A stretch of 39,958 nucleotides of DNA, from NCBI GenBank assembly GCA_023266875.1, contig JAHFOJ010000006.1, positions 1 through 39,958 of the forward strand. Reading direction: 5' to 3'. This stretch comes from Candidatus Giovannonibacteria bacterium. GTDB lineage: Bacteria > Patescibacteriota > Minisyncoccia > JACPKW01 > UBA11713. Positions 1 through 39,958 of this stretch are shown here, in pieces. A model generated the notes under the pieces. It was not told the DNA's origin, ran no database searches, and saw only the letters and a program-made list of their open reading frames with translations. The position numbers and the translations under genes are program-made. Within the stretch, counting starts at the first letter, position 1, and every line of letters starts with the position of its first letter.

Positions 1-908
1 AGTTGCTTGATGAACGAGTTGTCAGCATGCTCGGAGATATTATGAAAGAAGCAAAAATTACGTCTAGGCGCGCGGCAGTGTCACTGCCCTTAAGAACAAG
101 TTTTGTTTCTATCATTAAAGTGCCGCTAATGTCGGATAAGGAACTTGCTGAAGCTGTTCCTTTTGAAGCGCGCCGCTATGTCCCCGTTCCGCTCTCTGAA
201 GTGTATTTGGATTTTTGGCCCATCCCGAAAAGTTCAATCACACGTTCGGAAAATGAGAATTTAGCGGAAAAGAAAACTTTGGAAATTTTACTTGTCGCGA
301 TCCACAAGCAATCAGTTGAAAAATACACAGCTATTTTGAAGGAAGCTGGGGTTGAGGTTGTCGCGTTTGAAATCGAGAATTTTTCAGCGGAGCGGGCCTT
401 GATTGGCCGCGAAACTGCTCCGGTTTTGCTAATTGATTTTGGGGCGCAGTCTATGCGGCTGACAATTTTTGATCACGGCGTAATATGGCTTACGCATAAT
501 GTTGAGCGCGGATCACAAGATTTTACAAACGCAATTTCCCAATCGCTTTCGATAGATTTTGAGAGAGCTGAAAAACTTAAACGCGATATCGGCTTGTCTG
601 ATCGGCCTGAGCATCGTGAGGTGGTAAACGTGATGATGCCTCTTGCCGAATATAATTTTTCCGAAGGGCTTCGAGTTGTTGCGGAATATAGAAGGCAAAC
701 TGGTAGATCGGTAAAGAAAATTATTTTGACCGGTGGGGGCGCGCTACTGAAGGGACTAGTAGATTTTTCGATAAATAAATTTGGGCTTGAGTGCCAGCTC
801 GCAAGCCCATTTTCAAAGGTAAACTATCCGACTTTTCTCGAACCGGCGCTGAAGGAAATCGGCCCAAGCTTTTCGAATGCTTTGGGGCTTGCTTTGAGGG
901 AAATATAA
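1..908 (+). CDS. pilM: Type IV pilus assembly protein PilM (5' partial)
   Basis: Actin-like ATPase-fold protein that forms the cytoplasmic ring under the pilus machine and binds the N-terminus of PilN. The reading frame is open to the window edge, so the true start lies upstream. Visible signatures are the phosphate-loop segment VLLIDFGAQSMRLTIF near residue 140 and the adenosine-binding TGGGALLKGL near residue 245, both typical of the PilM/FtsA fold. It is followed after 4 nt by a pilN-like gene, the order expected for a pilMNOP operon. Only the missing N-terminus limits the call. Confidence 0.88.
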   Translation, partial: LLDERVVSMLGDIMKEAKITSRRAAVSLPLRTSFVSIIKVPLMSDKELAEAVPFEARRYVPVPLSEVYLDFWPIPKSSITRSENENLAEKKTLEILLVAIHKQSVEKYTAILKEAGVEVVAFEIENFSAERALIGRETAPVLLIDFGAQSMRLTIFDHGVIWLTHNVERGSQDFTNAISQSLSIDFERAEKLKRDIGLSDRPEHREVVNVMMPLAEYNFSEGLRVVAEYRRQTGRSVKKIILTGGGALLKGLVDFSINKFGLECQLASPFSKVNYPTFLEPALKEIGPSFSNALGLALREI

Positions 909-912
909 AAAA

Positions 913-1470
913 ATGGCAAATCCAACATTTACAATCCCAAAACCAATAAATATGCGCTCACCTGCGGGAAATTCCCGCGAGCCAATTGGAGTTTTACTTT
1001 TTGCTGGAATTTTGTTTTTTTTACTTTCACTCGCGGCTTTTGGTGGCGTCTATTTTTATAAGCAGTTAATCTCCAATCAAATATCAGATATCAATGCTTC
1101 TTTGGAAAAAATTAAGAAGGATTTTAATCCTGAATTGATCGGGCAGCTTTCCCAGACGTCAGAAGCTATTGAATCCGCGAAATCCTTGCTTGCCTCACAT
1201 CGCTCTCCCTCAAGAATTTTTGAACTGATAGAAAAAAACACTCTCCCCAGTGTGGCGTTTTCGTCTTTTTCTTTCGCATCCGTGAGCAGTTCAGTCATGC
1301 TTAACGGAGAAGCCAAAAGTTTTGCGGCTCTCGCAGAGCAATTGGATGTTTTTGAAAAGGATTCTTTGATCAAGGGCGTTTTGCTCGCAAGTCCGTCATT
1401 GCTTCAAACCGGCAATGTCGGTTTTTCGATAAAGGTTGATTTAGATCCCAGTATTTTGGTTTACAGGTAA
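913..1470 (+). CDS. pilN: PilN-like inner-membrane pilus alignment protein
   Basis: 185-residue protein with a short cytoplasmic N-terminus, one transmembrane helix (about residues 25-50, PIGVLLFAGILFFLLSLAAF), a predicted coiled-coil stretch (about 52-95) and a small periplasmic-type domain. This is the PilN/GspL-C layout. The family diverges strongly in sequence, so the assignment rests on topology and on position between pilM and a pilO-like gene. In characterised systems PilN links the PilM ring to PilO in the cell envelope. The ATG at 913 lies 4 nt after the pilM stop. Confidence 0.65.
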   Translation: MANPTFTIPKPINMRSPAGNSREPIGVLLFAGILFFLLSLAAFGGVYFYKQLISNQISDINASLEKIKKDFNPELIGQLSQTSEAIESAKSLLASHRSPSRIFELIEKNTLPSVAFSSFSFASVSSSVMLNGEAKSFAALAEQLDVFEKDSLIKGVLLASPSLLQTGNVGFSIKVDLDPSILVYR

Positions 1471-1471
1471 T

Positions 1472-2014
1472 ATGACCAGCAGATCTATTTTAGGAATAGC
1501 ATTAATAATAGTAGCCGTAGGGATTGCTATCGCTGGCACTAAACCGTTTTGGGAGGATTCGCAAGCGCTTGTGTCGAGAAAAACTGAATTAAATAAGACA
1601 CTCTCCGAGATCCAAGAAATGCGGAAACTATATAACGGCATTCTGGAAAAATATAAATCAATCCCAGAAGAAGATATGGCTCGCCTCAATCAAATGCTCC
1701 CGGATTCTCCAGAAGGCGCTTTGCTTTTGGTCAATGTCGAAAATATTTCGAAAGTAGGGGGCGTAAAGCTGCAAAATATAAGTTTAGGAGCGTCCTCGGC
1801 GAATGTGGCTGATTCTGGGTCAGGCAGAAACTATGGGGCAATTTCTGTAAGCATTTCCATTACTGCTTCATATGAATCTTTCAAGAACTTTCTTAGAGTT
1901 TTGGAAGAATCGCGCCGTTTAATAGATGTGGACCAGATTGCTTTTTCTTCATCCAAGATTAATTCTTATCAGTTTAGCATTCAGGCTGCCGCCCATTTTA
2001 AAGGAAAGAAATAA
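1472..2014 (+). CDS. pilO: PilO-like inner-membrane pilus alignment protein
   Basis: 180 residues with an N-terminal transmembrane helix (about 5-22), a coiled-coil region (about 30-65, with KTELNKTLSEIQEMRKLYNGIL) and a C-terminal ferredoxin-like domain with the alternating pattern ISITASYESFKNFLRVLEESRRLIDVDQI, as in PilO/GspM. It starts 1 nt after the pilN-like stop and is probably co-translated. PilO normally heterodimerises with PilN. Sequence identity to model PilO is expected to be low; the call combines fold pattern and gene order. Confidence 0.68.
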   Translation: MTSRSILGIALIIVAVGIAIAGTKPFWEDSQALVSRKTELNKTLSEIQEMRKLYNGILEKYKSIPEEDMARLNQMLPDSPEGALLLVNVENISKVGGVKLQNISLGASSANVADSGSGRNYGAISVSISITASYESFKNFLRVLEESRRLIDVDQIAFSSSKINSYQFSIQAAAHFKGKK

Positions 2015-2015
2015 A

Positions 2016-2327
2016 ATGAATTTATCAAGAAATAATATTTTGACGATTGTCCTTGTATTAGTTCTTTTGGCGACCGCTTACATTTGGTATGCGTACCTCT
2101 CCGGTAATTCTTCTGGAAGCGCGGTTGGGACGGCTGGCGGTGCGAATGTTATCGGGACCCAAAGCAATGAGTTTTTAGGCCTGCTTAATGTTCTTAAAGG
2201 CATAAAAATGGATACAGCGTTTTTTGACGACACTCTTTTTAAAAATTTGAAAGACGCGACTACATTAGAAGATTTAGGAGCGCCAGGGCAGGCGGGACGA
2301 CCAAATCCTTTTCAGCCGCTTCGATAA
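2016..2327 (+). CDS. Small membrane-anchored pilus protein (PilP position)
   Basis: 103 residues from the ATG at 2016, which sits 1 nt after the preceding stop. The frame is open further upstream but overlaps the pilO-like gene, so the internal ATG is preferred. One N-terminal transmembrane helix (about 8-27) is followed by a Gly/Ser-rich linker, a short helical segment and a C-terminal GRPNPFQPL motif. A 'GRxNPF.P' ending is common in pilP-position proteins of this group and recalls the start of the PilP HR domain. It lacks the full PilP beta-domain, so it may be a reduced PilP. Confidence 0.55.
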   Translation: MNLSRNNILTIVLVLVLLATAYIWYAYLSGNSSGSAVGTAGGANVIGTQSNEFLGLLNVLKGIKMDTAFFDDTLFKNLKDATTLEDLGAPGQAGRPNPFQPLR

Positions 2328-2331
2328 TAAT

Positions 2332-4068
2332 ATGTCTGACACTCGTTTCGCGGACATACTTGTGCAAAGAGGTGCTTTATCGTCCGATGAACTGACAGTC
2401 GCTAAAGGCGAAGCCGAAAGGCTCAACTTATCGCTTGAAGAAATATTAGAGGAGAAAAGCGTTTCTTCCCAAAAGATTATTGAAGCAAAATCTGAAATTA
2501 CAGGTATTCCCTCGCGTCAAATCGGTTCGGATAAAATTCCGTTCGAGTTTCTCAAATATATAACGGAAGAATCTGCGCGCCACTATAAATTTGCGCCTAT
2601 AGGCATGAAAGAAGGTGTCTTGGAAATAGGCATGGTGGATCCGTCGGATCTCGCGGCCAGAGAGGCGCTTCAATTTATTGCATCCCGCCTCAATCTTCCA
2701 TTCCGCGTTTACATTATTTCTATTGACGATTTTAAGGGAATAGTCGATGGATACAAGGGTTTGGGCGGGGAGGTTTCGAGGGCTTTAGGCGATCTTGAAA
2801 GCGCGCTATCAGCAGATTCGCCAAAAGGTCCAATCAATTTGCCTTTGGGAACGGGGGATGCAGTTGCAAATGATATAAAATTGAGCGAAGAAGCTCCGAT
2901 AACCAAGACAGTCGCGGTTATTTTGAAACACGCTTCCGAAGGGCGCGCGTCTGATATACATATAGAGCCTTCCCGCGGAGAGTTAAGGGTTCGTTTCCGC
3001 GTGGATGGGGTATTATACACCAGTCTTCTTTTGCCCATGAAAGTTCACGACTCGGTGGTGTCGAGGATAAAAATTTTGTCAAATCTCCAGCTAGATGAAA
3101 AACGCAAGCCGCAAGATGGCCGATTCTCCGCGCGCGTGGACGTGCGTGATATAGATTTTAGAGTTTCCACTTTTCCGACATCATTCGGAGAAAAAGTCGC
3201 GATTCGCATCCTTGACCCAGAAAAAGGAGTAAAGGCGCTCGGCGATTCCGGACTCGAGGGAAGAAATTTAGAGGTTGTGAAAGAAGGGCTTGCGCGCCCA
3301 TATGGTTTAATATTGCTTACCGGACCAACTGGATCAGGCAAAACAACCACGCTTTATGCGATGCTACAGATAATAAACCAGGAGCGTTATAACATTGTTT
3401 CTCTTGAAGATCCGATTGAATATAATATTGACGGCCTAAACCAGTCGCAAGTTCGCCCGGAGATTGATTACGATTTTGCCTCGGGGCTCCGCTCAATTTT
3501 GCGCCAAGACCCGGACATAATAATGGTAGGAGAGATCCGCGACAAAGAAACAGCGCAGCTTGCTATACACGCGGCCCTAACCGGCCATTTGGTTCTCTCG
3601 ACCTTGCACACCAATTCTGCGGTAGGTGTGGTTCCGCGATTGATTGATATGGGCGTTGACCCGTTCTTAATCGCGCCTACTTTGATTCTCGCGATCGGCC
3701 AGCGCCTTGTCCGAACCCTTTGCCCCGAGTCGCGCCGCACGCTCAAGGTGGAAGGTCCAGTTAAAGAGCGCCTCGAGCGTGAATTAAAAGACATTCCCGA
3801 ATCGATTAAGAAAGCACTTCGAATGCCGAAAGAAATATACGAAGCACTGCCTTCGGGCAAATGCCCTTCCGGCACAAGAGGCCGCACCGGCGTTTTCGAG
3901 GTTCTTGCAATGACCGAAGAGCTTGAAGAGCTAATATTAAAGCGTCCGACGGAACAGGATATAATGAAAGAATCGCGCAGGCAAAACATGATTACCATGC
4001 GCGAAGACGGCATCTTAAAAGTTCTTTCAGGAAGGCTGGGCATAGATGAATTGAGCGAAGTAACATAA
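2332..4068 (+). CDS. pilB: Type IV pilus extension ATPase PilB (GspE/PulE family)
   Basis: 578-residue hexameric ATPase that powers pilin polymerisation at the inner membrane. An N-terminal GspE_N/MshEN-type domain covers about residues 1-150. The secretion ATPase core follows, with Walker A GPTGSGKTTT near 330, Asp box EDPIEY near 363, Walker B IIMVGEIRD near 395 and His box GHLVLSTLHTN near 420. The usual tetracysteine zinc motif is half lost: CPES replaces CPxC near 464 and only one Cys remains in KCPSGTRGRTGVFEV near 515. It starts 4 nt after the PilP-like gene. Confidence 0.95.
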   Translation: MSDTRFADILVQRGALSSDELTVAKGEAERLNLSLEEILEEKSVSSQKIIEAKSEITGIPSRQIGSDKIPFEFLKYITEESARHYKFAPIGMKEGVLEIGMVDPSDLAAREALQFIASRLNLPFRVYIISIDDFKGIVDGYKGLGGEVSRALGDLESALSADSPKGPINLPLGTGDAVANDIKLSEEAPITKTVAVILKHASEGRASDIHIEPSRGELRVRFRVDGVLYTSLLLPMKVHDSVVSRIKILSNLQLDEKRKPQDGRFSARVDVRDIDFRVSTFPTSFGEKVAIRILDPEKGVKALGDSGLEGRNLEVVKEGLARPYGLILLTGPTGSGKTTTLYAMLQIINQERYNIVSLEDPIEYNIDGLNQSQVRPEIDYDFASGLRSILRQDPDIIMVGEIRDKETAQLAIHAALTGHLVLSTLHTNSAVGVVPRLIDMGVDPFLIAPTLILAIGQRLVRTLCPESRRTLKVEGPVKERLERELKDIPESIKKALRMPKEIYEALPSGKCPSGTRGRTGVFEVLAMTEELEELILKRPTEQDIMKESRRQNMITMREDGILKVLSGRLGIDELSEVT

Positions 4069-4087
4069 AAGCAGTAATATAGTATAT

Positions 4088-4477
4088 ATGGCTATAACCA
4101 ACAAAAAAATTCTTATAATAGACGACGATGAGTTTTTGCTCGATATGTACGTAGTCAAATTCAAGGAATCTGGGTTTGACGTTGAAGCATGCCGCGGAGG
4201 CGAAGATGCTATCTTAAAAATAAAATCCGGACTTAGCCCCGGAGTCATTTTGCTCGATATAGTAATGCCGGGAATTGACGGGTTTGAAGTTTTGCGTCTC
4301 ATAAAAAAAGACGGTCTTTCTCCTGACGCGCTCGTAATAATACTTACTAACCTTGGCCAAAAGGAAGACGTGGAAAAGGGCATGCGCCTTGGCGCGAACG
4401 ATTACATAGTCAAAGCTCATTTTACTCCGTCTGAGGTGGTAAAAAGAGTTCTCGAACTTATGGAGAATAAAAAATAA
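4088..4477 (+). CDS. Single-domain response regulator (CheY-like receiver)
   Basis: 129-residue stand-alone receiver domain with no output domain. The acidic pocket IDDDEF is near residue 11, the phospho-acceptor Asp lies in LLDIVMPGIDGFEVL near 57, the Thr in IILTNLG near 86 and the conserved Lys in DYIVKAHF near 108. All five functional positions look intact. Its place between pilB and pilT suggests control of pilus extension versus retraction, as PilG/PilH do in Pseudomonas. No histidine kinase gene is in the window, so its phosphodonor is unknown. Confidence 0.88.
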   Translation: MAITNKKILIIDDDEFLLDMYVVKFKESGFDVEACRGGEDAILKIKSGLSPGVILLDIVMPGIDGFEVLRLIKKDGLSPDALVIILTNLGQKEDVEKGMRLGANDYIVKAHFTPSEVVKRVLELMENKK

Positions 4478-4483
4478 TGGTTA

Positions 4484-4607
4484 ATCCCGTTAGAAGCCGC
4501 GATCGCTAGCGGGAGTCTATATTAATAATTATATGGATTCTATGGAAATATTACCAGTCAATAAAAATGGATCGTTATCTTTGATCGCGATTTGCCTCTA
4601 ACGGGAT
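4484..4607. repeat. 124-bp inverted-repeat element between cheY-like gene and pilT
   Basis: A perfect 11-bp inverted repeat, ATCCCGTTAGA (4484-4494) and TCTAACGGGAT (4597-4607), bounds the whole intergenic region. A second inner pair is CGCGATC (4498-4504) with GATCGCG (4583-4589). The left arm can alternatively fold locally: TCCCGTTAG (4485-4493) pairs with CTAGCGGGA (4506-4514). The right arm includes the first two bases of the pilT start codon. It could be a MITE-like insertion or a leader with two competing folds. Confidence 0.6.
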
Positions 4608-5679
4608 GAAAAACTATAAAGATGAATTGAAAGACCTGATGCTCGCTGTGGCGCGCGAACAGGGTTCAGATTTGCACATCACTGTCGGGCGTCACCCGAC
4701 AATACGAATTTCAGGCGAGCTTTTGCCGCTCTTAAAAAAAGAAGTATTGACGCCGGAGGATACCTCGGGGTTGATTTTATCCATGGTTTCGGAGGAAAAC
4801 AAAAAAAAACTAGCGGAAGATAAAGAATTAGATTTTTCGTTCAACTTGGAGGGCAAGGCGCGCTTTCGGGTGAATGTCTTTTACGAAAAAGGATTTCTTT
4901 CGGCGGCATTGCGCCTTGTGCCCGTCGACATTAAAACTCTGCAAGAACTTAATTTGCCGGAAATATTGGTTAATTTCACGCAAAAAGAGCAGGGCTTTTT
5001 TTTGGTTTGCGGGCCCACGGGACACGGGAAAACTACCACTCTCGCCGCGCTCATTGATATAATAAATAGGGAGAGGGCGGAACATATAATAACAATTGAA
5101 GATCCAATAGAATATCTATTCACTTCCGACAAATCGATAATAGACCAGCGCGAGGTTGGATCAGACACGAAGGATTTTGGTGTCGCGCTTCGATCCATGT
5201 TTAGGGAAGATGTTAACGTCGCGATGATAGGCGAGATGCGCGACCCGGAAACAATGGCAACCGCAGTAACGGCGGCAGAAACTGGACATTTGATTTTCTC
5301 AACCTTGCACACAAATAACGCGGCGCAGTCAATCGACCGCATAATAGATTCATTCCCCGCCTACCAGCAAAACCAGATCCGCTTTCAGCTCGCCGCTACC
5401 TTGCTTGGCGTATTTTCGCAACGGCTCATTCCTCGAGTATCAGGCGGTTTAATACCGGCATATGAAATTTTGATAGCGAATTCCGCGGTCAAAAATCTAA
5501 TACGCGAAAATAAGACGCATGAAATAGATTTAGTTATTGAAACCAATACCGAGATAGGTATGATGAGTCTGAATCAATCACTTGCTTCTCTCGTCAGGCG
5601 TGGCGAGGTTTCATACGAAAACGCTATGGCTTTTTCTAATAATGCCAAAGAATTAAGCGCGATTTTGCAGACTAAATGA
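4606..5679 (+). CDS. pilT: Type IV pilus retraction ATPase PilT
   Basis: 357-residue retraction motor. The N-terminal PAS-like domain begins with the typical SDLHITVGRHPTIRISGEL. The RecA-like core has Walker A GPTGHGKTTT at about residue 136, Asp box EDPIEY, Walker B NVAMIGEMRDPETM and His box GHLIFSTLHTNNAAQSIDRIIDSFP. The C-terminal AIRNLIRE-type retraction motif reads SAVKNLIREN, so a retraction function is favoured over a second PilB. The start ATG is embedded in the right arm of an inverted repeat and has no Shine-Dalgarno site. Confidence 0.94.
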   Translation: MKNYKDELKDLMLAVAREQGSDLHITVGRHPTIRISGELLPLLKKEVLTPEDTSGLILSMVSEENKKKLAEDKELDFSFNLEGKARFRVNVFYEKGFLSAALRLVPVDIKTLQELNLPEILVNFTQKEQGFFLVCGPTGHGKTTTLAALIDIINRERAEHIITIEDPIEYLFTSDKSIIDQREVGSDTKDFGVALRSMFREDVNVAMIGEMRDPETMATAVTAAETGHLIFSTLHTNNAAQSIDRIIDSFPAYQQNQIRFQLAATLLGVFSQRLIPRVSGGLIPAYEILIANSAVKNLIRENKTHEIDLVIETNTEIGMMSLNQSLASLVRRGEVSYENAMAFSNNAKELSAILQTK

Positions 5680-5680
5680 T

Positions 5681-6889
5681 ATGATTTATAAATATAGCGC
5701 GAAAACGAGCACTGGCGAGACCAAATCCGGGACTATTGATTCGCCATCGATGGATATAGCGGTTGGCACGCTCCAGAGAATGGGATTGATAATCATCGGG
5801 CTCGAACCGGCCGAAAAAGAAAAAAAATGGTGGGACATAAGCGCTATAATCGGAAATCGGATAAAACCCCGTGACATAGTAATAATTTCGCGACAGCTTT
5901 CGACTCTTTTTGAAGCGAAAGTCCCCATAATCACTTCGCTTCGGGTGCTGTCAAGCGAGGCGTCATCGCCCGCCCTCAAGCGCCACTTGGAAGAATTGAC
6001 CGCGGACATTCAGGGCGGTCTTCCCATATCCTCCGCAATGGCCAAGCATCCGGAGGTTTTCTCTAATTTTTATGTAAACATGGTTCGCTCGGGCGAAGAG
6101 GCGGGCAAGCTCGAGCAAATTTTTATGTATTTGGCGGACTATCTCGAACGCTCTTATGAATTGCAGTCGAAAGTGAAAAATGCTCTTCTCTATCCTGCTT
6201 TCGTGCTAGTTATCTTTGTGACAGTCATGTCTTTAATGCTTGTAATCGTAATCCCTAAACTTTCTGCGATTTTAAAAGACGCGGGCCAAGAAATTCCCAT
6301 TTACACGAGAATCGTCATTGGCATCTCCGATCTTCTGATGCAATATGGGATTTTTATTTTGCTTTTGCTTATGGCGGGCGGAATCGCCTTATGGCGCTAC
6401 ACCCGCTCGGGCAAAGGCGCGATGGAACTTTCTAATTTTGTCATAAACATTCCGATATTCGGCGCCCTTTTCCGGAAATTTTATCTCTCGCGCCTCGCTG
6501 ATAACTTGAACACACTCATATCTGGTGGCGTGCCGATTCTCCGCGCGCTTGAGATAACCGCTGACGTTGTTGGAAACGAAGTTTACGCTATGATAATGCG
6601 AAGCGCAATCTCTGAAGTTAAATCCGGCGCCAAAATTTCTGACGCGCTCGGCCGCTTCGAGGAAATTCCACGTCTTTTCACGCAGATGATTCGCGTGGGG
6701 GAGGAAACTGGCAAAGTGGATTTCATTTTAGGCACGCTCGCCCGTTTCTACAGGAGGGAAGTGGACAATGTGGTAAGTAACCTTGTTTCCCTGATTGAGC
6801 CGTTGATGATCGTTCTTTTGGGGCTTGGGGTAGGTGTCCTTGTGGCATCGGTTTTGATACCTATATATAGCTTAACCAACGCATTTTAG
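5681..6889 (+). CDS. pilC: Type IV pilus inner-membrane platform protein PilC
   Basis: 402-residue GspF-family platform protein with two cytoplasmic helical bundle domains (starting near residues 70 and 270; conserved FSRQLSTLF-like segment IISRQLSTLFEAKVPI and LADNLNTLISGGVPI) and three transmembrane segments (about 170-195, 220-240, 370-395). It begins 1 nt after the pilT stop and ends the first pilus transcription block. A promoter-bearing gap and the pilin gene follow. Length and domain pattern are normal for the family. Confidence 0.94.
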   Translation: MIYKYSAKTSTGETKSGTIDSPSMDIAVGTLQRMGLIIIGLEPAEKEKKWWDISAIIGNRIKPRDIVIISRQLSTLFEAKVPIITSLRVLSSEASSPALKRHLEELTADIQGGLPISSAMAKHPEVFSNFYVNMVRSGEEAGKLEQIFMYLADYLERSYELQSKVKNALLYPAFVLVIFVTVMSLMLVIVIPKLSAILKDAGQEIPIYTRIVIGISDLLMQYGIFILLLLMAGGIALWRYTRSGKGAMELSNFVINIPIFGALFRKFYLSRLADNLNTLISGGVPILRALEITADVVGNEVYAMIMRSAISEVKSGAKISDALGRFEEIPRLFTQMIRVGEETGKVDFILGTLARFYRREVDNVVSNLVSLIEPLMIVLLGLGVGVLVASVLIPIYSLTNAF

Positions 6890-6913
6890 GCGATTAGCTT
6901 ATCCACAATGCCT

Positions 6914-6944
6914 TTGCCTTACTTTCCTTAAGAAATTGTATAAT
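6914..6944 (+). promoter_or_regulatory. Promoter of the major pilin gene
   Basis: Perfect -10 TATAAT at 6939-6944 with a weak upstream TTGCCT at 6914-6919 (19-bp spacer). The predicted start near 6951 gives a 5' leader of about 80 nt. It lies just after pilC and gives the pilin gene its own transcription unit. Confidence 0.5.
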
Positions 6945-6989
6945 GGTTATATAAATGGTCTTATAAGCAAAAAAGGTCGTATTATGCCT

Positions 6990-7012
6990 TACGCCTTATA
7001 GGTTAGGGCGTA
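6990..7012 (+). promoter_or_regulatory. Hairpin in the pilin 5' leader
   Basis: TACGCCTTA (6990-6998) pairs with TAGGGCGTA (7004-7012) around a 5-nt loop: nine pairs including one G-U. It sits 20 nt before the pilin start, and the sequence between is AT-rich without a Shine-Dalgarno site. There is no U-run, so it is not a terminator. A role in mRNA stability or translation of an abundant pilin transcript is inferred. Confidence 0.5.
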
Positions 7013-7032
7013 GAAATAATATATATAAATAA

Positions 7033-7548
7033 ATGAAAATATTAAAAAATAAAAACAAGGGCTTCACTCTCATTGAATTATTGGTGGTCATAGCGATCAT
7101 AGGAATCCTCGCGGCAGTTGTGCTTGCTTCGTTAGGTTCGGCGAGAAGTAAGGCCAAAGATACTAGGGTAATTGCCAGCGTGCAGCAATTAAGAACGTCA
7201 TTAGAAGTAGGTTATACGGGGTCTTCATATCCGGACCTGTTTAATACCAATGCGAATTTTGCGACTGGTCAGGCGGGTTGTAATGCTACTTATTGGACTA
7301 ATCAAGGTGGTCAGAATGCTACTATAAAGCAATTGTTAAATGATGCTTGCACACAAAGCGGTACTAACACGATTAACTTTATAACTAGCATAAAAACTGA
7401 TGGCACAATTGATATTACAGGTACGTCAATTGCCGCTTATGCCATATATGGCAAGCTTGTTTCTAATACTAGCCAATATTTCTGCGTTGATTCTACAGGA
7501 AAGACGAACGCCGCCGCTACTGCCGCAACGACGATTCAGTGCCCATAG
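7033..7548 (+). CDS. Type IV prepilin, probable major pilin
   Basis: 171-residue class III-signal protein. A 10-residue positively charged leader ends in G, followed by FTLIELLVVIAIIGILAAVVLA with Phe at +1 and Glu at +5 of the mature protein, the PilD processing and assembly signature. The soluble domain has four Cys residues and a C-terminal YFCVDSTGKT motif shared with the pilin at 9405. It is the only pilin here with both a strong -10 and a strong terminator of its own, which is why I favour it as the major subunit. Confidence 0.85.
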   Translation: MKILKNKNKGFTLIELLVVIAIIGILAAVVLASLGSARSKAKDTRVIASVQQLRTSLEVGYTGSSYPDLFNTNANFATGQAGCNATYWTNQGGQNATIKQLLNDACTQSGTNTINFITSIKTDGTIDITGTSIAAYAIYGKLVSNTSQYFCVDSTGKTNAAATAATTIQCP

Positions 7549-7569
7549 CCGTTTTTTCCCAAGATACAA

Positions 7570-7603
7570 AAACAAAGCCCCATTTGTGGGGCTTTGTTTT
7601 TTT
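7570..7603 (+). terminator. Rho-independent terminator after major pilin
   Basis: A 12-bp stem (AAACAAAGCCCC with GGGGCTTTGTTT), 6-nt loop ATTTGT and a 7-T run. It is the strongest intrinsic terminator in the window and isolates the pilin transcript. Confidence 0.93.
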
Positions 7604-7612
7604 AATTATAAT
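7584..7612 (+). promoter_or_regulatory. Promoter of the glycosyltransferase gene, overlapping the terminator
   Basis: TTGTGG (7584-7589), 17-bp spacer, TATAAT (7607-7612). The -35 lies in the loop and 3' arm of the pilin terminator. The predicted start is about 6 nt before the GTG at 7626, so the mRNA would be almost leaderless. Confidence 0.45.
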
Positions 7613-7625
7613 ACTTTAGAAAAAC

Positions 7626-9338
7626 GTGAGTAATATTTTGGAGAGATTAGCCAATTATCGTAATTCTTTGATAAATTTTTTAGGTAGTCGACTATCGTTT
7701 TTTTTGGTTTTTACTTTATTTTTTATAATTTTTTTTGCTGTCTATTTTTCGGTAGGCACAGTGTCTAGTTCGGACGACCATTACTTTCATATTCGGTTTG
7801 CACAAACTCTAATCAATGGCGGTTTTCTTGATTCATTCAAGAATTTTAAGTCGATATATTTTTCGCGCATCGCTCAAGGAAACCAATATTTTGTCTATTA
7901 TAATTTTTTATTTTACGTCTTTCTATTGCCATTCACATTTATAAACCCTCTTTTTTTGGGTATAAAACTATACGCAGTTTTTGCAGCCGCAATAGCTTTC
8001 GCGCTTCTCTATTGGTGTTTTGTAAAGTTTGATATAAAAAATCCTTTTTTGTGGACCTTAATAATATTTGGGGTTACAGGCGTTGCTTCTATTTGGCGAT
8101 TTTTCCTAGCGCGGCCGTATTCTCTAGCGCCATCACTTCTTCTTCTCTTTCTTTATTTCATTTATCGCAAGAATCGCATCGGAGTTTTTTCTTTAAGCTT
8201 TGTCTATCTAATTTGGCATAGCGCGACTTTTTATATGCCAATCCTCATAGCTATTACATATTTCGTCATTGAATATTTCTATCACAAGAAAGCTGATAAA
8301 GGTAATCTGGCATTTACGTTTTTAGGGACGTCAACGGCCATCGGCGCTACATATTTAGTTTCGTCCGGTTTTTTTCTATATATTAGGGATGTGGTGTTTA
8401 ACACTTATTGGGAAACAATTTTGAGAAAAAACATCCCTATTGCCGAAGGCTCTGAACTTTACCCTCTGGATTTTTTCGATTTTATCAGGGGCAACGCAAT
8501 TATGTTTGCGGCTTTAATTGCTGCTTTTTCTGCAGATATATCTAGTTACTTTGCTTATCGTTTTCGGGATTTTGATGCGGGAAAATATTTTTCAGAGCTT
8601 TCGCAAGACCGCCGAATTTTGCAGACTTGTGTTTTAATCCTTAGTGCAATCTTGTTGTTGGGAACAGTAACTGCAAGCGCGCGGTTTGGCGATTACTTCA
8701 CTTTTTTTGCCGCAATTTATGTAGTGCTTGCATTTGATTATATCCGTAGGTCTGTGGATATTTCGGGAAATATTATTATCAAGCAGAGTCTAATAATCAG
8801 TTTGTTTATTGTATTAATTTATTTTATAGGAATTAATCTACTATCTCTCCAGCGCCAGCTTGCTTTCGGCTCACGTCCGAACGAATTTTATGAAACAGGA
8901 ACTTGGCTTTCAAAAAATACAAAACCCGGCGATGTCATTTTTAATGCTAATTGGAGCTGGTTTCCGCAGCTTTATTATTACAGCCCCAAAAATTATTATG
9001 TCGCGGGATTGGAGCCCAGATTCATGTATGAATATGACCACGCGCTTTATTGGAAGTGGGCTCACATTTCATTTGATGGCTATGTTTGCGCAGAAGTGTC
9101 TTGTCCTAACTTAGAATCGGAAAAGCTTGCTGCGCTAAGGCAGCAAAAATTGACTGCGGCATTTGCGAAGTCAGAAGGAGATAATATAGCAGAATCAATA
9201 AAAAAAGATTTTCAATCCGAATATATTGTTACTTCTAAAGATCAATTGCTTTTAAATTATATCTTTTCCAATAATAATCATTACAAACAGATGCTTTTTG
9301 ACTCGCAATATGGATATTTCATATATAAAATAATCTAA
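7626..9338 (+). CDS. Polytopic membrane GT-C glycosyltransferase, STT3/oligosaccharyltransferase-like
   Basis: 570-residue protein with about ten hydrophobic segments and a soluble C-terminal region. Just after the first membrane helix is an acidic SSDDHYFHIR motif (residues 48-57), which resembles the first catalytic DxD-type loop of STT3, AglB and PglB (D...Y..R). The C-terminal part holds the aromatic-rich NANWSWFPQLYYYSPKNYY and EPRFMYEYDHALYWKW. GTG start at 7626. It lies between two pilin genes, which suggests lipid-linked sugar transfer to pilin, but no WWDYG motif is seen, so substrate and reaction are inferred. Polyprenyl-phosphate mannosyltransferase-type activity is an alternative. 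Confidence 0.6.
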   Translation: MSNILERLANYRNSLINFLGSRLSFFLVFTLFFIIFFAVYFSVGTVSSSDDHYFHIRFAQTLINGGFLDSFKNFKSIYFSRIAQGNQYFVYYNFLFYVFLLPFTFINPLFLGIKLYAVFAAAIAFALLYWCFVKFDIKNPFLWTLIIFGVTGVASIWRFFLARPYSLAPSLLLLFLYFIYRKNRIGVFSLSFVYLIWHSATFYMPILIAITYFVIEYFYHKKADKGNLAFTFLGTSTAIGATYLVSSGFFLYIRDVVFNTYWETILRKNIPIAEGSELYPLDFFDFIRGNAIMFAALIAAFSADISSYFAYRFRDFDAGKYFSELSQDRRILQTCVLILSAILLLGTVTASARFGDYFTFFAAIYVVLAFDYIRRSVDISGNIIIKQSLIISLFIVLIYFIGINLLSLQRQLAFGSRPNEFYETGTWLSKNTKPGDVIFNANWSWFPQLYYYSPKNYYVAGLEPRFMYEYDHALYWKWAHISFDGYVCAEVSCPNLESEKLAALRQQKLTAAFAKSEGDNIAESIKKDFQSEYIVTSKDQLLLNYIFSNNNHYKQMLFDSQYGYFIYKII

Positions 9339-9389
9339 ATATAACATTAGAATTTTCCACTTTTAATAATAAAAGGATATATGAGAATA

Positions 9390-9398
9390 TGTTATAAT
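9390..9398 (+). promoter_or_regulatory. Extended -10 promoter predicting a leaderless pilin mRNA
   Basis: TGTTATAAT, a perfect TGn-TATAAT extended -10, ends 6 nt before the ATG at 9405. Transcription would then start at or next to the A of that ATG. Confidence 0.5.
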
Positions 9399-9404
9399 CT
9401 AAAA

Positions 9405-9932
9405 ATGGGCAAGAAAGGTTTTACTCTCATTGAACTTTTGGTTGTTATATCTATAATTGGCCTTTTGGCTTCAATAATTTTGGCAAGTCTAGGCACATCC
9501 AGACTCAAGGCAAGAGATGCCCGTGTTCAGCAGTCTATGAATCAAGTTAGGATTAACGCGGGAGTTTTATATAATGGTACAACCTATCCTTCTACATTTG
9601 TTACTCCTTCGCAACTTGTTGCTGGTTGTACACCTGTAGGAGGCGTCAATGCTAATTTATTAGCATTAGATGCTGATATTCGCGCGCAAAACACTGTAAT
9701 TAATTGTAATACTAATGTAACAGGCGATCCGGGTCAGCTTATAATACAGAAACAAACCTCAGTGCCAGCAGACACAGTTTATAGAGCTGTAACGAAATTA
9801 CCGTCAAAGGCAATAGGAAGTTTATGGTGTGTTGATAGCACCGGCCAATCTCTTGAAATTAGCACGTCTGGTAGCGGCGGCATTCCATCAACTGATGCTA
9901 CCAATCCGAACTGTGCTAATGCTACTGATTAG
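9405..9932 (+). CDS. Type IV pilin-like protein
   Basis: 175 residues from ATG 9405 (MGKKG leader, then FTLIELLVVISIIGLLASIILA with Glu+5). An in-frame ATG at 9381 would add MRICYNLK and has AAGGA 3 nt upstream, but a perfect extended -10 lies inside that extension, so 9405 is preferred. The globular part has four Cys and an LWCVDSTGQS motif matching YFCVDSTGKT of the pilin at 7033, so the two are probably paralogues from duplication. PilD should cleave after the leader Gly. Confidence 0.8.
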   Translation: MGKKGFTLIELLVVISIIGLLASIILASLGTSRLKARDARVQQSMNQVRINAGVLYNGTTYPSTFVTPSQLVAGCTPVGGVNANLLALDADIRAQNTVINCNTNVTGDPGQLIIQKQTSVPADTVYRAVTKLPSKAIGSLWCVDSTGQSLEISTSGSGGIPSTDATNPNCANATD

Positions 9933-9955
9933 CGGTTCTTATTTAGAATATAGTT

Positions 9956-10525
9956 ATGTCCAAAAAATTTTATAAAAAAGGATTAGCTTGGGGATTCACA
10001 CTCATAGAACTTCTAATTGTCATATCAATTATCACTATTTTGTCGTCTATAGTGCTCGCTTCTCTTAATTCTGCCCGTGCGCGCGGGCGCGATACAAAAA
10101 GAATTTCGGACATAAAACAAATCCAGCTTTCACTTCAGCTTTACGCGGATGCTAATAGTGACAAATATCCACCAGGAGCACAAAATAATAGCACAGTAGC
10201 ACCAAATATAGTACTTCAGAACCTACTTGTACCGACTTTTATTCCTGTCTTACCAATGGATCCATCTAACAATAAACCATACGATTATCAGGCCTTAAAT
10301 AATTCTAGCGGGGGAGTTTGTAGCGTTGAACCATGCTATTTCTACCACCTCGGAACAAGTCTTGAGCAAGACAATGCAACAGCAAAAAATAATGATGTTG
10401 ATGCGTGTGCCCCTCCTGCGGCCGGATGCAGTCTTAGTGGCACTACAATAAACGGCAATGATACTACTGGTAAATGTATATCAACTGACCCCGGAACTAA
10501 CTTCTGTTTCGACGTCACCCCGTGA
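9956..10525 (+). CDS. GspG-like type IV pilin/pseudopilin
   Basis: 189 residues; a 13-residue leader ends in WG, then FTLIELLIVISIITILSSIVLA with Glu+5. The GspG-type pattern follows (ARGRDTKRISDIKQIQLSLQLYADANSDKYPPG), with the acidic C-terminal stretch YHLGTSLEQDNATAKNNDVDAC resembling the calcium-binding loop of GspG-family pilins. Six Cys in the C-terminal third may form disulfides. A TAGAAT hexamer ends 6 nt before the ATG. The RAYT element lies directly downstream. Confidence 0.82.
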   Translation: MSKKFYKKGLAWGFTLIELLIVISIITILSSIVLASLNSARARGRDTKRISDIKQIQLSLQLYADANSDKYPPGAQNNSTVAPNIVLQNLLVPTFIPVLPMDPSNNKPYDYQALNNSSGGVCSVEPCYFYHLGTSLEQDNATAKNNDVDACAPPAAGCSLSGTTINGNDTTGKCISTDPGTNFCFDVTP

Positions 10526-10527
10526 TT

Positions 10528-10548
10528 TACCGAAGTCCGACTTCGGTA
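10528..10548. repeat. REP-like palindrome, copy 1 (3' flank of RAYT)
   Basis: Arms TACCGAAGTC and GACTTCGGTA around a single C: a perfect 21-bp palindrome. It lies 1 nt beyond the transposase stop codon and 2 nt after the stop of the upstream pilin gene. Confidence 0.9.
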
Positions 10549-10549
10549 T

Positions 10550-11233
10550 TTAGTTTTCGAGAGTTATTTCTTTAATTTCTTCTGTATTGTCAGCGAGCCA
10601 ATCATCTAGATCTTTTTTATATTGCCCCGGATTTTCTCTATATTCTTTGAGATCTTTAGTACTCAAAATATTAGAATGGCGCGGGTTGCCTGTGTAATCA
10701 TGGAAGCTTGACCATGGGTAAGAATCCAGAAAATTTAACACTCCTTTAGATTTTTTTAAATTCTCTTTTCTCCATTCAGGAAATTCCAAGTCAAGAGGAT
10801 TTAGATGGATATAGTAAGGGAGATATTTAAAATGTGATTCTTTTTCTAGGCGGACCGCTTTATATTTTCCTTGAAACAATGGGCCTACTCGTTCGTATAA
10901 TTTATTAAAATAATTTGTGTAGCCGGTTCCGAGTTTCCTCATGAATTCCGTAACGCCGTTTTCGCTAGCCTGTCTAACCATAAGATGATAATGATTTGGC
11001 ATTAAAACAAAAGCTATAATTTCAACCAGCTTTTCTCCATACCGAAGTCCGACTTCGGTATTTTGGGGGTCGAAATAATGCCTATCATTCATTGAACTTA
11101 ACGTGCTATTAAAAACCGACAGTGAGTATAGAAAACGAACGCGGTCATGATCTTTCAAAAAAATCTTTCTTTTTTCCACGCCGCGGTTATATATATGATA
11201 TATTTCTCCAATTGCAGGTTTTTCTCTTCTCAT
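10550..11233 (-). mobile_element. REP-associated tyrosine transposase (RAYT, Y1_Tnp/IS200-like)
   Basis: 227-residue single-strand transposase coding sequence. It has the HUH motif MPNHYHLM (His81 and His83), the candidate catalytic Tyr105 in GTGYTNYFN, and the RAYT signature GPLFQGKYKAVRLEKESHFKYLPYYIHLNPL near 117-146. It is flanked by 21-bp palindromes in opposite orientation and carries a third copy in frame (residues 59-65, TEVGLRY). RAYTs are single-copy domesticated relatives of IS200/IS605 that mobilise REP sequences. The ORF is full length, so probably functional. It interrupts the pilus locus between a pilin gene and pilD. Confidence 0.9.
11040..11060. repeat. REP-like palindrome, copy 2 (inside the RAYT ORF)
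   Basis: Same arms and same central C as copy 1. It is in frame and encodes seven residues, TEVGLRY, just before the HUH motif of the transposase. Confidence 0.9.
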
Positions 11234-11245
11234 GTTTCTATGATA

Positions 11246-11266
11246 TACCGAAGTCGGACTTCGGTA
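11246..11266. repeat. REP-like palindrome, copy 3 (5' flank of RAYT)
   Basis: Arms identical to copies 1 and 2 but with central G, i.e. inverted orientation. It lies 12 nt upstream of the transposase start. Confidence 0.9.
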
Positions 11267-11307
11267 AATACATTTCTTTTAATATGTATTAAATTTACAA
11301 TTTAATA

Positions 11308-12096
11308 GTGCCACAATTGTTGTTTTGGATTTTTTCTCTGTTTATATTTTTTTTCGGACTTGCGGTTGGTAGTTTTTTGAATGTTCTCTCTTTTCGCTTT
11401 AACACTGGAGAATCTTTCGGTAATGTTCGTTCACGGTGTTTTTCCTGCGGATTGTCTTTAAGATGGTTTGAATTAATTCCGCTCGTGAGCTTCATTATTC
11501 TTCGAGGCAGGTGCGCGAGATGCAAAAGCCGGATTAGTATGCAATATCCGGCGGTTGAAGTTGCCACAGGCGCGCTTTATTTTTTATTTTTTAGAAAATG
11601 GATCGCTGATTTTTCGTTTTCAGGCAGCCCATTAATTCTTATTTGGTGGTTTATAATCGGATTTATTTTAATATTTCTTGCCGCCTATGACGCTAAACAT
11701 AAAATCTTGCCGGATAAGTTCAATTACGCCCTCGCCGCAATCGCGCTTTTGGGCGGAATTTATTTTCAAAAAGTTTCTTTACAGGATTTACTTTTGAGCG
11801 CTCTTCCAGCATTATTTCTTTTCCTAATTTGGCTTTTCTCTGGCGGACGCGCCATGGGCTTGGGGGACGCAAAGCTCGCGCTTGGCGGCGGTTTTTTCCT
11901 CGGGCCGTTTAAAATTTTTGAAGCCGCGGTTTTTGGATTTTGGGCTGGCGCGATTTACGGAATTTTCTTGCTTTTGTCAGGACATGTTAAAACTATGAAG
12001 GCCGAAATTCCTTTTGGGCCTTTTTTGATTTTAGGAATTCTCGCGGCCTTCTTTTTGCCGGATATTCTTGCGCCGTATTTCTATATATTCGGTTAG
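11308..12096 (+). CDS. pilD: Prepilin peptidase / leader peptidase PilD
   Basis: 262-residue polytopic aspartic protease that cleaves prepilin leaders and may N-methylate the new N-terminus. Visible features are GSFLNVLSFR at the start, the cytoplasmic CxxC pair (RCFSCG and RCARCK), catalytic Asp in AAYDAKHKILPD near residue 130, and the second catalytic Asp in GLGDAKLALGGG near 190. About seven membrane helices. The GTG start at 11308 is preceded by TACAAT ending 6 nt upstream. It should process the six or so prepilins of this locus. Confidence 0.93.
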   Translation: MPQLLFWIFSLFIFFFGLAVGSFLNVLSFRFNTGESFGNVRSRCFSCGLSLRWFELIPLVSFIILRGRCARCKSRISMQYPAVEVATGALYFLFFRKWIADFSFSGSPLILIWWFIIGFILIFLAAYDAKHKILPDKFNYALAAIALLGGIYFQKVSLQDLLLSALPALFLFLIWLFSGGRAMGLGDAKLALGGGFFLGPFKIFEAAVFGFWAGAIYGIFLLLSGHVKTMKAEIPFGPFLILGILAAFFLPDILAPYFYIFG

Positions 12097-12102
12097 AGAG
12101 GG

Positions 12103-12108
12103 TATAAT
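12103..12108 (+). promoter_or_regulatory. -10 element predicting a leaderless mRNA
   Basis: Perfect TATAAT ending exactly 6 nt before the ATG at 12115. No convincing -35 is visible. Confidence 0.4.
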
Positions 12109-12114
12109 GTTAAT

Positions 12115-12519
12115 ATGGCGCCTAGACGGAAGAAAAAAAGAGTTCTAGAAGAAGCGGTTATACTTTGGGCAGCTGTGGGTTTTCTCTTGTTATTTATTCT
12201 TGTCCGCTCCCTCGCTCCCAGTGCTGGCAACAGAAGTTCTACCGTCATGAAGATCAATTTTGGCAATGGACAAGTAAGGACGTTCGAAGCGGCTCCTCGC
12301 GAAGGCAGAACGGCTTGGGACATGCTTCAGCAGGCGAATGCGAATTATGGCGTGGAACTCGAAGCGGCAGCTGGATTTTGGCCTGAAAAAATCGGAGATT
12401 TCAAAAACGGAGATTCGGGAAAGCGCTGGGATGTTTATGTGAATGATAAACTTGCACATGAGAGTCCGATTAAAATTTTATTATCGGCGGGCGACAATGT
12501 TGTTTATAAGTTCGAATAG
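12115..12519 (+). CDS. Membrane-anchored DUF4430 (transcobalamin C-terminal-like) protein
   Basis: 134 residues: basic N-terminus (PRRKKKR), one transmembrane helix (about 13-33), then an extracellular domain of about 95 residues. The domain shows the DUF4430 pattern: GRTAWDMLQQANANYGVELE, then GKRWDVYVNDKL, then LLSAGDNVVYKFE. DUF4430 resembles the C-terminal domain of transcobalamin and occurs in many surface proteins. Placed between pilD and the minor pilins, it may be a surface ligand-binding or pilus accessory protein. The function is not established. Confidence 0.65.
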   Translation: MAPRRKKKRVLEEAVILWAAVGFLLLFILVRSLAPSAGNRSSTVMKINFGNGQVRTFEAAPREGRTAWDMLQQANANYGVELEAAAGFWPEKIGDFKNGDSGKRWDVYVNDKLAHESPIKILLSAGDNVVYKFE

Positions 12520-12527
12520 AAAAGAAA

Positions 12528-13193
12528 GTGGCGTTTAATAAAAATTCTGGGTTCACTTTAATAGAGCTTTTGGTCTCCATTTCAATTTTTGTGGTAATCA
12601 CGAGCGTTATTTTGTCGAATTACAGCTTATATTCTCGGCAAACCGATTTAACGAGAACCGCTCAGGAAATCGCTCTTGCCTTAAGGAAGGCCCAATCGTA
12701 TTCGCTCGCAGTGCGCGGTTTTGGAACTGGGCTAACACTTACTTTCAGCGCTTGGGGTTTGCATTTCGAAAATCCTTTAGCATCCCCCCCGCCATCGCCG
12801 CAATGGGTTAATGCAGCAAAGCAATTTGTTTTTTATTCTGACACATCTGGAGACAAAAAATATGGCGGTTCAAATGATCTTTCTGATCCAGCTAAGTGTT
12901 CAGCAGTTCCCAATGAATGTTCTGAACTTTTGCAGATAAATACTTCAGCTAAAATTGTTAAACTTTGCTCCGGGCTTAAAACTTCAAATCCGACCTGTTC
13001 AAACCCGCCAAAATATATTGATATAACTTATCAAAGGCCGAATCCCAGCATTACAATATGTAATGATCTAAATTGTCTTTCTTCGGTAACTGATTATGAA
13101 ATATGTCTCACATCGTCGGACGGAAATTATAAACGGACAATTTATGTTTGGAATACTGGGCAAATAGCAATTGATGATATCGCATGTCCATAA
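12528..13193 (+). CDS. Minor pilin, GspH/FimT-like
   Basis: 221 residues; 8-residue leader MAFNKNSG, then FTLIELLVSISIFVVITSVIL with Glu+5, followed by the GspH/FimT pattern RTAQEIALALRKAQSYSLAVRGF. The GTG start at 12528 has AAGAAA upstream. The Cys-rich C-terminal half has ten Cys. First of four minor pilins whose order matches gspH-I-J-K. These prime pilus assembly and form the tip complex in characterised systems. Confidence 0.78.
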   Translation: MAFNKNSGFTLIELLVSISIFVVITSVILSNYSLYSRQTDLTRTAQEIALALRKAQSYSLAVRGFGTGLTLTFSAWGLHFENPLASPPPSPQWVNAAKQFVFYSDTSGDKKYGGSNDLSDPAKCSAVPNECSELLQINTSAKIVKLCSGLKTSNPTCSNPPKYIDITYQRPNPSITICNDLNCLSSVTDYEICLTSSDGNYKRTIYVWNTGQIAIDDIACP

Positions 13194-13747
13194 AATCAAT
13201 AAATAATAAATCAAGAGGGTTCACATTAGCAGAGACACTTGTCGCTATTTTTATTTTAATGTTTTCGCTCTTGGGCCCGCTCGCGCTTTCAATTTATGCC
13301 ATACGCGCTTCTTCTGTTTCTAAAAATGAAATCATGGCTTACAACTTAGCCCAAGAGGCCATGGAATATGTTCGAAACATTCGCGACGCGAATTTTCTAA
13401 CCGGTGCGGCTTGGAATATGGGATTTATAAACAATTGTGACCCGCCAAATAATGTTTGCACAGTTGATGTGTTTAGCGGCGGTCTTGCTACATGCCCTTC
13501 GGGTGTATGTGCTCCGCTTACATATGATCCTAGCGCCGGGGCAAACGCCGGGAGATATAGCCAAAGCACAGCTGCTCCGGCGGTAAATTCGATATTTACG
13601 AGGATGGTTACCGTTCAAATGGGAGATGATTATGATACGCCGGCTGATGGTCCAGATGAAATGACGGCAAGCACAACAGTCAAATGGCGCGAGAAAGGTT
13701 ATACAAGATCTATTTCTTTAGAAACGCGGCTTTTTAGGTGGAAATAA
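13184..13747 (+). CDS. Minor pilin, GspI/PilV-like
   Basis: 187 residues; leader MSIKSINNKSRG, then FTLAETLVAIFILMFSLLGPLAL with Glu+5 and the typical ..NEIMAYNLAQEAMEYVRNIRD segment seen in PilV/GspI. Its start overlaps the preceding gene by 10 nt, implying translational coupling. The C-terminal region ends with a beta-rich KGYTRSISLETRLFRW. Confidence 0.78.
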   Translation: MSIKSINNKSRGFTLAETLVAIFILMFSLLGPLALSIYAIRASSVSKNEIMAYNLAQEAMEYVRNIRDANFLTGAAWNMGFINNCDPPNNVCTVDVFSGGLATCPSGVCAPLTYDPSAGANAGRYSQSTAAPAVNSIFTRMVTVQMGDDYDTPADGPDEMTASTTVKWREKGYTRSISLETRLFRWK

Positions 13748-13752
13748 AAAAT

Positions 13753-14310
13753 ATGAATAAGGAAATAAGAATTAAGAAAATAGGAGATGAGAGAGGATTT
13801 TCACTCGTTGAAATAATTGTTTCTTTGGGAATCCTTGCCATTGTTATTTTGATCAATCTGGGCGTAGTTTTTTCAGTATCGAGCGCGCAAAAAAAGGCGA
13901 TTGCGCTCCAAAACGCCCAAGACAATATTCGTTACGCGTTTGAAGCGATGACTAAAGAGATTAGGACTGGGTACAACTTTTCAGTTTCCGCGGACGGAAA
14001 AACTTTCACATTCACGAATTCTTATTTTGACGCAGGATTCGCGGGGCATCTTGATAATGTTAGCTATTCTCTCGTTGGTACACAATTGGTCAGATCAGGC
14101 AATCAATATATTACCGCGACAAATGTGAAAATTACGAATCTGTCTTTTGTTGTTACCGGGCAAGCTGCGAGCGATGGACGCCAACCGATGGTTACGATTA
14201 TTATGCAGGGGCGGGTTGATGATCCAAAGAACACTGGCGTATCGGGCGCAACGCCGGCCGCTTCGCTCAATTTACAGACGACTATTACACAGGAGAAATT
14301 AGATTCATGA
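13753..14310 (+). CDS. Minor pilin, GspJ/PilW-like
   Basis: 185 residues from ATG 13753, preceded by AGGTGG 11 nt upstream; a GTG at 13738 in the same frame would add five residues and overlap the previous gene. The leader ends in DERG, then FSLVEIIVSLGILAIVILINL with Glu+5, followed by IRYAFEAMTKEIRTGY, which fits GspJ/PilW. Third of the minor-pilin set. Confidence 0.76.
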   Translation: MNKEIRIKKIGDERGFSLVEIIVSLGILAIVILINLGVVFSVSSAQKKAIALQNAQDNIRYAFEAMTKEIRTGYNFSVSADGKTFTFTNSYFDAGFAGHLDNVSYSLVGTQLVRSGNQYITATNVKITNLSFVVTGQAASDGRQPMVTIIMQGRVDDPKNTGVSGATPAASLNLQTTITQEKLDS

Positions 14311-14756
14311 AAAAAGGATTTGCTCTTCTTTTGACGGTTTTAATAATATCCGTGGTGCTGGCCTCGGCTTTGACAGCTTACAATCTTATCAGAGGCGAGA
14401 TAATGTTATCGTCTGGCGCTTCGGCATCGCAAGTTGCTTTTTACGCCGCGCGCTCCGGGAATGAATGCGTACGCTTTTGGGAATTTAAACATCCTGGCTA
14501 TACAGTGAGCGCATTTGACATAACTCCTCCCGCACGCAGCATAACTTGCTCCGGTTTACCTTTTACTGTGGGCGGTTCTTCGGATCAAAATAAGTTTTCT
14601 ATTCAATTTGGCACAAATTCTTGCACGAATGTCACTGTGACAAAAGATACTCCGCCGAGTATTAAAATCACCGTAGAATCTCAGGGTCAGAATACTGTTC
14701 CCTGCACAACACAGGATTCGCGAACGGCCCAGCGCGGACTTTATGAGTATTACTGA
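14307..14756 (+). CDS. Minor pilin, GspK/PilX-like (no Glu+5)
   Basis: 149 residues starting in an ATGA overlap with the previous stop. Leader MKKG, then FALLLTVLIISVVLASALTAYNL. The residue at +5 is Leu instead of Glu, as in GspK-type tip subunits that cap the filament and need no Glu+5. The mature part includes SQVAFYAARSGNECVRFWEFKHPG, a PilX-like segment, and four more Cys. Last gene of the pilus locus. Confidence 0.7.
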   Translation: MKKGFALLLTVLIISVVLASALTAYNLIRGEIMLSSGASASQVAFYAARSGNECVRFWEFKHPGYTVSAFDITPPARSITCSGLPFTVGGSSDQNKFSIQFGTNSCTNVTVTKDTPPSIKITVESQGQNTVPCTTQDSRTAQRGLYEYY

Positions 14757-14779
14757 AGGCTTCGAAATCTAGCAAAAAC

Positions 14780-14818
14780 TGGTATAATTTTCATATATAA
14801 TCCACAAACTTGGATTAT
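14780..14818 (+). promoter_or_regulatory. ligA promoter and leader hairpin
   Basis: Extended -10 TGGTATAAT at 14780-14788. The predicted start is near 14795. Immediately downstream, ATAATCCA (14797-14804) and TGGATTAT (14811-14818) form a perfect 8-bp stem with a 6-nt loop, ending 7 nt before the ligA ATG. A second TATAAT overlaps the stem at 14796-14801. Confidence 0.5.
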
Positions 14819-14825
14819 TTTAAAT

Positions 14826-16865
14826 ATGGCGGAATCAAGATCAAAGCATGAAAGAGAAAAGCGCATTGTCAGTTTACGGAAAGCGATAAATAAATATCGC
14901 TATGATTATCATGTTTTAAACAAAGAGACGATCTCTATTGAAGCGCTCGATTCCTTAAAACACGAGTTAAAGACTCTGGAGGACGCAAACCCAAATTTAA
15001 TAACGCCAGATTCGCCTACGCAGAGAGTTGAGGGCAGGGTGGCCAAGGGGTTTAAGAAAGTGACGCACAAAACGCCCATGCTTTCTCTGGAAGATGTTTT
15101 TTCCGAGGAAGAATTCGCGGATTGGGAAAAGAGGATATCAAAATTGTTAAACACTTCCAATCTGCCAGCTGGCGGACCAGAACTTTTCGCGGAGTTAAAG
15201 TTTGATGGGCTTGCGGTGAGCTTAGTTTATAAAAATGGCGTTTTAGATCATGCCTCCACGCGCGGGAACGGGAAGATTGGGGAGGATGTTACACAAAATA
15301 TAAAAACAATCGAAGCCATTCCGCTTCGGCTTGAGCGGGAAATCAAAGGAGAAATTGAAATAAGGGGCGAAGTTATAATTACCAAAAAAGATTTCGAGAA
15401 AATTAACCGCGAGCAGAAAAAGATTGGGGAGAAAATTTATGCGAATCCTCGAAATCTGGCAGCAGGATCATTGAGACAGCTCGATTCTAAAATGACGGCC
15501 GCCCGCCGGCTCGACTTCCACGCGTATGATATCGTCGGGGAATTCGAACAAAAAACGCATTCAAAAGAACACGAAATGCTCCGCGAGATCGGATTTAAGA
15601 CGGACCGCGAGGCGCATATTTCGAAAAGCGCCGGCGATATTTTTAAGTTTAAAGAAAAAATAAAAAAATCTCGCGAGAAGCTGGAATATGAAATCGATGG
15701 GCTTGTTATTCAGGTCAATGACAACGCGACCTTTGAGCGGCTTGGCGTTGCGGGCAAAGCGCCTCGCGGTGCGGTTGCTTTCAAGTTCTCCGCTAAAGAA
15801 GCGACAACAAAAGTTAAAGATATTTTGGTTCAAGTCGGGCGCACGGGAAAATTAACTCCAGTTGCGGTTTTGGAGCCGGTAAAAATTGCGGGCGTGACTG
15901 TCTCCCGCGCCTCGCTTCATAATGAAGAAGAAATAAAACGCCTCGGACTAAAAATTGGGGATACGGTAATAGTCGGACGCGCGGGGGATGTGATTCCTGA
16001 TGTCAGAAAGGTTTTAAAAGAGCTTCGCGGGGGGCATGAGAAAGAATTTCATATGCCGAGATTATGTCCCGCGTGCGGTCATAAAGTATTGAAGGGCATG
16101 AGAAAAGGTTTACCCGCCGAAGCTTTAGCGCAGGCTGGGCCGCTCGCTTTTTGCAAAAACAAAAAATGCCCCGCAACGCACCGAGAGGGGATTTATCACT
16201 TTGTCTCCAAAGGAGCTTTCGATATTGATGGGCTTGGGCCGAAAATTATCGATGTGCTTTTGGATCAGGGATTAATTCAGGACGCCGCGGATTTGTTTGA
16301 CCTGAAAGAAGGGGATATCAAACCGCTTGAGCGCTTTGGGGAAAAGTCCGCATCCAATTTGGTTGAAGCAATCGGAGAGAAAACGAAAATGACCCTTCCG
16401 AGATTTTTGATTGCTTTGGGAATTTTGCATGTGGGGGAAGAGACCGCCTCTGATTTAGCGGATAATTTCGGTTCACTCGGGAATATCCAAAAAGCATCTC
16501 TAGAGAAGATAAATGATATAGCCAATATTGGGGATGTTGTTGCGCGTAGCGTTTACGATTGGTTCCGGGAGGATTATAATAGGCGCTATTTGGAAAAGCT
16601 TTTGCGAAGGGTTACCATCGAGAAATACCATCAACCGACAGGAAAGTTAAAAGGAAAAACTTTTGTCCTGACGGGTTCTCTTGAAACGCTCTCGCGCGAT
16701 GAGGCGAAATCGAGGATCCGAAAACTCGGCGGCAAAACTTCCGAATCGGTTTCGAAAGAAGTTGACTATGTAGTTGCTGGCATTGAACCGGGCTCGAAAT
16801 TGAATAGGGCAGAGAAGCTGGGAATTAAAATTATTAATGAGCGGGAGTTCTTGAAAATGTTGTGA
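14826..16865 (+). CDS. ligA: NAD+-dependent DNA ligase LigA
   Basis: 679-residue replicative ligase that seals nicks with NAD+. N-terminal Ia domain with YDYHVLNKETISIEALDSLKHELK, adenylation site Lys125 in AELKFDGLAVS (KxDG), OB-fold (VGRTGKLTPVAVLEPV), zinc finger starting at C414 and C417, helix-hairpin-helix repeats and a C-terminal BRCT domain (KGKTFVLTGSLETLSRDEA onward). Two short stretches look inserted relative to model LigA: LPAGG before the adenylation motif and LPAEALAQAG inside the zinc finger. Both are encoded by palindromic DNA. Confidence 0.97.
   Translation: MAESRSKHEREKRIVSLRKAINKYRYDYHVLNKETISIEALDSLKHELKTLEDANPNLITPDSPTQRVEGRVAKGFKKVTHKTPMLSLEDVFSEEEFADWEKRISKLLNTSNLPAGGPELFAELKFDGLAVSLVYKNGVLDHASTRGNGKIGEDVTQNIKTIEAIPLRLEREIKGEIEIRGEVIITKKDFEKINREQKKIGEKIYANPRNLAAGSLRQLDSKMTAARRLDFHAYDIVGEFEQKTHSKEHEMLREIGFKTDREAHISKSAGDIFKFKEKIKKSREKLEYEIDGLVIQVNDNATFERLGVAGKAPRGAVAFKFSAKEATTKVKDILVQVGRTGKLTPVAVLEPVKIAGVTVSRASLHNEEEIKRLGLKIGDTVIVGRAGDVIPDVRKVLKELRGGHEKEFHMPRLCPACGHKVLKGMRKGLPAEALAQAGPLAFCKNKKCPATHREGIYHFVSKGAFDIDGLGPKIIDVLLDQGLIQDAADLFDLKEGDIKPLERFGEKSASNLVEAIGEKTKMTLPRFLIALGILHVGEETASDLADNFGSLGNIQKASLEKINDIANIGDVVARSVYDWFREDYNRRYLEKLLRRVTIEKYHQPTGKLKGKTFVLTGSLETLSRDEAKSRIRKLGGKTSESVSKEVDYVVAGIEPGSKLNRAEKLGIKIINEREFLKML
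15161..15176. repeat. In-frame palindrome in ligA (LPAGG)
   Basis: TCTGCC-AGCT-GGCGGA: a 6-bp stem with one G-U type pair. It encodes part of LPAGG between domain Ia and the adenylation motif, where model ligases are shorter. Confidence 0.5.
16113..16139. repeat. In-frame imperfect palindrome in the ligA zinc finger
   Basis: CCCGCC (16113-16118) and GGCTGGG (16133-16139) pair with one bulged base. It lies in codons for LPAEALAQAG, between the two cysteine pairs of the zinc finger, where model ligases have a short linker. Confidence 0.45.
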
Positions 16866-16869
16866 GAAG

Positions 16870-16938
16870 GTCCCGACGCGCTATTGAATTTATATTAAAG
16901 AAGTCGAGGATCCCAGATTTCGTAAACAAAATCGGGAC
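16870..16938. repeat. Inverted-repeat element after ligA
   Basis: GTCCCGA (16870-16876) and TCGGGAC (16932-16938) form an outer perfect pair. TCCCAGATTT (16911-16920) also pairs with AAATCGGGA (16929-16937) with one bulge. It sits between the true ligA stop and a duplicated ligA tail, so it may be a mobile repeat involved in the duplication. Confidence 0.45.
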
Positions 16939-16939
16939 G

Positions 16940-16993
16940 CAGAAACTAGGAGTGAAAATTATGGACGAAAAAGAGTTTCTAAAAATGCTTTAA
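16940..16993 (+). pseudogene. Duplicated remnant of the ligA 3' end (BRCT tail)
   Basis: Eighteen codons reading QKLGVKIMDEKEFLKML and a stop, nearly matching the true LigA C-terminus EKLGIKIINEREFLKML. The DNA has diverged at many synonymous sites but the protein similarity is clear. No start codon or longer ORF precedes it. Its TAA overlaps the ATG of the next gene. Confidence 0.75.
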
Positions 16994-18687
16994 TGGAAAA
17001 ACGCAATTGTCAAAATTGTAAGAATGAATTTGTAATCGAACCGGAGGATATTAAATTCTATGAGAAAATGCAGGTCCCTCCGCCGACATTTTGCCCAGAG
17101 TGCCGGTTTCAGCGCAGGCTCGCATTTCTAAATTTTTTCAATTTGTATCAACGCAAATGTGATTTATGCAAAAAAGAGATTATCTCAATGTATTCGCCGG
17201 ATAAAGTAAATAAGGTTTATTGTCCTGCATGTTTCTGGTCTGACAATTGGAATCCGTTGGATTATGGTCGTGATTACGATTTTTCTCGGACTTTTTTTGA
17301 TCAATTTAAGGAGCTTTGGAGCGAAGTCCCGTTGTTAGGCTTATCTTTAGATGTGCCGACATCAAAAAGTTCTCCGTGGAATAATCATGCAGGGCACCTT
17401 AATAATTGTTACTTATTGTTTCATGCAGATTATTGCGAAAATTCTGCGTACGGTTATTTCCACGAGAGGACTAAGGACGTTTTTGATTCCACGGCGGTTA
17501 TGGATAGTGAATTGTTATTTGATTCAATGCACTCTTATAAGAATAGTCGATGTGTTGGTTTAAGAAATCAAGTGACCGGGTGTATTGACTCTGCGTTTTT
17601 AAGGTTCTGTTTTAACTGCACAAATTGTTTTGCATCGGCGAATTTAAGGAATCAGAAATATTATATTTTCAATAAACCACACACAAAGGAAGAATATTTT
17701 GAAGAAATTAAAAAGTGGGATTTGGGTTCATATAAGACTTATAAGGAAATTCAGAAACAAGCAGAAGAACATTGGAAAACATTTCCACCAAAACCAGTTC
17801 AGGACGAAAGAACTATTAATTCTTCCGGCAGCCATTATTTTCAATCGAAGAATTGCAAAAATTGCTTTGAGGTTTTTGGGGCGGAGGATAGCAAATATTT
17901 GTGGATGATCCATGGAAATACCAAAGACTCATATGATGTTTCAAGTTGGGGCAATAATATGTCTTTATGTTACGAGGGCAGCAATATTGGTGAAAATATT
18001 TCCGGTGTAAAATTTTGCCAAGAAACCGGCATAAATGTGATGAATGCAGAATATTGTAAACTCTGCAACGGATCCAATATTTTTGGCAGCGTATCGGTTA
18101 GAAAAGGTGCCAATGTTATATTAAACAAACGCTATGAAAAAGAAGAGTATGAAAAACTGCGGGCGAAAATAATTCAGCACATGAATGAGATGCCGTATGT
18201 AGATAAAAAGGGCAGGGTGTATAAATATGGAGAATTCTTTCCAGTCGAGCTTTCGCCTTATGCTTATAACGAGACAATCGCGTCAAACTTTTTTCCTATG
18301 ACGAAGGAGCAGATTTTAGAAAACGGATATAAATATAAAGAACCAGAAGTTCGCAAGCACGACACAACAATGAAGGCGGAAAATCTGCCTGATCATATCA
18401 AAGATGCTTCGGACTCAATTCTGAGCGAAGTCATCAAATGTCAGAAATGCGAGCGCGGCTTTAGGATTATTCCAAATGAACTCAAATTCTTACGGGATAG
18501 AAATTTTCCGCTACCGCGCGAATGTCCATTTTGCAAGATTGAAAAGAAATTCAACCAATGGGTGAAAGATTTACGTTTAATACCGCGCGTTTGCGTCGAA
18601 TGCGGCGCAAATTTTGAAACCGAATTTACCGAAGAAGAGGCCCCGGTAGTTTATTGCAAGAAATGTTACCAAAAAGAATTTGTGTAG
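16993..18687 (+). CDS. Multi-zinc-ribbon protein with Cys/aromatic repeats, paralogue 1
   Basis: 564 residues of unknown function, in a family I associate with CPR genomes. N-terminal zinc site 1 is CQNC...CPEC (residues 6-39), within the conserved EPEDIKFYEKMQVPPPTFCPECRFQRR. Site 2 is CDLC...CPAC (about 56-80). A central region (about 100-400) has irregular 20-25-residue units rich in N-C-Y/F and D-S/C motifs, suggesting a repetitive beta-solenoid. C-terminal site 3 is CQKC...CPFC and site 4 CVEC...CKKC. No signal peptide or membrane segment. No enzyme motif recognised. Start ATG overlaps the TAA of the ligA remnant. Confidence 0.75.
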   Translation: MEKRNCQNCKNEFVIEPEDIKFYEKMQVPPPTFCPECRFQRRLAFLNFFNLYQRKCDLCKKEIISMYSPDKVNKVYCPACFWSDNWNPLDYGRDYDFSRTFFDQFKELWSEVPLLGLSLDVPTSKSSPWNNHAGHLNNCYLLFHADYCENSAYGYFHERTKDVFDSTAVMDSELLFDSMHSYKNSRCVGLRNQVTGCIDSAFLRFCFNCTNCFASANLRNQKYYIFNKPHTKEEYFEEIKKWDLGSYKTYKEIQKQAEEHWKTFPPKPVQDERTINSSGSHYFQSKNCKNCFEVFGAEDSKYLWMIHGNTKDSYDVSSWGNNMSLCYEGSNIGENISGVKFCQETGINVMNAEYCKLCNGSNIFGSVSVRKGANVILNKRYEKEEYEKLRAKIIQHMNEMPYVDKKGRVYKYGEFFPVELSPYAYNETIASNFFPMTKEQILENGYKYKEPEVRKHDTTMKAENLPDHIKDASDSILSEVIKCQKCERGFRIIPNELKFLRDRNFPLPRECPFCKIEKKFNQWVKDLRLIPRVCVECGANFETEFTEEEAPVVYCKKCYQKEFV

Positions 18688-18725
18688 CTTGAAGTTCATA
18701 AATTTATAGGTTAGCATTTAATTAT

Positions 18726-18914
18726 ATGAGCAACGGTGCGGTTTTAGAGAAAATAGGAAAAATCGAGAGAGATCTTCAAAAATTGAAGGTTGGTTTGTTA
18801 TTGCGTATACCGAGGCAAAAAAAAGGAGGCATATATTCTGATAAAGCTATAGTGAATGAGATAAGTAAGGTAAGAAAACAAATCTGGAATGAAAAAAACT
18901 CCAGAAGAATTTAG
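18726..18914 (+). CDS. Small helical protein, possible antitoxin-like
   Basis: 62 residues, MSNGAVLEKIGKIERDLQKLK at the start and YSDKAIVNEISKVRKQIWNEKN near the end. An N-terminal coiled-coil helix followed by a second amphipathic helix is the layout of small antitoxins common in this group, but no toxin gene follows. It lies between two paralogous zinc-ribbon genes. It may be an orphan antitoxin or a spurious ORF; function unknown. Confidence 0.45.
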   Translation: MSNGAVLEKIGKIERDLQKLKVGLLLRIPRQKKGGIYSDKAIVNEISKVRKQIWNEKNSRRI

Positions 18915-18948
18915 AGTTTTTGCAGAAATTTGGAGTTTTATTTAAGTT

Positions 18949-20706
18949 ATGAATCCTGAATCAAGGGATTGTCAAAATTGTAGAAAGGAATTCACAATCG
19001 AGCCGGAGGATTTTAAGTTTTACGAAAAGATGCAAGTCCCTCCACCCACGTTTTGCCCGCAGTGCCGGCTGATTAGAAAACTTACTTTTAGAAATCAGAG
19101 GAATTTGTTTATACGAAAAGATGATGCAAGCGGTAAAGAAATTTTTTCTGGGATTCCGCAATCAGCTCCACTTAAAGTTTATGATCTGGATTATTGGAAT
19201 TCGGATAATTGGGACGCGATGGAATTTGGGAGAGATTATGATTTTTCCAGAACGTTTTTTGAGCAATTTAGAGAACTTATGCATGTTGTCCCGTTTGCCT
19301 CGAAAAGCGTCCAATTCATGGTCGATTCGGATTACTGTGATCAGGCAAGTTATATGAAGGACAGCTATTTATGTTTCGACGGCGGGTATCTTGAGAATTG
19401 CGCGTATTGTATACGTATTAATAACGGGAAGGATAGCCTCGATATTACCGAGGGTGTCAATCCGGAGTTATGCTATGACAGTTTTTCTATAAATAAATGC
19501 CACAAAGTATTTTTTTCTGTTGATTGCGAGAACTCTTTTGATATATGGTTTTCAAGAGATTTGAACGGCTGTAATAATTGCTTCGGATGCGTTGGTTTAA
19601 GAAATAAATCATTTTATGTTTTTAATAAGCCCTGCTCTAAAGAAGAATATTTTAAAAAACTTACTGGATTTAACTTAAGTTCTAGAAAATCTTTAAATGA
19701 ATTTCGAGAAAAGTCTCATGAATTTTGGGAAAAGAGTCCTGTTAAGTATATGCACGGGACCCATAACGTTGATGTAATGGGAGATTTTATTTTCAATTCG
19801 AAAAAGACCGAAAAATCCTATTACGTGCACGAAGCGGAAAATGTTAAATATTCTTTGTATCTTTTCAGCGATATTAAAGATTCATCCGATTACGTAAATT
19901 GGGGGTATAGAGCATCCAAGATGTATGAATGTCTTACCTGTGGTGATCAGGTTAATAATTTGAGATTTTGTTGGGAATGCTGGCCGTCAAGCAGAGATAT
20001 AGAATATTCTATGGAATGTCGATCTTCCTCCGATCTTTTTGGGTGCGTTGGTTTGAAGAAAAAATCTTATTGCATTTTAAATAAACAGTATACAAAAGAG
20101 GAATATTTAGCTTTACGTGAAAAAATAATGAAGCATATGAGCAAAATGCCGTTCATAGATAAAAAGGGTAATACTTATAAATATGGAGAGTTTTTCCCGC
20201 AGGAATTATCTCCGTTTGGATATAATCATACTACAGCAATTGACTTTTTTCCTCTTTCTAAAGAAAAGGCGCTTGAGCAAGGTTTCGTTTGGCAAGAACC
20301 AGAAGCTAAGGAATATAAAACTACACTAGATGCGTCATTGCTTCCTGATACCATTGGAGAAGTCGATGATTCTGTATTGAAAGAGATTCTAAAATGTACT
20401 CAATGCGAAAAGGCCTATAGAATTATTTTAAAGGAAATAGATTTTTTGCGAAAGATGAGCTTACCATTACCAACGAAATGCCAGAATTGCCGCTATGTAG
20501 ACAGAATAAAATTTCGGAATCAGCCTAAATTATATAAACGACAATGCCAATGCGCGAGTGAGAAGTCAGATAATGGAATTTATTCCAACGAAGCAAAGCA
20601 CAAACATGGCGCGAATCATTGTCCAAATCAATTTGAGACATCATATTCTCCGGACCGGCCGGATATTGTATACTGCGAGGATTGTTATCTGCAGGAAGTA
20701 GTTTAA
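18949..20706 (+). CDS. Multi-zinc-ribbon protein with Cys/aromatic repeats, paralogue 2
   Basis: 585 residues, clearly homologous to the gene at 16993 along its whole length: CQNCRKEFTIEPEDFKFYEKM at the N-terminus, GRDYDFSRTFFEQF, NKPCSKEEYF and YGEFFPQELSPFGYN later. N-terminal zinc site 1 (CQNC...CPQC) is kept. Site 2 is lost: where paralogue 1 has CDLC and CPAC, this protein has DDAS and DLDY. The C-terminal zinc region is longer, with an insert CQCASEKSDNGIYSNEAKHK before the last CEDC. Function unknown; cytoplasmic by absence of signals. Confidence 0.75.
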   Translation: MNPESRDCQNCRKEFTIEPEDFKFYEKMQVPPPTFCPQCRLIRKLTFRNQRNLFIRKDDASGKEIFSGIPQSAPLKVYDLDYWNSDNWDAMEFGRDYDFSRTFFEQFRELMHVVPFASKSVQFMVDSDYCDQASYMKDSYLCFDGGYLENCAYCIRINNGKDSLDITEGVNPELCYDSFSINKCHKVFFSVDCENSFDIWFSRDLNGCNNCFGCVGLRNKSFYVFNKPCSKEEYFKKLTGFNLSSRKSLNEFREKSHEFWEKSPVKYMHGTHNVDVMGDFIFNSKKTEKSYYVHEAENVKYSLYLFSDIKDSSDYVNWGYRASKMYECLTCGDQVNNLRFCWECWPSSRDIEYSMECRSSSDLFGCVGLKKKSYCILNKQYTKEEYLALREKIMKHMSKMPFIDKKGNTYKYGEFFPQELSPFGYNHTTAIDFFPLSKEKALEQGFVWQEPEAKEYKTTLDASLLPDTIGEVDDSVLKEILKCTQCEKAYRIILKEIDFLRKMSLPLPTKCQNCRYVDRIKFRNQPKLYKRQCQCASEKSDNGIYSNEAKHKHGANHCPNQFETSYSPDRPDIVYCEDCYLQEVV

Positions 20707-20709
20707 TTT

Positions 20710-21060
20710 ATGGACATAAAGATTGTTAAAGAACGGATAAGTTTAGAGGAGCTTTCAGAAATGGCAAAGGGGCTGTTCGGGGATTTCGTGAAGGCGGTTG
20801 TCGATATCGAGCAGGGAATTATGGGCGTTGGAGGGGAGCTGCATGCCGATATAGAAGTCAAACTAATGGAGGAATGTGCATCGAAGCGCGAGAATACTTG
20901 GGGCATTAATATTTATCCGAAGATATCGGGCGAAGATATGATTGAATTTGATTCTATGATCAACATTAAGCCGTTTTTGGGAAATCGGACTCGGGGTGTG
21001 GAAAATATTCAAATTCAGGATAGAATTAGGAAATTATGCGCTTCACTCATAAAGACTTAG
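20710..21060 (+). CDS. DUF5674 family protein
   Basis: 116 residues. I recognise the DUF5674 pattern: IVKERISLEELSEMAKGLFG, then FVKAVVDIEQGIMGVGGELHAD, then WGINIYP, and EFDSMINIKPFLGNRTRGVE near the end. The family is widespread in CPR bacteria and has no known function. It starts 3 nt after the zinc-ribbon gene and its end overlaps the next gene by 25 nt, so it is probably in one transcript with gatCA. Confidence 0.75.
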   Translation: MDIKIVKERISLEELSEMAKGLFGDFVKAVVDIEQGIMGVGGELHADIEVKLMEECASKRENTWGINIYPKISGEDMIEFDSMINIKPFLGNRTRGVENIQIQDRIRKLCASLIKT

Positions 21061-21368
21061 CCGAAGGGCATTGGCGCGATCTTTCGCTTTCGGAACAGCT
21101 CGGCAATATTGGGAGCGAGGTTTCGAGAGCGAGAAAGTGGAAAGAAAAGGACGATAAAATTTTTGAAGGAGCCTGCGAGAGAGCGCTTGAGCTTTTTGAT
21201 TTAACGCTTTCCGACCCGCGCTGGAAGGGGCGGTATAGGGAGATAGCCCGCGCGCGCGAAGTATTTTGCGATGCGGTATCTGGGGGCAAGGAATACGGAA
21301 GCTCGTTTGAGGATTTGGAAAAATATTTTTATCCGTTTGCTTTTAACGCAAGGAAACATGCTATCTAA
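21036..21368 (+). CDS. Conserved hypothetical protein of CPR type
   Basis: 110 residues, mostly helical, with the motif WRDLSLSEQLGNIGSEVSRARKW near the start, then ACERALELFDLTLSDPRWKGR and REVFCDAVSGG. I recall this arrangement from many small CPR proteins without assigned function. It overlaps the DUF5674 gene upstream by 25 nt and gatC downstream by 11 nt, which points to translational coupling. Confidence 0.65.
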   Translation: MRFTHKDLAEGHWRDLSLSEQLGNIGSEVSRARKWKEKDDKIFEGACERALELFDLTLSDPRWKGRYREIARAREVFCDAVSGGKEYGSSFEDLEKYFYPFAFNARKHAI

Positions 21369-21645
21369 AGATGATATAAAAAAATTAGCCCAGCTGGCGC
21401 GGATACATCTGACCGAGAAGGAGGAGAAAGAGCTAGAAAAAGACCTTTCGAGTATTTTAGGATATGTCGAAAAATTGAAAGAAGTTGATATTTCTGGCGT
21501 GCCGGAAATGACTCACGCGACTGATTCAACGAATGTTTTTCGCGCCGATGAAGAGATAGAGCAAGACGATATTTTGCTTCGCGAGCAATTTCCGGACGAA
21601 GAGAGAGGATATTTAAAGGTTAAGGGAATATTCGAGAGGGAATGA
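21358..21645 (+). CDS. gatC: Asp-tRNA(Asn)/Glu-tRNA(Gln) amidotransferase subunit C
   Basis: 95 residues from ATG 21358; the open frame extends upstream but MLSKDDIKKLAQLARIHLTEKE is the canonical GatC N-terminus. Further signatures are DLSSILGYVEKLKEVDISGVPEMTHA and the C-terminal REQFPDEERGYLKVKGIFE. GatC wraps around GatA and GatB to hold the transamidase together, allowing Gln-tRNA and/or Asn-tRNA formation from mischarged tRNA. gatB is not adjacent. Confidence 0.94.
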   Translation: MLSKDDIKKLAQLARIHLTEKEEKELEKDLSSILGYVEKLKEVDISGVPEMTHATDSTNVFRADEEIEQDDILLREQFPDEERGYLKVKGIFERE

Positions 21646-23093
21646 TAAAAGAAACGATAGAAAAATTGGAGAGGGGAGAAGTCTCCGCGCGGGAGTTAGT
21701 CGCGCACTATCAGAACGAGATCAAGAAAAAAGACCCGGAGTTAAATGCTTATCGCGAAGTTTTTTCCGCCGAAGGCGGATCCGCCTCTGGCGGAGATGAT
21801 CCATTTAAGACTGCCGAGGAGATTGATAAAAAAATAAAACACGGCGATACACCTCGCGCGCTTGAAGGAATTCCGTTCGCGATAAAGGATAATATCTTAG
21901 TAAAGGGGAAATTAGCCGGAGCTTCGTCAAAAATTCTTGAGGGTTACACCGCTTCTTACGATGCAACCGTAATAAAACGGCTTCGCGATGAAGGAGCTAT
22001 TTTCTTAGGACGCACAAACTGCGACGAATTTGCTATGGGTTCTTCAACTGAAAATTCAGCGTACGGCGCGACAAAAAATTCTCATGATATATCCCGGGTG
22101 CCAGGCGGATCTTCCGGAGGTTCTGCGGTTGCGGTTGCTTCCGATATGGCGGCGGCCGCGCTTGGATCGGACACAGGAGGATCAATCCGCCAGCCTGCGG
22201 CTTTTTGCGGGGTAGTTGGGCTAAAGCCGACCTACGGCGCGGTTTCGCGCTCTGGCTTAATTGCGATGGCATCAAGTTTGGATCAAATCGGCCCGATTAC
22301 AAAGTCAGTCGAAGATGCAGAAATTATTTTTGATGTGATAAAAGGTAGAGACGAACTAGATGCGACTAACTTGGAAGCGAAGCTTCCAAGTGGAAGCCCA
22401 ACTTCCTTAAAAACAATTGGAGTGCCAAGGGAATATTTTTCTTTAGCCGAGATGGGTAAAAATGGGCTCGATGATTCTGTCGCAAAAAAGATGCATGAGG
22501 CAATAGACGTCTTAAAAAAAAATGGATTTGAGATAAAAGAGGTGTCGCTTCCTTCAGTCGATTATTCTTTGGCGGCTTATTATATCGTGATGCCAGCGGA
22601 AGTTTCTGCGAATCTCTCGCGATTTGACGGCGTTCGCTACGGGACGCGTGAGGAGGGCAAGAATTTGTTTGATGTTTATACAAAGACTCGCGCGAAAGGT
22701 TTCGGAGCGGAAGTTCGAAGAAGAATTATTTTGGGGGCATATGTCCTTTCGGCTGGGTATTACGATGCTTATTACGCGAGAGCGCAGAAAGTCCGCTATT
22801 TAATCCGCAAGGATTTTGAAAACGCCTTTAAAGATGTAGATGTGTTGCTTACTCCGACATCTCCGCATCCGGCGTTTAAAATCGGCGAGAAAACGTCCGA
22901 TCCGTTATCTATGTATCTCGAAGATATTTACACTGTGCCGATTAATCTCGCGGGCTTACCCGCTATCTCGGTGCCGTTTGGCTCGGTTGAGAAAGATGGG
23001 AAAAATTTGCCTATCGGCCTGCAGCTAATCGCCCCGTGGTTTGAAGAAAAAAGACTTTTTGAGGTAGGAAAGATTTTGGAGTTAGCTAAATAA
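21642..23093 (+). CDS. gatA: Asp-tRNA(Asn)/Glu-tRNA(Gln) amidotransferase subunit A
   Basis: 483-residue amidase that releases ammonia from glutamine for the GatB active site. The amidase triad is Lys82 (FAIKDNI), cis-Ser157 (GGSSGGS) and nucleophile Ser181 (SDTGGSIRQP); the 75- and 24-residue spacings equal those of S. aureus GatA (K79, S154, S178). Starts in an ATGA overlap with gatC. Residues 42-51 (SAEGGSASGG) are encoded by a palindromic 30-bp insertion, and a second palindrome lies at 22369-22391. Otherwise normal length. Confidence 0.96.
   Translation: MIKETIEKLERGEVSARELVAHYQNEIKKKDPELNAYREVFSAEGGSASGGDDPFKTAEEIDKKIKHGDTPRALEGIPFAIKDNILVKGKLAGASSKILEGYTASYDATVIKRLRDEGAIFLGRTNCDEFAMGSSTENSAYGATKNSHDISRVPGGSSGGSAVAVASDMAAAALGSDTGGSIRQPAAFCGVVGLKPTYGAVSRSGLIAMASSLDQIGPITKSVEDAEIIFDVIKGRDELDATNLEAKLPSGSPTSLKTIGVPREYFSLAEMGKNGLDDSVAKKMHEAIDVLKKNGFEIKEVSLPSVDYSLAAYYIVMPAEVSANLSRFDGVRYGTREEGKNLFDVYTKTRAKGFGAEVRRRIILGAYVLSAGYYDAYYARAQKVRYLIRKDFENAFKDVDVLLTPTSPHPAFKIGEKTSDPLSMYLEDIYTVPINLAGLPAISVPFGSVEKDGKNLPIGLQLIAPWFEEKRLFEVGKILELAK
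21765..21794. repeat. 30-bp in-frame palindromic element in gatA
   Basis: Two units in tandem, TCCGCC-gaa-GGCGGA and TCCGCC-tct-GGCGGA, so that the whole 30 bp is also near-palindromic around GGCGGATCCGCC. Exactly ten codons, SAEGGSASGG, between helix 2 and the catalytic lysine. Confidence 0.8.
22369..22391. repeat. In-frame palindrome 2 in gatA
   Basis: ACTTGGAAGC and GCTTCCAAGT form a perfect 10-bp stem with loop GAA. It is followed by GGAAGCCCAACTTCC, another stem sharing the GGAAG/CTTCC core. It encodes NLEAKLPSGSPTS in a variable surface loop. Confidence 0.6.
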
Positions 23094-23095
23094 TG

Positions 23096-23166
23096 TTGCG
23101 GGGGCCGGAATTGCACCGGCGCCTGGGGGTTATGAGCCCCCCGAGGTACTGCTCCTCCACCCCGCG
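23096..23166 (-). tRNA. Initiator tRNA-fMet (CAT)
   Basis: 71-nt cloverleaf: acceptor CGCGGGG/CCCCGCA with the initiator-type C1-A72 mismatch, discriminator A, anticodon loop CTCATAA on a five-pair G-C stem, T stem GCCGG/CCGGC. CCA is not encoded. Elbow positions are unusual: the D-loop is AGCAGTA (no GG) and the T-loop TGCAATT instead of TTC-type. A -35/-10 pair lies just upstream on the same strand. Confidence 0.93.
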
Positions 23167-23175
23167 ATGGTTAGT

Positions 23176-23204
23176 ATTCTATGCTTTTATTTCTTTTAAT
23201 TCAA
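23176..23204 (-). promoter_or_regulatory. Promoter of tRNA-fMet
   Basis: On the minus strand: TTGAAT, 17-bp spacer, TAGAAT, ending 9 nt before the mature tRNA 5' end. Confidence 0.65.
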
Positions 23205-23220
23205 GAAGAGATTTTTGATC

Positions 23221-23226
23221 TATAAT
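23221..23226 (+). promoter_or_regulatory. -10 element of the GIY-YIG gene
   Basis: Perfect TATAAT ending 8 nt before the ATG at 23235, leaving room for at most a few leader nucleotides. No clear -35. Confidence 0.4.
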
Positions 23227-23234
23227 TAAAATCA

Positions 23235-23483
23235 ATGTGGCATGTCTACATAATTCTCTGCGAGGATAAAAGTTTATATACAGGCATCACTAATAATTTG
23301 GAGCGAAGATTTAGGCAGCACGTGGAAGGCAAGGGCGGGGAATATACCAGATCGCATAAGCCGGTTAAATTGCTATATTCTGAAAGGGTGCGGACAAAAA
23401 CCAAAGCATTGAAAAGAGAATTGCAGATAAAAAGCTGGCCGAGAGATAGAAAGTTAAATTTTATTAAAATCTCAAAGCGTTAA
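23235..23483 (+). CDS. GIY-YIG endonuclease domain protein (UPF0213/YhbQ-like)
   Basis: 82 residues consisting of one GIY-YIG domain: WHVYIILCEDKSLYTGITNNLERRFRQH at the start, with catalytic Tyr/Arg positions present, and KPVKLLYSERVRTKTKALKRELQIKSWPRDRKL at the end. Small stand-alone members (YhbQ/UPF0213) are thought to act in DNA repair or cleave structured DNA; the substrate is unknown. Independent transcription unit with its own -10. Confidence 0.85.
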   Translation: MWHVYIILCEDKSLYTGITNNLERRFRQHVEGKGGEYTRSHKPVKLLYSERVRTKTKALKRELQIKSWPRDRKLNFIKISKR

Positions 23484-23545
23484 TTGCCATCCGATGCCAA
23501 TTGTGTAATAATTCCGAATTATGTTAAAGTTTTCTTTATCCTGAT

Positions 23546-24040
23546 ATGAAAGAATTTTTTGAATCAAATAAGATATTCTTGGGAATAGTAATTGCGGGTG
23601 CGCTGGTGGCCGGAGCCATTTATTTTTCGGGGAATTCTTCGGGCGAACCTGCTAAAACTTCAATCAATGAGAATTTATCCGCTAGGGCTTTATCAGTATC
23701 TAGAGAGAACGCCGAGACTCTGCCGGTTGCGGCCGATAATTCCACTGTGGGGTCGTGTATTCCATTTAAAGATGCGGGAAAGCATGTCGGCGAGAAGACG
23801 TGTGTGACCGGAACTGCGCTCCAAGTTTTTACATCCGCCAAAGGAACAACTTTTTTTGATTTTTGCGCTAATTACAAAACTTGCCCCTTTACTGCCGTAG
23901 TTTTTGCGTCTGATGCTGCCAAATTTTCTAATTTGAGCCAATATGAAAAGAAAACGGTTGAAATTTCGGGGCTCTTAACAACATACCAAGGCAAAGCCGA
24001 AATAATTTTAAATGAACCTGCCCAAATCAAAATTCGCTAG
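23546..24040 (+). CDS. Exported OB-fold protein, nuclease partner
   Basis: 164 residues: an N-terminal membrane anchor or signal (about 7-27, IFLGIVIAGALVAGAIYF), a linker, then an OB-fold-like domain with VGEKTCVTGTALQVFTSAKGTTFFDF and KKTVEISGLLTTYQGKAEIIL. Four Cys in that domain could form two disulfides outside the cell. It overlaps the following thermonuclease gene by 29 nt, so the pair is probably translationally coupled. A nucleic-acid-binding role outside the membrane is inferred from the fold and partner. Confidence 0.65.
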   Translation: MKEFFESNKIFLGIVIAGALVAGAIYFSGNSSGEPAKTSINENLSARALSVSRENAETLPVAADNSTVGSCIPFKDAGKHVGEKTCVTGTALQVFTSAKGTTFFDFCANYKTCPFTAVVFASDAAKFSNLSQYEKKTVEISGLLTTYQGKAEIILNEPAQIKIR

Positions 24041-24560
24041 CATTGTGCAGTTTCTTATAATCCTTTTTTTGGGAATTTTGATCGGTTATCTTTTTGCAAT
24101 GCATTCGCGCCTATTTTCGGGCTTTTCTGGCGCTGGGTTATCCGAGGTAATGCATGTGATCGACGGCGATACGGCTGAAATCAAGATCGGCGATAAGGTT
24201 GAGTCAGTACGGTTTTTAGGAATCAACACGCCTGAAGTTGCAAATCCCTACAAGAAAGAAGAATGTTACGGGCCGGAGGCGTCGAGGCGAACGAAAGAAC
24301 TTATAAAGGCGGGCGAGAGCGTTTATTTAATTCCTGATACTTTCGGGCCTGACCGCGATAAATATGGGCGTCTTTTGCGATATATTTTTCTGTCTTCTGG
24401 ATTATTTGTAAACGCAGAGCTTATTCGCGAAGGCTATGCTTTCAACTATATTTACGATCCTTTTGAATTTATGCAGCAGTTTGATTATTACGAAAAAGAA
24501 GCGCGCACAAAAAAACTTGGCCTTTGGAGTTCAGCTTGCGATTATAACCAAAATAAATAA
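24012..24560 (+). CDS. Membrane-anchored thermonuclease (staphylococcal nuclease family)
   Basis: 182 residues: N-terminal anchor (about 11-30) and an SNase domain. Active-site elements are VIDGDTAEI (Asp21 equivalent), VRFLGINTPE (Arg35 and Glu43 equivalents; the Ca-ligand Asp40 is replaced by Asn, as in other family members) and DKYGRLLRYIF (Arg87 equivalent). It ends with KLGLWS. Predicted to cut DNA/RNA at the cell surface. In an organism with reduced nucleotide synthesis and type IV pili this could feed nucleotide scavenging or DNA uptake (inference). Confidence 0.88.
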   Translation: MNLPKSKFASIVQFLIILFLGILIGYLFAMHSRLFSGFSGAGLSEVMHVIDGDTAEIKIGDKVESVRFLGINTPEVANPYKKEECYGPEASRRTKELIKAGESVYLIPDTFGPDRDKYGRLLRYIFLSSGLFVNAELIREGYAFNYIYDPFEFMQQFDYYEKEARTKKLGLWSSACDYNQNK

Positions 24561-24577
24561 GCAGATTATTAAACTTG

Positions 24578-24652
24578 CGCAGCCGATGGGATTTGAACCC
24601 ACGGTCTCCTCCGTGACAGGGAGGCGTGTTAACCAGGCTACACTACGGCTGC
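24578..24652 (-). tRNA. tRNA-Asp (GTC)
   Basis: 75 nt: acceptor GCAGCCG/CGGCTGC, D-arm with GG, anticodon loop CTGTCAC (GTC), T-arm GTGGG-TTCAAAT-CCCAT, discriminator G. CCA not encoded. Downstream of tRNA-Met on the same strand, probably co-transcribed. Confidence 0.95.
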
Positions 24653-24664
24653 ATTTCGTTATTG

Positions 24665-24736
24665 TGACGGCGGCAGGGATCGAACCTGCGACCTAGGGCT
24701 TATGAGTCCCTCGCTCTGCCACTGAGCTACGCCGCC
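24665..24736 (-). tRNA. tRNA-Met elongator (CAT), or tRNA-Ile2
   Basis: 72 nt: acceptor GGCGGCG/CGCCGTC, D-arm GCTC-AGTGGCA-GAGC, anticodon loop CTCATAA, T-arm GCAGG-TTCGATC-CCTGC, discriminator A. CCA not encoded. The CAT anticodon would read Ile if modified by TilS; which one cannot be decided here. The anticodon stem has an A-G mismatch next to the loop. Confidence 0.92.
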
Positions 24737-24933
24737 AGCCGACTTATAACATCATATCATACTAAAATACTAAAATTATATAAATTTGCAAACGCAGCAT
24801 GATTTGTCAGCTGGACCTTCTTTAGTTTTTAAATTATATAAAAAAGTCTTTACTTTTTCTTTCTTTCCTTTAATATTTAAGCAGAAGAACAATTTTTGGA
24901 AGCACTTTTATTTATTGGGAGGAATAAAAAAAT
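24737..24933. other. AT-rich intergenic region
   Basis: About 200 bp separating the minus-strand tRNAs from a plus-strand gene. It must hold promoters for both, but only weak candidates are seen (a TTATAA about 7 nt before tRNA-Met on the minus strand). GGGAGG near 24917 is the Shine-Dalgarno site of the next gene. No ORF or repeat. Confidence 0.4.
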
Positions 24934-25362
24934 ATGGCGAAAGATTTTGGCAGAAATAATCCGAACCTTTCAAAGCTAATCGAGTTTCTGCGCGGTAATC
25001 TTGGAAATCCGATCCTTTTGGTTTCTTTTGACGAAGCTGGGAACAAAAATATCAAGGCATTCAGGATTCTGCAAAAAAGGCAAGTTATCGGCCAAACAAA
25101 TCCTTTCGGTAATTCCGATCTCAAGATTAAAACCAAAGGAGTATGCTTAGAATTCTTGCGTGGGGAGACCGCCGCCTGGGTAAAATCTGCTAAGAGCGAT
25201 CGGGTAATTCTACCTCGCGCGATGACTGATTGGGCAGTTGGAAAGACGGACGAATATTTAGGATTCAACGAACGGAAGACAAAAAGATTCTTTGCGTTCT
25301 ACGTCGGAGCGGCAATGAAATCATTTATGCGTAGGATGCGCATCCCCAAATTCCCGATGTAG
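24934..25362 (+). CDS. Hypothetical protein
   Basis: 142 residues with no recognised domain. Starts MAKDFGRNNPNLSKLIEFLRGN; the middle (SDLKIKTKGVCLEFLRG) is mixed and the C-terminus is basic (KTKRFFAFYVGAAMKSFMRRMRIPKFPM). One Cys, no membrane segment. Preceded by a strong Shine-Dalgarno GGGAGGA, unlike most conserved genes nearby, and ended by a terminator shared with the convergent pheS. The basic C-terminal end might bind nucleic acid, but that is only a guess. Confidence 0.65.
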   Translation: MAKDFGRNNPNLSKLIEFLRGNLGNPILLVSFDEAGNKNIKAFRILQKRQVIGQTNPFGNSDLKIKTKGVCLEFLRGETAAWVKSAKSDRVILPRAMTDWAVGKTDEYLGFNERKTKRFFAFYVGAAMKSFMRRMRIPKFPM

Positions 25363-25384
25363 TAGGATTGTCTGCGTCGAACCT

Positions 25385-25420
25385 AAAAAAAGGCTTCACA
25401 CACCCGTGCGGCCTTTTTTG
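25385..25420. terminator. Bidirectional terminator
   Basis: AAAAAAAGGC and GCCTTTTTT form the stem, with CACAC/GTGCG giving further pairing inside. A/T runs on both sides allow it to end both the + hypothetical gene and the - pheS transcript. Confidence 0.85.
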
Positions 25421-25427
25421 CGCATAC

Positions 25428-26573
25428 TTATCTTAATTCTGCCGAGAATTGTTTAGCGGTCTCGTCATAAACTTGTTTCTGAATCTTATCTACTTCTTCT
25501 GATGTGAGAGTGCGGTCGTTCGACCGGTAAACAACGCGATATGTGTAACTCACTTTATCCTTGCCAAATTTTTCCGCGCTTTCGTATTTATCCAGCAATT
25601 TAACTTCTTCCACCAAATCTCTTCCCAGATCGCGTATTAAATCAAAATAATTATTCGGAATAAAAGAGTTTTGAACAACGAAAGAAATATCTCGCGTAAT
25701 CGGCGGATATTTGCTGACTTCTTTGAAAGGATTTCCAAGCTTAAGTTGTTTTGTAACTCGTGGATCTTGGGACCACAGCAGGCGAATATCGGGCAATTCC
25801 ATGCTTATTATCGCAAGGCGCTCGAGCCCGAATCCAAAAGCCCAGCCGTTATATTTTTCAGGATCAACGCCTAAATTTTTCAAAACGCCCGGGCGCACGA
25901 TGCCGGAACCGACTACCTCGATCCACTTTCCTCCGCCAGTTGGCGGTTCAATTTCCACTTCGATCGATGGGTCAGTGAAAGGAAATTTATCTTCATTGAA
26001 ACGGTATTTGATATCTTTTCCAAAAATTGCCTGGACAATTTTAACCAAAACGTTTTGCAGATCGGCCATCGCGATTATTTTCTGCTCGCGCGGTGTCAGA
26101 TACCAGCCGTCCACCTGATGAAAGACATTCATATGATTTCGGTCAATTTCATCCTTACGATAAACTTTGCCGTATGAGAGCGATCCAACCGCCTCACCTC
26201 CTGCAATTCTTTTTTTTATTTCCTCTTGCTTTAAGTAGTAGTACCACATTATGGTAGTGTGCGTGCGGAGAACGTGGCCGTCATCTATGTAATACGTGTC
26301 AGATTTTGATCGCGCTGGGTGGTCTTTGGGGAAATTAAATAAATCAAAATGGGTATTAGTCGAGGCGATTTCCGGCACTTCGATAATGTCAAAATTTTTA
26401 AAGTTCTCGATGGCAATGATGCGCTTGATAAGTTCATGGAGGGGAGAGGAAAGGGAGCGCGTGAGATCTGGCATGCCTAAAAACCGCTCAATCCGCCTTG
26501 CTTCCGCGTCCGTGCGTTCTGCAATCGTTTTCAAGAGGTCTTTTTCTTCTTCAGATTCAATTTTTATCTGCAC
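25428..26573 (-). CDS. pheS: Single-chain phenylalanine--tRNA ligase, mitochondrial type
   Basis: 381 residues. A class II catalytic core (motif 2 YGKVYRKDEIDRNHMNVFHQVDG; motif 3 GWAFGFGLERLAI) is followed by a C-terminal FDX-ACB anticodon-binding domain (KYPPITRDISFVV to the end). Bacterial PheS normally lacks FDX-ACB, which belongs to PheT. The order core-linker PDIRLLWSQDPR-FDX-ACB, and the absence of the PheS N-terminal coiled coil, are those of monomeric mitochondrial PheRS. No pheT is adjacent. GTG start with a TGnTAATTT hexamer ending 6 nt upstream. Residues EPPTGGGK carry a palindrome-coded insert. Confidence 0.88.
   Translation of the reverse strand: MQIKIESEEEKDLLKTIAERTDAEARRIERFLGMPDLTRSLSSPLHELIKRIIAIENFKNFDIIEVPEIASTNTHFDLFNFPKDHPARSKSDTYYIDDGHVLRTHTTIMWYYYLKQEEIKKRIAGGEAVGSLSYGKVYRKDEIDRNHMNVFHQVDGWYLTPREQKIIAMADLQNVLVKIVQAIFGKDIKYRFNEDKFPFTDPSIEVEIEPPTGGGKWIEVVGSGIVRPGVLKNLGVDPEKYNGWAFGFGLERLAIISMELPDIRLLWSQDPRVTKQLKLGNPFKEVSKYPPITRDISFVVQNSFIPNNYFDLIRDLGRDLVEEVKLLDKYESAEKFGKDKVSYTYRVVYRSNDRTLTSEEVDKIQKQVYDETAKQFSAELR
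25933..25946. repeat. In-frame palindrome in pheS (PPTGG)
   Basis: CCGCC-AGTT-GGCGG. Read on the coding strand it gives CCGCCAACTGGCGGA, coding for PPTGG. One base differs from the palindrome in secF. Confidence 0.55.
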
Positions 26574-26579
26574 TTATTA

Positions 26580-26588
26580 AAATTAGCA
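26580..26588 (-). promoter_or_regulatory. -10-like element before pheS
   Basis: On the minus strand TGC-TAATTT, an extended but weak -10, ends 6 nt before the GTG start. It fits the leaderless pattern seen at other genes. Confidence 0.3.
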
Positions 26589-26659
26589 AAAAAATATAAA
26601 AAATTCCAGCGCAATTCAAAACGCGCGACATAGTACGAGTTGTATGTTATTCGCGCGTT

Positions 26660-26950
26660 TTATTCGTATGGGAATACTCCCGGCTGCTTTACGATTTCCT
26701 GTTCTTTGCAAGAGCAAGTCACGAGGGGCACAACCTTATTAAGTTGCACCACAGCTTGTTTCCAAAGACGGTCACTTTCCTTGAGCTCTCGTCCGTTCCA
26801 CACATCTATGATCTGCCTTACTTTTAACTGCCCGTTTGGACAAGCAGTGCAACTTTTCCTGCTTTCATAGAGGAAGCAAATATTTACTGCTTCCCCTTTG
26901 ATAAGTAATTCAGCAACTTGTAGACCACTGTTTTTTGGAAGCACTTCCAT
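26660..26950 (-). CDS. Hypothetical cysteine-containing protein
   Basis: 96 residues from the ATG at 26950 (MEVLPKNSGLQVAELLIKGE), chosen because AAAGGAGGTGG lies 8 nt upstream; an upstream in-frame ATG lacks this. Cys pairs CTACPNGQ near residue 47 and VTCSCKEQE near 82 could bind a metal. It has an alpha/beta appearance and no membrane segment. No family recognised. Divergent from gyrB. Confidence 0.62.
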   Translation of the reverse strand: MEVLPKNSGLQVAELLIKGEAVNICFLYESRKSCTACPNGQLKVRQIIDVWNGRELKESDRLWKQAVVQLNKVVPLVTCSCKEQEIVKQPGVFPYE

Positions 26951-27054
26951 AAATTCCACCTCCTTTCCAAAAGTTACTTTCAACCCCATTATAAGCTACA
27001 CAAGTAAATCTGTCAATTGTCAAGCTGTGCGTAATATTTTTTACTAGATTTTTG

Positions 27055-27063
27055 TGCTAAAAT
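27055..27063 (+). promoter_or_regulatory. gyrB promoter (extended -10)
   Basis: TGCTAAAAT matches TGn plus a near-consensus -10. The predicted start near 27070 leaves a 28-nt leader without a Shine-Dalgarno site. Confidence 0.45.
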
Positions 27064-27088
27064 TAAACCATAAAAACGAATAAATTGA

Positions 27089-29203
<2,115 letters not shown>

Positions 29204-29206
29204 ATA

Positions 29207-29235
29207 TTGACTTTATCTAATTTCCATTCTACTCT
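29207..29235 (+). promoter_or_regulatory. Candidate promoter for two small hypothetical genes
   Basis: TTGACT (29207-29212), 17-bp spacer, TACTCT (29230-29235). The -35 is good and the -10 weak. Confidence 0.4.
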
Positions 29236-29274
29236 AGATTCTAGAAGTACTTTTAACTTCGGAAAGGAGGTCTT

Positions 29275-29511
29275 ATGCATATTTGCATAGATGAGTTGGG
29301 CCCTAAAGATGTCGAAATTACTATTGACGATGAGCCTCGCTCACTTCTGCGCAGAATATTTGAAAAAATACTCATTGCGCTTAGCATAAGAAAAAAAACT
29401 ACGTTCAATCGCGAGCATCTAGCTCTGATTATCGATGTTGCAATCGAGAGATTGCGGCAAGCAAAGCGCAATATAGAATCGGGAACAAAAACGGAACCAA
29501 TTTTTAGCTGA
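29275..29511 (+). CDS. Hypothetical protein
   Basis: 78 residues, MHICIDELGPKDVEITIDDE at the start and a basic helical C-terminus (LIIDVAIERLRQAKRNIESG). Strong Shine-Dalgarno AAAGGAGG 4 nt before the ATG. It pairs with the following gene (14-nt gap, its stop merging with the next Shine-Dalgarno). No family recognised. Confidence 0.55.
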   Translation: MHICIDELGPKDVEITIDDEPRSLLRRIFEKILIALSIRKKTTFNREHLALIIDVAIERLRQAKRNIESGTKTEPIFS

Positions 29512-29525
29512 AAGGAGGAGGTTCA

Positions 29526-29855
29526 ATGCAGCTGAAAGTTTATGGGAGGGGAGCGATAGCCATAAAGCTCGATGGGGATTTCACTCTCAAAGAGTTGAAG
29601 GCTATATGGGCGAGGGTGCGCCAAGACGACGATTTCCGGCTTTATTTGCTGGATATTCGGGATCCAAAGGGGTTCATAGTACCCCAGATGGCAATCCGGA
29701 AAATTTTAGCATCGGGCCAGAACTTACACCGTCGCATTGTGCAAGCTCTCTACGACATCGGGGAGGAGGCAAGAGAATCGTTCCCGATAGACGAGACAGC
29801 TGAGATCATATCTAAAGCTCAAGCTCTTACTTTTCGCCGTCTTCGCCGAGCTTGA
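29526..29855 (+). CDS. Hypothetical protein
   Basis: 109 residues, alpha/beta, MQLKVYGRGAIAIKLDGDFT then LKELKAIWARVRQDDDFRLYLLDIRDPKGF and a basic C-terminal LTFRRLRRA. Strong Shine-Dalgarno AAAGGAGGAGG. Followed by a terminator, so it ends a two-gene operon with the 78-residue protein. Function unknown. Confidence 0.6.
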   Translation: MQLKVYGRGAIAIKLDGDFTLKELKAIWARVRQDDDFRLYLLDIRDPKGFIVPQMAIRKILASGQNLHRRIVQALYDIGEEARESFPIDETAEIISKAQALTFRRLRRA

Positions 29856-29889
29856 AATTTAGAAACGACTAGCCGTTTTGTCAGAAGAT

Positions 29890-29924
29890 TGGGGGAGGTG
29901 GATTTGATCTGCCCCCCCATTTTT
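29890..29924 (+). terminator. Rho-independent terminator
   Basis: TGGGGG and CCCCCA arms with a short T-run, after the small hypothetical gene pair and before the secE promoter. Confidence 0.7.
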
Positions 29925-29930
29925 ATTTAT

Positions 29931-29984
29931 TTGACTTTTAATTAGTTTCTGATATCTTAGATTTATAAGCCCTGCGGGGCTTTT
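29931..29984 (+). promoter_or_regulatory. secE-nusG-rplK promoter with an early hairpin
   Basis: TTGACT (29931-29936), 16-bp spacer, TATCTT (29953-29958). Immediately downstream AAGCCC (29967-29972) and GGGCTT (29977-29982) form a stem with TGCG loop, followed by TT then A-rich sequence. It could act as a weak attenuator or a 5'-protecting hairpin. Confidence 0.5.
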
Positions 29985-29998
29985 AAAAAAGGCCAAAA

Positions 29999-30190
29999 AT
30001 GACTTTATTCCAAAAGTTAATAAATTACCTTCGGGAATCGCGCTCCGAATTTCGGCACGTCAATTGGCCGACTAGGCGCGACACAATTAAATTTACTATT
30101 TTAGTTGTGGCGGTATCTGTTTTAGTTTCAGTTTTTTTGGGCGCGCTCGATGTGCTGTTCCATTATTTATTGGATAAATTTGTGCTCTAA
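29999..30190 (+). CDS. secE: Preprotein translocase subunit SecE
   Basis: 63 residues: amphipathic N-terminal helix (LINYLRESRSEFRHVNWPTRRDT, with the SecE VxWP signature) and one transmembrane helix (about 31-55). Single-helix SecE clamps SecY. Standard order before nusG. Confidence 0.93.
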   Translation: MTLFQKLINYLRESRSEFRHVNWPTRRDTIKFTILVVAVSVLVSVFLGALDVLFHYLLDKFVL

Positions 30191-30203
30191 TATTTAGGCA
30201 AAA

Positions 30204-30749
30204 ATGGCAAAGCAAACTGGAGAATTTGGAAGAAATTGGTACGCGGTTCACACTTATTCAGGATATGAAGAAGCTGTGGCGCGTAATTTGCGTCAACGAA
30301 TTGAATCTTTAGGAATGGAAGATAAAATTTTCAATGTGCTTGTCCCAAAAGAAAAGCGAATCCGCGTGAAAGGCGGAAAGCGCGTCACAGAGGAAGAAAA
30401 AACTTATCCGGGATATGTTTTAGTGGAAATGATTGTGACTGACGACTCTTGGTATGTGGTCCGAAACACTCCTCGCGTGACTGGATTTGTCGGCTCCGGA
30501 ACTACGCCAACGCCGCTTTCGCGCGAAGAAGTTGACACGCTATTTTCTCGCATGGGGGCGGGCGAGACAAAATTTAAAGTTGACGTATCGGTTGGCGATA
30601 CGGTGCGCATTACTGACGGCCCGTTTAAAGAATTTGAAGGGCGCGTTTCAGAAGTCGATGAAGAGCGAGGGAAGATTAAAGTATTTGTTTCAATGTTTGG
30701 CAGAGAAACACCAGTGGAGCTTGATTTCTTGCAAGTAAAAAAGCTATAA
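30204..30749 (+). CDS. nusG: Transcription termination/antitermination factor NusG
   Basis: 181 residues: NGN domain (NWYAVHTYSGYEEAVARNL; PGYVLVEM; VRNTPRVTGFVG) that binds the RNA polymerase clamp and a C-terminal KOW domain (GDTVRITDGPFKEFEGRVSEV) that binds Rho or ribosomal protein S10. Normal length. Thirteen nt after secE. Confidence 0.96.
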   Translation: MAKQTGEFGRNWYAVHTYSGYEEAVARNLRQRIESLGMEDKIFNVLVPKEKRIRVKGGKRVTEEEKTYPGYVLVEMIVTDDSWYVVRNTPRVTGFVGSGTTPTPLSREEVDTLFSRMGAGETKFKVDVSVGDTVRITDGPFKEFEGRVSEVDEERGKIKVFVSMFGRETPVELDFLQVKKL

Positions 30750-30758
30750 GATATTAAC

Positions 30759-31184
30759 ATGGCAAAACCTATCAAGATAATTTTAAAGTTACAAATTCCG
30801 GCAGGGAAAGCGACCGCCGCTCCTCCCGTTGGTTCAACTTTGGGACCGCACGGAATTAACATTGGCGAGTTTGTAAAGAAATTCAACGAGCAATCAAGCG
30901 CACTTGGTGACTCGATTATTCCGGTTGAAATGACGATTTATGAGGACCGCACATTCACATTTGTCTTGAAAACTCCTCCGGCATCCGATCTACTCCGCAA
31001 GGCCGCCGGAGTTGAGAAGGGCTCAGGGGATATCTCGAAAGAAAAAGTTGGAAAAGTGACCAAAGCGCAAGTCCGCGAGATTGCGGAGAAAAAAATGGTG
31101 GATTTGAACGCAAACGATATTGAAGGAGCGATGAAAATTATCGAGGGCGCGGCAAGAAGCATGGGGATTGAGGTGAAGGGATAA
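30759..31184 (+). CDS. rplK: Large ribosomal subunit protein uL11
   Basis: 141 residues: [33 protein letters not shown] is the L11 N-terminal signature; the rRNA-binding C-terminal domain has [39 protein letters not shown]. Nine nt after nusG. rplA, which usually follows, is absent and a strong terminator lies 26 nt downstream. Confidence 0.97.
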
Positions 31185-31210
31185 AGTAAAAATTTTCTAA
31201 TAAAAAGTTC

Positions 31211-31249
31211 GAACGCCTGACTCATATGAGCCAGGCGTTCTTGTTTTTT
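31211..31249 (+). terminator. Rho-independent terminator after rplK
   Basis: GAACGCCTG and CAGGCGTTC arms continue through a mismatch into CTC/GAG around ATAT, then a T-rich run. It also lies just past the 3' end of the convergent minus-strand gene. Confidence 0.93.
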
Positions 31250-31266
31250 ACGGTAAAACAGTGAGT

Positions 31267-31956
31267 TCAGCGTTGCCCGGAAAACTGTGCTCCATGTTTT
31301 TTCAAATACGGCACTTCTGCTTTTGAGCTCAATTGCCGGAAACAAATCGAAGAAAATGGAAATCCCGGATAAGCGTTGAAGCTCAACCGCGAATTATTTT
31401 TAATTTCCATAACAGGATAGCCGCACCATCCTGCATGAAAGACCGGAGATGAAACGTGTGATGTAAGGCCATCGCGGGCAACCCTGGAACGCCCCCCCAT
31501 CTCCATTTGCAAGTCATATGGGATACAGACAAGGTTATGCGTGTGCACAAGGATCAACATATCAGGTTGAATCTCGATGGTTTCGTCATCGCCGATGAAG
31601 AACTTCATTCTTGATTCATCTTCAGTCATGACTTTCCTTGTATGCTCGAGGCGGTTTACAGATTTATTTCGATAGTCTTTTGTTAGTCTTCTAATGACTC
31701 GCCGCCCATTAATAGAAACAACTTCGAGCATGGTATCAACCACCTCGATAATGTTCCCAAATTGCAAATCAACAGTGTCGGCGTCAAAAGCTTCCGGTGG
31801 CGGCATAGGTTCGATGATTATCTTGCCGCTATCGAGCGCTTTGTCGAGCTTACGTGGAATATCTTGCCGTGCCAGTCTTTCCAAAAAGTCAGCTTTTAGA
31901 CCTATCTCTTTTACTGTTACCAGCCTTTTTTTAAAATCTCTGTCCGATAGAATCAT
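31267..31956 (-). CDS. dcd: dCTP deaminase family protein
   Basis: 229 residues of the dUTPase/dCTP deaminase fold: MILSDRDFKKRL start, GGRSRVARDGLTSHVS, HAGWCGYPVMEIKNNS and CFRQLSSKAEVPY. Compared with E. coli Dcd as I recall it, the active-site Ser111 and Arg115 (GRSRVAR) and catalytic Glu138 (VMEIKN) are conserved. Expected reaction: dCTP to dUTP, or to dUMP if bifunctional. Longer than E. coli Dcd (193) in the N-terminal half, and ends at FSGQR without the usual C-terminal tail. SD GGAAGGAG; promoter shared region with the TS operon. Confidence 0.8.
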   Translation of the reverse strand: MILSDRDFKKRLVTVKEIGLKADFLERLARQDIPRKLDKALDSGKIIIEPMPPPEAFDADTVDLQFGNIIEVVDTMLEVVSINGRRVIRRLTKDYRNKSVNRLEHTRKVMTEDESRMKFFIGDDETIEIQPDMLILVHTHNLVCIPYDLQMEMGGRSRVARDGLTSHVSSPVFHAGWCGYPVMEIKNNSRLSFNAYPGFPFSSICFRQLSSKAEVPYLKKHGAQFSGQR

Positions 31957-32007
31957 AACAATTCTCCTTCCAAATTTTTTGATTTTTTTAGTTAATGTGC
32001 TGGCTCG

Positions 32008-32036
32008 ATAGTAGCGAGCGCTTTTAGGCTTGTCAA
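32008..32036 (-). promoter_or_regulatory. Promoter of the dCTP deaminase gene
   Basis: On the minus strand: TTGACA (32036-32031), 17-bp spacer, TACTAT (32013-32008). Perfect -35. The start site would be near 32001. Confidence 0.7.
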
Positions 32037-32038
32037 TC

Positions 32039-32067
32039 TTGATTACAACTCGGCTCTGTGCTTAATT
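32039..32067 (+). promoter_or_regulatory. Promoter of the zinc-ribbon/thymidylate synthase operon
   Basis: TTGATT (32039-32044), 17-bp spacer, TTAATT (32062-32067) with a TGn extension. Its -35 is only 2 bp from the -35 of the divergent promoter. Confidence 0.6.
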
Positions 32068-32094
32068 ACTTATTGAAAGGGGGTGTAATAAAAT

Positions 32095-32487
32095 ATGGAA
32101 GCTCTTTTACATGAGGCGAGAACATTGTCTATTGTTCAAGTTACTCCGCTTGAGCGTATTTATGTTTCCGAGGAGTGGGGTTTTAACGTTGATGAATTGC
32201 CAAAGGCAGTTTGCTTTTGCGGGACATGCCGAAGCCCGATGGAGAGATTTTCTGCAGATCCTATAAATGTGGTCATATTCTGCAAGAAATGCGGTCTACG
32301 GTTTTTTTTTCCTAACTTCGTTACCTTTAAAGAGATATTGGAGGTAACAAGTCTGAGGGGGTTTCAAGTTTTGTCGCGCGGTATTTGTGGACGCTGTTTT
32401 GGCAGCAAACAGATTCAAATTGAAACGTCTGTTGGAAGCGGCGCGAAAAGAGTAGAATTTGTGTCTTGCCCGCAGTGCAGTCATTAA
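32095..32487 (+). CDS. Zinc-ribbon hypothetical protein
   Basis: 130 residues with two probable zinc sites: CFCGTC (near 41-46) with CKKC (near 64-67), and CGRC (near 99) with CPQC at the C-terminus. No enzyme motif recognised. Strong purine-rich Shine-Dalgarno GAAAGGGGG. It is the first gene of the operon with the thymidylate synthase fusion (31-nt gap), so it may assist that enzyme or regulate the operon; this is inferred from context only. Confidence 0.65.
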   Translation: MEALLHEARTLSIVQVTPLERIYVSEEWGFNVDELPKAVCFCGTCRSPMERFSADPINVVIFCKKCGLRFFFPNFVTFKEILEVTSLRGFQVLSRGICGRCFGSKQIQIETSVGSGAKRVEFVSCPQCSH

Positions 32488-32518
32488 TTTCCGAAATTTA
32501 ACTGAAAGGTGGTGTAAA

Positions 32519-34051
32519 GTGGTCGAAATCAAGTGGCCTGTTTATGAAGCGAATCAAATTGCTATCGGGAATCTAAATAGTTCCGTGGCAATTACTACGC
32601 TTTGGACAAATCGCGATGCCATAACATCACAGGTTCCTTCAGATTTATATTGTGCGGTTGGCACGCTATATAATCGTAAAGTCGGCATTGACCCACTTAT
32701 ACGAAATCTGCTCGCGCGTCCCCAGATTCGCTGTTTGATAATCTGCGGGCATGATCGTGGCAGGAGCGGGGAGGCGCTCATCTCATTTTTCACTCACGGC
32801 TTTGAGCGCGGTACCGATGGGAACGGAAATCCCAAGTGGATGATCCGTTTATCTGATGGTGAGTATGGCTTGATCGACATCGAGGTAAGTGAAGAAGCGC
32901 TTATCCGCTTGAAAAACAACGTTACACTTATTGATCTGCGTGGCGCCGAGAAAGAAAACCTAATTTTGGTGCTTAAAAAATGGGAAGGTTGTGAAAACCT
33001 ACCATACAGCTTGCCGATAATTTTTCCAAAGATTGTTCCGAGCGCGTCCATGCTTCCATCTCCTGACACGGCGAGGATTTTTCGCTCGCCGACAGTCGTT
33101 GGAGCTTGGCTACAGGCGATCAAAGAGATTAGACGCTTTGGGACGGTTAGCAAAACGCACTATAATCCTGCACAAGAGATTATTAATATCACGACTGTGA
33201 TAACCGAGGAAGATCCTGAGAAGTTTTTTGTGCCCGATTGGTTGCCGATTGGAATAAAAGAAATCGAGGCGTATTGCGAGCAAGTGCTGACACCAATTCT
33301 TTCTCCCGGCGTCCGTTACGGATATGGGAATCGTATCTTTGCATATTTCGGCTATGACCAGTTGGAAACCTCAATACGGAAACTTGCCGAAGATTTGGAT
33401 ACAAAGAGCGCGGTTATCAGCATCTGGGATCCGCAGAAAGATATAGGCGATCTGGTAACCCCAAAATCACCTTGCGTAAATGGAATCTGGGCGAGACTGC
33501 GCGATGGGAAGCTGTATTTTGTTGTGCACATTCGCTCAAACGATATTGGCGAGGCGTATCTTGGAAATGGTTTTGCGTTGCGGCGGCTTCAGGCGCATGC
33601 TCTCCAGCTTCTAAGTAATTTTACTGGGGATGCAGGCTTGAAGTTAGGCGATCTCACAATTAATTCCTATTCCGCGCATCTCTATGAGTCGAGTTGGATG
33701 AGTGTTGATGAGACTGTGACAGGGCACTTTAAGGAGGTAATGCGGGGCGCTTCGATAAGAAAAGATCCATACGGATCTTTTAGGATAACCGTAGATAAAT
33801 CTGAAATCGTTGTAACACAACTCTCTACAAATGAAGAACCTTTATCAGATTCCTATCGCGGCAAGACAGCGCTTCAGCTCGCGACAAAAATTGCGGATGA
33901 GGGGATTATTTCAGAACCCTACCATGCCATTTATCTCGGCCGAGAACTCGAGAAAGCTGAAATGGCAATTCGTTTTGGCATTGACTATGTTCAAGACAGT
34001 CCTTTATTTTCGGTGCACGGCCCCAAACCGCGCATCATGTTCGATAAATAG
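32519..34051 (+). CDS. MtrA-like domain fused to archaeal-type thymidylate synthase
   Basis: 510 residues from GTG 32519, chosen for SD GAAAGGTGG. N-terminal part (about 1-180): WPVYEANQIAIGNLNSSVAITTLW, IDPLIRNLLARPQIRCLIICGHDRGRSGEAL, a pattern matching tetrahydromethanopterin methyltransferase subunit A (MtrA/DUF4346). C-terminal part (about 230-510): YGYGNRIFAYFGYDQLE, candidate catalytic Cys319 in SPCVNGIWARLRDGKLYF and HIRSNDIGEAYLGN, the thymidylate synthase C and RS.D motifs, closer to archaeal ThyA than to E. coli. Expected reaction: methylation of dUMP to dTMP. Cobamide or pterin binding by the N-terminal domain is untested. Confidence 0.78.
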   Translation: MVEIKWPVYEANQIAIGNLNSSVAITTLWTNRDAITSQVPSDLYCAVGTLYNRKVGIDPLIRNLLARPQIRCLIICGHDRGRSGEALISFFTHGFERGTDGNGNPKWMIRLSDGEYGLIDIEVSEEALIRLKNNVTLIDLRGAEKENLILVLKKWEGCENLPYSLPIIFPKIVPSASMLPSPDTARIFRSPTVVGAWLQAIKEIRRFGTVSKTHYNPAQEIINITTVITEEDPEKFFVPDWLPIGIKEIEAYCEQVLTPILSPGVRYGYGNRIFAYFGYDQLETSIRKLAEDLDTKSAVISIWDPQKDIGDLVTPKSPCVNGIWARLRDGKLYFVVHIRSNDIGEAYLGNGFALRRLQAHALQLLSNFTGDAGLKLGDLTINSYSAHLYESSWMSVDETVTGHFKEVMRGASIRKDPYGSFRITVDKSEIVVTQLSTNEEPLSDSYRGKTALQLATKIADEGIISEPYHAIYLGRELEKAEMAIRFGIDYVQDSPLFSVHGPKPRIMFDK

Positions 34052-34096
34052 CCCTGAAGTGTTCATGCAACGTGGATGCTTCAGGGCGCTTTTTTT
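34051..34096 (+). terminator. Rho-independent terminator after the TS fusion
   Basis: GCCCTGAAG and CTTCAGGGC arms with a 19-nt loop and a 7-T run; starts at the TS stop codon. Confidence 0.9.
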
Positions 34097-34128
34097 AAGG
34101 CGAGTTGTGTGTTAATCTTAGTTTTAAT

Positions 34129-34668
34129 ATGATTCTTGGTGCTGCAGAAATATTGCGCTTGGTAAAAGAAAAAAGACTTGTTGAAAATTTATCTGAGCGG
34201 GAGCTGACCAGTCCAGAAGGCGCCGGTTTTGATTTGCGACTTGCACGCCTTTTTCGCCTAAAAGGGCAGGGATTTCTTGGGATTACGGAGCGCCAAACTC
34301 CTGATGTTGAATTGGCGGCGGAATATAATCCGGACAAGACGCAATCGATTGTTATCAAACCGGGAGAATATTTTTTGACAGAGACTATCGAAAAATTAAA
34401 TATTCCTCTCGATCTGCTCGGCATCGTAAAGCCGCGGACAACCCTTCACAGATCAGGAATTATCACGAGAGTTTCAATAGCGGATCCGGGATATTCCGGT
34501 TCATTGCATCCAGGGATTTATAATGCGGGGGGTGTCCCGATTGAAATCGAGCTTGGCGCGCGTTATGTTAATATAATGTTTTTTGAAGTAAAAGGCGGCG
34601 GCGCGCAATACCGCGGCCAATGGCAAGGCGGTAGAATTAAGACAGATGGAAAAGAAGTTCAAGTTTAA
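34129..34668 (+). CDS. dCTP deaminase/dUTPase-fold protein
   Basis: 179 residues from ATG 34129 (MILGAAEIL); an upstream in-frame ATG is less likely. Superfamily motifs: GIVKPRTTLHRSGI, VSIADPGYSGSLHPGIYNAGG, ARYVNIMFFEV and AQYRGQWQGGR. Relative to E. coli Dcd, Ser111 becomes Thr, Arg115 is kept and the catalytic Glu138 position appears to be Gly (SGSLHPGIYN). It may therefore be a dUTPase, an altered deaminase or a non-catalytic paralogue. Two nt before secD. Confidence 0.72.
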   Translation: MILGAAEILRLVKEKRLVENLSERELTSPEGAGFDLRLARLFRLKGQGFLGITERQTPDVELAAEYNPDKTQSIVIKPGEYFLTETIEKLNIPLDLLGIVKPRTTLHRSGIITRVSIADPGYSGSLHPGIYNAGGVPIEIELGARYVNIMFFEVKGGGAQYRGQWQGGRIKTDGKEVQV

Positions 34669-34670
34669 CT

Positions 34671-35996
34671 ATGCTTAAATACAGAATTTTAGCGATTGGA
34701 TTTTTACTTCTTGGCCTCATCGCCGGATATTTTGACCTTGGCGCTAATTATGGCAAGCTTCACGCCCCGAATTGGCTGAAATTTCCGTTTCGTCTCGGCC
34801 TTGATCTGCAGGGCGGGACGCATTTGGTTTATAAGGCGAATGTATCACAGATAAGCGCGTCGCAAGTTGCTGATGCCATGGCTGGCCTCCGGGATGTGAT
34901 CGAGAGGCGCGTTAATTTATTCGGTGTAACCGAGCCCATAATTCAAGTTGAAAAAAGCGGATCAGAGAATCGTTTGATTGTGGAGCTTGCGGGAGTTTTT
35001 GATATCAATCAGGCAATCCAATCCATTGGGCGCACTCCATATCTCGAGTTTCGCACGCTTGCTCCAGGCGCCGACCTTACTAAATTGCAGGCGAGTCAGC
35101 AGAAAAAAGAACCTATTAATATTGACGATTATTTCAAACCGACACAGCTTACCGGACGCTATTTAGCAAAAGCAACTCTCGATTTTAACCAGACGTCTCT
35201 TGAGCCCACGGTGCTTTTGGATTTTAATTCCGACGGAGGAAAATTATTCGCGGATATAACTCGCGAGAACATATCGAAACCGCTCGCCATTTTCCTTGAT
35301 GGGCTTCCAATAGAAGTTCCTACGGTCAGAGAGGAGATTACTTCGGGACGTGCCGTCATATCGGGTTCATTTACTCCGGAGACGGCGCGAACGCTTGTCA
35401 GGAACTTGAACGCCGGAGCCCTTCCTTTGCCGATAACTCTTATTTCTCAAGAGTCGGTCGGCGCCTCTTTGGGTTCAGCCGCTCTTTCAAAGATGGTGCG
35501 CGCGGGAATTTTTGGGACAATTTTGGTTGCGATTTTTCTTATACTATTTTATCGTTTGCCTGGCATCGCAGCAACGCTTGCGCTCACGATTTATGTCTCG
35601 CTTATGCTCGCGCTTTTCAAATTAATTCCTGTCACCATGTCCGCGGCGGGCATCGCCGGATTTATTTTGTCCATTGGCATGGCCGTTGACGCCAATATTT
35701 TGATATTTGAGCGCACGCGCGAGGAATTGAGGGCGGGCAAATCTTTATATTTGGCGGTAGAAGAAGGATTCGCCCGCGCTTGGCTCTCAATTCGCGATTC
35801 AAACGTTTCAAGCTTGATCACTTCCATAATTTTGTATTGGTTTGGGACTTCAATTGTGCAGGGTTTCGCGCTCACGTTGGGGATTGGAATTGCGGTCAGC
35901 ATGTTTTCCGCTTTAACCGTAACACGCACTTTCTTGCGCGCTTTTGAGTTTAAAGAAGGCAAGTTGTCGCATATGCTATTCGGAGTATCAAAATAA
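34671..35996 (+). CDS. secD: Protein translocase subunit SecD
   Basis: 441 residues: TM1, periplasmic region starting LGLDLQGGTHLVYKAN, P1-head region and five C-terminal membrane helices with GMAVDANILIFERTREELRAGKS (the D-x-N TM4 motif of the RND-type SecDF). Uses proton motive force to pull proteins through SecY. Separate secF follows, 4 nt away. Shorter than E. coli SecD (615), mainly in the periplasmic part. Confidence 0.95.
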   Translation: MLKYRILAIGFLLLGLIAGYFDLGANYGKLHAPNWLKFPFRLGLDLQGGTHLVYKANVSQISASQVADAMAGLRDVIERRVNLFGVTEPIIQVEKSGSENRLIVELAGVFDINQAIQSIGRTPYLEFRTLAPGADLTKLQASQQKKEPINIDDYFKPTQLTGRYLAKATLDFNQTSLEPTVLLDFNSDGGKLFADITRENISKPLAIFLDGLPIEVPTVREEITSGRAVISGSFTPETARTLVRNLNAGALPLPITLISQESVGASLGSAALSKMVRAGIFGTILVAIFLILFYRLPGIAATLALTIYVSLMLALFKLIPVTMSAAGIAGFILSIGMAVDANILIFERTREELRAGKSLYLAVEEGFARAWLSIRDSNVSSLITSIILYWFGTSIVQGFALTLGIGIAVSMFSALTVTRTFLRAFEFKEGKLSHMLFGVSK

Positions 35997-36000
35997 AAAA

Positions 36001-36906
36001 ATGAACTTAGTAAGATTTCGAAAATTTAGTTATATACTTTCCGGAATTCTGATTTTTGCGAGTGTTTTGTCGCTTATATTTTACGGCCTGAAGCTCGGCA
36101 TAGATTTTACCGGCGGGTCGATTATGGAAGCTGAATTTCTTCCGCCGACTGGCGGAGCGCGGCCGGATGTTGTCCAAATCCAAGCAAAACTAAATTCGCT
36201 GAATTTCGGAAATGTATTAGTCCAGCCGACCGGAGAGCGGGGAGTGTTGATTCGACTTCGTGATCTCTCGGAGCCCGAACACCAGCAGGTTTTATCCGCA
36301 CTTTTAAGTTTCGGACAGGCTCGCGAGCTACGTTTTGATTCAATCGGCCCGACAATCGGCAAGGAACTAAAAAACCGTTCCATTTGGGCGACGATTTTGG
36401 TTTTGGTTATGATAATTCTTTACGTGGCGTTTGCTTTTAGGCAAGTATCTCGTCCGGTTTCAAGCTGGTTTTTTGGAATCTTCGCGGTTGTGGCGCTTTT
36501 CCACGATATTTTAATTCCTCTAGGCACTTTCTCGCTTTTGGGGCATATGAAAGGAATTGAAATAGATACTCTTTTCGTAACCGCGATTCTGACCGTGCTT
36601 GGTTTTTCGGTTCATGACACAATCGTTGTATTCGACCGAGTCCGCGAAAATCTTCGCCACCAAACCAAAGGAGAGACATTTGAAGAAACTGTCGGCCGTT
36701 CGCTTTCGCAGACATTAACTCGTTCGGTTAACACTTCTCTCACGGTCTTGATAGTGCTTGTCGCGCTCTATTTTTTGGGGAGCGATACCACGAGATATTT
36801 CTCACTCGCGCTTATCATCGGCGTTATAGCCGGAACATATTCTTCGATTTTCATAGCATCGCCATTGCTTGTAACTTGGAACAATTTCCGCTCGAAAAAG
36901 AGTTAG
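36001..36906 (+). CDS. secF: Protein translocase subunit SecF
   Basis: 301 residues from ATG 36001; the frame continues upstream into secD but MNLVRFRKFSYILSGILIF is the typical SecF start. Contains GLKLGIDFTGGSIMEAEF and the TM4 motif FSVHDTIVVFDRVRENL, with six membrane helices. FLPPTGGARPD just after the first periplasmic strand is encoded by a palindrome (36141-36156). Confidence 0.95.
   Translation: MNLVRFRKFSYILSGILIFASVLSLIFYGLKLGIDFTGGSIMEAEFLPPTGGARPDVVQIQAKLNSLNFGNVLVQPTGERGVLIRLRDLSEPEHQQVLSALLSFGQARELRFDSIGPTIGKELKNRSIWATILVLVMIILYVAFAFRQVSRPVSSWFFGIFAVVALFHDILIPLGTFSLLGHMKGIEIDTLFVTAILTVLGFSVHDTIVVFDRVRENLRHQTKGETFEETVGRSLSQTLTRSVNTSLTVLIVLVALYFLGSDTTRYFSLALIIGVIAGTYSSIFIASPLLVTWNNFRSKKS
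36141..36156. repeat. In-frame palindrome in secF (PPTGG)
   Basis: TCCGCC-GACT-GGCGGA, a perfect 6-bp stem with a 4-nt loop, coding PPTGG exactly as in pheS. Confidence 0.6.
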
Positions 36907-36949
36907 CGTGGTATACAAGCGCATTTTTTCTTTTCTAAATTCTCCCTAG

Positions 36950-36969
36950 ACCTTTTCGTGCGAAAAGGT
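36950..36969. repeat. Hairpin 1 downstream of secF
   Basis: ACCTTTTCG and CGAAAAGGT, a perfect 9-bp stem with a 2-nt spacer. No T-run follows on either strand, so it is not a typical terminator. Confidence 0.55.
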
Positions 36970-36998
36970 AAAAGTCATGAGGAGAGGAGGTTAAAAAA

Positions 36999-37037
36999 AT
37001 GGAAATGGCACCCAATCGACTAATTCGCACGAATTAG
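36999..37037 (+). CDS. Putative 12-codon leader peptide
   Basis: MEMAPNRLIRTN then TAG. The unusually strong Shine-Dalgarno GGAGAGGAGG lies 8 nt upstream. The ORF runs into and stops within the right arm of a 44-bp perfect palindrome, so translation would melt the corresponding RNA hairpin. A second tiny ORF (MRRGG, 36977-36994, with AGG-AGA codons) overlaps the Shine-Dalgarno. Either could be regulatory; coding status is uncertain. Confidence 0.35.
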   Translation: MEMAPNRLIRTN

Positions 37038-37050
37038 TCGATTGGGTGCC
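37007..37050. repeat. 44-bp perfect palindrome
   Basis: Left arm 37007-37027, starting GGCACCCAATCG, and right arm 37030-37050 are exact reverse complements over 21 bases, separated by CA. Far longer and more perfect than any other inverted repeat in the window. It lies between secF and the toxin-antitoxin genes. Confidence 0.93.
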
Positions 37051-37086
37051 TGTGAGAGATTCCCACAATATACGACTTCTTTTCGA

Positions 37087-37115
37087 TTGACAGAAGTTTA
37101 TCTTTAGATTAACCT
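37087..37115 (+). promoter_or_regulatory. Promoter of the toxin-antitoxin operon
   Basis: Perfect -35 TTGACA (37087-37092), 17-bp spacer, weak -10 TAACCT (37110-37115) ending 6 nt before the antitoxin ATG, predicting a leaderless mRNA. Confidence 0.5.
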
Positions 37116-37121
37116 AGAAAT

Positions 37122-37376
37122 ATGAAAAACAAAGGCATAATTGGGCTAAAAGAACTGCGCGAGCATACCGAGGAATATATTAGAAAGGTTCAAAATGGGA
37201 GATCCTTTGTGGTTATGCGTCGATCGGAACCAATTTTTAAAATTGCGCCGGTGGATGTATGGGGCGATGAAGGCGCGTGGGAAAGTGTGGCGGATTTTTC
37301 AGAGATCAATGAGAAAGGAATAGAAGCGCGAGAGGTCTTAAAATCAATTCGAAAACTGAATGGATCGGATCGCTAA
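37122..37376 (+). CDS. Antitoxin, Phd/YefM-like
   Basis: 84 residues: KGIIGLKELREHTEEYIRKVQNGRSFVVMRRSEPIFKIAPVD is the Phd/YefM dimerisation and DNA-binding pattern. The C-terminal region (INEKGIEAREVLKSIRKLNG) would wrap the toxin. Such antitoxins repress their own operon through operator sites near the start. It overlaps the toxin gene by 17 nt. Confidence 0.8.
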   Translation: MKNKGIIGLKELREHTEEYIRKVQNGRSFVVMRRSEPIFKIAPVDVWGDEGAWESVADFSEINEKGIEAREVLKSIRKLNGSDR

Positions 37377-37593
37377 ATTTCTAAAGAAACTCACCCCCAA
37401 AGAACGCAAAATTACAGAAGAAATAATAGCTCTTGTTTCGGCGCGTGATTTTTCCGGACTCGATATAAAAAAACTAAAAGGCAGCGTGAACATTTTCCGT
37501 ATTCGCAAGGGGAATATTCGCGTCATTTTTTTGAAAGAAGGGTCTCAGATTAATATTAATTCCATCGGGCGGCGCAGTGATACGACATATTAA
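37360..37593 (+). CDS. Toxin, RelE/ParE-like
   Basis: 77 residues: MDRIAKFLKKLTPKERKITEEII, then LDIKKLKGSVNIFRIRKGNIRVIFLKEG and ININSIGRRSDTTY, the compact RelE/ParE fold with its basic central strand. RelE toxins cleave mRNA on the ribosome; ParE toxins poison gyrase. Which applies cannot be decided by eye. Overlap with the antitoxin gene supports a functional pair. Confidence 0.8.
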   Translation: MDRIAKFLKKLTPKERKITEEIIALVSARDFSGLDIKKLKGSVNIFRIRKGNIRVIFLKEGSQININSIGRRSDTTY

Positions 37594-37927
37594 TGTTTTT
37601 TTTCCACAGCCGAAACTTTGACAACATTTGACCCTGTTAGAAGTTACTTCGATTGTCGCTGATAAGTTTGGAGCTATAATGAGATTTCCACATTGTGACT
37701 TCTAACGTGGTTGACAAGTTATATTGATCAAGTATACTGGGTTTACGATTGAGTTTTGGACGCAAGTACTCGTTAAAATAACCGAGTAGGTGAAAACCCA
37801 AAAAACTAAATAATTAAAGGCAGCCATAAGGTCCCTAGAACGTCAGATGAAGGGGCTTTTTGCTTGTTTTGTCCGCGTTTTCTTAAAAAATTTTTATTAA
37901 TTTTCTAATTTTCCAAGTTTTATTTTT
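37594..37927 (+). promoter_or_regulatory. rpoB upstream region: inverted repeat, two promoters, leader hairpins
   Basis: No gene. Imperfect 17-bp inverted repeat (37631-37647 and 37695-37711; 14 of 17 match). P1: TTGTCG (37653-37658), 16 bp, TATAAT (37675-37680). P2: TTGACA (37711-37716), 16 bp, TATACT (37733-37738), its -35 touching the right repeat arm. Leader hairpin TACTCG/CGAGTA (37767-37788), then a terminator-like hairpin. The untranslated leader from P2 is about 180 nt, suggesting attenuation of rpoB expression. Confidence 0.65.
37828..37862 (+). terminator. Attenuator-like terminator in the rpoB leader
   Basis: AAGGTCCCT (37828-37836) and AGGGGCTTT (37851-37859) form nine pairs including two G-U, with a 14-nt loop and a T-run. 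It lies 65 nt before the rpoB ATG; with P2 it would delimit a transcript of about 118 nt. Confidence 0.5.
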
Positions 37928-39958
37928 ATGGTAAAAAAATATTTTTCGCGCTATCGGGAGCGCCTCGCACCAATCCCATACTTAGCGGAAGTGCAGTTAG
38001 AATCATACCGCTGGTTTTTAGAGGAGGGTCTCCGCGAGCTTTTGAAAGAATTTTCCCCGATTAAAGATTATTCCGGAGAAGATCTGGAATTGGAATTTGT
38101 AGATATGACTGTAGATGATCCGAAGTATGATGAATTTCAGGCCAAGGCATTAAATTTATCTTTCGAAGCGCCGTTACGAGTGAAGGCCCGGCTTACCAAC
38201 AAAAAAACAGGCGAAATGAAAGAGCAGGAAATTTTTCTCGCCGATTTGCCGCAGATGACTCCCCGCGGAACTTTCATTGTAAATGGCGTTGAGCGAGTTG
38301 TGGTTTCCCAGCTTGCGCGCTCATTCGGCGTGTATTTTCTCGCGAACATGGTTCGCGGGCGCAATTGCTTCGGCGCGAAAATCATTCCGTCCCGTGGCGC
38401 ATGGATTGAAATCGAGACGGATTATGACGGCGCGATTTATGCCCGAATCGACCGAAAGCGAAAAATTCCAGTTACCGCGATCTTACGCATTTTTGGAATA
38501 AAAACAAACGATGAAATTCAGAAGCGTTTTGAAAAAACTGACACTATCGAGCCTTACTTTATAAAAAAGACTTTAGAAAAAGATCCCACTGAATCCGCCG
38601 AAGAAGCGTACGTGGAAATTTATAAACGCCTTCGCCCGGGCGAGCCGGCCACAGTTGAAAATGCCCGCGAACTTTTGGAGGGAATGTTTTCCGCAGAGCG
38701 CTACGATCTGTCGATAGTGGGCCGCTACAAATTAAACCAGCGCCTAGGGCTTCCAGAAACGGATTTGAAAAAAGCGCCGAGAACTCTTTCGGGCGATGAT
38801 TTGGTAAACATAATTTCTTTCATCATAAATTTAAACAATAATCCGAGCGCGGTCGCTGACGATATCGACCACTTGGGGAATCGCCGGATCCGATCGGTAG
38901 GAGAGATGATGCAGCAACGACTTCGCGTGGGCATGACCCGCATGAAGCGGACAATTCAAGACCGCATGTCGACATTGGATGTTGCAACTTTGGCACCCGC
39001 GCATCTTGTGAACTCCCGCCCGTTTGTTGCGGTGCTTCGAGAATTTTTTACGACAAACCAGCTTTCACAATTTATGAACCAGGTGAACATTCTATCGGAG
39101 CTTGAACATTTGCGGCGGCTTTCAGCTTTGGGCCCTGGCGGGCTTACGCGCGAGCGCGCGGGTTTTGAAGTTCGAGACGTGCATACTTCGCATTACGGGC
39201 GAATTTGTCCGATAGAAACGCCGGAAGGTCCGAACATCGGTCTTGTGGTTCATCTTTCGGGGTTTGCGCGCATAAACGAATACGGTATTTTGGAGACTCC
39301 TTATCGCAAAGTGAAGGGCGGGAAAATAACCGGAGAGCTGGTTTATATGACTGCGTTTGAAGAAGAGCGCTATAACATTGCTCATGCGGGAATTAATTAT
39401 AATGAAAACGGGGAAATTTTAGATGATAATGTCGAAGGCCGGATTAAAAGCCAGCCCGGAATCATGTCGGAAAAAGATGTTGATTTTATTGATGTGGCGC
39501 CAGAGCAGGCATTTTCTATCGCAACCTCGCTAATTCCATTTTTGGCGCACGACGATTCGAACCGCGCGATGATGGGGTCAAATATGCAAAGGCAAGCTGT
39601 TCCTTGTATTAGTCCCGAGGCTCCGCTTGTTGGAACCGGAGTTGAGGAACGGGCTGCTCGAGATTCCGGCCGTCTTATCATCGCGGGCGAAGACGGAATA
39701 ATAAGCCAAGTGGACGCATCTAAGATTGCGGTTAAATCTGGCAAGAACGAGCGTTCTTATCCGCTCGTAAACTTTTTGCGCTCAAACGAATTTACGGTAA
39801 TAAACCAGCGGCCGATTGTGGAATTGGGAGAAAAAGTTAGCAAAGGGCAAGTTCTCGCGGACACGTCTTCGTCTGACGGGGGAGTTCTCGCGCTTGGCCA
39901 AAATATATTGGTTGCGTTTCTCTCATGGGTAGGAGCGAATTTTGAAGACGCCATGATA
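37928..39958 (+). CDS. rpoB: DNA-directed RNA polymerase subunit beta (3' partial)
   Basis: 677 codons, open to the window edge, from ATG 37928 (MVKKYFSRYRERLAPIPYLAEVQLESYRWFL). Beta protrusion and lobe with TPRGTFIVNGVERVVVSQLARSFGVYF; the rifampicin region reads QLSQFMNQVNILSELEHLRR, then LSALGPGGLTRERAGFEVRDVH; then RICPIETPEGPNIGLVVHLSG. The fork loop continues with NRAMMGSNMQRQAVP. Several rifampicin-pocket residues differ from E. coli (see findings). Separated from rplK by 6.7 kb, so the usual rplKAJL-rpoBC order is broken. rpoC presumably follows. Confidence 0.97.
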   Translation, partial: MVKKYFSRYRERLAPIPYLAEVQLESYRWFLEEGLRELLKEFSPIKDYSGEDLELEFVDMTVDDPKYDEFQAKALNLSFEAPLRVKARLTNKKTGEMKEQEIFLADLPQMTPRGTFIVNGVERVVVSQLARSFGVYFLANMVRGRNCFGAKIIPSRGAWIEIETDYDGAIYARIDRKRKIPVTAILRIFGIKTNDEIQKRFEKTDTIEPYFIKKTLEKDPTESAEEAYVEIYKRLRPGEPATVENARELLEGMFSAERYDLSIVGRYKLNQRLGLPETDLKKAPRTLSGDDLVNIISFIINLNNNPSAVADDIDHLGNRRIRSVGEMMQQRLRVGMTRMKRTIQDRMSTLDVATLAPAHLVNSRPFVAVLREFFTTNQLSQFMNQVNILSELEHLRRLSALGPGGLTRERAGFEVRDVHTSHYGRICPIETPEGPNIGLVVHLSGFARINEYGILETPYRKVKGGKITGELVYMTAFEEERYNIAHAGINYNENGEILDDNVEGRIKSQPGIMSEKDVDFIDVAPEQAFSIATSLIPFLAHDDSNRAMMGSNMQRQAVPCISPEAPLVGTGVEERAARDSGRLIIAGEDGIISQVDASKIAVKSGKNERSYPLVNFLRSNEFTVINQRPIVELGEKVSKGQVLADTSSSDGGVLALGQNILVAFLSWVGANFEDAMI

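Follow-up and report, generated by a model that had tools for sequence, protein, structure and literature searches.

A probable REPtron variant in Patescibacteria, with a third palindrome inside the transposase gene

Why would a transposase gene contain, in frame, the same palindrome that stands at both of its ends? The question arises from a locus in the window, our term for the whole stretch of 39,958 nucleotides analyzed here, which is one contig of a source genome of 684 kb in 25 contigs. Judging from protein matches, a genome from its family is probably Ca. Giovannonibacteria, which would make the source organism a Patescibacterium. The original prediction read this locus as a REPtron, that is, a RAYT gene with two palindromes in opposite orientation 1 and 12 nt from the ORF, and with a third copy in frame inside it. 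The coordinates (Table 1) bear out this arrangement, as does the perfect inverted repeat of 25 nt that the flanking copies form together. All three copies share one 21-bp palindrome, TACCGAAGTCsGACTTCGGTA, the orientation of which is set solely by the central base, C or G. As single-stranded DNA it folds into a hairpin with a stem of 9-10 bp and a loop of 3 nt (z about -5), and the internal hairpin is also present in the predicted fold of the RAYT mRNA (z -4.46 for the entire transcript). The RAYT gene is encoded on the opposite strand to both of its neighbors, a pilin-like gene and a prepilin-peptidase gene.

Table 1. Positions of the RAYT gene, its palindromes and its neighbors in the window
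Feature	Position	Strand	Remark
RAYT / TnpA_REP-like HUH-Y1 transposase, 227 aa	10550..11233	minus	ORF 11233..10550
Downstream REP-like palindrome TACCGAAGTCCGACTTCGGTA	10528..10548	.	1 nt past stop codon
Internal REP-like palindrome, in frame	11040..11060	.	aa ~59-65 = TEVGLRY
Upstream REP-like palindrome TACCGAAGTCGGACTTCGGTA	11246..11266	.	12 nt ahead of ATG
Putative prepilin-peptidase gene, named from its sequence	11308..12096	plus	conserved-locus marker
Pilin-like gene, GFTLIELLIV leader	9956..10525	plus	RAYT neighbor opposite the peptidase gene

The RAYT protein matches the Pfam family Y1_Tnp (PF01797) above the cut-off (E 3e-7) and the NCBIfam family REP_Tyr_transpos (NF047646) under the curated cut-off (E 1.1e-9). 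A phmmer search of the PDB with the protein gave no match; the best PDB match of its AlphaFold2 model (mean pLDDT 89) is 4er8, the E. coli RAYT with a REP hairpin (E 2.1e-6, TM 0.63 by target). Residues H81, H83, Y141 and N145 are invariant among 52 homologues, and the HUH motif is joined by the Y---NP signature of class 2 TnpA_Y1 (PMC6006769), with the catalytic Y141 accompanied by N145-P146. In the model, the palindrome-encoded residues lie within a coil of low confidence (41-69) that links a helix (28-40) to the strand preceding the HUH motif (70-77). They had been described as lying just before this motif; they are indeed upstream of it, but 16 residues away from H81/H83 and not adjacent. 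As modeled, the internal palindrome is housed in a flexible, disordered loop that tolerates changing peptides.

The palindrome is not restricted to the RAYT locus. The exact 21-mer has eight copies in the genome and its 13-nt core, GAAGTCsGACTTC, has 21 sites, against none for the reversed-pattern control in either case, and five unlinked copies are identical to the RAYT palindrome. This repetition across the genome agrees with the view of a REPtron-like unit. Some 15 of the 21 core sites occur within ORFs and keep the reading frame, three are intergenic (two of these being the RAYT flanks), and three are uncertain N-terminal cases. The in-frame copies reside in recG, tsaE, rsmA, cca, ileS, uvrB and tkt (transketolase subunit; all NCBIfam assignments) and use all three reading frames (EV[GR]L, S[RP]TS and KSDF). 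In-frame copies are thus common in ordinary genes of this genome and do not set the transposase gene apart. Among the 93 genomes searched, the core was found in 32 and the control in two. A RAYT homologue is present in 17 of the 18 genomes with at least three core palindromes versus 33 of the 75 others (p 1e-4, phylogeny ignored).

Occupancy of ordinary genes varies between species. The TsaE loop that follows SPTFILMRVFR has no insert in G002 and G004, and holds differing palindromes in G000, G001 and G005, which indicates that insertion of palindromes into permissive loops recurs elsewhere than in RAYT genes. The tsaE gene of L010 (G000:C9:3689-4318) has two palindrome insertions, one mid-protein and one a degenerate C-terminal pair; the C-terminal pair is common to G000, G002 and G005, and is absent from G001, G003 and G004. 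In G005 (L245-L253) and G001 (L254-L257), dispersed palindromes mostly form REPIN-like inverted pairs with centers 18-25 nt apart, and such pairs also occur in frame in genes. At L253, an IF-2-like motif (GGITQHIGAY) lies beside the palindrome. The ileS product (L238, G000:C7:1-1800) matches phosphoglycerate-mutase/SixA histidine-phosphatase models at residues ~160-324, within the isoleucyl-tRNA synthetase.

How old the internal copy is can be judged from gene order. The succession pilin, RAYT, prepilin peptidase is found in the window and in G001, G002 and G005 (other genera of the same family), G068 (another family), L018, L020, L137 and L139; L018 lies near a contig end, and there the peptidase neighbor alone is seen. 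Judging from these nine genomes, the RAYT is a single-copy gene that is vertically inherited at a fixed pil locus. Each of the nine syntenic orthologues has the internal copy, and its codon phase never varies among them. Because it has the same aligned position and phase in proteins that are 47-65% identical, homology at the syntenic locus is a better reading than re-insertion, and the synteny rules out a recent insertion limited to the source genome. Absorption of a target, as in the original prediction, is not supported as a recent event: besides the nine orthologues, roughly two in three related RAYTs of Patescibacteria have an internal copy of this type.

The palindromes of these orthologues have nevertheless changed. 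The inner stem, GAAGT/ACTTC, is almost invariant across the nine, whereas pairs 1-4 of the outer stem exist in 2-3 Watson-Crick types (2-4 among 16 members of the clade), and the outer-stem changes in the syntenic orthologues are compensatory. In most of these genes the internal arms are exactly those of the same gene's flanking copies, and in G001 and G068 partially so; the copies at the locus change in concert. G002 and G005, for example, belong to one genus; the former has TCCGAAGTCGAACTTCGGA three times and the latter TACCGAAGTCsGACTTCGGTA three times. That the inner copy matches the flanks although the palindrome differs between species suggests that it is kept, and is not a chance passenger. 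As a 21-nt match is unlikely to survive such divergence unattended, it appears to be maintained by selection, homogenization or both.

The source genome provides further instances. It has four Y1 genes. The palindrome of the C14 RAYT gene is TTGGTAACCsGGTTACCAA, present upstream of the gene, within it and downstream, with one mismatch in the downstream copy. Further palindromes of this type occur elsewhere in the genome; trmD and glyS (NCBIfam) hold two of these, both in frame. The C2 RAYT gene has an imperfect palindrome type, GTCGAAC-NTNGANN-GTTCGAC, at the same three places. In each of the three RAYTs, the internal copy is that of its own flanks, and never that of another RAYT.

We surveyed 185 distinct RAYT ORFs from 80 database loci and related genomes, 156 of which are the closer relatives. 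The ends match in 113 of the 156, and an internal match to the gene's own flanking repeat was found in 106, whereas swapping the flanks among genes leaves 1-2; about 28% of the relatives are without an internal copy. Eighty internal matches fall into the linker that precedes the HUH motif (site A), and 19 follow the Y motif (site B). Mutual exclusivity of the two sites is unsupported (p 0.24), so we rejected the idea of an either-or requirement. Where a palindrome is present both inside and beside the gene, an 8-nt arm is identical between the two in 59 of 77 cases (shuffled mean 1.15, max 6). The 156 genes contain 75 internal palindromes with arms of at least 9, while synonymous codon shuffles predict 6.9; together with the counts of exact and core copies in the source genome, this rules out a chance palindrome. 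Over the whole RAYT tree, presence at site A changes 39 times (null mean 51, min 42), and since it is labile to this extent, gain and loss of the internal copy must also occur.

Two other candidate arguments from the survey were discarded. Constancy of codon phase does not prove homology: there are seven changes versus a null mean of 19.7, but six versus 8.6 (not significant) with palindromes open in all three frames. Selection for stop-free palindromes is visible only as a weak excess (49% versus 37% in the null), and it does not differ according to whether a type has an internal copy. Individual genes show further variety. In the L053 RAYT gene, two palindromes in the linker and several more upstream of the gene (CAGGTGsCACCTG) look like an expansion, and the L139 / L032 RAYT has an imperfect palindrome, CCGGATGTTCCACTTCCGG, with the identical mismatch in flanking and internal copies. 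Possible internal copies were seen in three of the 24 distant RAYTs checked, L089 (Neomarinimicrobiota), L091 (a bacterium) and L093 (Saprospiraceae), so the trait may extend beyond Patescibacteria. The only classical RAYT checked, rayT of E. coli K-12, has no internal palindrome copy.

What, then, keeps the internal copy in place? Rewriting in cis by the RAYT protein is the answer that we tentatively favor over a regulatory function or ordinary gene conversion. That conservation of the seven residues serves the protein, the palindrome being a by-product, is highly improbable. E-V-x-L does recur within the clade of the window, but the residues change along with the palindrome while pairing is preserved, the same site in other clades holds unrelated palindromes and peptides, and the internal copy is identical to flanks that are non-coding. 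The orthologues do not repeat the same seven residues in DNA that is not palindromic, and the turnover of the peptide contradicts protein-only conservation of TEVGLRY. Passive recurrent insertion would have REPs enter the permissive loops of any gene, the RAYT linker being one such loop, with no maintenance at all. The changing occupancy of the TsaE loop, the location of site A in a flexible linker and the use of all three frames in other genes would fit; we nevertheless consider this explanation rather unlikely, since occupancy in 106 of 156 RAYTs contrasts with the sporadic occupancy of the TsaE loop, and since identity of aligned position and phase under synteny weakens it at the locus of the window.

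Two further explanations accept that the copies are kept alike. Homogenization could proceed without the transposase, through ordinary gene conversion or template switching during replication, acting on inverted repeats that lie close together. The copies are palindromic and 206 and 512 nt apart, and the orientation of the central base flips freely among them, all of which suits such a process. Identity extends to the five unlinked copies, however, and presence of the palindrome goes with presence of a RAYT, which makes this route doubtful. Alternatively, the internal copy could be a regulatory site, its hairpin in the mRNA or the transcribed strand binding the RAYT protein or slowing translation and so limiting the transposase, with selection keeping the match in specificity. 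Retention with compensatory stem changes in every syntenic orthologue, DNA-level identity to the flanks in most (synonymous sites included) and the hairpin in the predicted mRNA fold speak for this possibility, and it was proposed earlier that REP hairpins might down-regulate RAYTs, much as happens with IS200 transposases (PMC3733652). Against it stand the choice of position, either A or B without mutual exclusivity, and the relatives that do without a copy, and we regard it as possible but less than probable.

On balance, though only narrowly, we read the locus as a variant of the REPtron that is inherited vertically and has a third REP maintained inside the transposase gene; rewriting in cis would maintain the copies. 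The RAYT protein would recognize palindrome hairpins in single-stranded DNA and now and then copy or rewrite them, those in and beside its own gene most often, while the remaining copies would spread in frame through coding genes. All three copies at the RAYT locus would change in concert in this way, the internal one as a long-standing part of the gene. Copying would be the work of the RAYT protein itself, for which the co-occurrence of core palindromes and RAYT homologues across genomes gives indirect support, and the internal copy may owe its maintenance to RAYT action or to a regulatory use of the hairpin. Counting against this reading, the hairpins have no GTAG-type tag at their foot, presence at site A is labile over the whole RAYT tree, and in G005 the outer arms of the dispersed copies differ from those of the RAYT copies. 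A bolder proposal is that the embedded palindrome is an obligatory part of these transposase genes, a cis site by which the protein would sense or edit its own gene, with target and coding piece co-evolving and the same enzyme writing in-frame tags into essential genes; this we put forward as speculation that will probably not hold.

The closest known systems are REPtrons and their RAYTs (PMC2817692; Di Nocera 2013, PMC3733652; Quentin 2018, PMC6006769). In known systems, two REPs flank the RAYT (PMC2817692, Nunvar 2010), which is single-copy and vertically inherited (PMC8049555). The present locus shares with them the HUH-Y1 class-2 Y---NP protein, the low-copy, vertically inherited gene, the two inverted palindromes at the gene ends and the dispersal of related palindromes, some as inverted pairs. 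It differs in the third, in-frame palindrome inside the gene in most members, in its occurrence in Patescibacteria, in the low copy number (8 exact, 21 core) and in dispersed copies that are mostly within coding genes, where classical REPs are extragenic. A GTAG or GTGG tag at the hairpin foot was not enriched (GTAG 9 in 256 flanks versus 9 in shuffles; GTGG 1 versus 7), nor did the same check find a CGTC tag; as there is no GTAG-type tag, recognition would differ from that of classical REPs. We file the locus as a REPtron variant because it seems to work like a REPtron while two classical REP features, the GTAG tag and the extragenic position, fail. TIRtrons, with their TIRYT (PMC3733652), also combine a RAYT-like gene with flanking inverted repeats that lack GTAG, but at the present locus each repeat is a self-complementary hairpin, and a third copy lies within the gene. 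Elements of the IS200/IS605 type (IS608, ISDra2) share the Y1 fold and hairpins at the ends of the unit, whereas the gene studied here is single-copy at a conserved locus, with no sign of moving.

Intragenic REPs and Rickettsia palindromic elements (RPEs) are already known (PMC3733652, PMC10969869), and CGTC repeats, some RPEs included, have no dedicated transposase (PMC3733652). In the literature searched, outside of which many subscription papers lie, we found no report of a REP inside a RAYT gene or of palindromes in Patescibacteria RAYTs. Like RPEs, the palindromes described here lie in frame in functional protein genes (recG, tsaE, rsmA, cca, ileS, uvrB, tkt, trmD and glyS), with housekeeping and DNA-repair genes (uvrB, recG) among them; unlike RPEs, which are ~150 bp long, they are units of 13-33 bp or short pairs, and they are linked to a RAYT that bears the same palindromes. 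To our knowledge, it is unclear which enzyme spreads Rickettsia-type elements within protein genes. In this genome, in-frame palindromes of essential genes co-occur with a RAYT whose own gene has that palindrome both next to it and within it. A fixed locus at which three copies change together offers a direct test of whether RAYTs rewrite REPs, and bears on why hosts retain RAYTs.

Follow-up and report, generated by a model that had tools for sequence, protein, structure and literature searches.

We describe here a thymidylate synthase (TS) whose methanogen-type catalytic core is carried between an MtrA-like domain and a DUF4346 domain, and we propose, giving the proposal an even chance of being correct, that it makes dTMP independently of dihydrofolate reductase (DHFR), the accessory domains handling the one-carbon donor. 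The gene lies in a stretch of 39,958 nucleotides (the window). Its source genome, assembled as 25 contigs with a total of 684 kb and 91.5% completeness, appears to be that of a patescibacterium with Parcubacteria MAGs among its same-class relatives. The encoded protein has three domains in the order MtrA-like, TS and DUF4346 (Table 1), and the fusion is real: the identical order in dozens of other genomes rules out an assembly or gene-calling artefact. The initial annotation had described a two-part fusion of MtrA with TS; both halves stand, and its count of two does not, DUF4346 being a third domain. Its MtrA fold was borne out by a Pfam match above the cut-off and by a solved MtrA, found in the PDB with a profile of 27 N-terminal domains (E 6e-20), and the homology of this domain with MtrA is secure. 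Its archaeal-type TS held as well, given the TIGR03283 match and a tree that places the TS domain sister to the TS of methanogens and Altiarchaeota. Matches to SAKe in the first PDB search were chance ones that summed over weak repeat matches. The AlphaFold model of the full-length protein had a mean pLDDT of 89.5 and a pTM of 0.64, so the packing of the domains is uncertain; the nearest solved structures found by Foldseek were TS and the dCMP and CMP hydroxymethylases. Each of the three domains was already known and their fusion appears to be the new element; none of the papers covered by a literature search dealt with a fusion of MtrA to TS or with DUF4346.

Table 1. Features of the fused TS gene and its neighbourhood (positions in the window)
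Feature	Position	Strand	Basis and remarks
Fused TS gene	32519..34051	+	Starts at a GTG, with the stop codon as its final three bases; 510 aa; three Pfam domains
Probable ribosome-binding site AAAGGTGG	32505..32512	+	5' of the GTG at 32519; sequence read directly
MtrA-like domain, aa 1-168	32519..33022	+	PF04208, aa 5-149 (Pfam, E 3.8e-8, 33.6 bits, cut-off 25); profile match to MtrA in the PDB; alignments
Methanogen-type TS core, aa 185-412	33071..33754	+	TIGR03283 thy_syn_methano, aa 188-394 (NCBIfam, E 1.7e-32, 112.6 bits, below the cut-off of 174.55); Thymidylat_synt PF00303, aa 266-402 (Pfam, E 6.7e-8); Foldseek
Catalytic Cys319 codon (Pro-Cys motif)	33473..33475	+	Invariant in 39/39 fusions
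Asn350 codon; the residue corresponds to the Asn by which TS discriminates dUMP from dCMP	33566..33568	+	Invariant in 39/39 fusions
DUF4346 domain, aa 415-493	33761..33997	+	PF14251 PterinBD-DUF4346 (Pfam, E 3.2e-19, 69.9 bits, cut-off 29.6, model positions 1-86 of 86)
First dCTP deaminase-like gene, immediately 3' of the fused TS, for dUMP supply	34105..34668	+	PF22769 DCD, E 2.3e-23
Second dCTP deaminase-like gene, upstream	31267..31956	-	PF22769 DCD, E 1.2e-19
Short ORF rich in Cys, immediately 5' of the fused TS gene	32095..32487	+	ORF list

We then asked which folate enzymes accompany this protein. Among 380 Patescibacteria genomes, 19 carried a TS linked to MtrA/DUF4346 (18 fusions, including two broken between contigs, and one split form, G392) and 180 carried another TS. 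A FolA-type search found DHFR in 3 of the 19 carriers, all three matches being weak (31-36 bits), as against 162 of the 180 genomes with another TS; the difference reached p 1e-11 by genome and p 7e-5 by taxonomic family, in a set of incomplete and related genomes of which members of one clade do not count as independent. Weak matches may escape the first-look filter, as the genome G055 differed between two DHFR searches. No DHFR was detected in any of 11 further genomes of carriers and archaea, and the source genome, at 91.5% completeness, yielded no match for DHFR, ThyX or MtrH. Since ThyX occurred in only 1 of 22 carriers, the fused TS is usually the sole TS of its genome. Almost all organisms with thyA need folA (PMC11974145); set beside carriers without DHFR, this makes it the simplest reading that the fused TS releases no dihydropterin. 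Some genomes with a stand-alone archaeal-type TS also go without DHFR, and the trait may therefore belong to the TS lineage and not to the added domains.

In MtrA, the corrinoid subunit of methyl-H4MPT:coenzyme M methyltransferase (PF04208; PDB 5laa and 5l8x), the cobalt is ligated by His84, which Glu54 holds, and the phosphate end of cobalamin is bound by Lys52-N, Thr53, Gly57-O and Asn64 (PMC4915002). The fusion shares this fold and largely keeps the phosphate side of the cobalamin site; it differs from MtrA in the loss of His84 and Glu54 and in coming from a genome without MtrH. Neither residue survives in any of the 39 triple fusions aligned, His84 having been lost through a short deletion, and both are retained in the stand-alone MtrA and MtrA-DUF4346 proteins of the alignment. 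At the positions of Thr53, Gly57 and Asn64, the fusions have Ser or Thr (36/39), Gly56 (39/39) and Asn63 (39/39), the window protein having Asn52 where those 36 have Ser or Thr, and two residues are newly conserved, Tyr51 and Arg62 (38/39 each). A phosphate side kept and new residues conserved despite the loss of Glu54 and His84 make the pocket look like a re-tooled site rather than a decayed one, and the conservation of Tyr51, Ser/Thr52, Arg62 and Asn63 argues that it is used. The same pattern indicates that the MtrA-like domain has been repurposed and is probably not a corrinoid carrier. We rejected His78 of the window protein (in ICGHDRG) as a substitute cobalt ligand, since it falls in a different alignment column from His84, one with His in only 4 of 39 fusions. 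The initial annotation had offered a cobamide role, which is not borne out for the fusion protein, together with an unusual one-carbon donor or a new use of the MtrA fold, an idea that we count as supported; it had also asked that the cobalt-ligand His and the TS Cys be compared in an alignment, in which His84 proved to be lost and Cys319 kept, each in 39 of 39 fusions.

The catalytic set of the TS core is complete in the window protein (Cys319, Arg339, Asp342, Asn350, His387, Tyr389 and Glu220). Across the 39 fusions Arg339 is, like Cys319 and Asn350, invariant, Asp342 is nearly so, and Tyr389 (38), Glu220 (36) and His387 (33) are widely kept; the window protein has Lys-Ser at the two sites where Arg pairs usually serve the dUMP phosphate. 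The dCMP hydroxymethylases have Asp at the position of the dUMP-selecting Asn, and Asn350 would thus mark the use of dUMP, not dCMP. No sequence match was found to the C-terminal part of ThyA, which closes over the folate: the PF00303 alignment stops at about 222-224 of 266 model positions, and it stops likewise in the Altiarchaeota locus L042 and the patescibacterial split locus L121, that is, in all three of the arrangements considered below. This part would accordingly seem to be missing or unrecognisable in each of them. The methanogen-type TS (TIGR03283) shares with the fusion the core, the closest clade of the tree and this missing part; the methanogen proteins are stand-alone, and the window protein differs from them by its score below the family cut-off and its two extra domains.

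In the explanation that we favour, the fused protein would be the thymidylate synthase of its host, of archaeal (methanogen) type, with MtrA-like and DUF4346 modules coming from an archaeal methyl-tetrahydromethanopterin/corrinoid transfer system. From established TS chemistry, Cys319 would add to dUMP and activate its C5 as usual, Asn350 selecting dUMP rather than dCMP. The one-carbon unit would most likely be a methylene-tetrahydropterin, held with the help of the accessory domains, and in the source host CH2-H4F, since SHMT and FolD are present there. No dihydrofolate would be left behind, as the carriers lack DHFR, and the reducing equivalents would come from outside the pterin, as in ThyX. 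The trait proposed to be common to ThyX, the flavin-dependent TS, and the fusion is thus that neither leaves dihydrofolate or needs DHFR; the two families are unrelated and no flavin site was recognised in the fused TS, nor was any redox cofactor site identified in it. The MtrA-like pocket most likely would bind a phosphate-bearing group or dock on the TS active site and would carry no methyl-corrinoid. The distribution of the one-carbon enzymes counts against this explanation as regards the carbon source: SHMT was found in 6 of the 19 carriers (165 of the 180 genomes with another TS), so that 13 lack it, and many lack FolD, which was present in 10 of the 25 genomes searched. If DHFR independence is true, the protein would be an exception to the thyA-folA rule among enzymes of the TS fold, and DUF4346 would gain a place in one-carbon metabolism.

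A less probable reading, which nevertheless deserves serious weight, is that the chemistry is that of an ordinary ThyA. CH2-H4F or CH2-H4MPT would then donate both the carbon and the hydride, the MtrA-like and DUF4346 domains would be structural or oligomerisation pieces that replace the ThyA C-terminus, and the dihydropterin would be recycled by an unrecognised reductase or by a symbiotic host. The TS catalytic residues are all present, among them the Asp with which ThyA contacts folate; SHMT and FolD, encoded close together on one contig of the source genome, provide a source of CH2-H4F; and domain swaps for stability are common. Nearly all carriers, however, lack DHFR, the residues of the MtrA-like pocket are conserved, and MtrA and DUF4346 are repeatedly linked to one-carbon enzymes, of which TS is not the sole one. 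DUF4346 (PF14251) also ends DHPS-like proteins of archaea (L034; TIGR00284); a full-length domain match is common to these tails and to the fusion, in which the domain stands behind TS instead. A PDB profile search gave no match for DUF4346, and Foldseek with the model of a natural MtrA-DUF4346 protein matched only MtrA. In two picocyanobacterial loci (L057 and L080, Cyanobium), a small stand-alone DUF4346 gene overlaps the end of an acetyltransferase-like gene, and a short ORF of a viral contig (L096:3509-3847) has the last DUF4346 helix alone, with 54% identity over 35 residues.

MtrA/DUF4346 and TS are found linked in three different arrangements, and this recurrence speaks for a functional connection. 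Besides the fusion, the Altiarchaeota locus L042 has four consecutive genes for MtrA (with His84 kept), MtrH, TS and DUF4346, and a SHMT-like gene alongside. In the third arrangement, found in five patescibacterial loci (L065, L072, L077, L087 and L121), an MtrA-DUF4346 gene is followed by a separate TS gene, behind a dCTP deaminase; the tree assigns the TS of this split form to a different lineage from the fusion TS. Four archaeal loci (L038, L061, L071 and L081) encode, by translation, MtrA, MtrH, a methionine-synthase core and DUF4346; Pfam confirmed the MtrH and the synthase of L061, and the middle genes of L081 are partly frame-shifted. In Methanosphaera (L127) a methionine-synthase core and Mch flank a TIGR03283 TS, and translation of a Methanocellales MAG (L128) suggests the same arrangement. 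The core methionine synthases (MesA-MesD), predicted to accept methyl groups from corrinoid proteins (PMC7857596), are a parallel in having a catalytic core without the folate part and operons with MtrA, MtrH and DUF4346; their fold and their acceptor, homocysteine, differ from those of TS. A Chloroflexi MAG encodes an MtrA-DUF4346 protein with equivalents of Glu54 and His84 (L060:5194-6285), in a genome without a methanogen-type TS match.

These relatives raise a further reading, which we consider unlikely, in which a methyl group would pass from methyl-H4MPT through MtrH and an MtrA-bound cobamide to C5 of the Cys-activated dUMP, in a TrmA-like reaction with no hydride, the Altiarchaeota operon and the split patescibacterial pair being its carriers and the triple fusions a corrinoid-free descendant. 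The Altiarchaeota order MtrA-MtrH-TS-DUF4346 parallels that of the methionine-synthase operons, whose enzymes are predicted to use methyl groups of corrinoid proteins; the split forms keep His84 and Glu54; and such a route would need no DHFR. Against it, every fusion, the window protein included, lacks these two residues, and MtrH (PF02007) was found neither in the source genome nor in the other patescibacterial and cyanobacterial carriers searched, among them G392 with the split form, the Altiarchaeota being positive; moreover, the Altiarchaeota operon may reflect just a shared H4MPT metabolism. This route would fit the archaeal operon and the split form, not the fusion itself. It is correspondingly doubtful that Altiarchaeota and some Patescibacteria make dTMP from a methyl-corrinoid MtrA or MtrA-DUF4346, a third thymidylate route beside ThyA and ThyX, the triple fusions being a later corrinoid-free derivative that kept the DHFR-free chemistry. 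The fusion, the archaeal operon and the split form, whose corrinoid site is intact, link TS with MtrA and DUF4346, and such compact proteins make the question of the carbon and electron source of archaeal-type TS testable. For methanogen ThyA, prediction of the cofactor is difficult (PMC9012536), and the characterisation of archaeal TS was not followed up (PMC9931769).

Finally, it is very improbable that the protein makes no dTMP in vivo and is a pyrimidine nucleotide hydroxymethylase or a nucleotide-sensing protein on the TS fold, as could be imagined from the CMP and dCMP hydroxymethylases among the nearest structures and from the homologue L030, with its degenerate TS domain between intact flanking domains, because the dUMP-selecting Asn is kept in 39 of 39 fusions, the neighbours are dUMP/dTMP genes and the protein is usually the sole TS of its genome. 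That homologue (L030:5974-7242, in a Proteobacteria MAG), whose MtrA-like and DUF4346 domains flank a TS domain without the Pro-Cys motif, is suggested to be a pseudo-enzyme or to have a new function.

The taxonomic spread, which the initial annotation had named as a check, extends over several phyla and viral contigs. The three-domain protein was found in many Patescibacteria, Nostocales cyanobacteria, Chloroflexota, Woesearchaeota, a Nitrospirae MAG and single MAGs of other phyla. Viral contigs gave five full-length hits, and in L092 the DUF4346 end was not detected. L091 to L095 are IMG/VR contigs classed as viral, of which three (L091, L093 and L094) are similar to the Nostocales form and one (L095) encodes a portal-like protein; a viral fold search returned ordinary viral TS and, among the matches listed, none clearly covering the triple architecture. 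Once stand-alone TS that were divergent and two fusions with long rows (L029 and L095) had been removed from the tree, the other 39 fusion TS domains formed one clade (97/94), joined to the methanogen and Altiarchaeota TS at 99/98. In the first tree, which included those rows, the fusion group took in two stand-alone TS on long branches and was less clean; the placement of L029 and L095 is thus less sure. A transferred archaeal gene had also been suggested: the archaeal affinity of the TS is upheld by its sister position, and an isolated transfer is not, in view of an old, multi-phylum fusion clade with viral contigs. Likewise, a recent transfer into the source genome is unsupported, the branch being long within this old clade. 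An Archaeoglobus genome (G428) has a 487-aa frame with two consecutive TIGR03283 matches (L138:1420-2880), possibly a tandem TS.

Around the fused TS, the gene order read from translation is gyrB, nusG and rplK upstream and secD and secF downstream, and relatives of the source genome encode the same protein (L007 and L021). With two dCTP deaminase-like genes flanking it, the fused TS sits among genes of dUMP supply, and related loci add, by translation, thymidylate kinase, dCMP deaminase and further dCTP deaminases. The small ORF directly upstream is zinc-ribbon-like and matched no Pfam or NCBIfam family above the cut-off. In one carrier (G040), the fused TS is followed at short distance by a thymidylate kinase-like gene and then by ThyX (L004:3690-4433), and this cluster thus brings two unrelated kinds of TS together.
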